Assembly: GCA_030695565.1 (NCBI GenBank)
Contig: JAUYRZ010000060.1
Location: 1 to 64,000, forward strand
DNA from: Archangium sp.
GTDB taxonomy: Bacteria; Myxococcota; Myxococcia; Myxococcales; Myxococcaceae
Direction of reading: 5' to 3'
DNA length: 64,000 nucleotides
Shown: piece by piece, positions 1-64,000 of the stretch
How the letters are laid out: every line of letters begins with the position of its first letter
Position numbering within the stretch: position 1 is the first letter of the stretch
Made by a program: the position numbers and the translations under genes
The notes under the pieces: model-generated
Seen by the model: the letters and a program-made list of their open reading frames with translations, nothing else
The model's database searches: none
What the model was told of the DNA's origin: nothing

Positions 1-77
1 CGGCCACTTCCCGTTCCGTCGGCTGGGGCAGCCAAGCGATCTGACGTAGTAGTGTTAGGCTTTCGATTGTTGAATAT

Positions 78-524
78 TTGTCTGTGTCGCGCGGACTTCA
101 TTCCACGATCGAAGCAAAGGAGCGTGCGGACAAATTTATGACCGGCTTGGCAGTAGGCGCGGGCCATGGCTTGCTTCGCCGAGCAGCGATCGCACTGAGC
201 GCAAGCCATATCTTCCCGGCCCTTAGGGCCGTGAACCAGGACCGACTGGGTAATGGATTTGCGTTGATTCGACTCTCGATCTCGATGGACCATCAGCGTG
301 GCGGGATTGATATTGATCAACTCGTCAAGGAGTCCGAGTCGTTGAGGAAGAGCGGGTATGTGTCCCTGCTCTTTCAGATGTTCATTAATGACTTCCTCAT
401 GACCTATCGCATCCCTGTAGGCCCGCGCGAACGACTAGTTAAAGAATTCGGGTTGACTGACAACAAAAAGGCGTTGCCGACCGGCGGGTTAGCCCAAAGC
501 GAAAAGGATCGACGTAACTCGTGA
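78..524 (+). CDS. hypothetical protein, left-edge orphan
   Basis: I do not recognise this protein. The frame opens just after a stop at 42-44. The first usable start is a TTG at 78, with a GTG at 84 and an ATG at 138; the ATG would give 128 residues. No well-spaced Shine-Dalgarno sequence settles the choice, since AAAGGAG lies 15 bases before the ATG. The product is mixed alpha/beta in character, has no signal peptide or membrane helix, and ends in a charged tail. Base composition is less GC-biased than in all neighbours, so this may be acquired DNA or a remnant. It could also be a chance open frame. Confidence 0.4.
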   Translation: MSVSRGLHSTIEAKERADKFMTGLAVGAGHGLLRRAAIALSASHIFPALRAVNQDRLGNGFALIRLSISMDHQRGGIDIDQLVKESESLRKSGYVSLLFQMFINDFLMTYRIPVGPRERLVKEFGLTDNKKALPTGGLAQSEKDRRNS

Positions 525-611
525 CGACAGCCTCGATCTGCGACACGCAATCGATCGGCAGTGCCTTTGTTCCACGTTGACAGGCACTTGCTAACTCACG
601 AGCAGCGAAGG

Positions 612-637
612 GTGGGGAATGCTCAAGAGTTCCCCAC
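612..637. terminator. 8-bp perfect stem-loop between convergent genes
   Basis: GTGGGGAA at 612-619 pairs exactly with TTCCCCAC at 630-637 across a 10-base loop. It lies between the end of the left-edge ORF (524) and the end of the convergent dioxygenase gene (724). No T-run follows on either strand, so factor-independent termination is only a guess. The rest of 525-723 shows nothing further. Confidence 0.4.
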
Positions 638-723
638 GATGCTTGCAGGACTGTGTGCGATGGCCGACCTTCGCGTCACTGCGCGAGACCCGAACGCGCC
701 GCCGCCTTCACTCAGGGACGTCT

Positions 724-1476
724 TTAAGCCGGCTCCTTGATCAGCGCGGGCCCGCCGCCGCGAAACCACATGGTGATCAACCGGCGCGGTCGATCGGACC
801 GATTGGGCCCGCTGCCGTGCGCGAGCAGCGGGTGAAACAACACCGCATCGCCCGGCTTCATCGCCACCAGGGTGCGATGCGTCTCGTCGAAGATGCCCTC
901 GTTCATCGAAGCGGGATCGTAGGGGAACGCCTTGAGCCCCGAGGTGTGCGTGCGGCCGAGCACTTCGAAGCCGCCGTTGCCTGCGTCTGCGTCGTCGAGC
1001 GCGATGACCAGGTTGAGCCCACCGTGACGTTCGAGCCGGCCCTGCGTCGCGCCCACCACGAAGTGCGCATCTTGATGAAAGGGAAAGCCGGTGCCGAAAC
1101 GAGGCAGCTTGAAGTTGACCTGATCGACCAGGCACTTCGGAGCGTCGAGCCCGAGCTCGGCCAGCGCGTGGAGCAGGTGGCGATCACGTCGCAAGTTGGC
1201 GAAGACGGGCTGGCCCTTGGAGGGGAACGCGATCTTCCGCAACGCACCGGGGCTCACCGCGCGCTCTCCCCGGCGGCCGGTGGCTGACTGCATTTCGTAA
1301 CCGACGCCCAGCACCACGGTGTCTCGCTCGAACGTGGCGGCCGTCGCCTCGAGCACCTTCGAGGCCTGGAGCAGGTCGCGCACGAACGTCTCGTCGATGA
1401 ACTGGCGCACGAAGAGCCAGCCTTCTCGTTCGAGCGTTTTCCGGGCGTCTGGGGGGAGCAACGTGGGCGTCGACAC
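724..1476 (-). CDS. phytanoyl-CoA dioxygenase (PhyH) family protein
   Basis: This is a non-haem Fe(II)/2-oxoglutarate dioxygenase of the PhyH type, expected to hydroxylate a small organic substrate in the cytoplasm. The iron ligands appear as an HQD triplet in FPFHQDAHF, with a distal His in LAHGSGPNRS. The Arg-rich stretch just after it (RPRRLI) would bind 2-oxoglutarate. The middle GGLNLVIALDDAD and GGFEVLGRTH segments match the family's jelly-roll core. I chose the GTG at 1476, about 250 residues, because it precedes the conserved region and avoids overlapping the divergent methyltransferase. The frame stays open to an ATG at 1578. The substrate cannot be predicted. Confidence 0.8.
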   Translation of the reverse strand: MSTPTLLPPDARKTLEREGWLFVRQFIDETFVRDLLQASKVLEATAATFERDTVVLGVGYEMQSATGRRGERAVSPGALRKIAFPSKGQPVFANLRRDRHLLHALAELGLDAPKCLVDQVNFKLPRFGTGFPFHQDAHFVVGATQGRLERHGGLNLVIALDDADAGNGGFEVLGRTHTSGLKAFPYDPASMNEGIFDETHRTLVAMKPGDAVLFHPLLAHGSGPNRSDRPRRLITMWFRGGGPALIKEPA

Positions 1477-1506
1477 AGGTGCGGGCGCACATACTGCGTC
1501 GCCGGA

Positions 1507-2325
1507 ATGAAGTGGAGTGGCCCCTGTTGCGAGGTCATGGGGCTGCCCGAGTACGACAGCCAACTCTCGTCTTTTCACCAGGCCTTCGAAGGCGAGCTGC
1601 GGGCCATCATCGCCTCACTCCCGCTCGCGCCGGGAATGCGCGTGCTGGATCTCGCCTGCGGTGACGGCTTCTACGCCCGGTGCATCGCTGACCGGTACCC
1701 TGGGTGTTCGATCACCGGGGCTGATCTCGACCCCGAATACCTCGCCAAGGCCAGGTCGGCGTCGAAGGGCATCGAGTTCGTGCGCGCTTCTTTCGATCAC
1801 CTGCCCTTTCGCGAGGGCAGCTTCGATCTCGTGTGGTGCGCGCAGAGCCTCTATTCGCTGCCTGATCCCGTCGTCGCGCTGCAGCACATGGCGCGGGTGC
1901 TCGAGCCGGGGGGCGTGGTGGCGGTGCTGGAGAACGACACGCTCCACACGGCGTTGCTGCCCTGGCCTGCGTCACTCGAGCTGCCGCTGCGCACCGCTGA
2001 GCTGCGATCGTTTCAGCAAGGCAGCAGACCCGGGCGCTTCTACGTGGGCCGGCGCCTCCCCGCGGTGCTCGCTGCCGCAGGTTTGGAGCCGGGCAAGATG
2101 ACCACGCACGCCTTCGATCGCCAGGCACCGCTGGGCGAAGCGGAGCAGCGGCTGCTCGCGAGCTACTTCGAAGACATCAATCATCGGGTCACCGCGCACC
2201 TGGAGCCTGCTTCGTTGCAGCGCTTCCGCGAGCTCATCGATCCTGCTTCTCCGCAGTACCTGCTGCGCCTGCCGCACTTCTCCGTCACGTGGGTGAATGT
2301 GCTCGCACTGGGGCGCAAACCGTAA
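1507..2325 (+). CDS. class I SAM-dependent methyltransferase
   Basis: This is a Rossmann-fold methyltransferase of the Methyltransf_11/25 type. Motif I is seen as VLDLACGDGFYARC, with the acidic residue of the second strand in GADLDPEYL. Motif IV-like LVWCAQSLYSLPD and the LEPGGVVAVLEND segment follow. The C-terminal third is helical and probably forms the substrate cap. The start may be the ATG at 1507, or the ATG at 1537 preceded by GCGAGG. It is divergent from the PhyH dioxygenase with a very short gap, so a shared regulatory region is likely. The acceptor substrate is unknown. Confidence 0.85.
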   Translation: MKWSGPCCEVMGLPEYDSQLSSFHQAFEGELRAIIASLPLAPGMRVLDLACGDGFYARCIADRYPGCSITGADLDPEYLAKARSASKGIEFVRASFDHLPFREGSFDLVWCAQSLYSLPDPVVALQHMARVLEPGGVVAVLENDTLHTALLPWPASLELPLRTAELRSFQQGSRPGRFYVGRRLPAVLAAAGLEPGKMTTHAFDRQAPLGEAEQRLLASYFEDINHRVTAHLEPASLQRFRELIDPASPQYLLRLPHFSVTWVNVLALGRKP

Positions 2326-2397
2326 TTCGCGCCAGGTGTATGGATCGTTCACATTCTTTTCCGGTTCGTGAGGAGGGCGTCGGGAGAGAATCTCTGC

Positions 2398-4059
2398 ATG
2401 GAACTGCTTCGGACGACCAGCACGGCCCCTCGCAACGAGCCCACCGCTGCCAAGGCCACTCCGCCCCCGCCCAGGCCCGCACCGGTCAAGACGACGGCGA
2501 TGAAGGCGGCCGCAGCGCGCGCGACTTCTTCGTTCAAGGCCGCGACGGCGCTCAGCCAGAAGGGCATCGACCTCATCAAGGAGTTCGAAGGTCTGCGGCT
2601 CAAGGCGTACCGCGATCCGGTCGGCGTGTGGACCATCGGGTACGGCCACACCGGCAGCGACGTGAAGCCGGGCCAGGTGATCAGCCAGACGCGCGCTGAG
2701 CAGCTGCTCAAAGGCGACACCGGCTGGGCGCAAGACGCGGTTCGCCGCAGCGTGAAGGTGCCGCTGAGCCAGGGTCAGTTCGATGCGCTCACCAGCTTCA
2801 CCTACAACCTCGGCGGGGGCGCGCTCGCGAGCTCCACGCTGGTCAAGAAGCTCAACGCCCGTGACTACGCCGGTGCGCAGAAGGAGTTCGCCCGCTGGGT
2901 GCACGCGGGTGGCCAGGTGCTCGCCGGTCTCGTTCGTCGCCGCGCCGCTGAAGCGAAGATGTTCGGCAACAAGGCGCCCAGCGCCGGCAGCACGCCTTCA
3001 CCCACGCCGACGCCTCCTCCTCCCAGCAGCCCCACTCGGAAGATCGACTACCGCGTGCGCGCGGGCGACACCTTCAGCGGCATCGCCGCGCGCAAGGGCA
3101 TGACCACCGCGCAGCTCAAGAAGATCAACCCGCAGATCCGCGACATCAACAAGATCAACGTGGGTCAGACGATCCACATCCGCCTCGCGAAGAAGGCGGC
3201 GGCTGCCACCGCGACCAAGACGTACACCGTCAAGTCGGGCGACACGTTCAGCGCCATCGCGGTGCGCAACGACTTGTCCATCGCGCAGCTCTCGAAGCTG
3301 AATCCGCAGGTTCGCGACATCAACAAGATCAACGTGGGGCAAAAGCTGACGCTCAGGGCGAAGGCTGCAGCGCCCCCGCAGACCAGGCCGCCCGCGGGCC
3401 CCGCGGCACCGGCACCGACCGTGCCCACGCAGTCGAACGCGGCGCTCAAGAACGGCGGCATTCCCAACACGTCGGGCATGTCGACGGCCAAACGGTTCGC
3501 GGTCTACGAGAAGTACATCAACCAGTTCGGTGACGCGCAGGCGAAGAAGGATCTCGCGTCGGGCAAGAAGGTCATCTTGAGCCTGCGCACCGACACCCCG
3601 ATGAGCTCGGGCCCGTACCGCGGCACCTACGACGATCGCATCGTGGTGCTGAGCAAGGACAGCAAGGGCCCTCACGTCACCGAGCTGCTCGCCAACACCG
3701 AGCCGAACCGCCGCTGGGCTGAACCTGCGAACCAGAGCAGCAAGCCCGTGGGCCGCCTCGCTGACGACCAGACCATCCGGTACCACAAGGCCTGGAGCAG
3801 CAAGTTCAACAACCACCTCCAGCCGTTCGGCACCCCCTACGCGCAGCGCGACCTCAACCGGAACTACAAGTTCGACAAGACCGACAAGAAGTACAACGGC
3901 GATTGGGGCGGGCAGCTGATGTACATCCACGGCGCCTGGACCACGGACACGGGCTCGCAAGGCTGCCAGACGATGGATGGAGGCCGCTTCGACACCTTCT
4001 GGCGCGCGCTCGGCGGACAGAACGACTTCAGCAACGTGCTGGTGAACGTCACCAAGTAG
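2398..4059 (+). CDS. GH24 lysozyme-like, LysM-containing peptidoglycan enzyme
   Basis: This 553-residue protein is predicted to cut or remodel peptidoglycan. Residues about 53-190 form a phage-lysozyme (GH24) domain. The catalytic E, D and T are visible in KEFEGLRLKAYRDP and TIGYGHT. Two LysM repeats follow, at about 216-261 and 276-320, each with YRVRAGDTFSGIA- or YTVKSGDTFSAIA-like sequence, joined by Pro-rich linkers. The last 190 residues are not a standard lysozyme part. They end with YIHGAWTTDTGSQGC, which resembles the His...Ser-x-Gly-Cys signature of L,D-transpeptidases. The ATG at 2398 follows GGGAGAG; an in-frame GTG lies at 2368. No classical signal peptide is seen. Confidence 0.85.
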   Translation: MELLRTTSTAPRNEPTAAKATPPPPRPAPVKTTAMKAAAARATSSFKAATALSQKGIDLIKEFEGLRLKAYRDPVGVWTIGYGHTGSDVKPGQVISQTRAEQLLKGDTGWAQDAVRRSVKVPLSQGQFDALTSFTYNLGGGALASSTLVKKLNARDYAGAQKEFARWVHAGGQVLAGLVRRRAAEAKMFGNKAPSAGSTPSPTPTPPPPSSPTRKIDYRVRAGDTFSGIAARKGMTTAQLKKINPQIRDINKINVGQTIHIRLAKKAAAATATKTYTVKSGDTFSAIAVRNDLSIAQLSKLNPQVRDINKINVGQKLTLRAKAAAPPQTRPPAGPAAPAPTVPTQSNAALKNGGIPNTSGMSTAKRFAVYEKYINQFGDAQAKKDLASGKKVILSLRTDTPMSSGPYRGTYDDRIVVLSKDSKGPHVTELLANTEPNRRWAEPANQSSKPVGRLADDQTIRYHKAWSSKFNNHLQPFGTPYAQRDLNRNYKFDKTDKKYNGDWGGQLMYIHGAWTTDTGSQGCQTMDGGRFDTFWRALGGQNDFSNVLVNVTK

Positions 4060-4069
4060 TCTGCGCCGC

Positions 4070-7000
4070 ATGGCGGAGGTGAAGTTCCAGAACAAGCGCT
4101 ACGACTGGGCCCCAGGTGAGTCGTTGCTCGAGTGTCTCGAGCGCAACGGCGAAGACATTCCCAACGCGTGCCGCTCGGGCGCATGTCACAGCTGCCTGGT
4201 GCGCGTGACCGATGGGCCCATCTCGCCCATCGCGCAGCTCGGCCTCAAAGAGGTGTGGAAGGACCAGCGCCTGTGTCTGTCCTGCGTCAGCACGGAGCCC
4301 GCCGACGTCACGGTGGCTCCGAGCGATCTCTCGGTGCAGGTGTCGGCCGAGGTGGTGGGCAAAGAATCACTGGGCCGCGACGTGGTGCGCCTCAAGCTCG
4401 CGCCGCGCGCGCCCTTCCCGTTTCGTGCGGGCCAGTTCGTCAACATCACCCGGCCCGATGGTCTGACACGTTCGTACTCGGTGGCCAGCATCGAGTCGGA
4501 TGGCGTGGTCGAGCTGCACGTGCGCGTGGTCGAAGGCGGGCGCATGAGCACGTGGGTGCGCGACACGCTCTCGCTCGGTCACGAGCTGTCGATGCGCGGG
4601 CCCACGGGTGACTGTCTGTATGTCGACGGCCGGCCCGACGCGCCGCTGCTCTTGATGGGCACGGGCACCGGGCTTGCGCCGCTCGTGGGCATCGCGCGTG
4701 ACGCCTTGTCGCGAAAACACCGCGGCTCCATCACCCTCGTGCACGGTGGCCGCGCGCCTGAAGATCTGTACCTCGACGTCGAGCTGCGCAGCATGGCGAA
4801 GAAGCACCCGAACTTTCGCTACCTGCCCACGCTCTCTCAGAGCGAGCCGGTACCGGGCACCACCAGCGGGCGCGTCGACAAGGTGGTCAGCGATCAGTTC
4901 AAGAGCCTGACCGGGTTCCGCGTGTTCCTCTGCGGAAGTCCTCCGATGGTGAAGGACGCGCGCGCGTTGGCGTACCGGCTGGGCGCTTCGCTCGATGACA
5001 TTCACGCCGACGCGTTCATCGCGGCGCCGCCTCCGAAGCCGAGCTCGAAAGAAGTGAAGGCGGTCAAGCGCACGGGTGTCTCCTTGCCCGTCTTGCCTGC
5101 TGCGCCGGTGAAGAAGCCGTTCCAGGTCAAACAAGGCACGCCGAAGCTGCAGAAGCTCCGCTTCGGAATCCAGGCGGCCGTGTTCGCCGGGTTCCTCGTG
5201 CAGGGGATCTTGTTCTACGTGGCGAAGTTCAAGCTCGTCGGCTCGATGTTGCCGTTCATGGCCTACGACTCACTCGGTCACCTGGTGGTCTCTTCCACGC
5301 TGGTGTTGTGGGCCACGTTGTTCGCCGCGGTGTTCGTCTTCGGCCGCTTCGCGTGCGGGTGGTTGTGCCCCATCGGGTTCGTGCAGGACCTCGGTGAGAA
5401 GACGCTCAAGTGGCTCAAGCTGCCCGTGCGAAAACCGATGCAGCAGAGCAACACCGTGCGCTTCGGCATGGCCGCGTTGGTGCTCGGTCACTTCGTGGTG
5501 ATGCCGGTGCTCGCGATGCCGGTGAAGCTCTGGCAATTCGATTGGTTGTTCCGCGAGCCGTGGCTGCTGGGCTTTCCGTTTCGCGCCGGCCTGTTCGTGC
5601 TCGACCTGGTGTTGTTGTTCGTCGTGCTCGGGCTGGTGCTCCCGTATTTCTTCGGGCCGCGGCCGTACTGCAAGCTCGTGTGTGAGACCGGGTATCTGTT
5701 CGATCTCACGTCGCGCTACAGCTTCGGGCGCATTCGCCGCAACGAAGGCTTCGAGCGCGACACCTGCTTGTCGTGTCAGCGCTGCACCAACATCTGCCCG
5801 CAGGCGATCAACGTGTTCGAAGAAGTGCACCTCTTCGATCGCGTGGTGAACTCGAACTGCATCAGCTGCATGCAGTGCGTGAACACGTGCCCGAACGACA
5901 CCATCGTGTACTCACTCAAGAAGAAGGCGTCTGACACGAGCCGGGTGACGGGCTACCTCGCCGCACTGCAGACGCGCGCGGAGGATCTGCCCCGCTACGT
6001 GCTCACCGGTGGCGGCGTGTTGATCGGCGCGTACTTCGGTTTTTCCGTGTTGCCGCCTTCGTACTTCCACACCTACGCGCTGTTCGCGTCACTCGGTGGG
6101 CTGTGCGGCTTTCTGCTGTACCGCGGGGCGACCCTCGCGTTGCCCTCGCAGTTCGAGCGGTGGTTCCCTGCGGGAGGACTCGCTTCGCAGGTGGAGAAGG
6201 AGCGTGCGGCGCGCATCGTTCCGCTGACCTCCGAGGAGCGTTTGTCGGGCCCTGCGCGCACGCCGCAGTCGCAGAAGAAGGTGATCGCCGCGGCCGCTGC
6301 GTTGATGGTGAGCGCGATCGCCTTGCTCATCGGCGTGTGGCGTCACGTGCCTTCGCGCATCGGCACGCTCGACGAGATCCCCCCGGGCATCGACACGGCC
6401 GCGGAACGTGAAGGCGCGAACGTGTTCGTGCTCGGTGTGCCCACGGAGACCTCGGCTGAACGCACGCAGCAGACCTATGCGGGCTTGAGCGACGTGTTGA
6501 AAGACGGCTTCACCAGCGACGCGCACATCTACCGCGCGGAGTCGTATGGCGCGCTCGCGCTGGCCGTGGAGAGCGGGAAAGTCGACGCGGCGTTCCTGCC
6601 CGGTGCATCGACCTACGCGTTGCTCAAGCGCACCAAGCTCGGGGTCGACGTGCTGGCGCAAGCGCAATTTCATGGGGCGACGACGTACTCGGGCGTGCTG
6701 GTGGCCCGCGAAGGTTTGAAGCAACGCCCGCTGCCCTCGAAACGCGGCCTCGCTGAGATCCGAGAAGCAGGCGCGCTCACCGAGGTGGAGACGAACAGCG
6801 AGGCGGAGCGGCTCTTCGGCACGCGCATCGCCTTCGTTCAGGTGGATTCGTTGTCGGGGTATCTCGCGCCCGTCGCGTGGCTGGGCCAGCACGGCGTGCG
6901 CATGACTGACATGGGCGAGGTGATCTTCGCCTCCACCCACACGCGCGCGCTCTCCTTGTTGCGCTCGGGTCGAGTCGACATCGCAGCGACCTTCGATCGC

Positions 7001-7264
7001 GTCCTGCTCGAGGCACAGGAAGAGGATCCGACCTTCAAGCCCGAGATCCTCGCGCGCTTCGATGGGCTGCCCAACGCGCTGCTGGTGACCCGACCCGGCT
7101 TGCCGCTCGAACGACGAGAGCAGTTGCTCGAGGTGCTCAACTCGGTGTTCGTCGATGGGTCGCAATCGCAGACCAAAGAAGCCCTGGAGACCGGAGCCGC
7201 GATGGATGGCCTGGTGCCTGCGTCGGTCGACGCCGTACGCGAAGTGGGAAAGTGGCTCGAATAG
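4070..7264 (+). CDS. ferredoxin/FNR/polyferredoxin/PhnD-like membrane fusion
   Basis: This 1064-residue protein looks like a self-contained trans-membrane electron conduit. Residues 1-85 are a plant-type [2Fe-2S] ferredoxin (CRSGACHSC near 33, RLCLSC near 67). Residues 90-325 are a ferredoxin reductase with RSYS for FAD and GTGTGLAP plus FLCGSPP for NAD(P). From about 366 come membrane helices of the NapH/NosR/CcoG type with CGWLCP and YCKLVC. Two [4Fe-4S] motifs (CLSCQRCTNICP near 565, CISCMQCVNTCP near 597) and more helices follow. Residues about 784-1064 resemble a periplasmic PhnD-type binding protein. The gene starts 10 bases after the GH24 gene. The electron acceptor and ligand are unknown. 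Confidence 0.85.
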   Translation: MAEVKFQNKRYDWAPGESLLECLERNGEDIPNACRSGACHSCLVRVTDGPISPIAQLGLKEVWKDQRLCLSCVSTEPADVTVAPSDLSVQVSAEVVGKESLGRDVVRLKLAPRAPFPFRAGQFVNITRPDGLTRSYSVASIESDGVVELHVRVVEGGRMSTWVRDTLSLGHELSMRGPTGDCLYVDGRPDAPLLLMGTGTGLAPLVGIARDALSRKHRGSITLVHGGRAPEDLYLDVELRSMAKKHPNFRYLPTLSQSEPVPGTTSGRVDKVVSDQFKSLTGFRVFLCGSPPMVKDARALAYRLGASLDDIHADAFIAAPPPKPSSKEVKAVKRTGVSLPVLPAAPVKKPFQVKQGTPKLQKLRFGIQAAVFAGFLVQGILFYVAKFKLVGSMLPFMAYDSLGHLVVSSTLVLWATLFAAVFVFGRFACGWLCPIGFVQDLGEKTLKWLKLPVRKPMQQSNTVRFGMAALVLGHFVVMPVLAMPVKLWQFDWLFREPWLLGFPFRAGLFVLDLVLLFVVLGLVLPYFFGPRPYCKLVCETGYLFDLTSRYSFGRIRRNEGFERDTCLSCQRCTNICPQAINVFEEVHLFDRVVNSNCISCMQCVNTCPNDTIVYSLKKKASDTSRVTGYLAALQTRAEDLPRYVLTGGGVLIGAYFGFSVLPPSYFHTYALFASLGGLCGFLLYRGATLALPSQFERWFPAGGLASQVEKERAARIVPLTSEERLSGPARTPQSQKKVIAAAAALMVSAIALLIGVWRHVPSRIGTLDEIPPGIDTAAEREGANVFVLGVPTETSAERTQQTYAGLSDVLKDGFTSDAHIYRAESYGALALAVESGKVDAAFLPGASTYALLKRTKLGVDVLAQAQFHGATTYSGVLVAREGLKQRPLPSKRGLAEIREAGALTEVETNSEAERLFGTRIAFVQVDSLSGYLAPVAWLGQHGVRMTDMGEVIFASTHTRALSLLRSGRVDIAATFDRVLLEAQEEDPTFKPEILARFDGLPNALLVTRPGLPLERREQLLEVLNSVFVDGSQSQTKEALETGAAMDGLVPASVDAVREVGKWLE

Positions 7265-7267
7265 GTG

Positions 7268-7300
7268 CCTCCCTCTCCCTGCAAGGCGGGGAGAGGGGCC
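7268..7300. repeat. family-1 palindromic repeat, copy A
   Basis: CCCTCTCCC and GGGGAGAGGGG arms surround a short centre, between two convergent genes (ends at 7264 and 7304). The stem could also terminate transcription from both sides. It belongs to the same repeat family as copies near 21029, 32705, 39757, 43218, 46470, 48562 and 61062. Confidence 0.7.
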
Positions 7301-7303
7301 AAC

Positions 7304-10300
7304 TCAGCCACGTCCAAACCGCAAATACACGACGGGCAGCACGAGCAGGTTCAGCACCGTCGAGCTGATCAAACCGCCCAGCACCACCACCGCCATGGGG
7401 TGCTCAATCTCATGCCCCGGTGCATTGCCCGCCAACACGAGGGGCACCAGCGCCAATCCAGTCGCGCACGCCGTCATGAGAATGGGCCCCAGCCGCTCGA
7501 GGCTGCCGCGGCGCACCAGGCTCTCACCAAACGGCATGCCTTCCGCTTCCAGGTGACGGTAGTGCGTCACGAGCAGAATCCCGTTGCGCGCGGCGATGCC
7601 CAGCACGGTGACGAGGCCGACCATCGAACCAAGTGAGAGCACGCCTCCCGAAATCCACGCGCCGGCCGCGCCGCCCACCAACGCAAAGGGAAGACTGGCG
7701 GCGACGAGCGCGGTCCTCCGCACCGACTGAAGATCGAGGTAGAGCACCGCGAGCACCAACACCAGCGAGAGCAGCCCGAAACCCAGCAGCCGCTGCGTGG
7801 CGGCTTGCCGCTCCTTCCACTCACCGAGCACCTCGGCATGATGCGCGACGGGCCAGATCTCCTGCGCGACGATGGCCTCGACGGCCTTCGCGACGGTGCT
7901 CAAGTCTCCCGAGACGTCGATGGAGACGTCGATGCGCCGCGAGGTGCTCTCGTGGGGAATCTGATTGGGCGTCGGCTCGATGGTGAGCGAGCTCACCTCG
8001 CCCAGGGTCGCGCGGGTGCCCGCCGCTGACTCGACCTGCACCGCACGCAACGACGTGACGTCTTCGCGCAGCGCCTGCTCACCGCTCACCACCACGGGGA
8101 TGCTGCGGCCCTGCTCGATGAGCTCACCGACCCGTTGCCCCCGAACGAAGAGGTCGACCGACGCGCGGACGTCGGCTGCCAGAAAGCCCAGCGCCGCCGC
8201 TTCAGGCCTGATCGCCGAGCGCACCTCGGGCACGAGCGCTTGCTGCTCGACCTTCACCGAAGTCACGCCGGGAATGGTCTTGAGCTTGCCTGCGAGCGCC
8301 GCGGCACTTCCGCGAAGGGTCTCGAGGTCGGGCCCGAAGATGCGCACGACGACCGCGCCTGGCGCGCCCGTGAGCACCTCACGCACGCGCTCCCGCAGAT
8401 ACGTCTCGAGATCGCGGCGCAGCCCCGGGTACTTCGAGATCACCGCCAACACCTTCTTCGAGACGTCCTCGTGCGAGACGCCCTCCCCCACGTGGATCCA
8501 CAGCTCGCCGAAGTTCGGCCCGACGACTTCATCGGCGGCCTCTGCTCTTCCCAGGTGCGAGCCGAAGCTGGTGACCCCCTCGATCGCGCGCAGCTCGAGG
8601 CTCACCCGCTCGGTCGTGCGACGCAGCGCCGGGAGCGACGTGCCCGGCTGCGCGACCCAGTGCATGAGGAAGTCGTTCTCTTTGAACTCGGGAAGGAACG
8701 AGGTGCCCAGCAGCAGCGTGGCCACGCCCGCGAGCACCATCGAGGCGACACCACCAGCGATGACGGCGCGGGGGCGTTGCAGCAGCCGAGGGAGCATGAC
8801 CTCGTAGCGCCGGCTCAGCCAGGTGAGCACCGGAGAGTGCGTGGCCTCGAGGCTGGTGCCGGGCAGCAGGAGCATCGACAGCGCGGGCGTGACGGTGAGC
8901 GCGACGGCGAGTGAAGCGAACACGGCGAGCCCGTACGCGAGCGCGAGCGGCTGGAAGAACGCGCCCGAGAGGCCTCCGAGGAACCACACCGGGAGGAACA
9001 CGAGCATCACGATGACCGTCGCGTAGACCACCGCGCTGCGCACCTCGAGGGAGGCCTCGAGCACCACGGTCAACACGCTCCTCGGGCTCGGCAACGACGC
9101 GTTCTCGCGCAGCCGCCGATAGATGTTCTCCACGTCGATGATGGCGTCGTCGACCACCTCGCCGAGCGCGATCACCAGGCCCGCGAGGATCATGGTGTTG
9201 AGCGTGCCGCCGAGCGCCCGGAGCGCGATCAACGCCGCCGCCAGCGAGAGGGGAATGGCCAGAGAGGAGATGAGCGCGGTGCGCCAGTTCCACAAGAAGA
9301 GCCAGAGCACGCCGATGACCAACAGACAGCCAATCAGCAGCGCCTCCTCGAGGTTGCTGATGGAGCGTTCGATGAACTCAGCCGGGCGGAAGATGTGCGA
9401 ATCGAACACGACGCCGGGCATCGCGGGCGCCACCGCAGTGAGCACCTGATCGACTCTCTGGGTGATCTCCAGCGTGTTGCCCCACGGCTGTTTCTCGACG
9501 ATGAGCAGCAGACCCGGGACGTCGTTGATGACCGCGTCACCGATCGGCGGCGCGAACGTATCGCTCACCTTCGCCACGTCGTTGACGCGCACCACCGCGC
9601 CGTTCCGGCTCGCGATGGGCAGACTCGCCAGTTGTTCGAGCGTGCGCACGGGGGCCACGTGGGTCAGCGGCAGGCGTTGATTGGGGCCGTCGATGAAGCC
9701 ACCCGCGAGCGGCTGGGTGGCGCCTCGCACGCCACGCAGGAGCTCATCGATGGTCACGCCGTTGGCCTGCAGCCGGGCCACGTCGAGCTCGACCCGGTAC
9801 TCGCGTTCGCGTGAACCCCAGATCGCCACGTTGGCCACCCCGGGGATCGCCAGCAGCCTCGGCCGCAGCGTCCACCGCACCAGCTCGCTCAGCTCGACCT
9901 GGCTCGCCGTCTTCGAGGTGAGCCCGACCTTCAGCGCCCGGCTGGTCGACGAGAGCGGCGGCATCATCACCGGCGGTCTCGAGGCCGAAGGGAGCAACGC
10001 CATCGCGCGCGCGAGGCGCTCCTGCACCAGCTGACGTGCCACCAACAGCTCGACGCTCGGGTCGAACAACAACACCACCGACGAGAGCCCGAGCACCGAC
10101 TTCGAGCGCACCGTCTTGACGAAGGGTACGCCGGCCAGCGTGGTCTCCAGCGGCGTGGTGACCAGCTGCTCCACGTCGAGGCTGGAGAGCCCAGGCGCCT
10201 CGGTCTGCACCTCGACGAAGGGTGGCGCGAACTCGGGAAAGGCGTCGATGGGCGCGTCGCGGCCTGCGCGGAAGCCGAGCACCAGCAGCACGCCCGAGAG

Positions 10301-10354
10301 CAGCACCACCAGCACCCGGCCCTCGAGGCACCGTTGAATGAGCCACCGAATCAT
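7304..10354 (-). CDS. heavy-metal-type RND efflux permease (CzcA/CusA-like)
   Basis: This inner-membrane proton-driven pump of about 1016 residues is the engine of the tripartite exporter encoded with the next two genes upstream. It has the RND layout: one N-terminal helix (residues 12-30), a large periplasmic loop, a helix bundle, a second loop and a second bundle. [20 protein letters not shown] is typical of heavy-metal RND proteins. The fourth-helix motif reads [13 protein letters not shown]. That keeps the acidic relay residues but differs from the DFG form of CzcA and the AIG form of CusA, so the metal is uncertain. The ATG at 10354 overlaps the adaptor stop codon as ATGA. Confidence 0.93.
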
Positions 10355-11490
10355 CGGTCGGCTCCGAGCTCGAAGCCCCACAGCTCCGTCGCGCCCGCGG
10401 CGACGACTTCGGCCCCCGCGGCCGGGCCTCGCGCCAGCACCATGAGCTCTCCTTCTCGGCGGAGCACCTCGACGCGTTGCCTTCGGAAGCGGTGGGGCGC
10501 GGTTCGAACGAAGACCCACGCGCCCCCTTCGGCATCGCGCAGCACACTCGAGAACGGCACGCTCAGCCTGCTTTCCACAGCGTCGGTCTCGACCTGCACG
10601 ACCACCCGCTCTCCCGGCGACCAGGCGACCTCGGAGGGCAGCGCATAGAAGACGTCGACCGTCCCTCGTACTGGATCCGAAGAAGGCGGACCGTCGAGGG
10701 CCTGCAGCGCCACCCGCTCACCCTTGCCGAGTCGCTGCGCGAAGACCTGCGAGGCACCCGCGGTGCGAACCGCATCGCCCGAGCTCAGCGCGGTGCGGAT
10801 CCAGCGGCCCGCAGAGGCAATCTCCACCAGCGGAGCGCCGGCGGGCACCGACTGGCCGACAGCCACACGCACCGCGCGCAACACGCCGTCGGTTGGGCTC
10901 CTCAAGGCCAGCGAGACGTCAGCGTCGAGCGCGCCCGACGCCAGGGTGTTCAATCGCGATTGCGCCGAGGCCACCGAGGCCTGGGCCACCTGCTGCTGAG
11001 CGCGGGCCTCTTCGAAGGCGCGCACGCTGCCGCTGCGGTCATTCATCATCGACTCGGCGCGCTTGAGGCGGGCCTCGGCGAGCTGCAAGTCGGAGCTCGC
11101 GACGTCGAGATCTCGCTGCGCGCGCGCGCGCACGTCGCGATCGACCGTGGCCAGTGGCACGAGCGTCAGCAACACCTGGCCGCTCTTCACCACCGCCCCG
11201 GGTGGTAACAGCGTGCCCGCGATGCGCCCGCCGACCGGAGCGGCGAGCACCAGCTCCCGGCCCGCGGGCACCATCACCTCACCGCCCACGAAGAGCTGCG
11301 CTGGCCTCGGACCGAACTCGACGGGCGCCACGCTCAGCCCCAACGCACGCTCTGCCTCCTCGCTCAAGGTGATGGTGGTGAGGCCTTCGAGCGTGGTGCG
11401 CTCGAGCTTCGCCGCGGGTGTGCTCGGCGCCGGCGTGGCCGAGGGCGAACAGGCGGCCGTCATCAACAGACACACGAAGCATCTCGTCAT
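10351..11490 (-). CDS. RND efflux periplasmic adaptor subunit (HlyD/CzcB-like)
   Basis: This 379-residue lipoprotein links the RND pump to the outer-membrane channel. The N-terminus MTRCFVCLLMTAAC is a lipoprotein signal with its lipobox Cys near residue 14. It is followed by a low-complexity SPSATPAPSTPAA spacer. The barrel-sandwich half-motif GGRIAGTLLPPGAVVKSGQVLLTL and its partner DGVLRAVRVAVGQSVPAGAPL flank an alpha-helical hairpin rich in Ala, Arg and Gln. It overlaps the channel gene upstream and the pump gene downstream by four bases each, so the three are co-translated. Confidence 0.93.
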   Translation of the reverse strand: MTRCFVCLLMTAACSPSATPAPSTPAAKLERTTLEGLTTITLSEEAERALGLSVAPVEFGPRPAQLFVGGEVMVPAGRELVLAAPVGGRIAGTLLPPGAVVKSGQVLLTLVPLATVDRDVRARAQRDLDVASSDLQLAEARLKRAESMMNDRSGSVRAFEEARAQQQVAQASVASAQSRLNTLASGALDADVSLALRSPTDGVLRAVRVAVGQSVPAGAPLVEIASAGRWIRTALSSGDAVRTAGASQVFAQRLGKGERVALQALDGPPSSDPVRGTVDVFYALPSEVAWSPGERVVVQVETDAVESRLSVPFSSVLRDAEGGAWVFVRTAPHRFRRQRVEVLRREGELMVLARGPAAGAEVVAAGATELWGFELGADR

Positions 11491-12803
11491 GGCTCCTCCA
11501 GCAGCGTGCGGCCACCCACGGACCGCAGAAGTTCGGCTTCAGCGCGGCGCAGCTCGGCGTGCACCTCGAGCTCGCGCAGCTGCGCGTCGGTGGTGCGGCG
11601 CAGCGCTTCGACCACCACCAGGTAACTCTCAGAGCCGTTCTTGAAGGACGACGCCGCCGCTTCGCCCGCGTGCTCCAGGTAGCCGGTGATTCGGTGAGCG
11701 GCTTCTTTCGAGGTCTTCGCGCGAGCCAGCGCTTCGTGGGCGAGCAACACGTCTTGAAGCACTGCCAATCGTGTGGCCGCGTATCGATGCGAGGCCCGCA
11801 TCACCGCGGCATCCGCACGGCCGATACCGCCCTGGTTCTGCGAGAAGATCGGAAGCTCAGCCTGAAGCCCGGGGCTGAAGGTCATGGCGAGGCTTCCCAC
11901 CGGGGCCTGCCCATCGATGCTCAGGAAGAGCGAGAAGACCCGGCTGCGCTCCCAGCTCGCCCGGGCGGCGGCGGCATTGACCTGGAGCGCAGCTGCACTG
12001 AGCTCGGGGCGCTGCGCCAGGGCCCGCGTCTGCAACATCGTGAGGTCGGCCTTCACGTCGAGCGCGAGCGCCGTGGAGTTCACCGGAGGCAACGTCGCCC
12101 ACGGCGCGCCCAGCACCGTCAGCAGGCGCGACTGGCTCATGGTCAGCTCGTGCCGTGCACGCTGCAGCGCGTCTTCGGCGAGCGCCCACTCGGCACGCAC
12201 CTGGTCGGCCTCTGCAGGCGCGATGTCTCCAGAGGCGGCACGCGCGTCAGCGAGCTCCACTGCCTGGGCCCACGCGGCCGAGGCGCGGCCCAGCACGACG
12301 ACGCGATCCTGGGCGAGCACGACGTCGGCGTGCGTCGACCTCGCAGCACGTTCGGTGTCGAGCACCACCTGCACCAGCGCGTCGGCCGTCGCCTCGAGCT
12401 CGAAGGTCGCGGCCGAGATGCGAGAGGGCATCTGCCAGATCGACTCGAGGGGAATGAAGAGCACCAGCGCGAGCTGCCGGGGGTCGAGCGGCGCGAGCAG
12501 GTTGTTGAGACGGGGGTTGGCCGGCCGCTTCGCTTCGTCGAGCGAGGCCAGGGTCGACTCCAGCTGGGTGAGCTCCGCGAAGAGGGTGGGGCTGTGCCAC
12601 AGCGCCACGGCCGCTGCTTCGTCGGCGGTCAGGCCGTCTTCGAGCTTCACACCCGGCGCGACGCCGGCATCCGCCGAGCCCGACCCCAGCGCGAGGGCCG
12701 TGCGGCTCTTCACCGATTGAGCGAGCCACTCGCGCGAGCGGGGCGGCCCGGCGCACCCCAGCAGGGTGCAGAGGGAAAGCGTGAGGGCGAGGGAGCGCAC
12801 CAC
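11487..12803 (-). CDS. TolC-family outer-membrane efflux lipoprotein (CzcC-like)
   Basis: This 438-residue outer-membrane channel completes the metal-type RND exporter. A lipoprotein signal (LSLCTLLGCAGPP) puts the lipobox Cys near residue 17. The rest is the usual long-helix TolC repeat structure, including RLNNLLAPLDPRQLAL and repeated Ala/Arg/Glu coiled segments. The start is a GTG at 12803. It is the first gene of the three-gene efflux operon, and the histidine kinase gene ends 43 bases upstream on the same strand. Read-through from the regulators is therefore possible, though no promoter was identified. Confidence 0.9.
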   Translation of the reverse strand: MVRSLALTLSLCTLLGCAGPPRSREWLAQSVKSRTALALGSGSADAGVAPGVKLEDGLTADEAAAVALWHSPTLFAELTQLESTLASLDEAKRPANPRLNNLLAPLDPRQLALVLFIPLESIWQMPSRISAATFELEATADALVQVVLDTERAARSTHADVVLAQDRVVVLGRASAAWAQAVELADARAASGDIAPAEADQVRAEWALAEDALQRARHELTMSQSRLLTVLGAPWATLPPVNSTALALDVKADLTMLQTRALAQRPELSAAALQVNAAAARASWERSRVFSLFLSIDGQAPVGSLAMTFSPGLQAELPIFSQNQGGIGRADAAVMRASHRYAATRLAVLQDVLLAHEALARAKTSKEAAHRITGYLEHAGEAAASSFKNGSESYLVVVEALRRTTDAQLRELEVHAELRRAEAELLRSVGGRTLLEEP

Positions 12804-12845
12804 GCCTTGTCGCAGCCGAAGCTGAATGAACGCCGAACGGCGCGT

Positions 12846-14105
12846 TCAGGTCGGGAAACGCACCGTGAGCCGAGCGCCCGCGGCGCCGTCCTCGAAAGCG
12901 GCGGTGCCCCCGTGCTGACGCGCGACGTGCGCGATCAACGCGAGGCCCAGCCCGTGCCCCGCGATGCGCGCGCTGCGAGCGGCCTGGCCCCGATAGAGCG
13001 GCTCGAACACGCGTACACGTTCGTCCAGCGGCACGCCCGGCCCGTCGTCATCAAACTGGAGCCCGTCTTCGAGGAGCCGAGCCGTCACGCGGTGACCGAA
13101 CTTGAGCCCGTTGGAGAGCGCGTTGGAGACCATGCTGGAGAGCAGCGCGCTGTCGCCGCGCAACGAAACGTCTCCCGTGAGCTCGAGGACAACCCGCTCC
13201 CTCTCCGCGGCGCTGAGCCCCGCGACGGTGTCCTCCAACACATCGCGCAGGGAGACCAGCTCCGTCGCGGCGCCTCCGCCCGGGGTGGCCAGCACCAACA
13301 GCCGCTCGACCAGGAGGCTCAGCCGGGTGACGGTTGCGCGCAACCGCCCCACCACCGCCGGCGAAGGGGCCTCGTGGTGCAGCAGGTCCAGCTCGCCCTG
13401 GATGGTGCTCAGGGGTGTTCGCAGCTCGTGAGCCGCATCGCTGGCGAAGCGGGTCGCTTGCGTCAGGGCCTCGTCGACGCGCCGGAGCAGCACCTCGATG
13501 GTGGCGCGCAACGCATCGACCTCCGAGACGTTCGAGAGAGGCCCCAGTTCGATGTGGGTGATGGCAGCGGCATCCAACCGGGCGAGCCGGGTCTGCAGCT
13601 CGGCCAGCGGCGCCACCACGCTCTTCGCGAGGGGCCGGCTCACCAGGAAGGCGCCGGCGGCCACCAACAGCGAGGCGACGAGGGCCGCCAGCAACAACTC
13701 AGCGATCGATGCGTGAGCGCCCCCTGCGACGACGACGAGGGGCGCCGCCTCGGTGCTGCAGGCGCGGAAGTCACCGGTCAGCAGCGCGCAGGCGCCGGGC
13801 GGGAGAAAGGTGATGCGGGTGTCGCCCGCCAGCCGCTGGCCAGAGAGATCGAAGAGCGCAAACGCGAGGCCCATGTGCGTCGTCTCGGCGTGTTCATCCG
13901 CGACGATCGCTTCGAGGCGAGCCTGCGCTCCGGGTTCCATCAACTCGGCGCCGAGCACCACCGCGGCTTCGTGCAGCCGGCGATCTTCTGCCCGTTGGAG
14001 CAACACGGCCGCGAGCCCGCAGGTGATCGCCGCGGTGAGCAGCGCGGCTGTCACGGCCAACCCGAGGCTGCCCAGCGCTGCGCGGTTGACGAAGCTCTGG
14101 CTCAT
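12846..14105 (-). CDS. sensor histidine kinase, likely for the adjacent efflux system
   Basis: This 419-residue membrane kinase has a first helix at about 12-35, a periplasmic sensor segment and a second helix ending near 165, followed by a HAMP-like linker. The HisKA H-box is ASDAAHELRTPLS. The ATP-binding part shows an N-box (SNALSNGLKFG), a G1-like DDDGPGVP and a G2-like GHGLGLALI. It starts inside the response-regulator stop codon (ATGA at 14102-14105). The family and context fit CzcS/CopS-like metal sensing; the ligand is inferred, not seen. Confidence 0.93.
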   Translation of the reverse strand: MSQSFVNRAALGSLGLAVTAALLTAAITCGLAAVLLQRAEDRRLHEAAVVLGAELMEPGAQARLEAIVADEHAETTHMGLAFALFDLSGQRLAGDTRITFLPPGACALLTGDFRACSTEAAPLVVVAGGAHASIAELLLAALVASLLVAAGAFLVSRPLAKSVVAPLAELQTRLARLDAAAITHIELGPLSNVSEVDALRATIEVLLRRVDEALTQATRFASDAAHELRTPLSTIQGELDLLHHEAPSPAVVGRLRATVTRLSLLVERLLVLATPGGGAATELVSLRDVLEDTVAGLSAAERERVVLELTGDVSLRGDSALLSSMVSNALSNGLKFGHRVTARLLEDGLQFDDDGPGVPLDERVRVFEPLYRGQAARSARIAGHGLGLALIAHVARQHGGTAAFEDGAAGARLTVRFPT

Positions 14106-14761
14106 CGTTCGTCTCCGAGCGCATAGCCTTCGCCGCGCACGGTGCGGATCACCTCGCTGCCCAGCTTTCGCCGAAGCCGGGCGATCAACACCTCGAGGCT
14201 CCCCGAGGCAGACTCCGTGGCCTCACCCCAGACGCTCTCCAGCAGTTGGTCACGGGGGACGAGGCGCCCGGCGCGGCGGCCGAGCACCTCGAGAATGGCC
14301 CACTCGCGCGCCGTCACGGGCACCTCGGCGCCCCTCTTCGCGGCGTGGCGGCCAGCGAAGTCGATACGAACCTCGCCTTGCACGTGGAGCAGCCCGCGCT
14401 GGAGTGGACCCCGCCGCCCCAACGCCCGAACCCGGGCCCGAAGCTCAGCGATCGCAAAGGGCTTGGCGAGGAAGTCATCCGCTCCTGCATCGAGCGCCTC
14501 GACCCTTCGCGCCACCTCGCCATGCGCCGTCAACACGAGGATGGGGATCGCCGAGCGCTCGGCGCGCAGCTCGCGGCACAGCGCCAGGCCAAAACCATCC
14601 GGGAGCGAGAGGTCGAGCACGAGAAGATCGGGCGCCGTGGTGACCGCGTCACGGGCGCCGGCGAGATCGCTGGCCGTCGAGACCGCGTGGCCATCTTGCG
14701 TGAGCGCACGGCTCACCACGCTCCGCAGTTCCAGTTCATCGTCGACGACGAGTACACGCAT
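14102..14761 (-). CDS. OmpR/PhoB-family response regulator
   Basis: This 219-residue regulator has an N-terminal receiver domain. Acidic residues are in VVDDELELR, the phosphoacceptor Asp is in LLVLDLSLPDG, and the conserved Lys is in DFLAKPF. A winged-helix DNA-binding domain starts at about residue 125 (EWAILEVLGRRAGRLVPRD, IARLRRKLG, RTVRGEGYAL). AGGAAGG lies seven bases before the ATG. It is the first gene of a regulator-kinase-exporter cluster on one strand and is the obvious candidate controller of the efflux operon. Confidence 0.94.
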   Translation of the reverse strand: MRVLVVDDELELRSVVSRALTQDGHAVSTASDLAGARDAVTTAPDLLVLDLSLPDGFGLALCRELRAERSAIPILVLTAHGEVARRVEALDAGADDFLAKPFAIAELRARVRALGRRGPLQRGLLHVQGEVRIDFAGRHAAKRGAEVPVTAREWAILEVLGRRAGRLVPRDQLLESVWGEATESASGSLEVLIARLRRKLGSEVIRTVRGEGYALGDER

Positions 14762-14853
14762 CGGAGACCTTCCTACCCCGTGCGCTTCGAGGCCGGCGCG
14801 CGCTCGTTCAGGTCCCGTTCAGGCGCGGCGCCGCAACGTCGGAAGGCGCAACC

Positions 14854-15726
14854 TCAACGGCACTCACCCGAGGCGGTGTCGGTGAAGGTCGAGCCGGGTA
14901 CGCCGAGGAACTCCGAGCTCCAGCCCTTCACACCCAGCCGCAGCTTCACCACGCCGTAGGTGTCGTTCTGCCGCGCCGCGCTGGAGGGATGAGGGGCGGC
15001 AAACTCCGAGAAGCCCACCCCGCCCGTGCCGACGGTGAGCTGCACCACGCCCGTGCTCGAGGCCTGGCCGGATTCATCGACGGCGGTGAAGCGCTCGTAG
15101 AAATGTTCGTGCCCGTTGAGCACCAGCTCGACCTGATGCTTCACGAACAACGCCCAGAACGGCCTGGCCGGGTTGAACGGCCCGTGATGACCCGAGTTGA
15201 AGCGCGGGTGATGCCAGTACGCGAGCACGCACTTCTTCGTGTTCTTCGCGAGATCCGCCGCGAGCCACTTCACCTGCTCCGACGCGTCGTCACACGCGAC
15301 GTGTTCACACTTGTGGTTGGTGTTGAGCGCGATGAGGTGCCAGTCGCCCAGGTCGAAGCTGTAGTACCCCTTGCCGGGGTCGCCCGCGCGCGCGCCGAAG
15401 TAGGCGAAGTAGCCGCCCGCTTCGCTGCCCCAGTACTCATGGTTGCCGGGCACGGGCCAGGTGATGTTCTTGAAGCGGCCCCAGGCCGGGTCGTAGCTGC
15501 GCTGAAAATCTTCCAGCTTGCCGTTGGGATACTGCGCGTCACCGAGCACCAGCACGGCGGCCGGGTGGTGCTGCTCCACCAGCGTGGCGGTGAGCTGCGG
15601 CGCGGCCCCGTCACCTTCAGCGATGTCACCGGCGGCGATCACCACGATCGATCGATCGTCGGCCGTCACCGCCAGCCCTCGCGGAGGACAGGCGGCCAGC
15701 AGCAGCGCAAAGGGAATCGCTCTCAC
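14854..15726 (-). CDS. secreted metallophosphoesterase lipoprotein
   Basis: This is a purple-acid-phosphatase-like hydrolase anchored or secreted outside the cytoplasm. All five metal-binding blocks are visible: AAGDIAEGD, VLGDAQY, GNHEYWG, WHHPRF and NGHEHFYER. The GTG at 15726 gives 290 residues beginning with MRAIPFALLLAACPP, a compact lipoprotein signal. The frame extends to an ATG at 15819, but that would put an unlikely leader before the signal. The closest described relatives act on phosphomonoesters or phosphodiesters; the substrate here is unknown. It stands alone between the regulator pair and an OmpA-like gene. Confidence 0.88.
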   Translation of the reverse strand: MRAIPFALLLAACPPRGLAVTADDRSIVVIAAGDIAEGDGAAPQLTATLVEQHHPAAVLVLGDAQYPNGKLEDFQRSYDPAWGRFKNITWPVPGNHEYWGSEAGGYFAYFGARAGDPGKGYYSFDLGDWHLIALNTNHKCEHVACDDASEQVKWLAADLAKNTKKCVLAYWHHPRFNSGHHGPFNPARPFWALFVKHQVELVLNGHEHFYERFTAVDESGQASSTGVVQLTVGTGGVGFSEFAAPHPSSAARQNDTYGVVKLRLGVKGWSSEFLGVPGSTFTDTASGECR

Positions 15727-15828
15727 GCGCGGACCATACACAGATGTCGATGCTGCTCTCAGCTCGACGACTTCTCGAGGCCGGCCGTGGTTGCCCGCGC
15801 ATCCTCCCCGTGAGGTCACTTGTGGCGG

Positions 15829-16323
15829 TCAGTTCGCGAGGCTCAGGTCGACGATGCGATCGGCCGGCCAGCGCGCGCTGTCGGGCGAGGCCCCCTCTTC
15901 GCCACGCGACGTGACGATCAACTGAGCCTTCTTCATGCCGTTCTTCTCGAGGAAGAGCGCCACGGACTGGGCCCGATCCATTCCCAACTCGTAGTTGTCG
16001 GCGCGCGTGCCCGTCGGGTCGGTGAAACCAATCAGGCGCAGGTTGTTGTCCTTGAGCGGACCTGTGGTGAAGCAGGTGGCCACCGTGTCCAGCGTGGTCT
16101 TCGCTTCGGCCGACAACTCCGAGGAGCTGAAGTCGAAGACGGGAGTCACCGCCGAAACGGTTTTGCACTTCGTGCGCACGACCTCGTCGAGCCGCACCGC
16201 GGTGACGCTCGCAGCGGTGAGCTTGCGAGGTGCCGCCTGGTGGGCGCAGCCGAAGGAGAAGACAACCAGCGTGACGGTGATGAGCGACTGTTTGAACAAG
16301 GGAGACCTCGGTGTGGGGAGCAT
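15829..16323 (-). CDS. small OmpA-like outer-membrane lipoprotein
   Basis: The C-terminal half is an OmpA-like peptidoglycan-binding domain: VFDFSSSELSAEAKTTLDTV, then RLIGFTDPTGTRADNYELGM and RAQSVALFLEKNG. The N-terminus VTLVVFSFGCAHQ is a lipoprotein signal. The frame begins with an ATG at 16323 lacking a ribosome site. A TTG at 16299 is preceded by GAGG at good spacing and may be the true start. Length (about 160 residues) fits a Pal-like tether, but the middle is divergent. The 290 bases before the next gene (16324-16613) hold no gene I can support; CGAGCC/GGCTCG at about 16403-16429 is the only hairpin seen there. Confidence 0.82.
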   Translation of the reverse strand: MLPTPRSPLFKQSLITVTLVVFSFGCAHQAAPRKLTAASVTAVRLDEVVRTKCKTVSAVTPVFDFSSSELSAEAKTTLDTVATCFTTGPLKDNNLRLIGFTDPTGTRADNYELGMDRAQSVALFLEKNGMKKAQLIVTSRGEEGASPDSARWPADRIVDLSLAN

Positions 16324-16613
16324 GACGAATCAGACTGAACGAATGACGCTGTCTGGCAGGCCGTTGAGCACGGAGCGGGCCACCCGCGAGGGGCACTGAA
16401 TTCCGAGCCTTGCGAGACGAGGGGCTCGCGCGCTCGATCGTTCTGATGGAGTTCAGCGCGCGCCCCCCCGGCTGACGGCGGCGACTGAGGTTCAAGCTCT
16501 GATGCTGACCGAGCGCGCCATGCGACCTCGCGGAGGCGATTGGCGCCCACCGCTGCCGTGCCGGGGAGCTCGACACGACGCTGATCGTGCCGGACCACTG
16601 ACGCCCCGGTGAG

Positions 16614-17543
16614 CTACTGATGCAGCGGCTGCTGCGGCGGCGGGCGGAAGCTCGGTGTGGTGGTCTCGGCGACCCTGACCGTCGGCGTTTCATCTTGCTC
16701 GGCGAGGCGCTGCTGACGGCGGGTCACGCCGAACGCGCCTCCGAGCACGGCTGCGATCATCCCGAGGAACAGCGCGCCGAACACGCCCCAGAACGCCTTG
16801 CCCGTCGCATCGGCCGCCTGCAACGCGCCCGTCTGAACGTTCTCCCGCGCGGTGTCCCACTGCGTCTGCACGCGGCCCGCGAGCTCTTCGGCATCCTGCC
16901 GCGACAAGGCGGTCTCATTCTCGATCGAACTGATCAACGTCTCGCGATCGACCCGGCCATCGCGCACCGCGCTGCTCACCACGTCCCGGGTCGCGCTCTG
17001 CAGCTGCGCCGCCGTGATGGCGGGCTTGCCGTCGGCCTGCAGTCGCTCGTTGATGGGCCCGATCGCGTCATCGGCGTTGAAGCCGAACGCGTTGCTTCCC
17101 TGGCTGATCATGCTTCCGCCCGCCTTCACCGCGCCGCTCCCCAACGAGACGACGCCGCCGAGCGCAGAGGTGAGCAGGTTGCCCAGGAGGAACGCGCCGA
17201 CCACCGTGGTGACGCCCCACATGACCAGCCCGTGAATCGCGCCGCCCATGCGGTGAATCATGCCCGCGCCGCGCCCCGCAATCGCGCCGCCGATGAACAG
17301 TGCGATCAACGGCACGATGATGCCCCAGATGCCTCCGAAGATCCCGGAGGGCTTGGCGCTCTCCGGATTGTTGGGATTGATGGCCGAAAGTCCCAACGCC
17401 AGACCCAGGGCATAGAGCAGCGCCCAGATGCCCAGGCCTGCCACCACGCCGCCGAAGATCGCGCTCCAGCTGAGCTTCATGGGGGGGCCGTCTTTGAACT
17501 TGTGGTGAAGGTACGACGAAGAACCGAATGTCTGTGTGGCCAT
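16614..17543 (-). CDS. multi-pass membrane protein, function unknown
   Basis: This 309-residue protein has an N-terminal cytoplasmic stretch, four or five Gly/Ala-rich helices between about 25 and 165, a soluble alpha-helical middle, and a last helix near 260-280. The middle contains GRVDRETLISSIENETALSRQDAEELAGRV-like sequence (about 190-240) that recalls short helical repeats of stress-related membrane proteins. The C-terminus is Pro-rich. GGAGAG lies six bases before the ATG at 17543. It is divergent from the small membrane protein at 17703. I recognise no named family. Confidence 0.7.
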   Translation of the reverse strand: MATQTFGSSSYLHHKFKDGPPMKLSWSAIFGGVVAGLGIWALLYALGLALGLSAINPNNPESAKPSGIFGGIWGIIVPLIALFIGGAIAGRGAGMIHRMGGAIHGLVMWGVTTVVGAFLLGNLLTSALGGVVSLGSGAVKAGGSMISQGSNAFGFNADDAIGPINERLQADGKPAITAAQLQSATRDVVSSAVRDGRVDRETLISSIENETALSRQDAEELAGRVQTQWDTARENVQTGALQAADATGKAFWGVFGALFLGMIAAVLGGAFGVTRRQQRLAEQDETPTVRVAETTTPSFRPPPQQPLHQ

Positions 17544-17702
17544 GGTGTCTCTCCTGCGAAGGTGTCGCCGCCTCTTTGCGGCCTCGACCATTCGTTTCTG
17601 CATGAAGCATTTGTCGTGCCCTGTCCGAGCACTCCTTTCCGACAGGTTCGTGTCGACGCTGCGGGCACGTCGATTGCTGCGGTGCGCTTCGGAGGCATCG
17701 CC

Positions 17703-18167
17703 ATGAATCGACAAACACACCGGTACGGAGGCGTCGGGACGGGCGTCGGCGGGTTCGCGCTGGGAGCCGCATTCACGTACCTGCTGGATCACCCGGGCGC
17801 GTCACCGCGCTTCGACGCGGTGAGGGAGAAGGCCAGGGCCGTGACCGACCAGGCCCAGGGGGCGGTGCGAGAGGTTGTACACCTCAGCCGCGAGGCGTTT
17901 TCGCGGTCAGAACCCGTTCGCCCGCCCTCCCCGTTCGCCGGTGGCCGCGCGCTGGCCGGAATCGCAGGCATCGGGTTGCTCGCGTTTGCCGCGCTCATTC
18001 GAAGCTCCGTGAGCACCGGCATCGGCCTCGCAGCGTTGAGCCTCATCTGGCGCAGCATCAGCAATCGGAGCACCGGCCGCCTTTCGGACCTCGTCCCCTC
18101 GCTGCTGAAGGATCCCAGGCGCACGAAGCCGACCAGCGCCGCTCCGGAGTCCGTCGAGGCCCGGTGA
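17703..18167 (+). CDS. small membrane protein, function unknown
   Basis: This 154-residue protein begins with a Gly-rich helix (about 10-28), continues with a charged helix that may be a coiled coil (about 35-65), and has a second hydrophobic region at about 83-115. GGAGG sits seven bases before the ATG at 17703, which fixes this start against a longer open frame upstream. The architecture is loosely like YtxH-type envelope proteins, but no motif proves that. It is divergent from the membrane protein at 16614-17543, and the two may share a regulatory region. Confidence 0.65.
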   Translation: MNRQTHRYGGVGTGVGGFALGAAFTYLLDHPGASPRFDAVREKARAVTDQAQGAVREVVHLSREAFSRSEPVRPPSPFAGGRALAGIAGIGLLAFAALIRSSVSTGIGLAALSLIWRSISNRSTGRLSDLVPSLLKDPRRTKPTSAAPESVEAR

Positions 18168-18203
18168 AGCGCGAGGACCTCATCGCGGGCTTTGAACGGA
18201 GCA

Positions 18204-18237
18204 CGGCCCTCGTGGTGTCGAAACCCCACGAGGGCCG
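18204..18237. terminator. strong 12-bp stem-loop between convergent genes
   Basis: CGGCCCTCGTGG at 18204-18215 pairs perfectly with CCACGAGGGCCG at 18226-18237 around a 10-base loop. It lies between convergent gene ends at 18167 and 18255. There is no T-tract after it on either strand, so it may stop transcription poorly alone or protect 3' ends. Confidence 0.6.
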
Positions 18238-18254
18238 CACTCAAAAAGAGTTCT

Positions 18255-19574
18255 TCAGTACATCGTGAAGCTGCCGTTGACCGTACCGCCGGCCGTCAGC
18301 GTGAGCGCGAACGAGCCCGCCAGCGTGGGGCTCACCCGGGTCAGCGTAAGCGAAGCGCTCGAGGCCTTCCGTTCGGCGTAGAGACGGAGATCGACCGTCT
18401 GAACGTCCTTGATGTGAGACGCGGCGATGAGACCGTTGCCGAGGGTCAACGTGCCAGGCGCACCGGGGCACACGGCCAGCTCGAGCACGGCGCCTTCGTC
18501 ACCCGAGCTGGGGTCGAACACCACGAGGCGAAGCGTGTCGTCGATGGCCGCGAGGCCCTGCGTGATGGAGACGCTGCCCGCGGGGATCGCCGCGCACGAC
18601 GCGACGGCCGTCACCGCGCCGGTGAGCTGCCCATCACCCTGCTGACCTTCGCAGGTGTTGGGGCTGGTGCCCGGCGCGCACTGGCCGCGCTGGCACACCC
18701 ACCCCACCGGGCACTGCGCGTTCGAGGTGCACTGAGGCACGGGCGCAACACACGCCCCGGCCTGGCACACTTCACCTCGCGAGCAGTCGCTGTCCGCCAC
18801 GCACTGCGGAGGCGTCACCGTCACGCACTGCCCACCGGCGCAGATCTGCCCGGCCGCACAATCGGAGTCCGCCACGCACGCAGGCGTCGACGGCACGCAC
18901 ACGCCAGCCTGGCACACGTTGCCTGCCGCGCACTGCGCGTTCGAGGTGCACTGCGGCGGAGGCGCGCGCACGCAGGTGCCGTTGCTGCACACCTCGCCCG
19001 TCGCGCAGTCAGCCGTCGATTGGCAACCGGGTGCGGTCTGCACGGCCTCCACGTCGCCGCTGAAGCTGCCCACCCAGCGGCCGCCGATGCCACCGGCCTG
19101 GGTGAAGGTCACCGAGCCGTTCGTGGCCAGGTGCGTGGGGTTGCCGGTCTGCGCGTCGAAGAGCCCCGCGTAGAAGTGCACGTTGTCGATGGGGTGCGTG
19201 CCCACGGTGAAGGCCACGTCGGCGATGACCGCGAAGAAGCTCGACGGGTTGCCCATCAGGTCACCCACCATCACGTAGCGCAGTGAAGGCGAACTCGAGT
19301 TGTCCACCACGCCGATGGAGCCGTTGCCTCCGGCGATCGCCGGCGCCACGGTGAAGCTGCCCGTGCCCACGCTCGGATTGCTCTGCGTGTTCGCGTCGAT
19401 GACTGGCGCGTCGAACGTGGCAGTGGCTGCCAGGCCGATACCGCCCAGCGCGTCGCGCGCCTGCGCTTTCACGCTCTGGGTGTTGGGCCTCGCCAGAATC
19501 GGCCCCGCCCCGTTGGTACAGCCCGCCGCGACCAGCGCAAGCAACACGAATCCCCAAGACGTCGTCGTCTTCAT
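18255..19574 (-). CDS. lipoprotein with five tandem Cys-rich repeats
   Basis: This 439-residue surface lipoprotein has the signal VLLALVAAGC with the lipobox Cys at about 19. Residues about 45-180 form a beta-rich domain. About 181-306 hold five repeats of the form C-x5-C-x5-C-x5-C, for example CVADSDCAAGQICAGGQC and CTSNAQCAAGNVCQAGVC. The last 130 residues form another beta-rich domain ending in VNGSFTMY. Such Cys-rich repeats are common in myxobacterial secreted proteins and probably form disulfide-stabilised stalks. No enzymatic motif is visible. It is divergent from the spermidine-synthase-like gene at 19711. Confidence 0.8.
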   Translation of the reverse strand: MKTTTSWGFVLLALVAAGCTNGAGPILARPNTQSVKAQARDALGGIGLAATATFDAPVIDANTQSNPSVGTGSFTVAPAIAGGNGSIGVVDNSSSPSLRYVMVGDLMGNPSSFFAVIADVAFTVGTHPIDNVHFYAGLFDAQTGNPTHLATNGSVTFTQAGGIGGRWVGSFSGDVEAVQTAPGCQSTADCATGEVCSNGTCVRAPPPQCTSNAQCAAGNVCQAGVCVPSTPACVADSDCAAGQICAGGQCVTVTPPQCVADSDCSRGEVCQAGACVAPVPQCTSNAQCPVGWVCQRGQCAPGTSPNTCEGQQGDGQLTGAVTAVASCAAIPAGSVSITQGLAAIDDTLRLVVFDPSSGDEGAVLELAVCPGAPGTLTLGNGLIAASHIKDVQTVDLRLYAERKASSASLTLTRVSPTLAGSFALTLTAGGTVNGSFTMY

Positions 19575-19710
19575 TGTTCAGCCCCTCGAAAGTGTGTGGT
19601 TCGCGAGCCCCCCGGCCTCCCACTGGCGACTCGCGGCTGTCTGTCTCGGTGGTGGGCCCCGGCATTCATGCCCGGCAGGAAAATTCTCTGAAGTACGCTC
19701 TGCGGTGCCG

Positions 19711-22542
19711 ATGCCCACTCTTTCGCGACCGACGGCTCTGACCCTGGTCTTCTTCTCCGGCGCCACGGGCTTGCTGTACGAGTTCTGCTGGTCGAAGCGG
19801 CTCGCCAACTGGCTCGGCAATACCGGCCAGGCCCACGCCATCTTGCTGGCGACGTTCATGGGCGGTCTCGCGCTCGGGGCGTGGCTGTTTGGCCGCCGGG
19901 CCGATCGGTCAGCCAGGCCGCTCGCGCTCTACGGCATCCTCGAGATTGGGGTGGGCCTGCTCGCCCTGCTCTTTCCCACCATGCTCGACCTGGCCGGTTC
20001 GCTCTACGTGTCGGTGGGGAGTGCGGGCGGCAACCCGGCGCGCATGGTGCTGGCGGCGGTGACGGTGTTGCCCCCCACGCTGCTGATGGGCGGCTCGCTC
20101 CCGGCGATGACGCGTGCGCTCACGCAGAGTCTGGCCACCGCGAAAGGCACGCTTGCTTCGCTCTACGCGATCAACTCGTTGGGCGCGGCGGTGGGCAGCC
20201 TGCTGGCGGGCGTGTTCTTCGTGCCCGTCGCAGGGCTCGCGGTCACCGAGCGTTTCGCGGTGTTCTTCAATCTGTTGGTCGGGGTGATCGCGATTCTCGG
20301 CAGCCGGGCACCCGCGGTGGCAGCCCCTGAGGCGGCCGACGCTGCGCCACAACGCGTGTACACGGACCTCGCGGTGAAGGCGGTGCTCATCGGCACGGCG
20401 CTCTCGGGCTTCACCGCGATGCTCTACGAGGTCACGTGGATCCGCCTGCTCTCGATCATCATCGGCGGCACGTCGTACGCGTTCACGTTGATCCTCTCGT
20501 GCTTCATCTTAGGCATTGCGATCGGCAGCTTCTGGATCGCGCGCAGACCGGAGGGCGATGCGCTGCGCACGTTCGGCTGGCTGCAATTGGCGTTGGTGGT
20601 GGTGGTCTGCCTGACGATTCCGCTCTACCGGCGGTTGCCGTTCGTCTTCTTCCAGCTCACGCAGCTGCTGCGGCCGGAAGACTCGTGGAGCGTGTACCTG
20701 TTCCTCACCTTCGTCTTCTGCGGGCTGCTGTTGATTCCGCCGACGGCGTTGATGGGGGCGAGTTTTCCGCTCGGCGCGCGAGTGGTGATGCGCAGCAAGG
20801 ACAGCGTGGGTGGCGAGGTCGGGCGCGTGTACCTGTTCAACACCATCGGCACGATCCTCGGCTCGCTCGCCGGTGGCCTGGTGCTGCTGCCGCTGATCGG
20901 TCTCGAAGGAAATTTCACGGTCGGCCTGATCGCCAACCTGATCGCCGCCGCGGTCTGTCTGCGAGTCGCAAGCAAAACAACCCCAACACTCGCCGCCTCC
21001 CTGCCTCCCTCAGTGCCTTCCTCAGTGCCTCCCTCTCCCCGAGGGGGAGAGGGTCGGGGAGAGGGCAGACACCTTCTCCCCCTGCTCGCGGTCACCGCCC
21101 TGGTCCTCTTCAGCGCCGTTACCACCCGAGGCTGGGCGACCTTCATCTCGCAAGCCGGCCGCTTCCGCGAATGGCACGGCCACTTCACCCAGTTCGCCAC
21201 CTTCGAGAAGCAAGCCATCGCCCGCGCCGACTCGCTCTTCTACGCCGACGACGTCTTCGCGAGCGTGATGGTCGCCCAACAAAAAGGAACCCACCGCTTC
21301 CTGCGCATCAACGGCAAAGCCGACGGCTCGAATGGCCGCGGCGATCTCGACACCCAGACCCTCGCCGCGCACCTCGGAGTCCTCACCCACCCCGGCGAAG
21401 TGAAGAAGGTCCTGCTCGTCGGCATCGGAGCCGGCATCACCGCGGGCTCCCTGCTCGCGCACGGCATCGAGCGCCTCGACGTGGTGGAGATCAGCCCCGC
21501 GGTGCTCGACGCCGCAAAACTCTTCTCCGCCGACAACCGCAACGCGCTCGAAGACCCGCGCTGTCACGTGCACATCGAAGACGCGCGCACCTTCCTCACG
21601 TTGTCCCCCGAGAAGTACGACCTGATCGTCAGCGTGCCCTCGAACCCCTGGGTGACCGGCGTCTCGGGGCTCTTCTCGCGCGACTTCTTCCGGGTGGCCC
21701 GCGATCGCCTCGCGCCGGGCGGCCGGATGGTGCAGTGGATCCACACCTACGAATCGAACGAGGCGCTGGTGAAGCTGGTGGTGCGCACGTTGCGAGACAG
21801 CTTCGAGCACGGCACCACCTGGCTGGGCGCCGCCGACATGTTGCTGGTGGCCAGCCGCGAGCCGCAGACCTTCGACCCCGAGGTGATGGCGCGACGCATG
21901 CGGCCCGCAGCGGTGGCTGAAGATCTGCGCCGCCTGGGCATCACGAGAGTCTCCACGCTGCTCGCGAGGCAGGTGCACTCCGATGAAGGGCAGCTCGCCT
22001 TCGCAGGCCAGGGCCAGGTGAACACCGACGATCACAACGTGCTCGAGTACCTCTCTCCCATCGCGTACTTCATGTCGGGAGAAGCGGTCTCGCTCTTCGA
22101 CGAGCGCATCGAAGGGGGCGCGCTGGTCTTCGCCGAATACGCGAAGGAGCACCCGCTCGACGCAGCGGCCTGGGGCGAGCTGTACGAGACGCTGCACCAC
22201 GTGCACGGAGAAGAAGACCCGCTGCTCCGTTCGGTCGCGGAGCGTTGGGTTGCCGAGTCGGGCGCCGAAGACGCCCCGAGCCTCGCGCTGGCCCGCACCC
22301 AGCTCGCGCAAGACGATCTCTCTGCCGCCGTGCGCACGTTGATGCCGAAGGTGAACTCAGACACCGCCGCACCCGAAGCGGTGACGCTCTACCTTCAGGC
22401 GGTCGCGAGGCTGAACGCCCAGAGCACCAGCGTCTTCCAGCCGCCCGCCTTTCCGGTCGACCTCGAGCAGGCCCGCAGGGTGCTCGCAGCGAACCCCGAC
22501 GACGCGGAGCTGCGCGAGGCGATCGACTCCCTCGCGCCTTGA
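19711..22542 (+). CDS. membrane-fused spermidine-synthase-like protein
   Basis: This 943-residue protein has an N-terminal multi-helix membrane region (about 8-490) joined to a spermidine-synthase-like Rossmann domain at about 510-740. The nucleotide-site motif is LLVGIGAGITAGSLL, followed by VVEISPAVLDAAK and HIEDARTFL, and YDLIVSVPSNPW takes the place of the family's catalytic segment. The last 200 residues are helical. This is the known fused MFS/spermidine synthase layout, often not true polyamine synthases. The ATG at 19711 follows the regulatory gap. A loop at about residues 440-452 is encoded by a palindromic repeat. Confidence 0.85.
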   Translation: MPTLSRPTALTLVFFSGATGLLYEFCWSKRLANWLGNTGQAHAILLATFMGGLALGAWLFGRRADRSARPLALYGILEIGVGLLALLFPTMLDLAGSLYVSVGSAGGNPARMVLAAVTVLPPTLLMGGSLPAMTRALTQSLATAKGTLASLYAINSLGAAVGSLLAGVFFVPVAGLAVTERFAVFFNLLVGVIAILGSRAPAVAAPEAADAAPQRVYTDLAVKAVLIGTALSGFTAMLYEVTWIRLLSIIIGGTSYAFTLILSCFILGIAIGSFWIARRPEGDALRTFGWLQLALVVVVCLTIPLYRRLPFVFFQLTQLLRPEDSWSVYLFLTFVFCGLLLIPPTALMGASFPLGARVVMRSKDSVGGEVGRVYLFNTIGTILGSLAGGLVLLPLIGLEGNFTVGLIANLIAAAVCLRVASKTTPTLAASLPPSVPSSVPPSPRGGEGRGEGRHLLPLLAVTALVLFSAVTTRGWATFISQAGRFREWHGHFTQFATFEKQAIARADSLFYADDVFASVMVAQQKGTHRFLRINGKADGSNGRGDLDTQTLAAHLGVLTHPGEVKKVLLVGIGAGITAGSLLAHGIERLDVVEISPAVLDAAKLFSADNRNALEDPRCHVHIEDARTFLTLSPEKYDLIVSVPSNPWVTGVSGLFSRDFFRVARDRLAPGGRMVQWIHTYESNEALVKLVVRTLRDSFEHGTTWLGAADMLLVASREPQTFDPEVMARRMRPAAVAEDLRRLGITRVSTLLARQVHSDEGQLAFAGQGQVNTDDHNVLEYLSPIAYFMSGEAVSLFDERIEGGALVFAEYAKEHPLDAAAWGELYETLHHVHGEEDPLLRSVAERWVAESGAEDAPSLALARTQLAQDDLSAAVRTLMPKVNSDTAAPEAVTLYLQAVARLNAQSTSVFQPPAFPVDLEQARRVLAANPDDAELREAIDSLAP
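21029..21066. repeat. family-1 palindromic repeat, copy B, inside a CDS
   Basis: This copy shares 36 consecutive identical bases with copy C at 32705-32740. It reads in frame as PSPRGGEGRGEGR in a cytoplasmic loop of the spermidine-synthase-like protein. Just upstream are short direct repeats of GCCTCCCTCAGT/GCCTTCCTCAGT type (about 21003-21030). The arms are CCCTCTCCCC and GGGGGAGAGGG with a GTCGGGG tail. Confidence 0.85.
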
Positions 22543-22667
22543 GCAGAGGCAACACGCGCTGACCCGGATGCAGGTACGGCCTTCGCTGGAGTCATTCTGC
22601 CGACCCACCCCCACGGGAGGAAAATGGCACGGTTCGCTGCGGCCACGGGCTTGCACTGTGGCGGCGC

Positions 22668-24680
22668 ATGTCGAAGCTCGAGACGCTGGCCGCCGCGATT
22701 GTCTTGCCCCCTGAGATCACAGACTTCGAGCGGATCTACCTGGCGCGGATGAACCGGGTGGCGTTGTTCTTCTTCGCCGCGCATGTGCCCGTTTTCGCGG
22801 TGGTGGCCTTTCTCAACGGCACCGGGCCGCTGCTGGCGGCGGGCCTGACCCTGCTGGGTGTCGCGGGCCCCTTCCTTGCCCAGCGCGCGCTGACCAACCC
22901 CCGCCACGTCTCGATGGTCTTCGGGGTGACGGCCATGTTCATGGGCGCACTGCTGGTGCACTTCGGCCGCGGCATGTGGACGATCGAGATGCACTTCTAC
23001 TTCTTCGTGGCGCTCGCGCTGCTCGTGGTCTTCGCAAACCCGCTGGTGATCATCACCGCTGCAGTGACGGTGGCGGTGCACCACCTGGTGCTCTGGTACG
23101 TCGCTCCGCAAACCATCTTCAACTACGACGCGCCGGTCAGCTCGGTGTTGCTGCACGCGCTCTTCGTCGTGCTCGAGTCCGTGGCCGCGTGCTTCGTCTC
23201 GCGCAGCTTCTTCGACAACGTCATCGGCCTCGAGCGCATCGTGCGGGCGCGCACTGCCGATCTCCACGGCAAGAATCGGGAGATGCGCCTGGTGTTCGAT
23301 CACGTGCAGCAGGGCTTCCTCACCGTCGATGCACAGGGCCGGCTCGCCGCACAACACAGCCGGGTGGTGGCGCAGTGGTTCGCCGTGCCCGTCGCAGGCC
23401 AGACGCTCAGCCAGTTCTTCGCCCCCTTCGACGCGCGGTTTGCCCAGTGGCTCGACCTGGGGTGGGACACCCTGAAAGACGACATCTTCCCCCGGGAACT
23501 GGCGCTCGCGCAGATGCCGGCGAGCCTCTCCCGAGAGGGCCGTTCGTACGAGCTGAGCTACCAGCCCATCGACGATGCGAAGGGCGCGCTCGAGCAGGTG
23601 CTGGTGTTGATCACCGACGTCACCGAGCGCCGGGCCCGTGAAGCGGCCGACCTCGCCCAGCGCGAGACGCTGCAGGTCTTCGAACGGCTGATGCGCGACC
23701 GGGTCGGTTTTCTGGAGTTCTTCGCCGAAGGCCGGGAGCAGGTGGCCCAGCTCGGCCAGCCGAACACCGACGAGACCATCAAGCGCCTCGTGCACACCCT
23801 CAAGGGCAACACCGCGCTGTTCGGCATGAGCTCGGTGGCCGACGCCTGTCACGCCGTCGAATCGCGCGTCGCCGATCGGGGCGACGCCTTCACCGAAGAA
23901 GACCGCCACGAGGTCGTCAGTGCCTGGCAGACCGCATCAGGCCGGGTCTTGCGCTTCTTCGAACAAGAGGTGAGCCCCACCATCGAGCTCGACGAGGCCG
24001 ACTACCTGGCCATCGTTCACGCCATCGATCACGGCGCGCCGCGGCTCGACGTGCTGCAGATGATCGAGTCGTGGCGCCATGAGCCCGTCAGCCGCCGTTT
24101 CGAGCGCCTCGCGGAGCAGGCCTCGGGCATCGCAGGGAAGGAAGGCAAGGGCCCGGTGAAGATCACCATCGACGCGCCTTCGGTGCGCCTGCCACGCGAG
24201 CAGTTCGCCCGGCTGTGGTCCACCGCGGTGCACCTGGTGCGCAACGCCGTCGATCACGGGCTGTTGCCTTCGAGTGACCGGCCCCCGCAGCTCCTCTTCT
24301 CGGCCCGCATCCGGGGACAGGAGGTCGAGCTGCGGTTCGCCGACAACGGCCGGGGCATTGACTGGGACGGCGTCGCCGCGGCGGCGCGCCAGCGTCAGCT
24401 CCCCAGCGAAGGGAACGCCGCCCTGGTCGAGGCGCTGTTTCATGATGGGCTCTCCACCCGGGGTGAGGCGACCGCCCTGTCGGGGCGCGGTGTGGGGCTT
24501 TCGGCCGTCAAACACGCGGTCTCGAGTCTGGGTGGCCGCGTCGAGGTCGAGAGCCAACCCGGAGCGGGCACGACCTTCATCCTCCGCGTTCCCCTCCCGA
24601 GGCAGCAGACCAGCCGCCCCGACGAGCCGGCAGCGCGGCCGGCAGGCCTCGACCGCGGCCCTGAGCGCTCCGCCGCCTGA
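22668..24680 (+). CDS. membrane-bound CheA-like receptor kinase without CheW domain
   Basis: This 670-residue protein fuses a receptor to a CheA-type kinase. About six helices (25-195) include MHFYFFVALALLVVF and AVHHLVLWYV, like the sensor module of some membrane MCPs. A PAS-like domain (205-320) is followed by an Hpt domain (335-430) with the phosphorylatable His in RLVHTLKGNTALFGM. The ATPase domain (480-640) has a CheA-style N-box (HLVRNAVDHGL), DNGRGIDW and GRGVGLSAVK. The sequence ends soon after, so the CheW-binding P5 domain is absent. CheY, CheX and mini-MCP genes follow in the same direction. Confidence 0.88.
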   Translation: MSKLETLAAAIVLPPEITDFERIYLARMNRVALFFFAAHVPVFAVVAFLNGTGPLLAAGLTLLGVAGPFLAQRALTNPRHVSMVFGVTAMFMGALLVHFGRGMWTIEMHFYFFVALALLVVFANPLVIITAAVTVAVHHLVLWYVAPQTIFNYDAPVSSVLLHALFVVLESVAACFVSRSFFDNVIGLERIVRARTADLHGKNREMRLVFDHVQQGFLTVDAQGRLAAQHSRVVAQWFAVPVAGQTLSQFFAPFDARFAQWLDLGWDTLKDDIFPRELALAQMPASLSREGRSYELSYQPIDDAKGALEQVLVLITDVTERRAREAADLAQRETLQVFERLMRDRVGFLEFFAEGREQVAQLGQPNTDETIKRLVHTLKGNTALFGMSSVADACHAVESRVADRGDAFTEEDRHEVVSAWQTASGRVLRFFEQEVSPTIELDEADYLAIVHAIDHGAPRLDVLQMIESWRHEPVSRRFERLAEQASGIAGKEGKGPVKITIDAPSVRLPREQFARLWSTAVHLVRNAVDHGLLPSSDRPPQLLFSARIRGQEVELRFADNGRGIDWDGVAAAARQRQLPSEGNAALVEALFHDGLSTRGEATALSGRGVGLSAVKHAVSSLGGRVEVESQPGAGTTFILRVPLPRQQTSRPDEPAARPAGLDRGPERSAA

Positions 24681-24718
24681 CCCGTCTTCTTCTCTTTCCC
24701 TTCACTGGAGCAACTCAC

Positions 24719-25096
24719 ATGGCAGCCAAGAAGATCCTCGTGGTCGATGATTCCGTCAGCGTTCGTCAGCAGGTCACACTCGCGCTCGTACAGGGCGGCT
24801 ACGGGGTGGTGGAGGCGGGCGATGGGGCTGACGGGCTCGAGAAGATCAACCGCGACACCAGCATCGGCATGGTGCTGTGCGACATCAACATGCCGCGCAT
24901 GAACGGCCTGGAGATGCTCGAGGCGGTGCGTCGCGACGCCCGGCACGCCAGCCTTCCGGTGGTGATGCTGACCAGCGAGGGCCAGCCTGCGCTCATCGAC
25001 CGGGCCAAGAAGGCCGGCGCCAAGGGGTGGATCGTCAAGCCCTTCAAGGCGGATCTGCTGCTGGCCGCCGTGAAGAAGCTCCTCCTGGCGGCCTGA
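24719..25096 (+). CDS. CheY-like single-domain response regulator
   Basis: This 125-residue protein is a bare receiver domain. The acidic pocket is VVDDSVSVRQ, the phosphoacceptor Asp is in VLCDINMPRMNG, Thr is in VVMLTSEG, and Lys is in GWIVKPFKADL. GGAG precedes the ATG by eight bases. It lies 38 bases after the CheA-like kinase gene and is the natural acceptor of its phosphate. It has no output domain, so signalling must go through protein-protein contact or phosphate sinking. Confidence 0.95.
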   Translation: MAAKKILVVDDSVSVRQQVTLALVQGGYGVVEAGDGADGLEKINRDTSIGMVLCDINMPRMNGLEMLEAVRRDARHASLPVVMLTSEGQPALIDRAKKAGAKGWIVKPFKADLLLAAVKKLLLAA

Positions 25097-25117
25097 ACTT
25101 TCTGACCGGAGATACAA

Positions 25118-25624
25118 ATGATCCTCCCCGAAGTGGAAGCGCTGATTCGGCCCCTGGCCTCTGCGGCCTGCATCGAGCTCTTCGAGTCGTACGGCATCTC
25201 CATGAGCCAGAGCACGCAGCGCTCGGTCAAGCCGTCGGGCTACCTGCTGTGCGGCGCGATGGGGTTCGTCGGACCCCAGCTCAAGGGGAGCATTCTGTTC
25301 GCCGGCACGCAGGAGCCGTTGCGGCAGGTCGCCGGTCCCAACCCGCTGCGCGACTGGGTCGCGGAGCTCACCAACCAGATGGTCGGCAGGCTCAAGACCA
25401 AGCTGCTGCGCGTCGGCGTGGAGATCTACCTCACGACGCCCGTCGTCTTGCGGGGCGAGCACATCGTGCCTCTGCCAGACAACTGCCCCGAGCCCCTCTT
25501 CTTCGCTGACGAGCAGGGCTCCACCCTCTGTGTCTGGCTCGATCTCGAGCCTGCTCCGGGCCTCGAATTCGCCCACACGCCGAACGCGGATGCACTCGGC
25601 GAAGGCGAAGAGCTGATGTTCTGA
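25118..25624 (+). CDS. CheX-like CheY-P phosphatase
   Basis: This 168-residue protein resembles the CheC/CheX/FliY phosphatase fold. The signature Glu-x2-Asn pair is seen in VAELTNQMVGRLKTKL at about residues 82-97. Strands such as GYLLCGAMGFVG and LKGSILFAG precede it. GGAGATAC lies before the ATG at 25118. Its position between cheY-like and mini-MCP genes supports a role in dephosphorylating the adjacent CheY. Catalytic function is inferred from the motif only. Confidence 0.8.
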   Translation: MILPEVEALIRPLASAACIELFESYGISMSQSTQRSVKPSGYLLCGAMGFVGPQLKGSILFAGTQEPLRQVAGPNPLRDWVAELTNQMVGRLKTKLLRVGVEIYLTTPVVLRGEHIVPLPDNCPEPLFFADEQGSTLCVWLDLEPAPGLEFAHTPNADALGEGEELMF

Positions 25625-25653
25625 ACTTCTCGAAGTCTGGCCGGGAGGCCGTC

Positions 25654-26565
25654 ATGTGGTGGAAATCGCGCAAGGGTTTCCTGATCCTCGAGGAGATCAC
25701 GAAGCTGCGCACCGACATCCTCGAGCGGACGCGGGAAATCAACGGGGTGACCGAGCGGGAAGTCATGGCAGCGGCCGCCAGCACGGCCCGCATCGTCGGA
25801 GAAGCCACTACGCACATCACGCAACTGCGCGCCTTGCTCACCTCGCTCGACGACTCCAGCGGCGGGGCCCCCCGACAGCCGGCCGCTGCGGCCATCGAGT
25901 CACGCCACCGCCCCATTGCCACTCGCATCGAGCGGCAGTGCGAGAAGGCCTCCGAAGCGGCGACGCAGTGCACGAACATCGAAGCGGCTGCGCACGAGGT
26001 TCAGGGCCTGGCCCTCAGGGCCAAGCTCATCGCGCTCAACGCCAACATCCAGGCTGCGCGCGCAGACGGCCCGGAGGAGCGTGGGTTCGCGCGCATCGCC
26101 ATGGAGATGATGGAGCTGAGCCAGGAGATCGCCCGCGCCAATGAGCGGGTGGGTGAACTGGCCGGCGCGCTGGCGTCGATTCTCCCGGGCCTGGCGGCCG
26201 AAGCCGAAACGATCCGAGGCGCCTCAGAGGCGTTCTCCCTGGAGCTCACCGCGCGGGTCAGCGAGTCGGAAGCCGACGCCAGCCGCCTTCGAACCGAAGT
26301 GGGGCAGATGATTCACCAGAGCGATGCGGTGATGGCCCACGTCATCGACGCTTCCAACGACTCCCTCTCCCACCTGCAGTTCCAGGACACCGTCGCCCAG
26401 GGCTTGCTGCGCATGGACTCGTGGCTGCGCGGCGCCCAGGTCAAGGCCTCCGAGGTGCTCGGCCTGCGCGTCGATGAACGCGAGTTCGCTGCAGCAGCGC
26501 ACGTGGAACTCGGAGGCGAGAAGGCCGTCGACCAGCACAACGCAGGAGAAGTGGTTCTGTTTTGA
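25654..26565 (+). CDS. soluble mini-MCP-like signalling protein
   Basis: This 303-residue protein is almost entirely helical and has no membrane segment. Residues about 120-155 match the hairpin tip of methyl-accepting chemotaxis proteins (LALRAKLIALNANIQAARAD, then ERGFARIAMEMMELS), where kinase contact occurs. The tip is recognisable but diverged from [20 protein letters not shown]. The N-terminal helices resemble a short coiled coil. The product is far shorter than a normal receptor and has no ligand domain. It may act as the array scaffold that the P5-less kinase lacks. GGGAGG precedes its ATG. Confidence 0.75.
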   Translation: MWWKSRKGFLILEEITKLRTDILERTREINGVTEREVMAAAASTARIVGEATTHITQLRALLTSLDDSSGGAPRQPAAAAIESRHRPIATRIERQCEKASEAATQCTNIEAAAHEVQGLALRAKLIALNANIQAARADGPEERGFARIAMEMMELSQEIARANERVGELAGALASILPGLAAEAETIRGASEAFSLELTARVSESEADASRLRTEVGQMIHQSDAVMAHVIDASNDSLSHLQFQDTVAQGLLRMDSWLRGAQVKASEVLGLRVDEREFAAAAHVELGGEKAVDQHNAGEVVLF

Positions 26566-26723
26566 TGGCCCTGCTGCCGCCAACGCGCAGACAGATGCCC
26601 TTGCTGGGGCTCCTCTTCGTGTGGCTGTGGCTGGTGCTGATGCTGGGGGGCCTGTTGCCCTTCTTCTTCGGGGGCACCGGGCCCGCGGTGTGTGGCGCTC
26701 CTGAGCGGCGCCTTCTGAAATAG
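26565..26723 (+). CDS. putative 52-residue single-pass membrane peptide
   Basis: The ATG at 26565 overlaps the stop codon of the mini-MCP gene (TGATG), typical of translational coupling. The peptide has a basic N-terminus (PPTRRQMP), one very hydrophobic helix of about 24 residues (LLGLLFVWLWLVLMLGG onward), and a short polar tail ending RRLLK. No family is recognised. It may be a small partner of the membrane kinase, or an accidental frame. The following 26724-26987 shows no gene I can support. Confidence 0.35.
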   Translation: MALLPPTRRQMPLLGLLFVWLWLVLMLGGLLPFFFGGTGPAVCGAPERRLLK

Positions 26724-26987
26724 GTCGCCCCCTAGCGCCCGCACCGCCGCGAGGTCTGTGTCGGTCTGGGGCAGAAGCGCCGCACCGAGCGGCCTCGGGG
26801 CCTTCCCTGCAGTTCGACACCCCGCACGTCACGACGGTGAACGAGCTTCGGCGGCATCACCCGACGCCAGCCGTTCTTGCTTGCCTTCGGAGCGGCGAAG
26901 ACGACGCGTTCATGCTCCTTCGTTGCTTCCGGGCTCGTGCTCAGCGGCACCTTCTGAAGTGACCGCGGGAACGGGTTAGAAGACCCC

Positions 26988-27545
26988 ATGTCCAGGAACG
27001 AACCGTCGTCCGAGCTGGTCACTGCCACCGCCACCGTGGAAGCCGAGCTGCAACGTTTCGAAGACGCCACCGAGGCGTTCGGCAAGATCTCGCTCAACTC
27101 GCAGAAGAACCTCGAGAAGGCGAAGAAGGCGCTCAACGAGTTGGCCGATGGCGAACAGCGCGTGGTGGAGGGCGTGCAGCTGCTGGTCAAGGCGATCGGC
27201 ACCGTGAGGGATCGGCAGCTGGCGCAGGTCGAACACATCCGCGTGAAGGCCGAGCAGCTCAGCGCCCGCGCGGTGGTCTTTCAGTCGCTCGAGCTGGAGC
27301 TGAGCAAGCTGGGGGAAGATGCCTCGAGGCTCAGCGACAAGCTCAAGGAAGTGCCGGGCGCTTCGCCGGCCGTCGAGTTCGATGAAGAAATGGGCAAGCT
27401 CGCGCAGGGCGCCAAGAGCGTGGCCGAACGGGCGACCAGCGAAGACTTCGATGATCTGTCACGCGTGGCGGACGGGTTGCGGCAGCAGATCCTCGCGGTG
27501 CGGTCGAAGCTCAAGTTGATCACCAAGCCCAACGCTTCCGCCTGA
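26988..27545 (+). CDS. coiled-coil protein, function unknown
   Basis: This 185-residue acidic protein is predicted helical almost throughout, with heptad-like stretches (about 15-75 and 85-115) and no signal, helix anchor or Cys. Repeated Glu/Lys/Leu patterns such as KNLEKAKKALNELADGEQ suggest a bundle. Only a weak purine stretch lies before the ATG. It lies after the chemosensory-like module in the same direction, but 264 bases away, so it may not belong to it. The bufferin operon converges on it (next end at 27555). Confidence 0.65.
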   Translation: MSRNEPSSELVTATATVEAELQRFEDATEAFGKISLNSQKNLEKAKKALNELADGEQRVVEGVQLLVKAIGTVRDRQLAQVEHIRVKAEQLSARAVVFQSLELELSKLGEDASRLSDKLKEVPGASPAVEFDEEMGKLAQGAKSVAERATSEDFDDLSRVADGLRQQILAVRSKLKLITKPNASA

Positions 27546-27554
27546 AGCGAGGGA

Positions 27555-28238
27555 CTACGGCACCAGCGTCCTCGTTCTGAGCTTGCTTCGGATCAGCACG
27601 GCCACGCCGCCCAGCACCACCGCCGGCAGCAGGTGAAACGCGGCGATGTGAGCGATCGTGCCGTTCGAGCAGTGCAGGTGCAGCGCCAACGCGCCACCTG
27701 ACGCGGCCGCGAGCGCCCCCACGAACACGTGTGAAGCCGTCGCCGCGAAACGGGTCGAGAGCACCAGCAACACGCTCACGGGGATCAACGCCACCGAACA
27801 CTCGACGAAGGCGCAGCCCATGCCCCTGAAGAACGGCGCCCCCGGGTCGAAACCCGACGCACCGCCGATGGCCAACACCGAGGCGATCACGAACCCGGCA
27901 CCGACCACCAACCGCGAGGTCATCGCGCCCGGCCGCAGCCACAACACCGACCCCACCGACATCATCAACAACCACGCGACCGCGACCACCGAGCGCATGG
28001 TCATCGAGCCGTGCTGCAGATCAGACCAGCTCATCGCGGCCGCCGCGCCGAGGCCCATCACCAGGTTGAGCGCGAGCAAGACGAGCCCATCCATCCACCA
28101 GGGGCGCGCCTTCGGGTGTGCGGCCAGTTCTTCACGCGCCGCGCGGGCGAGCCGCCGCAAGGCCTCGTCTGACTTCGGCGCCCCACCCGAGGCCAACACC
28201 GCCGCGTCGAGGCGCTCATCGGGCGTCTTCGTCATCAT
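27555..28238 (-). CDS. NrsF-like (DUF1109) membrane anti-sigma factor
   Basis: This 227-residue protein has an N-terminal cytoplasmic arm of about 45 residues and six membrane helices (about 50-70, 80-100, 108-125, 140-160, 166-186, 192-212). That is the layout of NrsF/DUF1109 anti-sigma factors. Cysteines fall in the membrane region (GCAFVECS) and near a loop (HLHCSNG), as in metal- or oxidant-sensing members. It overlaps the ECF sigma gene by four bases. Established NrsF proteins hold their ECF factor at the membrane and release it under copper or related stress. Family assignment is from topology and context. Confidence 0.75.
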   Translation of the reverse strand: MMTKTPDERLDAAVLASGGAPKSDEALRRLARAAREELAAHPKARPWWMDGLVLLALNLVMGLGAAAAMSWSDLQHGSMTMRSVVAVAWLLMMSVGSVLWLRPGAMTSRLVVGAGFVIASVLAIGGASGFDPGAPFFRGMGCAFVECSVALIPVSVLLVLSTRFAATASHVFVGALAAASGGALALHLHCSNGTIAHIAAFHLLPAVVLGGVAVLIRSKLRTRTLVP

Positions 28239-28774
28239 GGCCAGACTCCCTTGAGCAACTCCCGCAGCCGTTCGTAGCCACGGTGTGCGCGCACTTTGAC
28301 GGCCGACTCCGTCACGCCTGCGTTCACGGCGATCTCCGCGAACGAAAGCCCCTCGTAACGGTTCAGCACGATCGCCTCTCGCTGCGCTTCCGGCAGTTGG
28401 GCCAGCGCCTGCTTCACGGCCTTCTCCAGACCCGGGTCATGTTCGAGGCCCGGCTCGGCTTCGCCTTCAGGCAGCTCACCATCGACGGACACCGCCTCGA
28501 ACTTCGTGCGCCGGCGCCAGTCGCGCGCTGCGTTGGTGGCGATGGCGTACAACCACGGCTTCACCTTCGCGCCTTGTAGAAAACGGCCGCGGCCCTTCAC
28601 CATCGAGACGAAGGTGATCTGCGTCAGATCATCCGCCACCGCACCCGACCCGCTCAGCCGCTCCAGGTAGCGGCGCAGGGGGCTCGCATGCCGGCCGAAC
28701 AGCGCGTCGAAGGCCCGGGCGTCTCCTTGAACGAAGCGGGCCATCAGATCCTCGTCAGTCGGCTCGCTCGTCAC
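28235..28774 (-). CDS. ECF-type RNA polymerase sigma factor (SigF-like by context)
   Basis: This 179-residue sigma factor has region 2 (FDALFGRHASPLRRYLERL, then TQITFVSMVKGR and PWLYAIATNAARDWRRR). Region 4 is PEAQREAIVLNRYEGLSFAE with the helix-turn-helix AGVTESAVKVRAHRGYERLR. There is no extra domain. Its start at 28774 lies 20 bases inside the end of the upstream bufferin-maturation gene, and its end overlaps the anti-sigma gene. It is therefore part of a four-gene operon and probably activates that operon from the ECF-like promoter at 30762-30787. Confidence 0.93.
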   Translation of the reverse strand: MTSEPTDEDLMARFVQGDARAFDALFGRHASPLRRYLERLSGSGAVADDLTQITFVSMVKGRGRFLQGAKVKPWLYAIATNAARDWRRRTKFEAVSVDGELPEGEAEPGLEHDPGLEKAVKQALAQLPEAQREAIVLNRYEGLSFAEIAVNAGVTESAVKVRAHRGYERLRELLKGVWP

Positions 28775-30422
28775 GGGAAGCGTCGGACCCTAGCCGAGAA
28801 AGGGAAGACACCATGCCTTCCGAAAACCAGCTCTGCAGTGCCTCGAAGGCAGCCACGCCGCCGTCATCGAGCTCTTCGAACGGAGACAACAACACAGGCA
28901 GCTCCGCACCGGCGACCAGGCTCTGCAACGCTTCGGCCTCACCACCGGCGATCGCCGCGTGGAAGACCACGAAGCCCTTGCGCCACACCACCAACGCCGT
29001 CGGCGTCTTCACGAGGGCCGGCAGCGGCAGACCATCACGCTGCGCCCGGAGCACCGGCTGCGGATCACTCTCCAACACCAACACCCGAACGGAAGGATGC
29101 GCCCGCAGCGTCAGTTCGCCCCACAGCTCCGGGGGGACCTCCTGAAGCTGCGCGAAGGTGATCTCTTCACCATCGGGCGCGATGAAGCTCTCCGCACGCG
29201 CCCACTCCAGCGCGGCCACGTCGGCCCAGTCCGGGCGGGCCGTCTCGAGAAACGCGGGGAACGGCTGACCCAGGCGATCGAGCGACGGGTGGGTGGAGGG
29301 GTGCACGCGCAGAAAATCAGCCACCAACGCGTCGAAGTTTTCGTCACCCACCCCGGCCCGCACCGTGGGGAAGCTGTCGCGCAACACGTCGCGCATGCGC
29401 AGCCAGTACATCTCGGCGTACACCTCGATGCGCGCCTTCGCGGAGAGCGGCGGGTGTTCGGCGATGAGCGCTTCGGCCTCTGCCGAGACGGGCGTGGGAT
29501 CGCAGATGGCGGAGAAGATCGTCTGCTGCAATCCGGTCATCCCGAGCGAAGTCGAGGGAGCACTCGGGCCCCGGGCGACCCGTGGCATCTCGACTGCGCT
29601 CGATGCGAACGGTGCTCGAATCGCCCGCGCCTTCTCGGCCTCGGCCAGAAGCGTCTGCAACTCAGGCACGCCGTCATCCCACTCGATCAACGTGGACACC
29701 GCGCCGAAGCGCCCGAGCGCGCGCGCATAGAGCGCCCACACCTCGTCGCTCACCGGCCCATCGTGCGTGTCGATGATCAACTCGGGCCGCCGTTGATGGC
29801 CCGCGAGGTGAATCTGCACCACCTTCTCCACCGGCACGCCCGAGAGGTACGCGTCGGGATCGAACCCGTGGTTGCGGCTGGAGACGAAGATGTTGTTCAC
29901 GTCGAGCAGCACCTCGCAGCCCGAGCGCTGCGCGACCTGAGCGAGGAACTCCCACTCGGTCAGCTCGCTCTGCACGAAGGTCAGGTAGCTCGACACGTTC
30001 TCCAGCGCGATGCGGCGGCCCAGAAAGTCCTGCACCTGGGTCACCCGATCCACCACGTGACGCACGGCCTCCTCGGTGAAGGCCGCGGGGAGCAGGTCGT
30101 GCGAATAGCGCCCGTGCGCCCGGCCCCAACACAGATGATCCGAGACGATCGCCGGCTCGATGCGCGCGATCAGCGCCTGCCAGTCCTTCAGGTAGCGGGG
30201 GTCCAACGGCTCCGCGCTCCCGATGCCCAACGAGACCCCGTGCAACACCACGGGGCGATCACGACGCACCTTCTCGAGCACCGCGAGCGGTCTGCCGCCC
30301 ACGCCCATGAAGTTCTCCGAGATCGCCTCGACCCAATCGACGGCCGGGGCTGACTCGAGGAACTCCCGGTAGTGCCGGGGCCGAAGCCCCACACCAAACC
30401 CGAGAGGTGCGCGCGCACTCAT
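28755..30422 (-). CDS. fused bufferin maturation protein (DUF692 MNIO + DUF2063)
   Basis: This 555-residue protein fuses two normally separate factors. Residues about 1-270 are a DUF692 multinuclear non-haem iron oxidase (BufB-like): GFGVGLRPRHYREFL, DWVEAISENFM, VLHGVSLGIG, SDHLCWG, LENVSSYL, LLDVNNIFVSSRNHG, IHLAGH and DTHDGPV carry the His/Glu/Asp/Asn metal ligands. Residues about 300-555 match the DUF2063 partner (BufC-like) that recruits the precursor: RIEVYAEMYWLRMRDVLRDS and PSLDRLGQPFPAFLE. The linker is encoded by a palindromic repeat at 29536-29610. It starts four bases after the precursor stop codon. Confidence 0.9.
   Translation of the reverse strand: MSARAPLGFGVGLRPRHYREFLESAPAVDWVEAISENFMGVGGRPLAVLEKVRRDRPVVLHGVSLGIGSAEPLDPRYLKDWQALIARIEPAIVSDHLCWGRAHGRYSHDLLPAAFTEEAVRHVVDRVTQVQDFLGRRIALENVSSYLTFVQSELTEWEFLAQVAQRSGCEVLLDVNNIFVSSRNHGFDPDAYLSGVPVEKVVQIHLAGHQRRPELIIDTHDGPVSDEVWALYARALGRFGAVSTLIEWDDGVPELQTLLAEAEKARAIRAPFASSAVEMPRVARGPSAPSTSLGMTGLQQTIFSAICDPTPVSAEAEALIAEHPPLSAKARIEVYAEMYWLRMRDVLRDSFPTVRAGVGDENFDALVADFLRVHPSTHPSLDRLGQPFPAFLETARPDWADVAALEWARAESFIAPDGEEITFAQLQEVPPELWGELTLRAHPSVRVLVLESDPQPVLRAQRDGLPLPALVKTPTALVVWRKGFVVFHAAIAGGEAEALQSLVAGAELPVLLSPFEELDDGGVAAFEALQSWFSEGMVSSLSRLGSDASRDERAD
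29536..29610. repeat. family-2 repeat, copy 1, encodes the BufB-BufC linker
   Basis: End blocks CATCCCGAGCGAAGTCGAGG and ATCTCGACTGCGCTCGATG bracket this stretch. Two blocks (21 bases at 29585-29605 and 15 bases at 29549-29563) match copy 2 at 54387-54426 exactly, in the same relative order. On the coding strand it reads through without a stop as FASSAVEMPRV...STSLGMT. Confidence 0.85.
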
Positions 30423-30426
30423 CGAC

Positions 30427-30702
30427 TTACATCTTCTTCGCGGCGGCGGCGACCTTGCCACCCTTGGTCTTGCAGTCGGCGGCGCTCAGGCTGATCCAGC
30501 CCTTGCCCTTGCACTCGTTCATGCCGGCACAGTCGTGGGAGGCGTTGCCACAGGCACCCTTGCCCTTGCACTCGTTGACGCCTTCACAGCTGACCTGCGC
30601 GACTTCCTTCGCGTCTTTCGCCTTGACCGGCTTGTCCGCGGCAAACGCGCTCAACGAGGCAACGGCAGACAGCAGGATCAGGCCCTTGGTGGTGTTCTTC
30701 AC
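30427..30702 (-). CDS. bufferin-type Cys-rich metallophore precursor (BufA-like)
   Basis: This 91-residue exported precursor has a signal peptide (MKNTTKGLILLSAVASLSAF, then AA). The mature part has six Cys at about 39, 45, 51, 58, 64 and 77, within CEGVNECKGKGAC, DCAGMNECKGKGWI and DCKTKGG, and ends in a Lys/Ala tail. This matches the periplasmic bufferin family whose cysteines are oxidised to copper-binding heterocycles by DUF692/DUF2063 enzymes. The GTG at 30702 is preceded by GGGGAG and begins directly at the signal. The maturation enzyme follows after four bases. Copper as ligand is family knowledge; it is not shown by sequence. Confidence 0.87.
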   Translation of the reverse strand: MKNTTKGLILLSAVASLSAFAADKPVKAKDAKEVAQVSCEGVNECKGKGACGNASHDCAGMNECKGKGWISLSAADCKTKGGKVAAAAKKM

Positions 30703-30761
30703 GTGGTGATTCTCCCCAACATTTTCGTGCCGCTCGGGAGGAGCGGACACGTTGTGCCCTG

Positions 30762-30787
30762 TACGCGTGGTCCCCAACTCTGGTTTC
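30762..30787 (-). promoter_or_regulatory. ECF-type promoter of the bufferin operon
   Basis: Reading the minus strand, GAAACC (30787-30782) is followed after exactly 16 bases by CGTA (30765-30762), about 60 bases before the bufA GTG. This closely resembles the GTAACC-N16-CGAA form reported for Caulobacter SigF. The operon encodes its own ECF factor, so autoregulation is likely. Confidence 0.55.
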
Positions 30788-30926
30788 ACCCGTCCAGTAC
30801 TTCCCGCACCCTACCGCCGATGGCCCCCCGTTTCCGCCGCCGTCACCCGTCGACCCCACGGTGATGTCCCTCTCCGAAGGGGGGGCGCTCGTGCTACGCG
30901 ACGCTCTCAATTCTTCAGGAGTCGGA

Positions 30927-32672
30927 ATGACGCCCATCGAGAAACGGAACCTCGTCGCGCAGTGGGCCTTCGACACGCGCCCGGTGCTGCTGCGGTTTCA
31001 CCTCTGGCTGGAAGACGTCGAGGTCGAACGTGCGCAGCCCGAGGCCGTCTCGGCGCACACCTTCACACCCCGCGACATCGCCCGCTGCCTGGCGCTCACC
31101 TCGGCGGCCACCGCCCTGGGCACCAAGCTCTTCGGCCAATTCGGTGAGGGCAAGGGCCTCGACAAGCAGGGCTACAACCAGGTGAAGAAGGCCGCCGACG
31201 CGGTGAGCGCGTACATGATGAGCGAGGGCCTCTGGCACCTCACCCGCTCGTTGCCGGAGAACCACGCGCTGATGGTGTGCCTGGGTGAAGGCCTCATGCC
31301 CAAGGCCGGCGAGACGCCCGAGATGGGCGCCAACCCGTTGCTCGGTTTCGGCCGCGTCTACGCCCGCCCCGAGGTGGCCCGCTTCGTCGACGGCGAGGTG
31401 CGCCGGCTGCTCAACGACCCCAGGCCGCGTTTTCAGGATTTCTACGCAGCGCTGCAGAAGAAGGGCATCACCCTGTGGGGCGCCGCGGTGGACACCCTGG
31501 AGAACACCTCGCGGTTCGCGGAGGGCAAAGACACCGGCCCGATGTGCGTGCTGCACCTGTTCGACTCGCCGCTCACGGTCACCCGGCCGTACGAGGCGTA
31601 CTTCGGAAATCTCACGGTGCCCGGCGCGGTGGCGAGAGAAGCCGAACGCCGCTCGGTGATGCTCGACTGGGCCACCCCGCGTGCCCAGGTGCTCGACGTC
31701 ATTCAGAGCACCTACCCGGGCATCAAGAGCCAGAACGTGCACGTGTGGACGTTGGGGGGAAAGAGCCGCGTCAAGCGCATGCACCGGCTGTGGGCCGAGT
31801 GGGAAAAGCTCGGCGTGCACCTGGTGGAAGACGGGTGGATCGCCCCGACCGGCATCGCCACCTTCAACGACTCGGGCACCTACGCGCCGACGTTCCTGGT
31901 GAAGTCGTGGGTCGACGCGAAGGGCGAGACGCAGGTCTTCCTGGTCGATGGCTACGCGGCCACCGCCGAAGCGATGCAGGCGGCCAGCTTGTCCGAGGTG
32001 CTCGACGTGGACTCCACCATGTCGGTGCTCTCGCCCACCTTCGAGTTGCCGCACGACGAGGAGTACGCGCTGATGCGCAGCGCGCCCGACGCGGAGTTCG
32101 GCAGCAAGGTGAAAGACCCGGCGATGGTGGCGCACTACCGCGAGTCGGTGGCCACCGCCGAGCTCTCCAACGTGCCGCTGCGCCACCGCACCCTGCGCGC
32201 GCAGGACTTCCTGCCCGAGAAACACTGGCGGGTGCTCGCGTCGATCGGCTACCTGAGCGACGACCCGTACACGGGCACGCACGGCGTGGAGAAGATCGAC
32301 GAGCTGCGCTACCGGGTCACCACGCGGCTCTACACGCACGCGGCCTCGAGCAAGATCACCTTCACCCTGCGCCTCAAGGACAGCCTCGAAGAGTCGCGGC
32401 TGGTGTTCAGCCCGCTGCTGGTGCGCTTCCTCGACGGCGATGACTTCCGGCAGCGCGCGGTGAAGATCTCCGACTCGGGGCGCATTCGCAACGAGCTGCA
32501 GACGTTGATCAGCCAGGCCCTCGAGTACGACGGCGATCGGATCAAGGTTCACTTCGATCGCATCGACGACAAGGTGTTGCCGAAGAAGAAGCAGGAACAG
32601 ATTCGCGAGATCCTGCAGTGGTACCGCACCGAGCACCCGGTCTGGTTCGAGTGGCTCGAGCTGCACGGCTGA
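30927..32672 (+). CDS. uncharacterised 581-residue protein
   Basis: I do not recognise this protein. It has no signal peptide or membrane helix and is a mixed alpha/beta soluble protein, with many Trp, Tyr and Arg residues typical of an enzyme or large binding protein. Segments such as LGGKSRVKRMHRLWAEWEKLGVH and FNDSGTYAPTFLVKSWVDAK look well ordered. The C-terminal 60 residues are helical and charged. AGGAG lies before the ATG at 30927, which sets this start against an open frame from 30861. It is divergent from the bufferin operon and may share its control region. Confidence 0.75.
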   Translation: MTPIEKRNLVAQWAFDTRPVLLRFHLWLEDVEVERAQPEAVSAHTFTPRDIARCLALTSAATALGTKLFGQFGEGKGLDKQGYNQVKKAADAVSAYMMSEGLWHLTRSLPENHALMVCLGEGLMPKAGETPEMGANPLLGFGRVYARPEVARFVDGEVRRLLNDPRPRFQDFYAALQKKGITLWGAAVDTLENTSRFAEGKDTGPMCVLHLFDSPLTVTRPYEAYFGNLTVPGAVAREAERRSVMLDWATPRAQVLDVIQSTYPGIKSQNVHVWTLGGKSRVKRMHRLWAEWEKLGVHLVEDGWIAPTGIATFNDSGTYAPTFLVKSWVDAKGETQVFLVDGYAATAEAMQAASLSEVLDVDSTMSVLSPTFELPHDEEYALMRSAPDAEFGSKVKDPAMVAHYRESVATAELSNVPLRHRTLRAQDFLPEKHWRVLASIGYLSDDPYTGTHGVEKIDELRYRVTTRLYTHAASSKITFTLRLKDSLEESRLVFSPLLVRFLDGDDFRQRAVKISDSGRIRNELQTLISQALEYDGDRIKVHFDRIDDKVLPKKKQEQIREILQWYRTEHPVWFEWLELHG

Positions 32673-32704
32673 TCATTCACAAACTGCTTCTGATCTCTCA
32701 GCTC

Positions 32705-32740
32705 TCCCTCTCCCCGAGGGGGAGAGGGTCGGGGAGAGGG
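32705..32740. repeat. family-1 palindromic repeat, copy C
   Basis: It lies between the gene ending at 32672 and the lipoprotein at 32776, and is identical over 36 bases to the in-gene copy at 21029. Arms CCCTCTCCCC and GGGGGAGAGGG are followed by GTCGGGGAGAGGG. It may also act as a terminator for the upstream gene. Confidence 0.8.
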
Positions 32741-32775
32741 CTGACAGAAATACTTTTCCGACTACGCTCACCGCC

Positions 32776-33360
32776 GTGCGGCCCCTGCTTCTCCTGCTGA
32801 TCCTCTCGGCCACGGCCTGCGTGACGGTACCCAAGCCCCGAGCCGCCGTGCTGCTGCCACCTTCGGTCTGGCCGCGCGACACCAACATCCACTGGTACGA
32901 CATCGAAGGCGACAGCGAGGCCGAGCTGCGAAGCCAGCTCGACGCGAAAGGCCCTGAAGGCCACGACGCGTACACGACCTGGCACGTCACCTGGCGCTTC
33001 CCCTTCCTGCGCGCCGACGACGGCTGCACCACGGGCCCGGTCACCACCGACGTGCACATCAACGTCACCCTGCCCCGCTGGCGTGGGCCCACCGACGAGA
33101 GTGATCCGCTGCTGCGCCGCTGGCGCCGCTACCTTGACGCGTTGAAGGAACACGAATCTGGCCACCGCGAGACGGGCTTCCGCGCGGCGAACGACATCAC
33201 CGAGACGCTCCCGACGCTGCCGCCGAAGCCGACCTGCGAAGAAGCCGAAGAAGCGGCCAACACCGCCGCGCGTGAAGTGCTCGAGCGATATCGCCAGCTC
33301 GACACCGACTACGACGGTGAGACCCGCCACGGCGCCACGCAAGGAGCGGTCTTCCCATGA
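32776..33360 (+). CDS. DUF922-type zinc metalloprotease lipoprotein
   Basis: This 194-residue protein has a lipoprotein signal, MRPLLLLLILSATACVTVP. The central part contains DVHINVTLPRWRG and then a zinc-protease HExxH motif in ALKEHESGHRETGF. That is the arrangement of DUF922 secreted metalloproteases. Three Cys in the mature part could form a disulfide. The start is a GTG at 32776. Its end overlaps the DUF2378 gene at 33357 by four bases, so the two are co-translated. The natural substrate is unknown. Confidence 0.82.
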   Translation: MRPLLLLLILSATACVTVPKPRAAVLLPPSVWPRDTNIHWYDIEGDSEAELRSQLDAKGPEGHDAYTTWHVTWRFPFLRADDGCTTGPVTTDVHINVTLPRWRGPTDESDPLLRRWRRYLDALKEHESGHRETGFRAANDITETLPTLPPKPTCEEAEEAANTAAREVLERYRQLDTDYDGETRHGATQGAVFP

Positions 33361-33899
33361 CGCCTCACGAGCCGATGGTCTTCAGCCAGGCGGTCGAGGG
33401 GCTGCTGCGCGCGCTGGGCAGCCGGCTCGACGACACCGCCAAAGATCACCTCGCCGCGCTCGGCCTCAACGTGCGCCACCGGCTCGAGCCCGCCTACCCG
33501 CTGGCCATCTGGACACAGGTGATGCGGTACGGCTCGACGCTGGTGGCGCCCACCGCCTCACCCTCCGAGCAGATGTTCGAATTGGGGCGCCGCTTCGTCG
33601 AGGGCTACTCCGAGACGATCGTCGGGCGGGCGATGTTGACCGCGCTCAAGGTGCTCGGCCCGCGCCGCGCGCTGGAGCGGATGAGCCGCAACTTTCGATC
33701 AGGCAACAACTACACCGAGACGAAACTGGAAGCGCTCGGCCCGACCGAGTTCAAGCTCTGGTTCAACCAGGTGAAGGAGCCCGAGTTCTACCGGGGCATG
33801 TTGAGCGCTGGTATCGATCGCAGCGGCGCGAAGATCGTCGAAGTGCACACGCTGACCCACGACGCCACCGGAGCGACCTTCTCCATCAAGTGGACCTGA
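33357..33899 (+). CDS. DUF2378 (TIGR02265) family protein, paralog 1
   Basis: This 180-residue protein belongs to the myxobacterial DUF2378 family of unknown role. The N-terminus MVFSQAVEGLLRALGSRL and the core FVEGYSETIVGRAMLTALKVLGPRRALERM are nearly the same in paralog 4 at 51257. It ends with the family's aromatic-x-I-x-W motif (FSIKW). No signal or membrane helix is present. It overlaps the protease lipoprotein by four bases, so the pair probably works together, though how is unknown. Confidence 0.88.
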   Translation: MTPHEPMVFSQAVEGLLRALGSRLDDTAKDHLAALGLNVRHRLEPAYPLAIWTQVMRYGSTLVAPTASPSEQMFELGRRFVEGYSETIVGRAMLTALKVLGPRRALERMSRNFRSGNNYTETKLEALGPTEFKLWFNQVKEPEFYRGMLSAGIDRSGAKIVEVHTLTHDATGATFSIKWT

Positions 33900-33903
33900 G
33901 GGC

Positions 33904-34296
33904 CTAATCACCCGCGAGCGCATCAGACGCCTGCTGCAGCATCTGCTGGTTCTGCTCGCCGATCTTCTCGATGTGCTTCTGCTGCGCCTTCTGCTGATCC
34001 GACTTCTTCTTCTCGCTCTCAGCCGCGGCGGTCTCCTTCTCCTGCAACGCCTGCTCGCGCTGAGCGAGATCCCTGCTCTTCGCGTCGAGCTCAGCCGACT
34101 TGGCACTGTTGCCATTGTTGCCGGGCGAGTCGACCACCACCGGAATCACGGTGACCTCGTTGCTGGCGTTCGCGGCCTTCACGGTGCCCTTCTTGCCCTT
34201 GATGATCTGCACCTTGCCCTGACCGAGCGAGGCGGAGCTCACCACCGAAGAGGGACTGAGCGAACAAAGCACCAGGGCGGCGAGGGCGATCGTCAT
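33904..34296 (-). CDS. secreted coiled-coil protein, function unknown
   Basis: From the ATG at 34296 the product has 130 residues, beginning with a signal-like helix (MTIALAALVLCSLSPSSVVS). A short beta-rich basic segment follows (VQIIKGKKGTVKAAN), then a Glu/Gln/Lys coiled coil at about 65-125. A longer frame starts at an ATG at 34350, but it has no ribosome site and would bury the signal. It converges with the DUF2378 gene ending at 33899. It is the last gene downstream of the KAS III operon, 153 bases after the preceding gene. Confidence 0.7.
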   Translation of the reverse strand: MTIALAALVLCSLSPSSVVSSASLGQGKVQIIKGKKGTVKAANASNEVTVIPVVVDSPGNNGNSAKSAELDAKSRDLAQREQALQEKETAAAESEKKKSDQQKAQQKHIEKIGEQNQQMLQQASDALAGD

Positions 34297-34448
34297 GGCG
34301 GCCGAGCCTACTCGTTGTTGCCACCGGAGCGCTCGCCGTCGAGGCTGCATGACCGATGCGCGCCTGCCTCGCTCTCCTCAGGTGACTTCTCTGAAAGGGG
34401 TCGAGGTGCCCCACTTCAACAGCCTCCTTCGCAGGGAGAGGTCTTTTT

Positions 34449-35285
34449 TCAGGGGACGGGAATGGGCACGGGCACGGGAGCTGCTGCGACGGGAGGCGCC
34501 ATGCGCCGCGCTGAATCGACGGCGTCGAGGTAGTTGCGCTTTCGGTCTCGCGCAGCGGCCTGTTCGTAGGCGCCCAGTGCCTGGCCCCAATCACCCCGCG
34601 CCTCCCAGGCCACGCCCAGGTCGTACCAGGCGCCATCCAGCTCGGGCTGCTGCTGGGTGAGCTGCGTGAAGTAGCCGATGGCCCCATCCCAGTTGCTCGA
34701 GAGCAACATGTTCACACCCGGGCTCAGCGGCCCACCGTCTTCGAGCGGCAGCTCCGCGTTCTGCCGGCCCGGCAACAGGGTCGCCGCGAAATTTCCTGCG
34801 ATCGACTCGGCCGAATTGCGCACCAACAGCGGCGCTTCTTCCACCCGGCCACTGCGGCGATCCCAGAACGTGAAGTCGTAGGGCTCCTGGCCATCGAGCT
34901 GCTTGACCTTGATGCGCGCCCTGAGCCGGCTGCGGGAACGGAGCCCGTTCTGGGTGAGCTCAGTGCCCACCGCGGACTCCGTCAGCAGCACCGTCATCTC
35001 GCCTTCACCACACGGCGCCGAAGGGCACACCACGTAGCCGAGCTGCTCGAGCCGCGCGCTCAGACGATCCTTCACCACGCCGTCGACCGCGATCGGCACG
35101 GGGATCTCGCCCATCACCAACCCGGTGATGACCGCGTTCTCCACCGCCTTCCCCATGTCGGTCTTCACGCTCACCGACAGCGTGCGTACGTTGCCCAGGC
35201 TCGCTTCCGGCGGCGTGGGGCGGGTGAAACGAAGAACGGGAGCACAGCCAGAGAACGCAACGAGCAGCACGAAAAGTGGTCGCAT
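34449..35285 (-). CDS. lipoprotein with C-terminal TPR-like repeat
   Basis: This 278-residue lipoprotein has the signal MRPLFVLLVAFSGCAP. The middle (about 35-180) is a beta-rich domain with a conserved-looking pair CPSAPC near 88. The C-terminal part (about 195-260) has TPR character: NWDGAIGYFTQLTQQQPELD, then AWYDLGVAWEARGDWGQAL. It ends with a Pro-Val tail. Similar lipoproteins are common in Myxococcota but functionally unassigned. It lies 17 bases downstream of the 63-residue coiled-coil gene in the same operon. Confidence 0.75.
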   Translation of the reverse strand: MRPLFVLLVAFSGCAPVLRFTRPTPPEASLGNVRTLSVSVKTDMGKAVENAVITGLVMGEIPVPIAVDGVVKDRLSARLEQLGYVVCPSAPCGEGEMTVLLTESAVGTELTQNGLRSRSRLRARIKVKQLDGQEPYDFTFWDRRSGRVEEAPLLVRNSAESIAGNFAATLLPGRQNAELPLEDGGPLSPGVNMLLSSNWDGAIGYFTQLTQQQPELDGAWYDLGVAWEARGDWGQALGAYEQAAARDRKRNYLDAVDSARRMAPPVAAAPVPVPIPVP

Positions 35286-35302
35286 CGACCCGCGACGTTA
35301 CC

Positions 35303-35494
35303 TCAGGGCGGCGCCGGTGCAGGAACAGGCGTCTTCCCGGCTTCCCGCGCGCGCAACCGCCCCATCTCCGCTTCGATCTGTCGCAGCTGCGACCGGGTGT
35401 CCTCGTGCCACTTCTGCTTTCGCGCGTCCTGCAGCACATGCCGCGCGCGCTCTGCCAACCGCTCCAGATCTGCCAACTGCCGCTCAATGGCCAT
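35303..35494 (-). CDS. small coiled-coil protein
   Basis: This 63-residue product starts at the ATG at 35494, eight bases after GAGGAG. It is a charged helix (ERQLADLERLAERARHVLQD and QLRQIEAEMGRLRAREAG) with a Pro-rich C-terminus and no Cys or membrane segment. The start overlaps the end of the secreted protein gene upstream by 11 bases, supporting co-translation. Function is unknown; an adaptor or oligomerisation role is only a guess. Confidence 0.6.
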   Translation of the reverse strand: MAIERQLADLERLAERARHVLQDARKQKWHEDTRSQLRQIEAEMGRLRAREAGKTPVPAPAPP

Positions 35495-36113
35495 GACCAC
35501 CACTCCTCATGCGCTCGATCTCCCCGTCTGTGCGGCGGTCGTCATGCAGCTGAAAACCCTGGCCCCCCCACGGCCACCAGGGGACCGGAGCCGAGGTGTA
35601 CGCCTGCAGCGTCCACACCGAGCCGGTCGAGAAACCCGCCAGCCTCGCGGGGTTGAAGGTGCTGGCCGAGGTGATCACCCCGCCCAACACGCCATTGGGC
35701 CCGGTCAGCACCTCGAGCGTGCAGCCGGCGAGCACCAGGCCCGCTTGCGGCACGTCGTTGCTCGACAAGGTGCAGGTGCCCAGGCCCGTGTACCGGCCCG
35801 AGGGCAAGTCGAAGACCGCGTAGAAGTTCTGCGAGAGCCCGGGCGGAAACAGGAAGTTGGTCAGCTCCACGCACGCCGTCGCCTTACCGATGCGGAAGAC
35901 CTGATCGTCGATCACCCGCCCGTCACTGAAGCGCGCGAACTGGCTCCACAGGCTCGCGCCCAGCTTCACGTTCACCCGAAACGGGGCCTGCGCACAGATG
36001 GCGTCATCGGGCGGGAAGGCGGGGTCTTCCACCGAGCGGAATTGGTAGGAGACCTCACCGGCCACCGCGAGGGAAGAGACCGTGATCGCAGCAAGAATGA
36101 GGGTTCGCCACAT
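35484..36113 (-). CDS. secreted protein, function unknown
   Basis: This 209-residue exported protein has a clean signal peptide (MWRTLILAAITVSSLAVAG). The mature part is a beta-rich domain with four or more Cys (CAQAPF, CVELTN, CTLSSN, GCTLEV) that could form disulfides. It has aromatic-rich sequence near the C-terminus (PVPWWPWGGQGF) and a charged tail that overlaps the next gene. It starts two bases after the stop of DUF2378 paralog 2 and follows the KAS III enzyme gene. No family is recognised. Confidence 0.7.
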   Translation of the reverse strand: MWRTLILAAITVSSLAVAGEVSYQFRSVEDPAFPPDDAICAQAPFRVNVKLGASLWSQFARFSDGRVIDDQVFRIGKATACVELTNFLFPPGLSQNFYAVFDLPSGRYTGLGTCTLSSNDVPQAGLVLAGCTLEVLTGPNGVLGGVITSASTFNPARLAGFSTGSVWTLQAYTSAPVPWWPWGGQGFQLHDDRRTDGEIERMRSGGHGH

Positions 36114-36115
36114 GG

Positions 36116-36760
36116 TCAGCTCCAGGAAATTTCGTAATCGGTGTCCAACAACCCAACGCGCCGGCCCGTCACCTTCACCTGCTTGCCTCCGATTGCCGTG
36201 AGCACCTGGAACAACACACCCTCGTGGTACGGGTGCGGCATGAAGTCGCGGCGCATCGAGAAGACGCACTGCTGCGGCGTCTTCCAGGTCACCGAGCGGG
36301 TGCCGTAGCTGACCGCCGTTTTGTAGCCAGAGGCCAGCGAGTTCATCATCCGGCGCGGGTCGCTCCCGGCCAGCATCAGCAGGGTCTTGCCCACCGCGGT
36401 GCCCAGGAAATCGTCGGTCGCCTGGCGGCCCAGTGAACGGATGCCCTTTTCCAGCGCCTCCGGCTCGGTGCCTCCGCCCAACAACTCGGCCGCCGCCCAC
36501 GCCAGCGGGAGAAAGTCGGCGATGGGGTAGTTGAAGAAGTCGACGAACTTGCGGCCCATCGCGGCGGCCTTGAACGCCTCGAGGCCCGCGGGGCCCTGGG
36601 TGCGCTGCACCGCCTGAAACAGGCCGTTGCAGAACATGCCCTTGCAGGTGTCGGTCGCGCTGGCGAGCGCGATGCGCTGCTCGAGATCGTCACCGTCGAT
36701 ACGAAGCACGGGTTCGATGGGCGAACGCGGCGTGGATGAAATCAGCTCGGGCGTGGTCAT
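36116..36760 (-). CDS. DUF2378 (TIGR02265) family protein, paralog 2
   Basis: This 214-residue family member starts at the ATG at 36760, seven bases after the KAS III stop codon. An N-terminal extension (about 25 residues) precedes the conserved LEQRIALASATDTCKGMFCN. That segment matches paralog 3 (LALCTPDDRVRGMMINEV) better than paralogs 1 and 4. The core (GRKFVDFFNYPIADFLPLAW) and the C-terminal YEISW motif are clear. It sits inside the KAS III operon, which suggests a role linked to that pathway. No catalytic residues are known for the family. Confidence 0.87.
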   Translation of the reverse strand: MTTPELISSTPRSPIEPVLRIDGDDLEQRIALASATDTCKGMFCNGLFQAVQRTQGPAGLEAFKAAAMGRKFVDFFNYPIADFLPLAWAAAELLGGGTEPEALEKGIRSLGRQATDDFLGTAVGKTLLMLAGSDPRRMMNSLASGYKTAVSYGTRSVTWKTPQQCVFSMRRDFMPHPYHEGVLFQVLTAIGGKQVKVTGRRVGLLDTDYEISWS

Positions 36761-36767
36761 GGGGCTT

Positions 36768-37862
36768 TCAAGTGAAGAGGAGCTGCGCACCTGCGTGAAC
36801 GTTGGCTCCGACCGCGGCAAGCATCACCAACTGCTCACCACCCAGCTTCACGGTGCCCGCCTCGAGATCTTCCGAGAAGAGCACCAGCATTCCCGCGGCG
36901 GAGGTGTTGCCATACCGATCGACGTTCATCGCCACGCGGTCGGCGGGGAGCTCTGCTCGCTGCACGAAGTGCTCGAGCACCCGGCGGTTGGGTTGGTGAA
37001 AGTAGAAACGCTGCACATCGGCCGGGGTGAAGGGCGTGTTCGCCAGCACCTCGGTGACCACCTGGCCCATCACCCGCGGGTAGTCGCGCGCCACCAGCGG
37101 CCCGTTGACGATGAAGGCCAGCTCGGCGTCACTCGCGCGGTGCTGGTGCATGTGCTTGAGCGCGCCACCACCGCGGCGGAAGACGAGCTCTTCGTGAGCG
37201 TTCATCGACATCGACGAGATGATCCGCCCCGCCTGCCCATCGTCGCCGCGCAGCACCATCGCCCCCGCCCCATCACCAAAGACATACATCGAGAGAAACC
37301 CCGAGAAGCCTTTCTCACCCGGCACCGGCTGCAGCTCGGCTGTGTACGTGTTGCGATTGACCAGCGGCGAAGTGAAGGCAGACGCCACCACCAGCACGGT
37401 CTTGAGCGCACCCGACTCGAGCATCTTGCGCGCGAAGTCGATGATGTAGGGCGTGCCACCGCAGCCGTCGTCGATCACCATCGCGTACGCGTCGCGCCGC
37501 ATGCCCAGCCGCCCGTGCAGCGCCATCGCGTCGTGCGAGAAGTTGAGCTCGTCGGGCGTGCAGGTCACCAGCAGCAGCGCGTCGACCGAGCTGGCCGAGA
37601 CGTCGGCCATGGTGAGCGCCTTGCGCACCGCCACCTCGCACATGTCCGTGTTGGTGATGGGGTAGAGCCCTTCACCTTCCGGCGGCGCAATGGCGATGCC
37701 GGTCTCGGTATCGAAGTCCCACAAGAAGCGGCGCTCGCGAATGCCGGTCTTTTCCAAGATGCGCTCCGCCGACCAACCGGGGATCGCCTTCGCGATGCGC
37801 TCGTTGCTCACCACGCGCTGCGGAACGAAATGACCGACTCCAATGACCCTTGCATTCGCCAC
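36768..37862 (-). CDS. 3-oxoacyl-ACP synthase III-like (KAS III/FabH family)
   Basis: This 364-residue thiolase-fold condensing enzyme keeps the catalytic Cys (IDDGCGGTPYI, about 134), His (FYFHQPNRRVL) and Asn (DRYGNTSAAGM). The gatekeeper region FGDGAGAMVL is also present. It should condense an acyl-CoA starter with malonyl-ACP or a similar partner. Length and divergence suggest a specialised, not housekeeping, FabH. GGAGG is seven bases before the GTG start. It heads a tight operon with DUF2378, a secreted protein, a coiled coil and a lipoprotein, and it is preceded by a sigma-54-like promoter. Confidence 0.88.
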   Translation of the reverse strand: MANARVIGVGHFVPQRVVSNERIAKAIPGWSAERILEKTGIRERRFLWDFDTETGIAIAPPEGEGLYPITNTDMCEVAVRKALTMADVSASSVDALLLVTCTPDELNFSHDAMALHGRLGMRRDAYAMVIDDGCGGTPYIIDFARKMLESGALKTVLVVASAFTSPLVNRNTYTAELQPVPGEKGFSGFLSMYVFGDGAGAMVLRGDDGQAGRIISSMSMNAHEELVFRRGGGALKHMHQHRASDAELAFIVNGPLVARDYPRVMGQVVTEVLANTPFTPADVQRFYFHQPNRRVLEHFVQRAELPADRVAMNVDRYGNTSAAGMLVLFSEDLEAGTVKLGGEQLVMLAAVGANVHAGAQLLFT

Positions 37863-37886
37863 GTACGGCCTCCGGTGGGATCCCTA

Positions 37887-37903
37887 AAGCAGGGGACGGA
37901 CCA
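37887..37903 (-). promoter_or_regulatory. sigma-54 (-24/-12) promoter before KAS III operon
   Basis: On the minus strand the sequence reads TGGTCCGTCCCCTGCTT, with GG and GC separated by exactly 10 bases as RpoN promoters require. It ends about 25 bases before the GTG. The divergent neighbour is a sigma-54 enhancer-binding protein. The -24 block departs from TGGCAC, so strength is uncertain. Confidence 0.5.
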
Positions 37904-37945
37904 ACCCCCAACCCTTCGAAATCAGGCACGGAAACCGTCAGTGAC

Positions 37946-37973
37946 GATTCATTCTTGAATCACGGGTGAATCA
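37946..37973. promoter_or_regulatory. putative enhancer/operator with three GATTCA half-sites
   Basis: GATTCA (37946-37951) and TGAATC (37956-37961) form a perfect dyad with a 4-base spacer. A second TGAATC (37967-37972) lies exactly 11 bases, one helical turn, after the first. The cluster is about 45-70 bases upstream of the sigma-54-like promoter and 28-55 bases before the activator gene. Confidence 0.5.
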
Positions 37974-38000
37974 TTTCGGCGGATACAGGATGCTTCAAAA

Positions 38001-39788
38001 ATGGCGCATCAGCTCCTCGAACGAACTAACCGAAGACCCTTCCACGTTCGAGTGGTGACCGAGCCAGCGATCACCCGCTGCTGGTCGGTGAACCTGAGCC
38101 TCACTGGAATCGGCCTCATCGGCAGCCCCCGGCAAGACGAAGGGCCGCGCGAAGGACAGGCGCTGGAGCTCGAGGTGATGCTGCCCACCGAAGCGGTGCC
38201 GCTGCGAGCGCGCGGTGAAGTGCGCTGGCGCCACGACGCAGTGTCGCGCAACGAACACGCCGCGACCGCGTTCGGCGTGGTGTTCACCGGCTTCGAAGAC
38301 GACGGCAAGGTGCGGCTCGCGCGCTACCTGGAGGGCCCTCCGGTTCGGGTGGCCGTGGCCTACGCCGATGCCGACACGCGCAAGCTGTTCGAAGCGGCGC
38401 TCTCCGATGTGGTGCAGCTGGAGTTCGGCCAGGAGAACCCGGAGGTCGAAGCGATCCTCGCGCGCGGCGACGTCTCTGCCCTGGCGGTGTGCGGTGACGA
38501 TGAAGTGCAGGCGATGTTGCTGGTGCAGTTGGCCGCCGCGGTGACGGAAGACAACCTCACCTTCGAGGGCAAACCGCGCGATCTCGCCGCCCGCATCGTC
38601 TACTGCGCACGAGGTGAGCCGGTGCACCTGGCCGCGCTCTTCAACGAGAAGAAGCTGTACCGCTCGGTCGCCCTGCCACTGACCGATGAGGCGCTGCGTG
38701 ACGCGGTGATGGATGCCTGCGGTGAACACGCCATGCGCGTGGAGCAGGAGCGCATGTCGCAGGAGCTCGAGCGCAACCTGCAACGTGAACGCGCGCTGCG
38801 AGCCGGTCCGGTGGCGCTCCCGGTGGAAGCGGGCCCGGGGTTTCAGAGCGCACGCATGAAGGCGGTGCTCGAGCAGGTGCGCACGGTGGCGCCGTACAAG
38901 GTGTCGGTGTTGCTGCAGGGCGATACGGGCACCGGCAAAGAGGTGCTCTCGCGCATCGTGCACCGCATGTCGGATCGGCGAGACGGCCCGTTCGTGGTGC
39001 AAGACTGCGGCACGCTCACCGAGACGCTGCTGGAGAGCGAGCTCTTCGGCCACGTGCGCGGCGCGTTCACCGGCGCGGTGTCTGATCACCCCGGCCTCTT
39101 CGTGCTGGCCGACGGCGGCACGGTGTTCCTCGACGAGATCGAAAACACCACGCCGTCGCTTCAGGCGAAGTTGTTGCGGGTACTGGAGACTGGCGAAGTG
39201 CGCGCGGTCGGAGGCACCCTGACCCGGCGCGTCGACGTGCGCCTGGTCACCGCCAGCAACCGCGACCTCTCGGCCGACGTGAAGACCGGGCGGTTTCGTT
39301 CAGATCTCTTTTTCCGCTTGAACACCTTCACCATCGAGGTGCCTCCCCTCAAGGAGCGCAGCGAAGACGTGGTGGCGCTCTCGCGCTACTTCGTGGACTT
39401 CTTCAATCACCAGCATCGCAAGGGCGTGATGGGGCTCTCGGTGGCCACCGAGCGCGCGCTGCTAGCGGCGCCCTGGCCCGGAAACGTGCGCGAGCTGCGC
39501 AACGTGATCGAACGCGCGGTGCTGCTGTGCCCCACTGGTGCGTTGATCGAACCCGCCCAGCTGCCCCCGGCCTACCGCGCGCCGAACGGCGAGATCTCCA
39601 CCTCGTTGAGCTCACGCCTCGAACAGACCGAGAAGGAGACGCTGCGAGAAGCCCTCGCTCGCCACGGCGGCATCGCGAGAAGGGCCGCTCTCGAGCTGGG
39701 CATGAACCCGGTGACCTTCGCGCGTCGCGCGAGGAAGCTGAAAGTCGAACTCGGAACTCCCTCTCCCTTTGGGAGAGGGTCGGGGTGA
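38001..39788 (+). CDS. PilZ-type sigma-54 enhancer-binding protein
   Basis: This 595-residue transcription activator has a PilZ-like domain at about 8-112 ([12 protein letters not shown], then [11 protein letters not shown] and AFGVVFTGF), suggesting c-di-GMP input. A receiver-like domain (113-240) lacks a clear phosphoacceptor Asp. The AAA+ domain (280-515) has Walker A GDTGTGKE, the sigma-54 contact GAFTGA and Walker [13 protein letters not shown] Fis-type helix-turn-helix (about 550-588) has [21 protein letters not shown]. The last ten residues are encoded by a family-1 repeat. It is divergent from the KAS III operon, its likely target. Confidence 0.9.
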
Positions 39789-39789
39789 A
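39757..39789. repeat. family-1 palindromic repeat, copy D, forms CDS end
   Basis: CCCTCTCCC-TTT-GGGAGAGGG followed by GTCGGGGTGAAGG. It supplies the final codons and stop of the sigma-54 activator (residues PSPFGRGSG). The stem may terminate that transcript. Confidence 0.8.
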
Positions 39790-39804
39790 GGCTATTCTTT
39801 GCCC

Positions 39805-40494
39805 ATGGCATCGAAACAAGGTCCCCTGCAGTTCGTCGGTCCCGTGCTGATACTCGGAGGCATCGTCGTCGCCCTCATCGCCAGCTTCTTCCTCTCAGGC
39901 GAAGACCACCTCCCGGGGCGCTTCTACATCGAGCGTCAGGCGTACTGGAACGGCGGCACCTACTACATGAAGTACACCTGGCTCACGGTGCTCTTCACGT
40001 TGCTCGACGTGGTCATCATTCCGATGCTCGTCTTCATTGGTCTTGGCGAACTGCTGCGAAACCGCGACGCCGACTCGACGCCGCCGCTCGATTGGGACGC
40101 CACACAGCTGGCGCGGAGGCTGAAGGCGGTTGCGTTCGTGCTGATCGCCTCGGTGTTGTGGCTCGCGTACACGGGCGCTGCCGTCGTGGCCCCTCAGCTG
40201 CTCAAGCCGGCCGGGTTCTTCGCCGTGCTTCTCCTGCTCTTCGTGCCCATCATTCCCGGGGTGATCATCGCGTTCATCTTCGAAGCGCTGGTGGCGCCGC
40301 GCTACGTCGAAGGGCAACTCGAATCGATGCAGATCGTCGTCGACAAGAACGTCTCGACCGCGCACGTGGTGGTGTCGGGAGAAACGTTCGAGACACCAGC
40401 CGCTTCGGTCGCCCACCTGGCGCAAGGCGCGCGGGTCGGTCTCCTCACCAGCGGGTTCTTCAACACCGTGTTGCGCATCGAGCGGCGCGGCTGA
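39805..40494 (+). CDS. multi-pass membrane protein, function unknown
   Basis: This 229-residue protein has four membrane helices (about 8-30, 55-80, 105-130, 140-165), a short periplasmic loop containing GRFYIERQAYWNGGTYYMKY, and a soluble C-terminal domain of about 55 residues (VDKNVSTAHVVVSGETFETP). The ATG at 39805 follows the repeat; no strong ribosome site is visible. No family is recognised. It lies 16 bases after the sigma-54 activator gene but probably belongs to a separate unit because the repeat hairpin intervenes. Confidence 0.7.
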   Translation: MASKQGPLQFVGPVLILGGIVVALIASFFLSGEDHLPGRFYIERQAYWNGGTYYMKYTWLTVLFTLLDVVIIPMLVFIGLGELLRNRDADSTPPLDWDATQLARRLKAVAFVLIASVLWLAYTGAAVVAPQLLKPAGFFAVLLLLFVPIIPGVIIAFIFEALVAPRYVEGQLESMQIVVDKNVSTAHVVVSGETFETPAASVAHLAQGARVGLLTSGFFNTVLRIERRG

Positions 40495-40537
40495 ACGCGC
40501 AAATTGCGCTGGAACCCGGTTTGCAACCATCCGACCC

Positions 40538-41044
40538 ATGACTTCAGAGCAGAGCCTGTTCGAAAAGCTGGGCCGCGAGCTGTATCAAACGGAAACCTCG
40601 GCGGTGGTGCACAGCCGCCGCGAAGCCGCCCGCCTTCCCGACACACCTGTGGCTGCAGCGTTGTTGCAGGTCGCCGAACACGCGGAGCTGCGGCTGGCCA
40701 ACCTGCCCGGCGCCATCCAACAACGGCCCGAGCTGGCCATCGGCAAGAGCGCAGGGCGATTCCTCTCGGCGATGCGACAGCTGGTGATCGACCGGCTGGT
40801 CGATCGCGAACGCTCCTTCCGCGGCACGCTGCTGGGGATGCACCATGGGATCGACCTGGTGCGGCTGATCCTCTCCCTGGCCACCGAGCAGGGCGAGACC
40901 GAGTTGGCAGGCTGGTGCAGGAGCTGGCTGGAGACGCGCGTGCCGCTGGTCGAACAGGCGACGGCGCAGCTCGAGTGGTTTGCCCGCCACCCGCGTGAAG
41001 CGATCGAGTCGGGCCGTTCGACGCTGGCGCTCCATCACGATTGA
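40538..41044 (+). CDS. helical protein, function unknown
   Basis: This 168-residue protein is predicted to be an all-alpha bundle without signal or membrane helices. Conserved-looking His and Glu residues (EHAELRLANLPGA, GMHHGIDLVRLI, EQGETELAGWC) recall ferritin-like or DUF892-like bundles. The spacing is not sufficient to assign metal binding. It is co-directional with the membrane protein at 39805, 43 bases downstream, and convergent with the next gene (end at 41048). I would call it hypothetical. Confidence 0.65.
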   Translation: MTSEQSLFEKLGRELYQTETSAVVHSRREAARLPDTPVAAALLQVAEHAELRLANLPGAIQQRPELAIGKSAGRFLSAMRQLVIDRLVDRERSFRGTLLGMHHGIDLVRLILSLATEQGETELAGWCRSWLETRVPLVEQATAQLEWFARHPREAIESGRSTLALHHD

Positions 41045-41047
41045 CGT

Positions 41048-41533
41048 TCAGTCCCAGGGGTTGAACTGACCGTCACCTGCGACCCAGAAACGAACCTGCG
41101 GGGGAAGTTCGCCCTGCCCCTGAAAGACGCCTGAGCTGACCATCCTCCACGGCGCACCGCACATCGAGTCTGCGACCTCGCGCGAGATGAGCAGGTGGCC
41201 CGACACCGGAGCACTCGCGCGCAGCTCACCGCCCTTCACGCACAAGACGGAGAGCACCGCGGCACACGGCGTGTCCACGACCGAGCCCACCTTCGCGACG
41301 AACTTCTCCTGGCTGAGCAGGGTCGAGGTCAGGCCGCGGCAGGGGCCGCTGCGCTTCGGTACCGGCGCCGGCTTCGGTGGTGGTGGCAGCGGAGCAGCGC
41401 TCTCTTCGTGGACCCACGCGTCGAGTTCTTCGGGATCCTGACTCAGGAACCAGACGCCCAGCATCACCACCACGAACGCCCCGCCGGCCCACAAGATGAT
41501 CCTGCGCTGATTCACCTCATCAGCGTGGCACAC
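41048..41533 (-). CDS. membrane-anchored periplasmic protein, unknown
   Basis: This 161-residue product has a single N-terminal membrane anchor (about 9-30: RIILWAGGAFVVVMLGVWFL), then a Pro-rich spacer (APLPPPPKPAPVPKR) and a periplasmic domain with five Cys (PCRGL, PCAAVLSVLC, SMCGAP) probably forming disulfides. The start is a GTG at 41533; a later GTG at 41515 is possible. It is divergent from fumarase. No family is recognised. Confidence 0.65.
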   Translation of the reverse strand: MCHADEVNQRRIILWAGGAFVVVMLGVWFLSQDPEELDAWVHEESAAPLPPPPKPAPVPKRSGPCRGLTSTLLSQEKFVAKVGSVVDTPCAAVLSVLCVKGGELRASAPVSGHLLISREVADSMCGAPWRMVSSGVFQGQGELPPQVRFWVAGDGQFNPWD

Positions 41534-41586
41534 GGGCTGCGCGTTCGAGGAGGAGAAGAGGCCCGCTCTTGCGATAGAAGCGGCGC

Positions 41587-43215
<1,629 letters not shown>

Positions 43216-43217
43216 AT

Positions 43218-43270
43218 CCCCTCTCCCTTCGGGCCCTTCGGGAGAGGGTCAGGGTGGGTCAGGGTGAGGG
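43218..43270. repeat. family-1 palindromic repeat, copy E
   Basis: CCCTCTCCC and GGGAGAGGG arms surround TTCGGGCCCTTC, followed by two GGGTCAGGGTG-type units. It fills the gap between the convergent fumarase and DUF2378 genes and probably doubles as a terminator. Confidence 0.75.
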
Positions 43271-43272
43271 CC

Positions 43273-43884
43273 TCACGACTGAGGCTTCGTCGCCCCGTCG
43301 TCCCACGAGATCTCATACTCGGCCGAGTCGAGGCCGAGCGGCCGAGCGACGACCTGTGCCGAATGCCCCACGGCCCGCAGCACCGCGAGCATCACGCCCA
43401 CGTGGTACGCGGCCGGTTGCATGTCTTTGCTCATGCGCATCAAGCCCGAGCGCGGGCCTTTCGGCTCGTACTCCCGTGAGCCGTACGTCACGACGGATCG
43501 GTAGCCGACGCTTGCGCCCTTCAAGATCTGCGTCGGCCCCGCCAGCGCGACCACGCTGAAGAGCATTCTTCCCGCGGGCGTCCGCGAGAACGCGTCGACC
43601 GTCGCGCCACCACAGGCCTGCAGCGCCTCGACGTGCCCGCCGTACGTCTTCTCGAGCAGATCCGCGCTCCGGTACATCAGCCGCATGAAGTCGCTGATCG
43701 GGTACGAGACGAGATCGCGGTGACGCACGCCTTCCGGCAGCACCTTTGCCGCTTCAGCGCGGGCCTCGGCACCGGCCTTCTGCTCGACCAGCTTGAGCAC
43801 CTCGTTGATCATCATGCCGCGCACGCGATCATCCGGCGTGCAGAGGGCGAGGCGAGACGACAACTCTTGCGGATCGGTGGGCAT
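43273..43884 (-). CDS. DUF2378 (TIGR02265) family protein, paralog 3
   Basis: This 203-residue member has the N-terminal SRLALCTPDDRVRGMMINEV and core RHRDLVSYPISDFMRLMY related to paralog 2. It ends with the YEISW motif plus a short tail. It is downstream of, and co-directional with, a PLP decarboxylase gene (10-base gap), so it may be part of that unit. No signal peptide or catalytic residue is visible. Its role is unknown as for all members of the family. Confidence 0.87.
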   Translation of the reverse strand: MPTDPQELSSRLALCTPDDRVRGMMINEVLKLVEQKAGAEARAEAAKVLPEGVRHRDLVSYPISDFMRLMYRSADLLEKTYGGHVEALQACGGATVDAFSRTPAGRMLFSVVALAGPTQILKGASVGYRSVVTYGSREYEPKGPRSGLMRMSKDMQPAAYHVGVMLAVLRAVGHSAQVVARPLGLDSAEYEISWDDGATKPQS

Positions 43885-43894
43885 GGCGACCCTT

Positions 43895-45049
43895 CTAGCC
43901 TGCCTTGACTGCTTCAGCCGGTGCTGGATGGCCGAGGAAGAGCAGTGGGCTGAACGAGTACCCGTACGCGCCCGAGTTCGTCACCGCGAGGAGATCGCCG
44001 ACTTCCGGCTCGGGCAACTCGACTTCGCCGAAGGTATCGAGCGGCGTACACAGCGGGCCGGTGATCGTTCGCGTCGTCATCGGTGCATCGGGCCGCGAGA
44101 GGTTCATCACCGTCACGCGCGGCGCGTCTTCGGGCGCGAGATGGCCCGTCGCTCCGAGGTGATGGTTCATGCCGCCGTCGAGCATGACGAAGTGTTTCCC
44201 CCGCGAACGCTTCTCCGAGACCACGCGCGCGACGTAGAGCCCCGCGGGGCCCACCAGCCAACGCCCGAGCTCGAGCACCGCCTCGATCTTCTGGCCGGTG
44301 GCCGCGCGGAACTTCTCGAGCATCGTGCCCAGGCGACGGCCGCACGCTTCGATGTCGAGTTCTTCACCCGAACCCAAGACCCCGAAACCGCCGCCGAAGT
44401 TCACCGTGCGCACGGGAAGACCCAGCCGCTCCACCAGATCGAGCGTGGCCGCCGCCGCTGCTGCGAAAGCGCCGACGCTGGTGCACTGCCCTCCGGGATG
44501 AACGTGAACGCCGTCGAAGTCGATCGCGGCCGCGTGGCGTCGAAGGTGCTCGGTAGCGAGGGCGAGTTCTTCTTCGTCGATCCCGAAAGGGCTGGGCCCA
44601 CCGATCATCGACACCCGGTATGCCTGGGTTCGGTGCGAGGGGTTGAGCCGCAACCGCACCCTCGCCCGCTTTCCCATCGCAGCGACCGCGCTGAGTTCAC
44701 GAAGCGACTCCACGCTGATCAACACGCCGCGCTCCACCGCTTGCTGCAGCTCGTGCGGCGTCTTGCCCGGCCCCGCGAAGCTGAGCTGTTCGGCTCGCCA
44801 ACCGCACCGCAGCGCAAGCTCCACTTCACCCAACGACGACACGTCGAGCCCGCCCACCAGCCCGTGCAGTGAGCGCACCAGCTCTGCGTTCGGGTTGGCC
44901 TTCACGGCGTAGAGCAGCGTGGCCGGCAGCGCCGTCTTCGCGCGCAGCACGCGTTCGTGCAGCACCGGAAGGTCGTAGAAATAGAACGGCGTGCCGTGCT
45001 GCTGCGCGAGCGCGCCCGCGGCCTCCGCCGTCAGAGAGACCCGGCTCAT
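43895..45049 (-). CDS. PLP-dependent fold-III decarboxylase (LysA/ODC-like)
   Basis: This 384-residue enzyme has the alanine-racemase-like barrel of diaminopimelate/ornithine decarboxylases. The PLP Lys is K50 in YAVKANPN. GGLDVSSLGEVELAL, HVHPGGQ, the Gly loop NFGGGFGV and the cofactor-binding ELGRWLVGPAG follow. The active-site Cys is in GPLCTPLDTFG. DGGMNHHLGATG is typical of the branch near exosortase-associated decarboxylases, not of LysA proper, so the amino-acid substrate is uncertain. The ATG at 45049 overlaps the preceding gene as ATGA. DUF2378 paralog 3 follows. Confidence 0.87.
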   Translation of the reverse strand: MSRVSLTAEAAGALAQQHGTPFYFYDLPVLHERVLRAKTALPATLLYAVKANPNAELVRSLHGLVGGLDVSSLGEVELALRCGWRAEQLSFAGPGKTPHELQQAVERGVLISVESLRELSAVAAMGKRARVRLRLNPSHRTQAYRVSMIGGPSPFGIDEEELALATEHLRRHAAAIDFDGVHVHPGGQCTSVGAFAAAAAATLDLVERLGLPVRTVNFGGGFGVLGSGEELDIEACGRRLGTMLEKFRAATGQKIEAVLELGRWLVGPAGLYVARVVSEKRSRGKHFVMLDGGMNHHLGATGHLAPEDAPRVTVMNLSRPDAPMTTRTITGPLCTPLDTFGEVELPEPEVGDLLAVTNSGAYGYSFSPLLFLGHPAPAEAVKAG

Positions 45050-45450
45050 GTGGCGAGGGTGAGTTCGACCATGATGCCGCAGTGCAGGCAGTTCATGCGC
45101 GCCGGCCAGCCGGGTTGGTTCTCCGGCACCGAGACCGGCTTGCGGCACCTCGCACAGGCCACCTCAGTGGCGCCGAGCAACGCGCGCTGCCGCCACGACA
45201 CGTACGCGACCAGCGGCCCGATGATGATCGAGAGCGGCAACGAGCAGAGGTGCAGGTGCGGCGCGGGCACCACCAACAACATGAAGTTCGAGACGAACAG
45301 CGCGATGCCCGAGACGATCATCATCCGGCTCATGGCGCGGCGGAACCGTTGCCAATGCGTCAGGTGCCGCGCGGGCAGCGTCATCACCAGCCCCGGCCGG
45401 GTCGAGTCCATCATCCCGATGCGTACTGAGGTTGGCTCCATGCTCGACAA
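45046..45450 (-). CDS. two-helix membrane protein with zinc-ribbon tail
   Basis: This 134-residue protein has two membrane helices (about 42-60 and 68-85). They are followed by a cytoplasmic Cys4 cluster, CARCRKPVSV...MNCLHCG, that looks like a zinc ribbon. The first ATG at 45450 or a second at 45441 could be the start. Its stop codon overlaps the decarboxylase start by four bases, so the two are co-translated and may form a functional pair. No family name is known to me. Confidence 0.7.
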   Translation of the reverse strand: MSSMEPTSVRIGMMDSTRPGLVMTLPARHLTHWQRFRRAMSRMMIVSGIALFVSNFMLLVVPAPHLHLCSLPLSIIIGPLVAYVSWRQRALLGATEVACARCRKPVSVPENQPGWPARMNCLHCGIMVELTLAT

Positions 45451-45475
45451 CTCGTATGCGGCTTCGGGGACAAAG

Positions 45476-46441
45476 TCAGGCCCGGATGAACCGGTACTCG
45501 GTCAGAGGCCCTGCCCCTTTCAAGCTGAACTGATGCGCTGCGACACCCGCGGCAAGGTCCCTGCTCGCCGTGGCCGTCGAGAGCTTCACGTGCAACGACC
45601 GATAGTCGCGGCGCGAGAACCAACGGCGCTTGAAGTGCACGCGCGCCTTCGCGAGCCGAGAGTCGCTGGTTTCCCGCGCTGGCCGAACGTCGAGGCTGAA
45701 CTCCACGAGCGCATCTGCCAGCGCCTGCAAGTTGAATTCGATGAAGGCGGTGGAGTGCCCCTCCCGGTCCGCCCGCCTCAGTGCCGCGTAGTACTGGCGT
45801 TGCCGGTCACGAATGAGGGACTCCACCGGTACGAACTGAAGAAGCGCGCTGTGCTCGCGATGCACCACCTGTTGCCACAGCCGGGCGATGCGGCCATTGC
45901 CATCGAGAAACGGGTGAATGAAAAGGAGCTCGTAGTGCACGACGCAGCCAGCGATCAGCGGCGAGTGCTTCTCACGACGCAGCCACCGGAAGAGCTCGTC
46001 GACGTGGTGCGAGACCAGGTGTGCGGGAGGCGCGAGGTGGGTGAGCGTGTCGCCGCGGAAAACACCGACGCCTGAAGTCCTGAACCGGCCCGCATCTGGC
46101 ACGAGGCCACGCATCAACCTCGCGTGCGCCTCCAGCAGGCTCTTCCGTTGGCTGGCCTTCCAGCGATCGAGGCGCTGATAGACGTCGTTGACGTTGAGGA
46201 TCTCGCGGACGTCCTTTTCGCGACCCACGACCCGCTTGCCCTCGAGCACCGCCGTCACCTGGTCGACCGACAACGGGTTGCCTTCGATGGCAGTCGACGC
46301 CTGCACGGAGCGGACGCGATTCCGCTTTCGGAGGAGCGGCTGCGGTTGTTGAACGGAGAGGCCCTCGAGCCTGCCGAGCGAATGGTCGATTCGGCTCAGC
46401 GAGGAGAGGACCTTCGGGGTGAAGTGAAACCGCGGCATCAT
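45476..46441 (-). CDS. Fic-family AMPylating protein with N-terminal inhibitory motif
   Basis: This 321-residue Fic protein transfers nucleotide monophosphate to target proteins. The active motif is HPFLDGNGRIAR at about 177-188. An inhibitory helix motif (S/T)xxxEG(N) is present upstream as STAIEGN (about 49-55), so activity is probably self-restrained. Flanking parts resemble the usual Fic_N/Fic arrangement, and a C-terminal DNA-binding-like segment rich in Arg is possible. No cognate antitoxin gene is adjacent, which fits a self-inhibited type. A truncated repeat lies just upstream. Confidence 0.9.
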   Translation of the reverse strand: MMPRFHFTPKVLSSLSRIDHSLGRLEGLSVQQPQPLLRKRNRVRSVQASTAIEGNPLSVDQVTAVLEGKRVVGREKDVREILNVNDVYQRLDRWKASQRKSLLEAHARLMRGLVPDAGRFRTSGVGVFRGDTLTHLAPPAHLVSHHVDELFRWLRREKHSPLIAGCVVHYELLFIHPFLDGNGRIARLWQQVVHREHSALLQFVPVESLIRDRQRQYYAALRRADREGHSTAFIEFNLQALADALVEFSLDVRPARETSDSRLAKARVHFKRRWFSRRDYRSLHVKLSTATASRDLAAGVAAHQFSLKGAGPLTEYRFIRA

Positions 46442-46469
46442 TCGGTTGATAGTATCAGATGATTCTATG

Positions 46470-46490
46470 CTCTCACCCCGACCTCTCCCG
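46470..46490. repeat. family-1 repeat, truncated copy
   Basis: Reverse-complemented, it reads CGGGAGAGGTCGGGGTGAG, the right arm and tail of the family without the left arm. It lies between the Fic gene start (46441) and the protease end (46499). Confidence 0.55.
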
Positions 46491-46498
46491 TAGACGCT

Positions 46499-47605
46499 TC
46501 AGTTGTTGGCCTCGTTCTTCTCGAGGGCATGGGCGATTCGCACGAGCTCATCGAGGTTCTGCCGGGGCAACACCCCCACGTAGCGATCGGCGTGCGTCAC
46601 CATCACCATCGGGTCTGAGCTGTCCTTCATCTGCTCCATCACCGCGGTGAGCGGCTGACTGGCTTCCACGCCGTTGAACTCGTTGCGCATCACGGTCTCG
46701 ACCTTCGCCTGGGGGCCGTGCTTCTCCAGTCCGGCCAGCAGCTCCTTGAAACCCAGCGTGCCCACCACGTCGGTGCCGCGCATCACCGGGAACTCCGACT
46801 GAAACGTGCTTCGGAAGATCCGGCTGGCGACTTCGAGCGTGCCCTCCGCGTCGAGGGTGGGGCCCTTCACCATCACGTCGCGCGCCTTCAACGCCTGCAG
46901 CGCGAAGCGGGTGCGCACCTCTTTCACCTCACGGCGCGCCCCCATCCAGATCCACACGGCGGTGAGCAGGAAGATCGGCCCGTAGTGCAAGCCGGCGATG
47001 GCCAACACGATGGAAAGCAACTGCGCCACCCGCGAGGCGTAGTGGGTCGCTCTCACGTACGGCATGAACCAGGCGAGCACCGCTCGCAACGCGCGCCCAC
47101 CATCCATGGGGAAGATGGGCAGCAGGTTGTACACGCCGAGGATCAGGTTGAACCACGCGAGCTGGGTCACCTGGCTCGCGTCGGGGTCGTCGTAAGCCCG
47201 CATGGGCGAGATGCCCACCGTCGCCGCCGACGCCCCGAAGAAGAGCGCCGAGAGCAGCAGGCTCACCGCGGGCCCCGAGAGCACCACGAAGAGCTGCACC
47301 TTCGGCGTCTCGGGCATCTCGTCGATGTTCGAGAAGCCGCCCATCGGCGTCAGGGAGATCTCCCGCGTCTTGAGGCCGAACGTGCGCGCAACCAACGCGT
47401 GCCCCAACTCGTGCAGCAGCACCGAGGCCGCCACGCCCAGGCCGAAGATCAACACCGAGATCAGCTCGCGTGTGCTCGCGCCTTGTCGCGCTTCGACCAG
47501 CACCACCCACGCGAGCACCAGCACGAAGGTGACGTGCACCTCGAGCTGAATGCCCGCGACCGAGCCCATCACTGCCGACCACGAGTTGTTCGCCGTTCGC
47601 TTCAC
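46499..47605 (-). CDS. site-2 (M50) intramembrane protease with CBS pair
   Basis: This 368-residue polytopic membrane metalloprotease has the zinc motif HELGHALVARTFG at about residue 66. The second motif is LPIFPMDGGRALRAV near 165, between several membrane helices. The C-terminal third (about 238-360) contains two CBS domains (ARDVMVKGPTLDAEG, VMRNEFNGVEASQPL). These bind adenine nucleotides in many relatives and could gate proteolysis. This is the SpoIVFB/Rip-type layout. The substrate could be an anti-sigma factor, but none is adjacent. Confidence 0.9.
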   Translation of the reverse strand: MKRTANNSWSAVMGSVAGIQLEVHVTFVLVLAWVVLVEARQGASTRELISVLIFGLGVAASVLLHELGHALVARTFGLKTREISLTPMGGFSNIDEMPETPKVQLFVVLSGPAVSLLLSALFFGASAATVGISPMRAYDDPDASQVTQLAWFNLILGVYNLLPIFPMDGGRALRAVLAWFMPYVRATHYASRVAQLLSIVLAIAGLHYGPIFLLTAVWIWMGARREVKEVRTRFALQALKARDVMVKGPTLDAEGTLEVASRIFRSTFQSEFPVMRGTDVVGTLGFKELLAGLEKHGPQAKVETVMRNEFNGVEASQPLTAVMEQMKDSSDPMVMVTHADRYVGVLPRQNLDELVRIAHALEKNEANN

Positions 47606-47632
47606 GGGCCCGACTTGAGCACTTGCGCGAAC

Positions 47633-48538
47633 TCAGCGGCCGCCGAACTTGCGGGGCGGCTGCGCGCGCAGGTAGGTCCACACCGCGGTCAGCTCGTCTT
47701 CCGACATCGCCGCGTACGCGTCCCACGGCATGAACGGGTCGATCATGCGCCCATCGGGCCGCTTGCCGGTGCGCATCGCGGTGGTGAAGTCGGCGTAGGT
47801 CCACTTGCCCAGGCCCGTCTCATCGTCCGGCGTCAGGTTCGGAGGAATCGGCAAGCCCGGCGCGCCCGACAACTTGCCGCCCGACAACGTCTCGCCGTGG
47901 CAACCCTGGCACTGCAACCGCAGCACGTACTTGCCGAACTCGGGTGCGGCGCTGGGCGCGACCTCTGCGTCGTGTCTGCGCTCGTGATCCACCTGATCGG
48001 CGGTGGTGACGTCGAGCCAATCGAGCCCGTGAAAGATGTACGAGAGCGCGGTGATCTTCAGCGGCGGGTTCTGGCGATCGACCGGCGGAGCGCTGCGCAG
48101 GTACGAGAGGATGAGGCCCAGGTCGCCATCCGTCATGTACTGGTACTCCTTCGAATCCATCACCTCGGTCGGGTACCCGCTGGGTTTGATGCCGTGGCGC
48201 ACCGTGCGCACCCAGTCGACGTCGGTGTACGCGAGCACCGCGCTGCCGGCGCCCCGCGTGAGGTTGGCCCCGTAGACCGTGCCGAGCAGGGGCACGTCGA
48301 GAATGAGCGCCCCGGCTGCGTCGTCGCCGTGACACTTGCGGCAACCGCGTGCGCCGAAGAGCCGCTGACCTTCTTTCACGCTCGCTTCGTCGTCAGGCAC
48401 GGCCACCGCGGCGGGCTGAATGTCCCAGTGCCGCTGCACCTTGCCCATCGCGCGCGCGTACGCCCAACCCGACACGCCGACCGTCACCAGCAACGCCAAA
48501 CCAAGCACGGCACCGACCCACTTGAACGCCCGTTTCAT
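47633..48538 (-). CDS. dihaem c-type cytochrome, membrane anchored
   Basis: This 301-residue protein begins with a membrane anchor (WVGAVLGLALLVTVGVSGW). It has two haem attachment sites, GCRKCHGDD (about 70) and QCQGCHGET (about 220), each in a cytochrome-c domain with distal Met candidates. Conserved aromatic segments (GYPTEVMDSKEYQYMTD and DGRMIDPFMPWDAY) follow the haem domains. It is expected to carry electrons in the periplasm. It is monocistronic, and no oxidase or dehydrogenase is adjacent. Confidence 0.9.
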   Translation of the reverse strand: MKRAFKWVGAVLGLALLVTVGVSGWAYARAMGKVQRHWDIQPAAVAVPDDEASVKEGQRLFGARGCRKCHGDDAAGALILDVPLLGTVYGANLTRGAGSAVLAYTDVDWVRTVRHGIKPSGYPTEVMDSKEYQYMTDGDLGLILSYLRSAPPVDRQNPPLKITALSYIFHGLDWLDVTTADQVDHERRHDAEVAPSAAPEFGKYVLRLQCQGCHGETLSGGKLSGAPGLPIPPNLTPDDETGLGKWTYADFTTAMRTGKRPDGRMIDPFMPWDAYAAMSEDELTAVWTYLRAQPPRKFGGR

Positions 48539-48561
48539 CGCCCCACCCTTGTTGAAAGAAC

Positions 48562-48606
48562 GGCCCCTCTCCCCGCGTCGTCGCGCGTCGTCGCAGGGAG
48601 AGGGCC
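48562..48606. repeat. family-1-like palindrome with tandem 10-mer core
   Basis: GGCCCCTCTCCCC pairs with GGGAGAGGGCC across two direct copies of GCGTCGTCGC. It lies between the cytochrome gene start and the end of the next gene upstream on that strand. Confidence 0.6.
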
Positions 48607-48616
48607 CTTCAGTGCA

Positions 48617-51121
48617 TCAGTTCGCCAGCGCGAGCTCTTGCGAGATGTGGCCCATCAGCTCGGCTGAGTAGTGATCGCTCAGCTGCACGTAGGCGCACTG
48701 CAACCGGGGCTCGGCGCCGATACGCGTCTTCTCACGCTCCGCGTCCATGCCCAGCTCGAGCGTCTTCGCGCCGGCTTCTTTGCCACGCAGCAACATGCGC
48801 CACAGCAGCTGCCGGTAGACGCTCACCTCGCGCTGCTCTCCGTCGAGCCCGCAGATGGCCGCCACCATGCGATCGCCGCTCAGGAAGCTGATGCCCACCG
48901 CGACGGCCTTGCCATCGGCCGGGCCGCCGAACTCGGGCGCCAGGTGCAACGACATCAACTCCCAGCCCGGCGTCTTCCACAGCTGCCGCACCACGTCCTT
49001 GGGCAAATCGAACGTGTTGAGGCGGCGCTTGCGATCCTTCACGCGCTTGTAGAGCGCATAGAAGTGTTCGAACTCCGCCTGTGTCGGCTCGGGGTCGACG
49101 CCGTGTTTGAACCTGCGCGCGGTGAACTGGTGCTGCACCGCCTGCACCTCGGCGCGAACGCGGCGGCGGGTGCGGCTGCCCAGGGTGGCGAAGAACTCGT
49201 CTTCGGTCTTCCACCTCGAGAGATCCACCACGTGACCCGCCAGCATCGGCATCTTCACCAGGCCGTGCTCGAGCAACACCCCGTCGAGCTCCACGTCGCC
49301 TTCCGGCAGATCGCGCAGCACCAGGCTGGTCGCCCCCACCGCGCGTTGCACGTTGGCCGCCGCCTCCAGGATGAGCGAGAGCGCCTCCTGCCAGGGGCCC
49401 GTGCGATCGAGGAACAGGTGATTGCCCTCGGTGAGCAACGAGCCCATGCCCATCGCACGCGAGGTGAGGAAGTAGCGATCGGTCGCGCGCGCCTGCTCGA
49501 TGCGATCCGACACCTCGGCGCGCATCAACATGTCGTCCTTCCACAACGCGTCGGTGAAGAAGGTCGCCGCGACCGGCTTGCCCGCACTCTTCACCACGAA
49601 GTAGTGCCAGCCCCAGTTGCTCTCGGGCTCGTCGCGGCCGGTGAAGATGGCCTCGAACGCTGCGAGCGTGGCGTGATCGAAGTTGCTGCGATGGCCGACC
49701 AGCGCGTCCCACTCGGAGGCGGGAATGGCGGTGATGCTGGTGTGCGTCTCCAGGGCGAGCAACGGGCCGGTGGTACCGGGGTTGATCACCGGGGGCGCGC
49801 GCACGGACGCGGCCGGCGCGACCTCGAACAGGCGGCTCAACTTGCCCAGACGTGAACGGGCCTGCGACTCGGCGTGCGTGTCGAACTCGCGCTCCACGTC
49901 GGCCAGGGTGAGGCCCACGTCTTCGAGCGCCTTCGGGTAGTGGTGCTGCAACGCCTGCGAGAGCGCGGTGAGATCGGCCAGGCTGTGATGCCGGGTGATC
50001 GACAACCGCACGCCGCTGCGCTTGAGCGGCACCGCGGGGTACGTGGCCACCGTGAGAAAGAAGCCCTCACTCGCCAGCCGCTGCACCACCGCGTACGACA
50101 TGCGAATCGGGCCGCCCTTGATGAAGAAGATGGGCGTGCCGTTCTTCTCGAGCAAGGGAAGCTCGCGCGTCGTCAGCTCGGCGTTGAAGTGGTCGATGCG
50201 CTCGTTCAGCTCGCCCTGAAACTTCGTGATGTCGGGCGAGAGGTGAATGTCGGCGCTGGCGATGGCCGCGCCCAGCATCGGGGGCTGCACCGGGCCACCG
50301 AAGGTGAACGGCCCGCCGCACAGGCGCACCTGGTCGCGCATCTCGGGGTCGGGGAACACCAGGCAACCACCGGCCGAAGCGAAGGCCTTGTTGAGTGAAG
50401 TGGCGATCACCATGCGAGGGTGCCAGCCCATGCGGCTCAAGTGCATGCCGCGCCCATTTTCACCGGCGAGGCTCATGCCGTGCGCGTCGTCGCAATAGAT
50501 GTGCAGGTTCGGGTAGTGATTGAGCAGCCGCTTGAGCTCATCCACGTCGGGCAGATCGCCGAACATGCTGTAGACGCCGTCGAGCAGGTACCAGATGCGC
50601 CGGTGCAGGGGCGCCAGCTCGGCGATGCGTTTCTCGAGCGCAGCCCAGTCACCGTGCCGAACCAGCTCGACCAGGGTGCCCTGGGCGCGCGCCTGCGTCG
50701 AAGCGAGCTGCACCGAGTGGTGCACCATGCGATCGAGGAGAATCGCGTCTTTCTCCTGGCAGATGACGGGGATCGCCGAGAGATGGCCCAGGGTGGTGGT
50801 GCTCACCGGCAGCACGTGCGCGCCGAAGAGCTTGCTCAGCTTGAACTCCAGCTCGGTGTACGGCGGCGCCGAGAGATACGCGCGCGAAGAAGAGAATTGA
50901 GTGCCGTAGCGATCGACCGCGCGGTGCACCCCCTCGATGAGCCGGGGATCTGTCTCGAGGCCCAGATACGAACACGAGCCGAAGCTGAGCATCTGCTTGC
51001 CCGCCAGCTGCAGATGTTTGCCGTCGAGCGGCGTGTCCTCCGCATACTGATGGAGCAACCGCTGCTGCCGCCCCATGTTCACCACGTCGTAGATCGTCTT
51101 CTGCAGTTCAGACGCTTCCAT
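48617..51121 (-). CDS. alpha-oxoamine synthase fused to GNAT-like transferase
   Basis: This 834-residue protein has an N-terminal PLP enzyme (about 1-400) of the AONS/KBL/SPT/CqsA family. LSFGSCSYLGLETDPRLIEG, DDAHGMSL and the PLP-Lys in ATSLNKAFASAGG are clear. The C-terminal half (about 470-834) resembles GNAT/FemAB-like acyltransferases (the BioF2 type): FFTDALWKDDMLMRAEV, AVGISFLSGDRMVAAICG and ELGMDAEREKTRIG. The first half would condense an amino acid with an acyl thioester, and the second could transfer a further acyl group. The product is unknown. It stands alone between repeats. Confidence 0.87.
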   Translation of the reverse strand: MEASELQKTIYDVVNMGRQQRLLHQYAEDTPLDGKHLQLAGKQMLSFGSCSYLGLETDPRLIEGVHRAVDRYGTQFSSSRAYLSAPPYTELEFKLSKLFGAHVLPVSTTTLGHLSAIPVICQEKDAILLDRMVHHSVQLASTQARAQGTLVELVRHGDWAALEKRIAELAPLHRRIWYLLDGVYSMFGDLPDVDELKRLLNHYPNLHIYCDDAHGMSLAGENGRGMHLSRMGWHPRMVIATSLNKAFASAGGCLVFPDPEMRDQVRLCGGPFTFGGPVQPPMLGAAIASADIHLSPDITKFQGELNERIDHFNAELTTRELPLLEKNGTPIFFIKGGPIRMSYAVVQRLASEGFFLTVATYPAVPLKRSGVRLSITRHHSLADLTALSQALQHHYPKALEDVGLTLADVEREFDTHAESQARSRLGKLSRLFEVAPAASVRAPPVINPGTTGPLLALETHTSITAIPASEWDALVGHRSNFDHATLAAFEAIFTGRDEPESNWGWHYFVVKSAGKPVAATFFTDALWKDDMLMRAEVSDRIEQARATDRYFLTSRAMGMGSLLTEGNHLFLDRTGPWQEALSLILEAAANVQRAVGATSLVLRDLPEGDVELDGVLLEHGLVKMPMLAGHVVDLSRWKTEDEFFATLGSRTRRRVRAEVQAVQHQFTARRFKHGVDPEPTQAEFEHFYALYKRVKDRKRRLNTFDLPKDVVRQLWKTPGWELMSLHLAPEFGGPADGKAVAVGISFLSGDRMVAAICGLDGEQREVSVYRQLLWRMLLRGKEAGAKTLELGMDAEREKTRIGAEPRLQCAYVQLSDHYSAELMGHISQELALAN

Positions 51122-51256
51122 GTGTACGCCTCCCCTTTGAACAACACCTTGAACGCAAGACTCCAGCGCTCTCGTCGCTGAACGTCAGCGCGAGCCCCGA
51201 ACGACCTTCATCTGTGGTGACGGGCCCCCCGGCCTCTCCGTCAAATCGTCAGGACG

Positions 51257-51808
51257 CTACGGCGTCCATTCGATGTGGAGCATCGCCCCGGGAGCAGGAG
51301 ACGCGAGCACGGTCACGCGCGGTTCCTTCGCACCGATGGCGGCGACAGCTGCTTCGAACAACCCCTGGTAGTACGTGGGCAAACCAAACACTTCGCTCAG
51401 CTGCACCTTCGCGTCGCGCTCTCCGAGCTCGAGCAGCGTGGCGACCTGATAGTTGTTGTTGTTTTTGAAGATGCGCTCGACGCGCTGAAGGCTGCGCCGC
51501 GGCCCGATGAGCTTGAGCCCGGCCGAGAGCGCCTTGCCGATGAGCCCTTCTTCCAGGCCCGAGACCGCGCGGTGACCGACGCGGCGAACCGCTTCTTCCT
51601 TGCGATCGTCGGGGTAGATGATCGAGGCGATGAACTCGATCCAGCGATGAAACTCGACGGCCGGGTAGCCGGGCCGAAGAGGCTTGTCGAGATCGAGCCC
51701 CTTGGCTCGGAGCTTTTCGCGAATGGGTGGTGTGAGCATCGCGCCGAGGCCCTTGATGAAGAGGCCTTCGACGCTTTGCGAGAATTCAATTTGTTCTGTG
51801 GGAGGCAT
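51257..51808 (-). CDS. DUF2378 (TIGR02265) family protein, paralog 4
   Basis: This 183-residue member starts at the ATG at 51808. Its N-terminus IEFSQSVEGLFIKGLGAML and core EEGLIGKALSAGLKLIGPRRSLQRVERIFKNNNNYQ match paralog 1 (33357) closely. It ends with LHIEW, the family's terminal motif. It lies 28 bases downstream of a beta-propeller-like lipoprotein gene on the same strand. No catalytic residue is known. Confidence 0.87.
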   Translation of the reverse strand: MPPTEQIEFSQSVEGLFIKGLGAMLTPPIREKLRAKGLDLDKPLRPGYPAVEFHRWIEFIASIIYPDDRKEEAVRRVGHRAVSGLEEGLIGKALSAGLKLIGPRRSLQRVERIFKNNNNYQVATLLELGERDAKVQLSEVFGLPTYYQGLFEAAVAAIGAKEPRVTVLASPAPGAMLHIEWTP

Positions 51809-51836
51809 ACGGGGGGAAATGCATTCTACCTTGCCG

Positions 51837-53051
51837 TCAGTGGAGCACGTAGATCTTCGACACGATGAACGGGGGGTGCAGCAGGTCTTCGCTGATGAGT
51901 GGGTTGAGTGCAGCGAGGCGGTATTCCTGATCGGAGGCCACCACGAGCGGGGAGATGCCCGCCACGGGCGGGAGGAACTGTGCGCTGACGGGGAAGTCGA
52001 AGAGCTCGCTGTCGTCGGAGAGCACCTCACGCGCGCCGGTGGTGGTGTTCACGCGCAGCACGCGGCGGCCGAGGGTGTCGGTCACGTAGAGGCGGGTGTC
52101 GCTGGGGTTCCAGCGGTTGAACGCGAAGCCCTTGAGCGCCTCGGACACCACGCCCGGTGCACGGGGTGAGACGTCGACGATGTCGGCGGCGCGCTGCTGC
52201 GGGGTGCGGGTGTTGTCGGAGAGGCTGGCCAGGGGAATGCGCGCGACGCCGCCCCGGCAGCTGCTGCCGAAGTAGATCTGACCTGCGCGGTACGCGAGCG
52301 ACCCGATGCCCGGCGCGAAGTTGCCCGCGGTGGAGAACGGAATGCCGCCGATGGTCACCGGGGTGAACGCGCACGGCCCGATGGCGGGAATGCCTTCGCC
52401 CGGAGCAAAGCTGTCAGGCAGCAGGCCCGGCGTGATGAGGCCGCCCGCAGAGACGTTCCACAGCGCGCCGATCACCGACTCCGAGACCACGTAGCCGCCC
52501 CCCGGGAGCGTCTCGAACTCTTCAGCGAAGACCAGCGGCAGGCCCTCGAAGCTGATGGTGCGCACCAGCGTCGCCTGGAACTGCCGGGTGCGGCGGTTGT
52601 ACGAGTAGTCGTATTCGTAGATGCGCGCGATCGACGGAATGAAAGGGTTGGGAAAACCACCCGCGTCGAGCACGGCGAGGCGGCCACTGTTCGGCACGCG
52701 CAGGGCAAACGGGAGCTGCCAGCCCAGGGGCGGCGGGGGCAGCGTGGTGATTTCAGAACCGGTGAGGCGGTTGTTCACCGAGACGCGGCCCGAGAGCGGC
52801 TGCGCGACGAAGACGACCTGTTCGTCGCCCGCGATGCCGTGCGGCACGTGCACCGAGGGGATGTAGTCGTAGGCGATGGCGTTGGGCCCGACCTCGACGC
52901 GCAGCGCCTCGCTCGAGGAAGCGGTCGGAGCGCCGCTCTGAACCGCGGCCTCTTCACCGTTCGACGCCGCGCTGGATTCATCGACTCCGGTGCAGCCCAT
53001 CAGCGCGACGACGACTGCTGCGACCAACCCATCCCTCACACGACGCATCAT
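51837..53051 (-). CDS. beta-propeller-like (NHL-type) lipoprotein
   Basis: This 404-residue lipoprotein has the signal VAAVVVALMGCTG and a Ser/Ala-rich spacer. About 350 residues of regularly spaced beta-strand motifs follow, with repeats such as HGIAGDEQVVFVAQPLSGRV, RLAVLDAGG, GYVVSESVIGALWNVS, RLYVTDTLGRRVLRVN and PLVVASDQEYRLAALN. That is the pattern of NHL/SMP-30-like propellers. No catalytic metal site is obvious, so it may be a binding protein. DUF2378 paralog 4 follows on the same strand. Confidence 0.78.
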   Translation of the reverse strand: MMRRVRDGLVAAVVVALMGCTGVDESSAASNGEEAAVQSGAPTASSSEALRVEVGPNAIAYDYIPSVHVPHGIAGDEQVVFVAQPLSGRVSVNNRLTGSEITTLPPPPLGWQLPFALRVPNSGRLAVLDAGGFPNPFIPSIARIYEYDYSYNRRTRQFQATLVRTISFEGLPLVFAEEFETLPGGGYVVSESVIGALWNVSAGGLITPGLLPDSFAPGEGIPAIGPCAFTPVTIGGIPFSTAGNFAPGIGSLAYRAGQIYFGSSCRGGVARIPLASLSDNTRTPQQRAADIVDVSPRAPGVVSEALKGFAFNRWNPSDTRLYVTDTLGRRVLRVNTTTGAREVLSDDSELFDFPVSAQFLPPVAGISPLVVASDQEYRLAALNPLISEDLLHPPFIVSKIYVLH

Positions 53052-53323
53052 GGTGACTTCCTCTCGGGGGAAACGACGAGCAGAAGGCTACGGAACGAAT
53101 TCAGGGAGCGTCCATCCCACGGGGGGATCCAAGGCGCGCTCCCAGCCCCACAGTTCGGGAGGTGGAAAGGTGCGCAGCACAGGCAAATTCCTGCAGCACC
53201 GGAATCGAAGTTGACGGGTGATCTGAATGGGTGGGTGGTGAGGCACAGAAGAATTCGCGCGAGAGGTGCCGTGTTTTTAACCACTGCCCACCCCGCATTT
53301 TCCGAGCGGATCGGAGGTCCACC

Positions 53324-54352
53324 ATGAGGTTCTTTTTCGCGCTGGCAGCGGTGCTGCTCGCAGGGTGTTTCGCGCCCGCACGCTCGGCCTTCGCGGTCGC
53401 TTCACCTTCGGTGGGCGTGAGCGTCGGCCAGTTCGATCCGTACCTCGATCCATACGGCGCGTGGTTGACGGTGCGCGGGTACGGCCGCGTGTGGCAGCCC
53501 GCACCGCAATACGTGGGCAGCGACTTCTACCCGTACGGCTCGGGCGGGCAGTGGGTGTACACGAACGCCGGTTGGGTCTTCGACAGCGAGTACCCCTTCG
53601 GGTGGGCAGTCTTTCATTACGGCAGGTGGACGCGTCACTTCGACTACGGCTGGTTGTGGATCCCCGGTTCGCAGTGGGGCCCGTCGTGGGTGAGCTGGCG
53701 TTTGGGCGGCCCCTTCGTGGGCTGGGCGCCGCTGGGCCCGCGGGGTGCGCGCGGCGTGGGGTATCGCGATTGGTGCTTCGTGCCGTCCGATCGTTTCACG
53801 GTGCGCAACGTGCGCGCGTACTCGGCGGGTGAGTACGAGTTTCACCGCGCGGTGGCGGTGACCGCACCGTCCCGCATGCCCGGGCCTCCGCCGGAGATGA
53901 TCTCGCGGGCGACGGGCTCACGCGTTCGGCAGGTGCCGGTCGATCGGTTGCGCAGCGGGGGCCGGGTGCCGCCGCCGCGGGGCCGCGCCAACACGTCTGG
54001 GTCGTCGCCTCGCTCTGCGTACCCGCAGGGTCAGCTGCCCCCTACGCCGCAGCAGCGATATCGATCGGCGCCCGATTCGAACGATCGGCTGTACCGCGCG
54101 CCGCCGCCCGCGCGTCGGCTCGAGCCGATGACACCGCCTCCGCCACCAGCGCGGTATCGCGCGTCGCCGCCTTCACCGGGTGCCGCGCCGATGACCTTGC
54201 CACCACCCGCGCGGGCGATGCCGCGCGCTCCGTCGATGCCCACCTCGCCACCGCCGCCGTCGTCGAGCCTGAAGCGCGGGTCGCCGCCGCCCGCGAGTCC
54301 TGCGCCGCGCATGGCCCCTCCGCCGCCACCGCCCCGGGGCGGAGGGCGCTGA
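53324..54352 (+). CDS. DUF6600-like Trp/Tyr/Gly-rich lipoprotein with Pro-rich tail
   Basis: This 342-residue protein has the lipoprotein signal FFALAAVLLAGCFAP. The N-terminal part (about 25-175) has repeated aromatic motifs (YGAWLTVRGYGRVWQP, GGQWVYTNAGWVFDSE, GWAVFHYGRWTRH, YGWLWIPGSQWGPSWVSW) characteristic of DUF6600 proteins. The C-terminal half is a low-complexity Pro/Arg/Ser tail ending in GGGR, probably surface-exposed. GGAGG lies seven bases before the ATG at 53324. Function is unknown; wall or matrix association is plausible. The 53052-53323 gap shows no gene. Confidence 0.8.
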   Translation: MRFFFALAAVLLAGCFAPARSAFAVASPSVGVSVGQFDPYLDPYGAWLTVRGYGRVWQPAPQYVGSDFYPYGSGGQWVYTNAGWVFDSEYPFGWAVFHYGRWTRHFDYGWLWIPGSQWGPSWVSWRLGGPFVGWAPLGPRGARGVGYRDWCFVPSDRFTVRNVRAYSAGEYEFHRAVAVTAPSRMPGPPPEMISRATGSRVRQVPVDRLRSGGRVPPPRGRANTSGSSPRSAYPQGQLPPTPQQRYRSAPDSNDRLYRAPPPARRLEPMTPPPPPARYRASPPSPGAAPMTLPPPARAMPRAPSMPTSPPPPSSSLKRGSPPPASPAPRMAPPPPPPRGGGR

Positions 54353-54386
54353 AGACGCCAGGTGATGAGCAGCGATCGCGACCGCT

Positions 54387-54426
54387 CATCGAGCGCAGTC
54401 GAGATGCGGGCGTGCTCCCTCGACTT
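54387..54426. repeat. family-2 repeat, copy 2
   Basis: CATCGAGCGCAGTCGAGATG at 54387-54406 (21-base match including the next C) and GTGCTCCCTCGACTT at 54412-54426 match the two end blocks of copy 1 in the same order. The spacing here is 4 bases, against 21 in copy 1. It lies in the gap between the DUF6600 gene and the dehalogenase. Confidence 0.75.
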
Positions 54427-54464
54427 GCACGATCATCTTCACGGCGGCGAAGGAGTAGAACGGG

Positions 54465-55361
<897 letters not shown>

Positions 55362-55377
55362 GAGACTTCGAAGCGTC

Positions 55378-56139
55378 ATGCAAAAGTGTTCGAACTGCAG
55401 CGCGCCGCTTCAAGACATCGTCGAGCAATGCACGTTCTGCGGCACCACCACGCAGCGCGGCGTGGAAGCCCGTCAAGCGCGCGCCCTGCAGACCGACGCC
55501 GATCGCCGCGCCGCCGAACAACGCTCCGCGGCCGACCGGGCCCGCGCGCGCGCCACTGCACAGCTCGACGTGGACGCCGCGGGCAAGTGGGCGCTCATCT
55601 CTTCGTTGGTGGGCAGCGTGGTGTGCTGCCTGGTGCCAGTGGGCCCGGTGTTGGGCATCGTCTTCGGGCTGCGGGCCCGCCGCCTCTCGCAGCAGCATGG
55701 GTTGCCCGGAGCGTCGTTGGGCACCGCCGGCCTCACCTTCGGCGGCCTCGGGGTCGGCCTGGCGCTCCTCTCGTGGCTGGGCATCGGCGTGATGGTCTTC
55801 AAAGAGAACCAGCGCAAGGCCGAGCTCAAGGCGCAGCTGGGCGATCTGAGCTCACCCCGGCTCGAGCTGGGCGCCGCGTGCGCCTTGACCGAACTGGAGA
55901 TGTTCGAGACCCGCTACGAAGAGTTCGGCGTGACGAACGACTTCGACTGCCCCGCCACCGGCGATCTCGAAGTGACGAGCGACGAGGCCATCTTGCGTGA
56001 CCTGCACTTCCTCAACGGCGAGAAGAAGACCGAGCTCGTCGCCTGCTTGCGCTTCAAGAACCGCTGGTCGGTGCACCAGCTGCGTGTCGATGACGACTGC
56101 AGGGCCCCGAAGGAGCCCCCGAACAAGAAGAAGAAGTGA
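55378..56139 (+). CDS. zinc-ribbon, two-helix membrane protein
   Basis: This 253-residue protein starts with a zinc ribbon (CSNCSAPL...CTFCGTTTQRG) and a charged helix (about 30-65). Two membrane helices follow (about 70-100 and 115-140), of the DUF4190-like kind. The rest is a soluble domain of about 115 residues ending in a Lys-rich tail. It starts 16 bases after the dehalogenase gene, so the two are probably co-transcribed. Role unknown; a membrane-linked sensor or assembly factor is possible. Confidence 0.75.
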   Translation: MQKCSNCSAPLQDIVEQCTFCGTTTQRGVEARQARALQTDADRRAAEQRSAADRARARATAQLDVDAAGKWALISSLVGSVVCCLVPVGPVLGIVFGLRARRLSQQHGLPGASLGTAGLTFGGLGVGLALLSWLGIGVMVFKENQRKAELKAQLGDLSSPRLELGAACALTELEMFETRYEEFGVTNDFDCPATGDLEVTSDEAILRDLHFLNGEKKTELVACLRFKNRWSVHQLRVDDDCRAPKEPPNKKKK

Positions 56140-56190
56140 AACGCACGACGCCGCTGCATTCGAGACAACACGAGTAGGCTGCGGCGCATC

Positions 56191-56889
56191 ATGGACGCCC
56201 GCTCGTACCTGACGAAGGTTGTTCTCTCGGTCGACGTCTCCGCGGTTCGCGAAGCGCAGCAGGGGCTCTGGGCGATCCTGGAGGAGGCGAAGAAGGCCAG
56301 CCTGCCCGCCACGCCCTCCGCGCTCAACGCGCTCTACACGTACCAGGTGCCGAAGCGCTCCGCCGATGGGAGCTGCTCGCTGCACGACGAGCTCGACCCG
56401 GTGCCGTATGACTTGTCGAAGGTGCTGGGCGGTCGCTCGGTGCAGAACAGCTTCGCGTTGATCACCCTCGACGCGCTGGTCGAGTCAGTGCACCAGCGCA
56501 CCGGCTGCGATTGGCTGGGGCTGTATCAAAGACGCGAGCTGCCTTCGGGCCCCACGCTGGTGAAGCTGGCCTATCGCGGCGTGGAGAGCCGGCCGGAGTT
56601 CCCGCTCACCGAAGCGTTCGCCCGCACCTCGAACAACGCGGCCGTCGGCTTGAGCGGCAAGGCGCGCGTGCTGCAAGACGTGCGAGCGCACGTGGCGGGT
56701 GGCGGGGCGTATTACGAGTGCGATCCCAAAGTGCAGTCGGAGGTCTGCCTGCCGCTGCTGGATCCCAACGGCAAGGTGATCGGCGTTCTCGACGCCGAAT
56801 CGGCCCAGCCTGCGCACTTCACGCCCGAACGCCTGGCCCTGCTGGTGTCTCTGGCCACCGAGAGCACCTCGCATTTCCCTCCGCGCTGA
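56191..56889 (+). CDS. GAF-domain protein resembling free Met-(R)-sulfoxide reductase
   Basis: This 232-residue protein has a C-terminal GAF domain (about 90-230). SEVCLPLLDPNGKVIGVLDAES matches the core of fRMsr enzymes that reduce free methionine sulfoxide. The Cys-containing YYECDPK segment is present. The position corresponding to the other conserved Cys reads VGLSGKA, so the usual three-Cys set is incomplete. It may therefore be a ligand-binding GAF protein instead. The first 90 residues are an unknown domain. Confidence 0.78.
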   Translation: MDARSYLTKVVLSVDVSAVREAQQGLWAILEEAKKASLPATPSALNALYTYQVPKRSADGSCSLHDELDPVPYDLSKVLGGRSVQNSFALITLDALVESVHQRTGCDWLGLYQRRELPSGPTLVKLAYRGVESRPEFPLTEAFARTSNNAAVGLSGKARVLQDVRAHVAGGGAYYECDPKVQSEVCLPLLDPNGKVIGVLDAESAQPAHFTPERLALLVSLATESTSHFPPR

Positions 56890-56899
56890 GCGTTTTTTC

Positions 56900-57250
56900 T
56901 CAGCGCGCGTCGAGGGGCACGGCCTCCAGCATTCCGAAGCCGATCAACCGCTCGGTCGCGTCTTTCACGTCTTTGGCGCTGGTGCCGCAGTCGCGCAACG
57001 CGTCGGCGGTCTCCTTCAACGTGCGGCCGGCGACGCCGAACTCCACCAGGTACTGGGCATCTTCCGGAGCGAGCCCGCGAGGCGCGCTCCAGGCTTTCCG
57101 GGCTGCATCGAACTCGGCGCGGCCCGTACCGCTGCGGGCCGCAGCGATGGTGACTTCGTACGCCTTCACCGCTTCCGTGCCCTTCTCAGACAGGCGGAAC
57201 TTCTGCGATCGGCCGTAGCGGACCTTCTCGGGTTTCTCATCGCTCAACAT
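56900..57250 (-). CDS. small helical protein, possible winged-helix
   Basis: This 116-residue protein is basic at the N-terminus (KVRYGRSQKFRLSEKG) and helical after that, with no signal. GRSQKFRLSEKGTEAVKAYE resembles the end of a winged-helix region, and GVAGRTLKETADALRDCG could be a helix-turn-helix. DNA binding is only a suggestion. It is convergent with the GAF gene (end at 56889), and nothing else in the context points to a role. Confidence 0.6.
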   Translation of the reverse strand: MLSDEKPEKVRYGRSQKFRLSEKGTEAVKAYEVTIAAARSGTGRAEFDAARKAWSAPRGLAPEDAQYLVEFGVAGRTLKETADALRDCGTSAKDVKDATERLIGFGMLEAVPLDAR

Positions 57251-57314
57251 GCGGGCACCTTACGCCGTCTTGGCGTCAGGTGCCCGCTTCGCGCAGGGGT
57301 GACACCCCAAAACG

Positions 57315-58928
57315 TCAGGGGCAGCGCGTGCTGATTTTGTCGACGGAGAGGTTGCGGTCAGCCATGCGGATGATCGCGTCGTTGTCGAAGCTGACGCGGA
57401 TCTGCCCCGTCGCGCCGGCCGGCACGGTGAGGCGGTACTGCGACCAGGTGGTGTTCGACACGGTCACCGTGCCCAGCACCCTGCCGCCCACCGAGACCGT
57501 CATGCGGGGCCACACGCCGCCCGCTGACGAACCACGTGCCGACACGATCAGGCTGCTGACGCCCGTGATGCTCGAGGTGGTCTGCAGGTAGCCGTTGCTC
57601 CACAGGTTCCAGCCGCCCGAGGTGGGGCCGCCCGTGGAGTGAAAGGCGGTCTCTGCCTCGAAGACGCCCTCGGTGCAGGCCGAAGGGGCCGTGCACGCCT
57701 TGCACGAACCGCCGCAGTCGACGCCCGTTTCATTGCCATTGCGGGCCCCGTCGGTGCAGCTGGTGGTGGGCACGCAGGCCGCGCACGAACCGCCGCAGTC
57801 GACGCCTGTTTCAGTGCCATTGCGGGCGCCGTCGGTGCAGCTGGGCGGGGTGGTGGTGCTCGAGAGGTGGCGCTCCATCACGTCCATCTGCGGCTTGTCG
57901 GCGCCCGTCGAGGTCGGCTCGAGCGAGGTCCACGCGTTGCCCCACCACGGGCCCGCAGCCCACCACGTCCACCCGAGGTACACGTCGGTGTTGGCGTCGA
58001 GGTAGGTGAGCAGGTTCTCCAGCGCGGCCAGACACGTGGCGTTGCTGCCGGTGGCGAACTCGCCCAGGAAGCCCTTCTTGCCGTTCGCGCGAAGCCACTG
58101 CGTGAACGCGCCCAGCTGCGCTGCGCCCGCAGACGTGCTGGTGCAGCTGTCGGCGGCGCCCGAGTAGTTCGAGTCGAAGTACTGGTGCGCTTCGAAGGCC
58201 ACGTTGTTGCCGGAGTCACGAATCGCCAGCAGCGCCACCGAGTTCGCCGTGCCGTACCAGTTCTGCGTCCAGCTGTGCGCGCCGGTCCACGCGTTGCCGG
58301 GCACCAGGATGAGGTTGGTCGCGCCCGTCGCGCGGATGGCGACGATGGCGGCGTTGGCCGAGGTGACCCACTGCTCGGTGGGCAGGCCGTACGGCTCGTT
58401 CATCAAGCCGAAGAGCACGTTGGGGTTGCTCTTGAACTCATGGGCCAGCCGCGACCAGAAGTCGGCGAACTGGGCGTGGGACACGCTGCCCGAGCCGATG
58501 AACGCGGTGCCGTAGCGCGCGTAGTTGTGCGGGTCGAGGAGCACCACGCCACCGCGGCTGGTGATGCCGTTGACGGTGGTGCGCATGCGCGAGAGTTCCG
58601 CAGCATCGAAGGCCGCGCCGAGGGTGCGCTGGAGGCGCTCCCAGCGAAAGGGCACCCGGAAGGTGTTCATGCCCTTGGCGAGGAAGTAGTCGGCCGAGGT
58701 CGCGCTGGGCCAGGTGTACGTCGAGCCGAACGTGCCCGGGTTCTGCCCGGTGCCGTCGGAGGCCACGCCGAAGTCGGCGCCCGCGAGGTTCACCCCGCGG
58801 TAGGGCATCGGCCCGGTCAACGCAGCGCGGGTGCTGGCGACGGCGGTTTCGTCGAACTGCTCTTCGGGACCACACCCTGCCAATGCAAGAGCACAGACGA
58901 CTGCTGAGACGGCGACGACGATTTTCAA
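57315..58928 (-). CDS. secreted GH5-type glycanase lipoprotein with Cys repeats and CBM
   Basis: This 537-residue lipoprotein starts at a TTG at 58928, eight bases after GAGG, giving MKIVVAVSAVVCALALAGCG. Residues about 30-360 are a GH5 cellulase-like barrel with the acid/base Glu in LFGLMNEPYG and the nucleophile Glu in GFLGEFATGS. Two Cys repeats (CTDGARNGTETGVDCGGSC and CTDGARNGNETGVDCGGSC) follow at about 370-415. A carbohydrate-binding-like domain of the CBM36/60 kind (FEAETAFHSTGG, then WSQYRLTVPAGATGQIRVSF) ends the protein. It should degrade plant or microbial beta-glucans outside the cell. Confidence 0.87.
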   Translation of the reverse strand: MKIVVAVSAVVCALALAGCGPEEQFDETAVASTRAALTGPMPYRGVNLAGADFGVASDGTGQNPGTFGSTYTWPSATSADYFLAKGMNTFRVPFRWERLQRTLGAAFDAAELSRMRTTVNGITSRGGVVLLDPHNYARYGTAFIGSGSVSHAQFADFWSRLAHEFKSNPNVLFGLMNEPYGLPTEQWVTSANAAIVAIRATGATNLILVPGNAWTGAHSWTQNWYGTANSVALLAIRDSGNNVAFEAHQYFDSNYSGAADSCTSTSAGAAQLGAFTQWLRANGKKGFLGEFATGSNATCLAALENLLTYLDANTDVYLGWTWWAAGPWWGNAWTSLEPTSTGADKPQMDVMERHLSSTTTPPSCTDGARNGTETGVDCGGSCAACVPTTSCTDGARNGNETGVDCGGSCKACTAPSACTEGVFEAETAFHSTGGPTSGGWNLWSNGYLQTTSSITGVSSLIVSARGSSAGGVWPRMTVSVGGRVLGTVTVSNTTWSQYRLTVPAGATGQIRVSFDNDAIIRMADRNLSVDKISTRCP

Positions 58929-59268
58929 GATCGAACCTCGAACACGAGTGAGAAATGCAGACAGCGAAGGAGCGCACACCGCTCCCGCGCCCCTCTGGAC
59001 CGGTTCAACTTCCACGATGTCCGGTCCCCCGTCAGAACCCGCGCGACACTCGCCGGCACGCACGTGTTCTCACTGCGGTAGCGCGAGTACCAATTGCGAA
59101 CGAAGCTCAGCAATGTGAGCAATTGGCGGCGGCCAGCGGGCGCCTCGTGGCATGTGTGAGCGGCGCGGACACCGGGTGATGATTTCCGCGTGGTTGGAGA
59201 ATTCCGCCGGGGAAAGACACCTGCCCGTTCAGTTTCAGAGCGCGGTCCGTCGGTCCGCTGCCGACGGT
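58929..59268. other. 340-bp intergenic region with nested inverted repeat
   Basis: Upstream of the GH5 gene and downstream of the hybrid kinase. CCAATTGC (59090-59097) and GCAATTGG (59119-59126) form an inverted repeat, and GCTCA (59105-59109)/TGAGC (59116-59120) form an inner hairpin. It could be an operator or a leader hairpin for GH5. No gene is supported here. Confidence 0.4.
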
Positions 59269-61056
<1,788 letters not shown>

Positions 61057-61061
61057 GTACG

Positions 61062-61097
61062 CCCCTCTCCCCGACCCTCTCCCCGCTGGGGAGGAGG
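61062..61097. repeat. family-1 palindromic repeat, copy G
   Basis: CCCTCTCCCCGACCCTCTCCCC and GGGGAGGAGG lie in the opposite order from copies B and C. The repeat sits in the 148-base gap between the divergent hybrid kinase and the large lipoprotein. Confidence 0.65.
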
Positions 61098-61204
61098 CGC
61101 AATTTCCCAGCTTCTGAGACTTCGCTGCGGAGAAATTTCCATTCGCGACGGAGGTCTCGGCCCCCCGTGGTGATCACGACGCGCTGCGTGGTAAGCCTTT
61201 GGCC

Positions 61205-64000
61205 GTGCGACTCCCACATCTTTGTGTTCTTTGGCTCGCTGTCGTCGTCGTTGGTTGTGAATGTCGGCGCCCCGGCGGGGCACAAGGCATCGCCGGCGAG
61301 GTGCGCTGGGAGTGGGTGACCGCAGCCGGCCCGCAGATCGACTCTTCCGCGCGCGTCGACTTTCCGCCGACCACCATGGGCGCGCGCCGCGAGCAGGTGC
61401 TCTTCGTTCAGAACGTGGGCCGGGCCGCCTTCACCATGACGGAGTTCGCCAAGCTCACCGGTTCGCCCGTGACGCTGGGCCTGTTCAGCGAACCCAACTC
61501 GGCCTTCGAGGTGCGCTGGGTGCCTGACGTGGTGGTCAACCCCACGGAGAAGCAGCCGGTCACCGTGATCTTCTCGCCGCCCATCACCGAAGAGCGCTTC
61601 GTGGACTACTCCGCCGAGGTCGAGTTTCGCCCCGCGGGTGCTGGGCCCTCGTTGTTGACCATCAACGGCCGCGCGATCGCAGGTGAGTGTGACGTACCTT
61701 CGGTGATCGACTTCGGCTCGGTGCCGATCGGCAGCTCGCTCGACGAAGAGTTCTCGCTGCGCAACGACGGCGCCTCGCCGGTGACGGTCACCTCGGGCGG
61801 CGTCACGGGTGCACCGGTCGGCATCTTCGAGATCAACGGCCTGGGCAACGAAGGCAGATTGCTGGTCGACGCCAACAGCTCGCCCAACGCGAAGGTGAAC
61901 TTCAAGCCCACCGAGCCGCGTGACTACAACGGCGAGTTCGTGATCCGCCGCGCCGACTCGTGCCCGCAGCGCACCGTGCAGGTGCGTGGCCGCGGCGTGG
62001 TCTCCTGCCTCACCTGGCGCGCCGCCCCGCCCGAAGACTCCACCGCCAGCTCGCTGCACTTCGGGAGCATCGCCCCGGGCAGCGTGGCCGAAGGCACCAT
62101 CACCTTCAGCAACGCCTGCAGCCTCGACATCAACATCAGCCGCATTCGCACCACCGACCCGGTCTTCGTGGTCACCGCGGCCGACCCCACCGACGTCACC
62201 CTGCTGAAGGTGCCCGCCTCGACGCGCGCTGCGGATCAGACCTGGGCCGCCGGCACCGGCGTGACGGTGCTCGACTTCCGACCGACCGTGCTCGGCCCCA
62301 AGACGGGCCAGCTGATGGCCAGCACGAGCCTCGCTTCGCAGCCTGCGCTCTCCATCAACCTGCGCGGCTTCGGTGGTGGACCTCGCATCGAAGTGCGCCC
62401 CTCGCCGGTGTTCGCCATCGGCCGCGTCGGCTTCACCGCGGGCGCTTCACCGGGCACCTTTTCCCAGCGCACCCTGCGGGTGGCCAACGTGGGCAACCGC
62501 CCCTCGCCGCCTGATCCGCGCGCGAACCTTCACCTGGGCATGAACGGCCAGGGCACCACCTACTGGTCAGTGCGCGCCATCACCGGCACCGACGTCGAGC
62601 TGTGCGTGGGCGACTGGGACGCGGTGGGCAACGCCTGCGCGGGTACGTTGAGCGCGGCGACCTACAACGTGAACGACGGCATCGAAGCGGCCATCGGCGC
62701 GGCGTTGAACCTGCCGGTGCGCGTGATTCCCCAGACCGCGGGCCCCAAGGAGTGGGAGCTGACGCTGTACTCCAACGACACGCTCACCCCCGCGGTGACG
62801 GTGCGCATCACGGCAGAGGCCATCGACGTCCCGCCTTGCAACTACACGGTGTCCCCCACCGATCTCGCCTTCGGCATCATGGACGTGCCGCAGGTGCGCG
62901 ACCTCACCTTCACGCTCACCAACCTGGGCACCGCGCCCACCGAGCTCTGCTACTTCAACGGGCTCGGTCTCTCGCCGACCTCGCATGACACGTTCAGCAT
63001 GCCCGGCGTGATGAGCGACGTGGTGCTCAACCCCGGGCAAAGCCAGGTGGTGACGGTGCGTGCCCAGCCGTTGAGCAGCCCGATGATTCCCACGATGGTC
63101 AGCGGTGAGGCCAGCTTCAACGTCTCCACGCCCGGCGCTTCTCAAGGTGCGGTGCTGCTGTCGGCCACCCTGGCGCCCGCTTGCCTCACGCTCGCGCCCA
63201 GCCCCGTCAACTTTCAAGACACCGAGCTCGAGTGTGGTTCGCCCGAGCGGGCGGTGGTGATCAGCAACACCTGCGCGCAGACGGTCACCCTCAACAGCAC
63301 GGTGCTCACCAACGCCGCCAACGCGCCGGCAGGCTCGGGGTCGTGCACCAACCCCGCGGGCTGCCCGCAGTTCGCCATCACCTCGGCGCCCGTGGGTGGG
63401 CCGCTCGCTCCCGGCGCTTCGCGCACCGTGTTGCTGCGCTACCGCCCGTACCTGGTCGGCCCGGCGACTGGTGAAGTGACCGTCACCATGCAGCAGGGCT
63501 CGATGGCCGTTCCCTACGCGGTGGCGCTCAACGGCAATGGCCGCGCGCGCACCATGGCGGGCTGCGGCGTGACGGCGATGTGCCCGGGCCCGATCACGGT
63601 CAACGCCAACAGCACGGTGACGCTCACCCCGTCGATCATGGCGCCGGGTGCGACGACCTGTAACTGGGCCATCGCCTCGCGCCCCACCACCTCGAGCGGC
63701 AACTTCTCGGCGCCCAACAGCTGCTCCAGCACCACGTACTTCGCCGACGTGGTGGGCACGCACATCGTGAACTTCAACGTCTCTGACGGCCTGGGTGGCA
63801 CCGCGCAGTGCACCACGCCCATCACGGTCAACCCCAACGGCGACCTGTGGATCGAGCTGACCTGGGATCGCCCGAACGACATGGATCTCCACCTGCTCCA
63901 CCCGATGGCCGGGCCGAGCAACTCGGCCACCAGCTGGAACAACTCCGTCTACGACTGCCACTGGCTCAACAAGACGCCCAGCTGGCCGGGCGGCGCCCAG
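61205..64000 (+). CDS. large ASH/choice-of-anchor-type lipoprotein, truncated by window
   Basis: The frame is open from a GTG at 61205 to the last base, 932 codons without a stop. The lipoprotein signal reads VRLPHLCVLWLAVVVVGCEC. Several repeats of about 110 residues follow with motifs like IDFGSVPIGSSLDEEFSLRN, LHFGSIAPGSVAEGTITFSN, FAIGRVGFTAGA and LAFGIMDVPQVRDLTFTLTN. These are ASH/choice-of-anchor immunoglobulin-like domains. The end contains LWIELTWDRPNDMDLHLLHP, similar to calcium-binding tails of adhesin-like proteins. The C-terminus and total length are unknown. It is divergent from the hybrid kinase. Confidence 0.8.
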   Translation, partial: MRLPHLCVLWLAVVVVGCECRRPGGAQGIAGEVRWEWVTAAGPQIDSSARVDFPPTTMGARREQVLFVQNVGRAAFTMTEFAKLTGSPVTLGLFSEPNSAFEVRWVPDVVVNPTEKQPVTVIFSPPITEERFVDYSAEVEFRPAGAGPSLLTINGRAIAGECDVPSVIDFGSVPIGSSLDEEFSLRNDGASPVTVTSGGVTGAPVGIFEINGLGNEGRLLVDANSSPNAKVNFKPTEPRDYNGEFVIRRADSCPQRTVQVRGRGVVSCLTWRAAPPEDSTASSLHFGSIAPGSVAEGTITFSNACSLDINISRIRTTDPVFVVTAADPTDVTLLKVPASTRAADQTWAAGTGVTVLDFRPTVLGPKTGQLMASTSLASQPALSINLRGFGGGPRIEVRPSPVFAIGRVGFTAGASPGTFSQRTLRVANVGNRPSPPDPRANLHLGMNGQGTTYWSVRAITGTDVELCVGDWDAVGNACAGTLSAATYNVNDGIEAAIGAALNLPVRVIPQTAGPKEWELTLYSNDTLTPAVTVRITAEAIDVPPCNYTVSPTDLAFGIMDVPQVRDLTFTLTNLGTAPTELCYFNGLGLSPTSHDTFSMPGVMSDVVLNPGQSQVVTVRAQPLSSPMIPTMVSGEASFNVSTPGASQGAVLLSATLAPACLTLAPSPVNFQDTELECGSPERAVVISNTCAQTVTLNSTVLTNAANAPAGSGSCTNPAGCPQFAITSAPVGGPLAPGASRTVLLRYRPYLVGPATGEVTVTMQQGSMAVPYAVALNGNGRARTMAGCGVTAMCPGPITVNANSTVTLTPSIMAPGATTCNWAIASRPTTSSGNFSAPNSCSSTTYFADVVGTHIVNFNVSDGLGGTAQCTTPITVNPNGDLWIELTWDRPNDMDLHLLHPMAGPSNSATSWNNSVYDCHWLNKTPSWPGGAQ

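Follow-up and report, generated by a model that had tools for sequence, protein, structure and literature searches.

One gene of an Archangium sp. genome (8.5 Mb) encodes an NAD(P)H-linked flavin and 2Fe-2S reductase, a NapH-type membrane polyferredoxin, and a PhnD-type binding domain in a single 1064-residue chain, and this architecture is intact in six of 195 Myxococcota genomes (the source, G002, G003, G010, G023, and G052). The complete gene occupies positions 4070–7264 on the + strand of the window, a 64,000-nucleotide stretch of contig JAUYRZ010000060.1 (GenBank assembly GCA_030695565.1), and runs from an ATG as one open frame of 1064 codons; features of the fusion given below lie on the same strand. 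We tentatively read the product, at a little short of an even chance, as a self-contained transmembrane NAD(P)H oxidoreductase whose electron flow is gated by an oxyanion ligand, or which presents such a ligand. NapH-like proteins, according to PMC8238504, perform transmembrane electron transfer in many bacteria, and for most of them the reaction is obscure.

Pfam matches followed one another along the chain in the order Fer2 (aa 8–74), FAD_binding_6 (aa 93–184), NAD_binding_1 (aa 195–298), Fer4_5 (aa 410–448), 4Fe-4S diclusters (aa 562–612), and Phosphonate-bd (aa 789–1052), the first three together making up a reductase of aa 1–318. This order within one frame bears out the one-chain layout proposed in an earlier note on this DNA, and the profile searches suggested there, of each segment and of the full architecture, recovered the modules by Pfam and the architecture in the six genomes above. 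The same note had named two ways in which the layout might fail, a C-terminus unlike any binding protein and a frameshift artefact joining two genes; the C-terminus matches PhnD, and the same frame recurs in the five other genomes. PF12974, NAD_binding_1, FAD_binding_6, Fer4_5, and Fer2 were matched by all six members, PF12974 at E 1e-5 or better in each. The best NCBIfam matches were to reductases (PRK05713, BenC), then NapH, and then phosphonate-binding proteins, each scoring under its curated cut-off among the matches listed (best 25); PHROGs gave no match.

Identity to the source protein was 90% in G003, 79% in G002, 73% in G023, 67% in G010, and 50% in G052. Among 40 genomes, 12 (source included) gave a match, which in five (the source, G002, G003, G010, and G023) was the full fusion; G052, which belongs to another family, was one of the six of 195 Myxococcota genomes matched by a membrane-plus-PhnD profile, and its frame also contains the reductase. 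The fusion is under purifying selection, strong in all folded modules against the nearest relative, with dN/dS of 0.09–0.11 for each of Fer2, FAD/NAD, membrane, and PhnD; the cytoplasmic loop preceding helix 7 gave 0.62. The ratio climbed as relatives became more distant, reaching at most 0.73 (PhnD) and 0.45 (membrane module) against G052, values from a simple counting method that is unreliable at that distance. Of the folded modules, PhnD evolves fastest (37% identity to G052 vs. 64% for the membrane module), so the ligand may differ between members. Module identities rank nearly alike across the five relatives, which fits a single inherited unit. Frameshift or mis-assembly is ruled out by the intact continuous frame in six genomes together with the strong purifying selection.

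The genome search covered Myxococcota and Pseudomonadota; among the latter, searched with no positive control, 0 of 398 genomes matched at E 1e-25 (at most two candidates per genome among the matches listed). A contig-level genome search returned four loci, three full-length and one of the reductase only, all from Myxococcaceae. Twenty-one plasmid records matched, none covering 80%, and a scan of viral contigs with the membrane module gave no relative. The source genome also carries a decayed copy of the helix-7-plus-PhnD part only (L024 9020–9986; G000:C123, about 67.0–68.0 kb): 999 bp from the last third of the gene, at 74.7% identity and with internal stops, starting at codon 733, close to a module boundary.

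The reductase has the plant-type 2Fe-2S cysteines and the FAD and NAD motifs of Fer2-FAD-NAD reductases. Its ferredoxin domain (4091–4291; PF00111, E 4.5e-10) contains C34, C39, C42, and C72, all four invariant in the six members; the FAD-binding domain (4346–4621; PF00970, E 6.8e-13) has RSYS at residue 134, and the NAD(P)-binding domain (4652–4963; PF00175, E 4.6e-19) has GTGTG at 197 and CGSP at 288. The 2Fe-2S motif, RSYS, and CGSP are kept in all six sequences, and the NAD motif is GTGTG in all but G052, which has GTGLA. The closest stand-alone relatives (43–44% identity; G012, G019, and G021) each adjoin a truncated globin gene, with an Rrf2-type regulator gene also adjoining in G012 and G019 (Pfam was run on the G019 copy only), and in G001 a Fer2-FAD-NAD reductase and a truncated globin form a single chain (L032 9945–11483). 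Such kinship with a globin reductase would suit a role of the fusion in nitric-oxide or nitrosative-stress defence, to which we give little credence: the fusion has no such neighbors, and the likeness speaks to the origin of a module and not to its present role. Truncated globins, found in 11 of 12 genomes tested, occur in carriers and non-carriers alike and so do not discriminate.

Reductases of this type were also noted at individual loci. At two of them (L029 6456–8283 and L030 6576–8437) a truncated globin, a Fer2-FAD-NAD reductase, and an Rrf2-type regulator stand in a row near genes reading as ATP synthase, perhaps an NO-response cassette. In two proteins of ∼770 aa (L033 6406–8709 and L034 784–3090) the reductase is followed or preceded in the chain by a membrane part with many histidine boxes, which we take to resemble alkane hydroxylase.

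The membrane module (aa 356–700; 5135–6169) is of NapH type on the basis of PF12801, NCBIfam NapH profiles under their curated cut-offs (NF007013, 71.3 vs. 234 bits; TIGR02163, 70.5 vs. 213.05 bits), hydropathy, and low-confidence model helices. With PF12801 come the two 4Fe-4S motifs of NapH/NosR-type proteins, both CxxCxxCxxxCP and present in all six members (aa 566–577, 5765–5800; aa 597–608, 5858–5893). Of the two CX3CP motifs of that type, the first is kept as CGWLCP in all six (aa 429–434; 5354–5371); the second (aa 534–539; 5669–5686) is CKLVCE in five members and CKMVCE in one, with E in all six at the position where NapH/NosR types have P. Helices lie near aa 367–385, 405–423, 467–485, 506–524, 643–661, and 665–690, and two histidines in or near them, H404 and H474, are invariant among the members. 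A seventh transmembrane helix (aa 738–756, 6281–6337; hydropathy 2.67, model helix 735–757) leads to the outer domain.

With the reductase and 4Fe-4S motifs inside, seven helices would place the PhnD-type domain in the periplasm, as the earlier note had supposed. Hydropathy, helix positions, and charge support this placement: Lys+Arg to Asp+Glu stands at 7:2, 15:12, and 8:5 in the presumed cytoplasmic loops and at 2:1 and 3:2 in the short loops presumed to be outer; for the outer domain it is 31:42. Hydropathy gave six clear helices, and helix 665–690 was added by the low-confidence model; the parity hangs on this weakly hydrophobic sixth helix, and if it does not span the membrane the PhnD-type domain is inside. 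The AlphaFold model of the whole chain is poor (mean pLDDT 47.8), so fold and pocket are argued from sequence. Tat export was considered and rejected, as by eye an RR pair shortly before helix 7 occurs in G010 only and is not followed by what we take to be the Tat consensus.

The C-terminal domain (aa 789–1052; 6434–7225) is PhnD-like, as had been claimed: PF12974 scored 100.3 bits against a cut-off of 27 (E 1.5e-28), the closest solved relatives are HtxB and other phosphite/phosphonate binding proteins (6ght, E 1.8e-9), and the pocket residues align. Through the HtxB alignment, the oxyanion-binding motif falls at S927-L928-S929 (6848–6856), with predicted partners Y826 (6545–6547), Y873 (6686–6688), and H957 (6938–6940), roles taken from PMC5700983 and PMC5908839. 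The latter describes oxyanion-holding residues common to PhnD and AioX, in AioX S161, S163, H192, Y88, and Y131, which map to S927, S929, H957, Y826, and Y873 of the fusion; these five are invariant in all six members, and Leu (Val in G052) replaces the central Thr of the STS motif.

The cap differs from that of phosphonate and phosphite binders, where it is an acid or Tyr. Position 1003 is A, S, or T (D in G052), position 1004 is L, V, or I, so that the PtxB-type capping Tyr is absent by alignment through HtxB, and F975 also replaces a polar PhnD cap residue. This cap mapping is our reading of the HtxB alignment, backed by PND kept there in four of five source-genome paralogs. The AioX pocket residue Cys106 is absent as well; five of six outer domains have no Cys, and that of G052 has one at 931, beside the Ser motif. 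Since the pocket five are kept, the cap is replaced, and the AioX Cys is missing, an oxyanion head is a likely part of the ligand, specificity for phosphite or arsenite appears unlikely, and the substituent may be larger or less polar. As separate observations, in one plasmid match (H19) a gene for a binding protein adjoins one for phosphonate dehydrogenase, in keeping with the phosphite kinship of the fold but uninformative about the fusion, and three PhnD-type proteins of the source genome (L047 1450–2259, L049 1438–2232, and L050 1309–2163) show by eye no obvious signal peptide, judged in frames as read with start codons unconfirmed, a lack that is odd for binding proteins.

The outer domain contains no Fe-S motif and, in any of the six members, no CxxCH or ApbE-type motif, with the last two defined as we take them to be, and a covalent flavin or heme relay was rejected on that ground. 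The five invariant pocket residues, the missing CxxCH and ApbE-type motifs, and the lack of Cys in five of six fit ligand binding over relay, and with no redox motif seen the domain looks like a ligand-binding domain and not a redox relay.

The domain might instead bind FMN or another phosphorylated redox cofactor non-covalently and in this way stand in for the covalent FMN domain seen in NosR and PceC types: the oxyanion pocket is kept, its altered cap may fit a larger, less polar group, and ApbE was found in five of the six carriers (74 of 195 genomes overall; p 0.03, uncorrected and confounded by kinship). We consider this quite unlikely, because the ApbE-type motif occurs in none of the six, the source genome gave no ApbE match at E 1e-10, no carrier has an FMN_bind protein, and known PhnD-type pockets are small and buried, as far as PMC5700983 describes them. 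That the domain is simply an anchored solute-binding protein feeding a separate ABC transporter, with the redox fusion incidental, would agree with the naming of the family in Pfam and NCBIfam as transporter binding proteins and with the six further PF12974 matches in the source genome; by eye, however, no such transporter genes stand beside the fusion in the six genomes, and the fusion has been retained across distant Myxococcota, which makes this reading very improbable.

Conserved gene partners such as periplasmic reductases, which the earlier note had suggested looking for in homologs, did not appear: by eye, the gene lists of the six fusion neighborhoods share no gene, in a view that ends early in three of them (contigs of 12–13 kb in G002 and G010, and a gene 1.8 kb from the contig end in G003). 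With no conserved neighbor, the protein probably acts by itself or with a partner encoded elsewhere. In the window, a phage-type lysozyme gene with two LysM domains (2368–4059) ends 10 bases before the fusion ATG; by eye, no such gene adjoins the fusion in the other five genomes. On the other side, a row of consecutive genes (7304–14105, − strand) converges on the fusion, matched by Pfam as an RND efflux pump, HlyD-type adaptor, outer membrane efflux protein, and histidine kinase.

Nitrous oxide reductase (NosZ) or another periplasmic reductase could be such an unlinked partner, with the PhnD-type domain serving as a docking or donor domain that hands it electrons. NosZ was found in 39 of 195 genomes, including four of the six carriers vs. 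35 of 189 non-carriers (Fisher p 0.015, uncorrected and confounded by kinship). No carrier genome has an FMN_bind domain at E 1e-5, and hence none has a recognizable NosR; the only other PF12801 gene of the source genome lies in a region reading by eye as cbb3-oxidase. We nevertheless hold a NosZ donor to be improbable. The association is largely due to kinship, since all six sampled genomes of the source genus have NosZ and three of them the fusion; two carriers lack NosZ; and the fusion is not beside nosZ, the two lying ∼290 kb apart on the same contig in G003. In the source genome a c-type cytochrome gene, an obvious donor, adjoins nosZ on a contig with no PF12801 match, and the outer domain shows no motif for a relay cofactor.

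In the oxidoreductase that we favor, NAD(P)H would hand electrons to FAD, from which they would move through the 2Fe-2S cluster to the two cytoplasmic 4Fe-4S clusters and then cross the NapH-type helices toward the periplasm or a membrane quinone. The PhnD-type domain, periplasmic in the predicted topology, is expected to bind an oxyanion-headed ligand between its two lobes, and lobe closing, carried by helix 7, may control the electron flow; alternatively, the membrane redox site may have the ligand or an acceptor presented to it by the domain. Motifs for Fe-S, CX3C, and FAD, kept in all six members, speak for an electron chain, and the lack of a conserved partner gene fits a protein working alone. 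Counted against it are the fast divergence of the PhnD module, the variable cap position 1003, the second CX3CP without its proline, and a model too weak to show coupling, and electrons could flow inward instead of outward. In a narrower form, which we regard as doubtful, the protein would be a ligand-gated electron exporter in which oxyanion binding outside directly switches the NAD(P)H-driven Fe-S wire of the same chain, without kinase or transcription. Since the chain brings along both an NAD(P)H donor and a binding domain, the protein could be produced and assayed in isolation, with the conserved pocket pointing to the ligand class to try first; if the ligand controls the flow, electron export would be under a direct chemical switch.

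A literature search on the combined architecture and its parts, at the level of titles and abstract openings, returned no description of a PhnD-polyferredoxin fusion. Among known systems, NosR and RdhC/PceC resemble the fusion in their NapH-type helices, in their CX3C motifs, and in having a domain on the outside, and NosR and NapH have its 4Fe-4S motifs. NosR and RdhC/PceC carry an FMN domain, whereas the fusion has no PF04205 match at E 0.1 and no ApbE-type motif, and has an NAD(P)H reductase before the membrane module. The suggestion that a PhnD-like fold takes the place of the periplasmic FMN domain of NosR does not hold literally: in PceC (PMC5928378) the FMN domain precedes the membrane module, and in NapH-like systems linked to flavinylation it is mostly an N-terminal extracytosolic domain (PMC8238504), whereas in the fusion the N-terminal place is taken by the reductase, and the PhnD-type domain, which shows no visible redox cofactor site, comes after three more helices at the opposite end.

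The NapGH-fusion polyferredoxin of MLMS-1, as far as PMC5449189 describes it, likewise has a NapH module and a C-terminal periplasmic domain in one chain, the latter predicted to bind 4Fe-4S and Tat-targeted, in contrast to the fusion, which has neither motif. One-chain NQR/RNF-like proteins combine a cytosolic NAD-binding and a membrane electron-transfer domain, as does the fusion, but their membrane domain is of NqrB/RnfD and not NapH type, and no PhnD domain is named for them in PMC8238504, the main text of which does not contain the word phosphonate. The dioxygenase-type reductases BenC, MmoC, and PRK05713 share the Fer2-FAD-NAD order, and only in the fusion is the reductase joined to a membrane polyferredoxin. 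The AioX/ArxX/ArrX sensors and the PhnD/PtxB/HtxB binding proteins have the five PhnD and AioX oxyanion-pocket residues in common with the fusion, which is without the AioX Cys106, but are proteins in their own right that work with a kinase or an ABC transporter. What is new here is that an NAD(P)H donor and a binding domain are both built into one NapH-like transmembrane electron-transfer chain.

Follow-up and report, generated by a model that had tools for sequence, protein, structure and literature searches.

The window analysed here, 64,000 nucleotides of DNA from Archangium sp., contains four adjoining genes that had been read as a bufferin operon with its own regulators, and the question raised by this locus is whether a protective peptide, the enzyme that matures it and the switch that governs both could be encoded together as one self-contained unit. 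The re-checked open reading frames form a four-gene operon on the minus strand, running from 30702 to 27555 in the order bufA2, bufBC, ECF sigma factor gene and anti-sigma factor gene (Table 1), with junctions of +4 (bufA2/bufBC), −20 (bufBC/ECF) and −4 (ECF/anti-sigma) bases. All four frames of the sequence-only reading, with their positions, the 4-base gap and the 20-base and 4-base overlaps, were reproduced exactly; the observation is confirmed as real, and that reading as mostly correct.

Table 1. Features of the bufferin locus, numbered by position in the window.
Feature	Position	Strand	Basis
bufA2, Buf2-family bufferin precursor (91 aa, GTG start)	30427..30702	-	NF050166 profile
bufBC, MNIO (BufB) and DUF2063/putative RRE (BufC) in one chain (555 aa, ATG start)	28755..30422	-	NF050167, PF05114, PF09836
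ECF sigma factor (179 aa)	28235..28774	-	Sigma70_r2 and r4_2, tree
CarR-like (DUF1109-type) anti-sigma (227 aa)	27555..28238	-	AF2 helices, hhalign to CarR
ECF-type promoter (predicted), TGAAACC-N16-CGTA before bufA2	30762..30788	-	Motif and synteny
Palindromic interspersed repeat in the linker-coding stretch of bufBC, read in frame	29543..29602		Arms CGAGCGAAGTCGAG / CGAGCGCAGTCGAG

Conservation of the operon

Synteny in relatives had been suggested as a check, and an identical gene order was found in two congeners, G051 and G050, with junctions of +4/−20/−4 and +7/−17/−4 bases, respectively, so that the four genes and their overlaps are common to three congeneric genomes. Because order and overlaps recur in this way, the arrangement is more than chance; the four genes are probably co-transcribed. 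The fused protein is 77% identical to its G051 counterpart, while the anti-sigma is 83% and 50% identical to those of G051 and G050. No doxX gene was seen in the operon, whose parts are all familiar from other systems but whose compact arrangement is new.

The BufA2 precursor

The bufA2 product comprises a signal peptide followed by a six-Cys core, SCEGVNECKGKGACG...CAGMNECKGKG...DCKTKGG, and in a profile search it scored 75.5 bits with the BufA2 profile NF050166, above the cut-off of 60, bearing out the proposal that this 91-residue protein is a bufferin. Both elements of the precursor as originally described, signal peptide and six cysteines, are present, the former judged by eye to be of the Sec type from a hydrophobic start ending SAFA-A. 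Across related loci, nearly all bufA2 homologues keep the six cysteines and their spacing, and this is the sole BufA2 in the 8.5 Mb genome. By its profile match, the precursor is a member of the second bufferin family, Buf2 (BufA2). The chemistry of Buf2 modification is less well established than that of Buf1 (PMC12452194); modification of the BufA2 cysteines, and binding of copper by the product, would be expected.

A probable maturation enzyme in one chain

BufBC consists of an MNIO maturase (residues ~1–276), a flexible linker (~270–295) and a DUF2063 partner with a putative RRE (~296–548). The MNIO_BufB profile NF050167 gave 372.6 bits (cut-off 310), PF05114 gave 361 bits and the DUF2063 profile PF09836 gave 71.3 bits (cut-off 27.2), all in a single chain, as expected from the initial suggestion that one protein joins both maturation domains. 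The single chain was modelled with confidence by AF2 (pLDDT 91.9, pTM 0.89), and in a fold search the MNIO half matched TglH (8hi7_B) with a Z score of 28.1 over 270 residues. In addition, BufBC keeps all 25 of the 25 nearly invariant charged or polar residues (H, D, E, N, R, C) of the MNIO alignment, these being the columns at least 95% conserved across 33 rows. Residues ~430–545 were modelled as a strand/helix domain, and the HvfC profile reached 41 bits, below its cut-off; the DUF2063-RRE half had no fold match among the matches listed, which were filled by the barrel, and no sequence match in the PDB. BufBC is probably the enzyme that matures the BufA2 peptide. It has the MNIO fold and invariant residues in common with the TglHI and MbnBC complexes (8hi7, 7tcr), but in those complexes enzyme and partner are two chains.

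BufB and BufC are encoded by two genes in most relatives. The MNIO-DUF2063 fusion is not described in the literature searched. Fusions were also found in G129, G002 and Omnitrophota, and the idea of a unique event was accordingly rejected. The genus clade has G129 as its sister, and the G002 and Omnitrophota fusions are separate; the fusion has arisen at least three times, or has repeatedly been lost.

The sigma factor and its anti-sigma

The sequence-only reading had placed an ECF sigma factor next to a membrane anti-sigma, and the profiles for sigma regions 2 and 4, PF04542 and PF08281, both scored above cut-off. In the tree, the sigma factor lies in a group related to CarQ yet apart from it, in a clade far from sigma-F. 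The anti-sigma was modelled with moderate confidence (AF2, pLDDT 69; topology inferred) as cytosolic N-terminal helices followed by six membrane helices (47–68, 79–99, 106–125, 136–161, 168–189 and 195–217), with Cys142, Cys190 and an HxHC...H...H cluster near the predicted periplasmic face. The cysteine pair is present in all anti-sigma relatives listed; the histidine cluster is typical of this clade, whereas CarR is without it.

The anti-sigma had been called NrsF-like, and this part of the reading did not stand. The NrsF profile PF06532 gave 18.6 bits, below the cut-off of 26.8, and hhalign favoured CarR (98.6% probability, E 1e-15, 28% identity over 204 columns, the greater part of the protein) over seven NrsF proteins (17% probability and a marginal E of 0.0015); orthology to NrsF was rejected on these results and on the tree. 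A CarR orthologue proper was likewise rejected, because there is no carS and the protein is placed outside the carR clade. On these comparisons, Myxococcus CarQ/CarR is a nearer relative of the regulator pair than Caulobacter SigF/NrsF is. A structure search with the anti-sigma model found no match below E 0.8. In a Myxococcus-like genome, relatives of the pair adjoin genes for a peroxiredoxin-like protein and an M50 protease.

A predicted promoter that moves with the sigma gene

The predicted promoter occurs at the same position in G051 and, as a variant, in G050. Among 36 related ECF genes, 26 carry the strict motif just upstream, within ~90 nt of the sigma domain (reverse strand, one; shuffle mean 0.027), as do 18 of 38 Buf2 upstream regions in the Myxococcota set (reverse strand, two; shuffle mean 0.035). 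In the present genome, G051, G050 and G128, where the sigma gene is part of the bufA2 operon, the motif precedes bufA2 and none lies directly upstream of the sigma gene, whereas in the congener G052, where the pair stands alone, it is found at −86 of the sigma gene; this difference indicates that promoter position follows the operon. In G092, bufA2 and a divergent sigma gene have a copy each.

A regulon could not be defined from the motif, which showed no genome-wide enrichment: GWAACC-N16/17-CGTA is at chance level overall in the present genome (15 against 17 for the control), and the case for the single bufA2 site is therefore made by synteny and relatives. A second exact match to TGAAACC-N16/17-CGTA lies at C22, L008. 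The conserved promoter and synteny support the earlier proposal of one self-regulated operon, and the sigma/anti-sigma pair most likely switches the operon on, the sigma factor presumably recognizing the promoter before bufA2.

A proposed mechanism and its alternatives

We consider it likely that the locus is a self-contained copper-protection (bufferin, captophorin) operon with positive autoregulation. In the resting state, the ECF sigma factor would be tethered to the membrane by the six-helix anti-sigma. Periplasmic copper in excess, or another thiol-reactive metal or an oxidant, would act on Cys142/Cys190 and the histidine cluster to free the sigma factor, which would then transcribe the operon from TGAAACC-N16-CGTA, giving more peptide, maturase and regulators. 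BufBC would bind the BufA2 precursor through its DUF2063-RRE half, and its MNIO half would oxidize the core cysteines, probably to 5-thiooxazoles; the peptide, exported by Sec, would bind periplasmic copper, so that the signal would fall. In favour of this reading, CarR, whose profile the anti-sigma matches, reacts to copper in addition to singlet oxygen (PMC8156234, PMC9304148), and NrsF loses control of its sigma factor when its conserved cysteines are changed (PMC3511200), the equivalent pair being invariant among the listed relatives of this anti-sigma. Against it, some MNIO-DUF2063 clusters are not copper-induced, as in Microbulbifer mmr (PMC12538549).

One might argue that the BufB/BufC join is a pseudo-join or an assembly error and that two proteins are made separately, given the two genes of most relatives and the repeat in the linker, whose arm has 78 copies in the genome (one for the reversed control), often as inverted pairs ~46 bp apart. 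The shorter G051 linker is without the repeat, and the frame is open in three congeners and G129 with differing linkers; together with the confident single-chain model and the fusions of unrelated phyla, this makes an artefact extremely improbable. It is also improbable, if less severely so, that the regulator pair does not control the operon but is carried along by read-through from the bufferin promoter, which another sigma factor, such as a CarQ paralogue, would recognize. The promoter precedes many Myxococcota Buf2 operons that lack a linked sigma gene, a CarQR-type pair occurs elsewhere in the genome (G000:C73), and the carQRS promoters hold a similar GAAAC-N16-CGT element, so CarQ could also read the bufA2 promoter. 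However, the −35 end is GAAACC before bufA2 rather than the GAAACA or GAAACG of the car promoters, the overlaps of 20/17 and 4 bases are conserved, the pair's own promoter has been lost exactly where the pair joined the operon, and linkage of the sigma factor to Buf2 takes several forms (G092, G128).

The same operon might instead answer mainly to singlet oxygen or oxidative stress, or to another thiol-reactive metal, with the peptide serving a wider oxidative or metal-stress response. CarR, the closest characterized relative, is inactivated by light/singlet oxygen with plasmalogens and also by copper (PMC9304148); chromate and cadmium trigger NrsF (PMC3511200), and relatives of the pair adjoin the peroxiredoxin-like and M50 protease genes. 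Against a signal other than copper, the HxHC...H...H cluster, missing in CarR, looks like a metal site, and characterized MNIO-PME1 products are, as a rule, copper binders that respond to copper, gold or oxidative stress (PMC13097082). We regard this alternative as rather unlikely and retain the copper-protection operon.

Comparison with known systems

Surveyed Buf2 (Buf_6/12Cys, BufA2) clusters share with this operon a BufA2 with signal peptide and six cysteines, an MNIO maturase and a DUF2063-RRE partner, whose RRE is putative here (PMC12452194); here, maturase and partner are fused, an ECF/anti-sigma pair is included and doxX is not seen. The Caulobacter SigF/NrsF precedent invoked at the outset concerns Buf1, whereas the precursor here is Buf2 (PMC12452194). 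The sigF-nrsF and Buf1/gig operons likewise link an ECF sigma factor and a membrane anti-sigma with two key cysteines to bufferin genes (PMC3511200, PMC12452194), and the Caulobacter promoter, GTAACC-N16-CGAA, resembles that found here. In contrast, Caulobacter sigF is transcribed from a promoter of its own and its product governs several operons, while the present sigma gene is third in its target operon, and neither regulator falls in the SigF/NrsF clade. With Myxococcus xanthus CarQ/CarR (PMC8156234, PMC9304148) the pair shares an ECF sigma factor, a six-helix DUF1109-type anti-sigma and translational coupling, as well as autoregulation and copper response, which for the present operon are predicted; it differs in its separate clade, the lack of CarS, the HxHC...H...H cluster and a bufferin target in place of carotenoid genes.

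A 2025 survey of MNIO clusters found sigma/anti-sigma genes with Buf1 and reported none for Buf2 (PMC12452194). The Buf2 loci that carry such genes, in several Myxococcota and one Novosphingobium, run counter to that statement, and the ECF-type promoter before many Buf2 operons predicts a Buf2 regulator and offers a testable promoter. An evenly poised proposal is that a Buf2 operon took in a CarQ/CarR-type pair, whose own promoter was lost there, leaving a minimal closed copper-response loop of sensing, transcription, maturation and binding on a single transcript, in which a membrane Cys/His metal site is the sensor and the maturase is a single chain, as one of several independent ECF-Buf2 couplings in Myxococcota. 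The complete loop would occupy 3.3 kb, and one-chain BufBC, in which the enzyme:partner ratio is fixed at 1:1, would be useful for structural and mechanistic work. Through this operon, the copper response of CarR-type anti-sigmas, so far unexplained, may also gain a plausible target with a copper-buffering product.

Operon composition and maturase fusion

In this genome of Myxococcaceae type, with an Archangium sp. MAG (L039) as the nearest named relative among those found, the four genes lie on the minus strand in the order that the sequence-only reading had claimed, with junctions re-measured at +4, −20 and −4 bases, and profile searches bore out three of its identifications: BufA2, present as one copy in the genome, scored 75.5 bits (cut-off 60), the maturase half of BufBC 372.6 bits (cut-off 310) and the DUF2063 domain of the second half 71 bits, and the ECF protein has both sigma regions 2 and 4. 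On the plus strand a convergent ORF stops at 27545, ~10 bases from the anti-sigma stop codon; the 603-residue divergent ORF on the other side gave no Pfam or NCBIfam family above cut-off.

Features of the operon and of compared loci
Feature	Locus	Position	Strand	Remark
bufA2	window	30702-30427	minus	
bufBC (fused)	window	30422-28755	minus	
ecf	window	28774-28235	minus	
anti-sigma	window	28238-27555	minus	
ECF-type promoter, TGAAACC-N16-CGTA	window	30788-30762	minus	before bufA2; from motif and relatives
divergent ORF	window	30861-32672	plus	start approximate
different ECF sigma after Buf2 genes	L134	~8410-9035		
different ECF sigma after Buf2 genes	L128	~7403-8014		
different ECF sigma after Buf2 genes	L035	~3280-3868		
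motif before bufA2, no linked sigma gene	L013, L014, L015, L017, L018, L131 and others			

BufBC was predicted by AlphaFold2 as a confident single chain (pLDDT 91.9, pTM 0.89) with only one weak stretch, mid-model at residues ~270–295. In this model the first half matched TglH (8hi7_B) with Z 28.1 and rmsd 2.8 over 270 residues, far above unrelated isomerase barrels (Z ~16), and the barrel retains 25 of 25 nearly invariant charged or polar positions (H, D, E, N, R, C). Most other Myxococcaceae carry separate maturase and partner genes. In the maturase-half tree the fusions of this genome, G051 and G050 group together with that of G129 as sister (92/80), and those of Omnitrophota and the genome G002 are placed elsewhere; strongly supported branches require that the fused or unfused state changed at least three times, whether by gain or by loss.

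The linker sequence differs from fusion to fusion. Inside that of BufBC a palindromic interspersed repeat (window 29543-29602; arm CGAGCGNAGTCGAG) lies in frame and is translated as ...RGPSAPSTSLGMTG; the arm has 78 copies in the genome, against 1 for the control, often as inverted pairs ~46 bp apart. The same genome holds a second maturase/partner pair (contig C28, L004 5307-7514). Upstream of it is encoded a lipoprotein-like protein bearing GCPAGCPA repeats and a CxxCH of cytochrome type, which may be a further, larger MNIO substrate. A 476-residue MNIO-like protein of weaker match is encoded on contig C107 (L005 5410-6840), with no bufferin in view at that locus.

A CarR-type anti-sigma factor

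The fourth protein had been read as NrsF-like; we reject orthology to NrsF, since it scored 18.6 bits with the NrsF profile, below the cut-off, and profile comparison gave only a marginal match (17%, E 0.0015). For comparison, carQRS operons were located in relatives (L212-L215) by their marker genes, namely an ECF gene, a six-helix anti-sigma gene and a CarS-like gene. The match of the anti-sigma factor to these CarR proteins spans 204 columns (98.6%, E 1e-15), and the trees place the operon pair in a clade separate from the car clade. All listed members of both groups have two cysteines near the C-terminus at the same places, here Cys142 and Cys190, which the marginal alignment sets opposite the two NrsF cysteines; most of the operon clade adds HxHC..G[TS]..H....H, which CarR lacks. 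The AlphaFold2 model has six long hydrophobic helices (moderate confidence, pLDDT 69) and, given an N-in topology, would put Cys142 and Cys190 where helices 4 and 5 end on the periplasmic side. In NrsF, substitution of both cysteines frees sigma-F (PMC3511200), and both copper and singlet oxygen switch CarR off (PMC8156234, PMC9304148).

Synteny and sigma linkage

The complete four-gene order recurs in G051 and G050, and is thus found in three of six genomes of the genus; neither it nor the sigma/anti-sigma pair was found in G049 (97% complete) or G053 (79% complete). A sixth genome, G052, has the pair alone on a short contig, adjacent to a rhodanese-like gene. Its sigma is nested within the clade of the three operon-borne sigmas (99/93), so that two histories are equally likely, loss of the bufferin genes beside it or their late capture in the other three. 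Beyond the genus, bufA2, maturase and partner are three separate genes in G092, where the pair is divergent, and G128 has bufA2-ecf-anti with no maturase at that place; both sigmas fall outside the operon-borne clade.

In an Anaeromyxobacter and two relatives, the Buf2 maturase and partner genes are immediately followed by a different ECF sigma gene, so more than one sigma group was involved in the origin of ECF–Buf2 linkage. In Novosphingobium sp. FKTRR1 (L068/L170) sigF-nrsF lies directly upstream of a Buf2 cluster, which makes it the second locus to depart from the published rule that sigma/anti-sigma genes are absent from such clusters. Relatives of the pair adjoin an M50 metalloprotease, judged by eye to be site-2-protease-like, at L196 and L180, with a peroxiredoxin-like gene also nearby at L196; in G129 (L180 4865-6199) one sigma gene precedes two tandem anti-sigma genes.

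Promoter and regulation

Exact TGAAACC-N16/17-CGTA occurs twice in the 8.5 Mb genome and not in the reversed control, a post hoc count, the pattern being derived from the bufA2 site; independent tests come from the relatives. The site in G051 is TGAAACC-N16-CGTA, in the same position, and G050 has TGTAACT-N16-CGTA. G[AT]AACN-N15/16-CGTA precedes the sigma domain, within a narrow range of distances, in 26 of the 36 related ECF genes (opposite strand, 1; 0.027 expected from shuffles), and a close version stands in 18 of 38 myxococcotal Buf2 upstream regions (2 reversed, 0.035 expected), whose mutual relatedness makes these counts overstate independence. Many Myxococcota without a linked sigma gene have GAAACC-N16-CGTA ~170–270 nt upstream of the codon for the first Cys of bufA2; the Caulobacter form, GTAACC-N16-CGAA, is present at Buf2 loci of Novosphingobium and Xanthomonas.

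With the in-operon sigmas of this genome, G051, G050 and G128, the element precedes bufA2 and not the sigma gene; with the stand-alone pair of G052 it precedes the sigma gene. This shift is the best evidence for the self-regulation that the first reading proposed.

Peptides of this class, currently grouped as captophorins, carry 5-thiooxazoles and bind copper (PMC13097082). Beyond the observed gene content, predicted fold, synteny and conserved, shifting promoter, family membership suggests that the sigma factor would be held by the anti-sigma factor, and that the maturase half would act on the cysteines of a Sec-exported, copper-binding BufA2; the residues of the anti-sigma Cys/His cluster would suit a metal sensor. 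The operon sigma is the putative reader of TGAAACC-N16-CGTA, and copper the putative signal. Because carQRS promoters (GAAAC-N16-CGT) resemble the bufA2 element, CarQ may cross-talk at bufA2-type promoters, and the signal may be singlet oxygen or another metal. Each part of the operon is already known, and a Buf2 cluster with its own CarR-type pair and a one-chain maturase is, within the readable literature, a new wiring.

Follow-up and report, generated by a model that had tools for sequence, protein, structure and literature searches.

A dispersed palindromic repeat encodes the interdomain linker of a fused BufB-BufC protein in Archangium sp.

Introduction

Palindromic repeats that are read in frame are well documented in Rickettsia and in genomes rich in REPs. 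RPEs are palindromic repeats that lie in frame inside conserved Rickettsia genes (Ogata 2000, 2002; reviewed in PMC10969869 and PMC2229807). For REPs, intragenic copies of the GTAG and CGTC families were described by Di Nocera and colleagues in 2013, including different REPs near the same recB site in two Xanthomonas species. The same work already proposed flexible linkers or loops as neutral sites for REPs (PMC3733652). In addition, MITEs with in-frame ORFs are known, such as ERIC and the Neisseria elements (PMC2229807).

Here we analyzed a window of 64,000 nucleotides from Archangium sp. (contig JAUYRZ010000060.1; its 8.5-Mb genome is called G000), in which a palindromic repeat encodes the linker of a fused BufB-BufC protein. 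The resemblance to RPEs is one of mode of action: dispersed palindromes sit in frame inside conserved genes and are tolerated. However, the organism is a myxobacterium and the repeat is a different one, the element is read in several frames, intragenic copies are a minority, and the site that was hit, an interdomain linker, has been refilled by different repeats. The analogy with Rickettsia drawn in a preliminary description of this DNA holds, as the linker is repeat-encoded, the copy is in frame in a conserved gene and relatives lack it. With intragenic REPs the element shares that these are short palindromes, chiefly intergenic with some copies within genes, and with MITEs that small inverted-repeat elements yield translational fusions; the differences are given below. 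On the protein side, 8hci/8hi7 and 7tcr, from the TglHI and MbnBC enzyme-partner complexes, are among the best fold matches of the enzyme part of the BufBC model. In both systems enzyme and partner are separate chains, whereas BufBC is one chain.

Results

The bufBC gene and its locus

The window contains a bufferin locus in which bufB and bufC form a single gene (Table 1). The bufBC gene is an intact ORF of 555 aa with its ATG at 30422, so that the insert is open in the coding frame, as had been noticed before. Pfam PF05114 (MbnB/TglH/ChrH) covers residues 9-268, and the score of 372.6 bits for NCBIfam NF050167 (MNIO_BufB), above the curated cut-off of 310, places the protein in BufB. BufC is defined by DUF2063 together with an RRE-type C-terminal domain. 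In the putative BufC part, PF09836 (DUF2063) reaches 71.3 bits with a cut-off of 27.2, and the HvfC model spans residues 324-482, but scores only 41 against a cut-off of 142. According to PMC12452194, sigma/NrsF genes accompany Buf1 clusters and not Buf2. Unlike this pattern, the precursor here is of the BufA2 type and adjoins the gene for an ECF sigma factor as well as the weak match to NrsF; family naming may differ, however.

Table 1. Features of the bufBC locus and of the repeat copies in the window
Feature	Position	Strand	Basis
bufBC fusion gene: MNIO_BufB (9-266/268), linker 270-297, DUF2063 (310-392), HvfC-like region (324-482)	28755..30422	-	ORF, Pfam, NCBIfam, AlphaFold
bufA2-type bufferin precursor gene, upstream of bufBC	30427..30708	-	NF050166, 75.4 bits vs cut-off 60
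ECF sigma factor gene, overlaps bufBC 3' end	28235..28774	-	Pfam Sigma70_r2 + r4_2; TIGR02937 over cut-off
Possible NrsF-like anti-sigma factor, below cut-off	27555..28238	-	PF06532, 18.6 bits vs 26.8
Palindromic repeat, two-armed, 82 bp, encodes residues 270-297 (APFASSAVEMPRVARGPSAPSTSLGMTG)	29532..29613	-	BLAST matches, RNA fold
Arm A, ACCGTTCGCATCGAGCGCAGTCGAGATGCCAC, 0 mismatches vs arm serving as consensus	29582..29613	-	Arm comparison
Arm B, inverted vs arm A, 1 mismatch vs arm serving as consensus	29532..29563	+	Arm comparison
Truncated second copy in intergenic gap	54380..54427	+	Sequence match, gene calls

In the AlphaFold model of BufBC (mean pLDDT 91.8, pTM 0.89) the BufB domain closes with a helix at residues 255-269 and BufC opens with a helix at 295-307. 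In the interior, confidence drops chiefly at residues 271-290 (pLDDT block means 55 and 62), and more mildly (72) around residues 31-40. A simple count of dN/dS against the sister species G003 gave 0.14 for BufB and 0.26 for BufC, indicating purifying selection on both domains. The linker itself is only 20% identical to that of G003 and 8% to that of a second sister species, G002, and is not meaningfully alignable, while BufB reaches 90% and 76%, respectively. An unconserved stretch of low confidence between two selected domains means that the element fills the joint without a conserved sequence. It is thus extremely improbable that the linker was selected as protein, with its likeness to the repeat being secondary. 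The intact ORF and the selection on both domains would agree with this, but the identity values speak against it, as does the DNA, which is a full-length copy of a mainly intergenic element. As the linker is not conserved, we rejected this explanation; a linker conserved in distant homologs, which had been named as the finding that would contradict an origin from the repeat, was not seen.

The repeat element in the linker

The preliminary description had placed the repeat at 29536-29610, encoding residues of about 270-296. That this part of the linker is repeat-encoded was borne out, but the element is longer and covers 82 bp (29532-29613, residues 270-297). It consists of ACCGTTCGCATCGAGCGCAGTCGAGATGCCAC, an 18-bp spacer and GTGCTCCCTCGACTTCGCTCGGGATGACCGG(T), with two inverted arms of 32 bp each, and its consensus ends are ACCG and CGGT. 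In its length and its terminal inverted repeats it resembles MITEs (70-300 bp), the arms being alike at 22/32 positions by hand count. A search for inverted-pair repeats with default settings returned none, presumably because the arms differ. A known structured RNA was rejected as an explanation, since no Rfam match was obtained in the window. MITEs further have a target-site duplication and a parental insertion sequence; no such duplication is visible in the flanks of 19 copies, and no parental element is known, which may set the repeat apart from MITEs. From intragenic REPs it differs in its length and its ends, and by the lack of a match to the Y1 transposase (PF01797, Y1_Tnp, RAYT) in the G000 genome. 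The tag GTAG or CGTC, which in REPs ends a palindrome of 20-40 bp, is not found in it. An identity as RAYT-driven REP was ruled out on these two grounds, the missing transposase match and the missing tag. The core repeat is most abundant in G003, and this genome has one PF01797 match (L181, G003:C48:229-552). A literature search with the core sequence returned unrelated papers only.

The 82-bp element is mostly without stops in 5/6 frames, and 14/19 full copies have a length of 1 mod 3, as has the linker copy. Its RNA is predicted to fold into a stable hairpin (-43.1 kcal/mol, z -2.96), and an in-frame ATG lies within its GGGATGACC end. Both features would suit a functional element, acting either as an mRNA hairpin that tunes BufC output or through this ATG as internal start for free BufC. 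However, the linkers of G003 and G002 carry other repeats without an equivalent ATG, and we regard such a function as quite improbable.

Copies across the genome

The identity, copy number and position of the repeat can be read directly from the genome. The 8.5 Mb of G000 contain the core GAGCGMAGTCGAG 62 times and a reversed control pattern 2 times, and BLAST with the whole element gave 48 matches, about 25 of them full length or nearly so. This genome-wide count, proposed earlier as a check, rules out a chance resemblance of the linker to the repeat. The two blocks reported to recur exactly between genes at 54387-54426 were both found, CATCGAGCGCAGTCGAGATGC (21 bases) at 54387 and GTGCTCCCTCGACTT (15 bases) at 54412. 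They correspond to both ends of the linker element in minus-strand reading, and the copy there is truncated.

The coding context of the copies was judged on individual loci by a home-made gene caller based on codon scores. Of the 58 elements placed, 47 fall between genes, 6 within ORFs and 5 at the edge of a gene, with some of the inside-ORF and edge placements being weak arm matches or depending on uncertain starts. As the noncoding share of the window is only about 9% (same gene caller), the elements strongly shun coding sequence or are purged there, and coding copies are exceptions.

Two side observations concern other repeats and copies. At L082 (G000:C123:108375-108568) an ORF whose start resembles that of a lipoprotein has a repetitive tail (SAPSTSLGENGVAV...) encoded by four half-copies in tandem. 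A second repeat family (CCCTCACCC...CCCTC) has 7 near-matches in the window (12771, 21049, 32359, 32724, 39775, 43254 and 61063) compared to 1.07 expected.

Fusion state and linker occupants in the relatives

Fused BufB-BufC is also present in G003 (77% identity), G002 and G018, whereas in order-level relatives the two genes are separate and in most cases overlap by an ATGA of 4 bases. It had been asked before whether close relatives keep separate genes or a linker without the repeat; they do lack this copy, and the distant ones have separate genes, but the close relatives are fused. G000, G003 and G002 group in a single clade of fused proteins (support 100/99 in the BufB tree and 1.00 in the BufC tree). 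Since G018 falls outside it, fusion likely took place twice in the family.

The occupants of the linker differ. In G003 it contains the palindrome CTCGACTCCGCTCGG...CCGAGCGGAGTCGAG, which has the architecture of repeats found across the G003 genome (560 cores). In G002 it contains GATCCCCTCTCCCTCGGGGACAGGGTCAGGGTGAGGGAG, one base off copies of a repeat that is present about 118 times in that genome. The G018 linker was tested for dispersal in its genome and no dispersed repeat was found. G000 and G003 carry related repeats with the same end position in bufC, and from this sequence likeness both linkers may go back to a common ancestral element. In the unfused G017 the end of bufB is formed by its own 203-copy repeat, and a further repeat of the CCCTCACCC type lies in frame inside bufC (L042, G017:C535:4800-4820; ASPLPLGEGQGEGAVPPG).

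The junction of G000 exceeds that of G003 by 12 nt and that of G002 by 9 nt, which indicates that the repeat mostly replaced earlier sequence; the suggestion that its insertion lengthened the linker is right only marginally. Compared to most unfused relatives, the aligned BufB-to-BufC junction measures 180 nt in G000 and 113-161 nt in the former. Thus, the 82-bp element both substituted native sequence and added length, and the original junction is no longer readable. Separately, the bufB-bufC gap is expanded in G117 and G119 (L091/L092), in G119 via imperfect tandem duplications of the junction itself.

The preliminary description had also considered that the insertion created the fusion. In a mechanism that we considered for this, a stop-free insert of 1-mod-3 length upstream of the ATGA overlap would skip the bufB stop, and later insertions would have overwritten the original one in each lineage. 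The overlap in most unfused relatives fits this by arithmetic, since such an insert would join the two frames, and so do the prevailing length and the mostly open frames of the copies as well as G017, which has a repeat at the junction and is still unfused. However, there is one fused clade with different repeats among its members, and G003 and G002 share the fusion of G000 with other occupants. We consider this origin rather unlikely.

A second joint: the topoisomerase-RecQ fusion

A topoisomerase-RecQ-type helicase fusion has as its linker a further coding copy of G000 (C10:30903-30984, L005), about 90 bp upstream of which lies a degenerate arm. Pfam reports Topoisom_bac and DEAD; the names RecQ and topoisomerase III are our own reading of the sequence. 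Repeats are present in this linker in G000, G003, G002, G005 and G017, the relatives carrying their own. None was found in the linkers of G009, G010, G018, G030, G117 and G119, whose genomes hold few or none of these repeats. The linker is thus occupied in 5/5 repeat-bearing and 0/6 repeat-poor genomes (Fisher p 0.002). As the fusion is present in all these genera, repeat insertion there is unrelated to its making. That this linker takes up repeats across genera in the same way is a further argument against a fusion of bufB and bufC by insertion.

Fusions in Omnitrophota and junction statistics

BufB-BufC fusions occur in Omnitrophota too. Among the 16 fused proteins examined, 7/16 have a linker that is dispersed in the own genome (G120, G122, G123, G124, G206, G169 and G147), copies having been checked in 11/16. 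At least seven Omnitrophota fusions have independently taken up repeats. The fused linkers of G121, G312 and G482 were tested in their own genomes and no dispersal was found; that of G468, with only four matches in its genome, is less clearly non-dispersed. In the separate Omnitrophota junctions, 0/12 showed a palindrome beyond shuffled controls.

Taken together, a dispersed repeat occupies 10/20 fused and 1/24 separate junctions (Fisher p about 0.001, in counts that ignore shared ancestry and with the separate junctions checked by eye and palindrome score instead of copy number). This distribution is also expected if repeats cause fusions. On the other hand, no dispersed repeat was found in the fused G018 and in at least three fused Omnitrophota proteins (G121, G312 and G482), so that a fusion created by this insertion is not supported. 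The broader idea that palindromic repeats at stop/start overlaps are a recurrent route to bacterial gene fusion, by which BufB and BufC were joined in several Myxococcota and Omnitrophota lineages, is unlikely in our view.

Discussion

The dispersed 82-bp repeat probably entered the spacer of a gene in which BufB and BufC were already joined, the joint being a permissive sink in which the repeat has no special role for the enzyme. The shared fusion with differing occupants, the fusions without repeat and the way in which the topoisomerase-RecQ linker behaves make it most likely that the fusion came first and the uptake of repeats later. The related repeats of G000 and G003 and the higher share of repeats in fused junctions speak on the other side. 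We infer that the fusion is earlier than this insertion and that the insertion was neutral. In the proposed course of events, a copy of the palindromic repeat would have inserted into the spacer of the pre-existing bufBC fusion. It would persist because the frame is kept, 5/6 frames of the element are mostly stop-free and the joint is unstructured, and each lineage would fill the joint with whichever palindromic repeat its genome amplifies.

Compared to the systems known so far, it appears to be new that one interdomain linker is recurrently hit by unrelated, genome-matched repeat families in two phyla. In a limited literature search, no description of an MNIO-DUF2063 fusion was found in the examined passages of PMC12452194.

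As the same fused joint holds different genome-specific repeats in the relatives, such interdomain joints are places where repetitive DNA can land safely. Passive or selfish palindromic DNA can thus regularly supply interdomain linkers, repeatedly and independently at one joint. The orthologous fusion enzymes with unrelated linkers are a natural set for testing how much linker sequence matters. They also call for caution, as the linker composition in such proteins mirrors the repeat content of the genome and not function.
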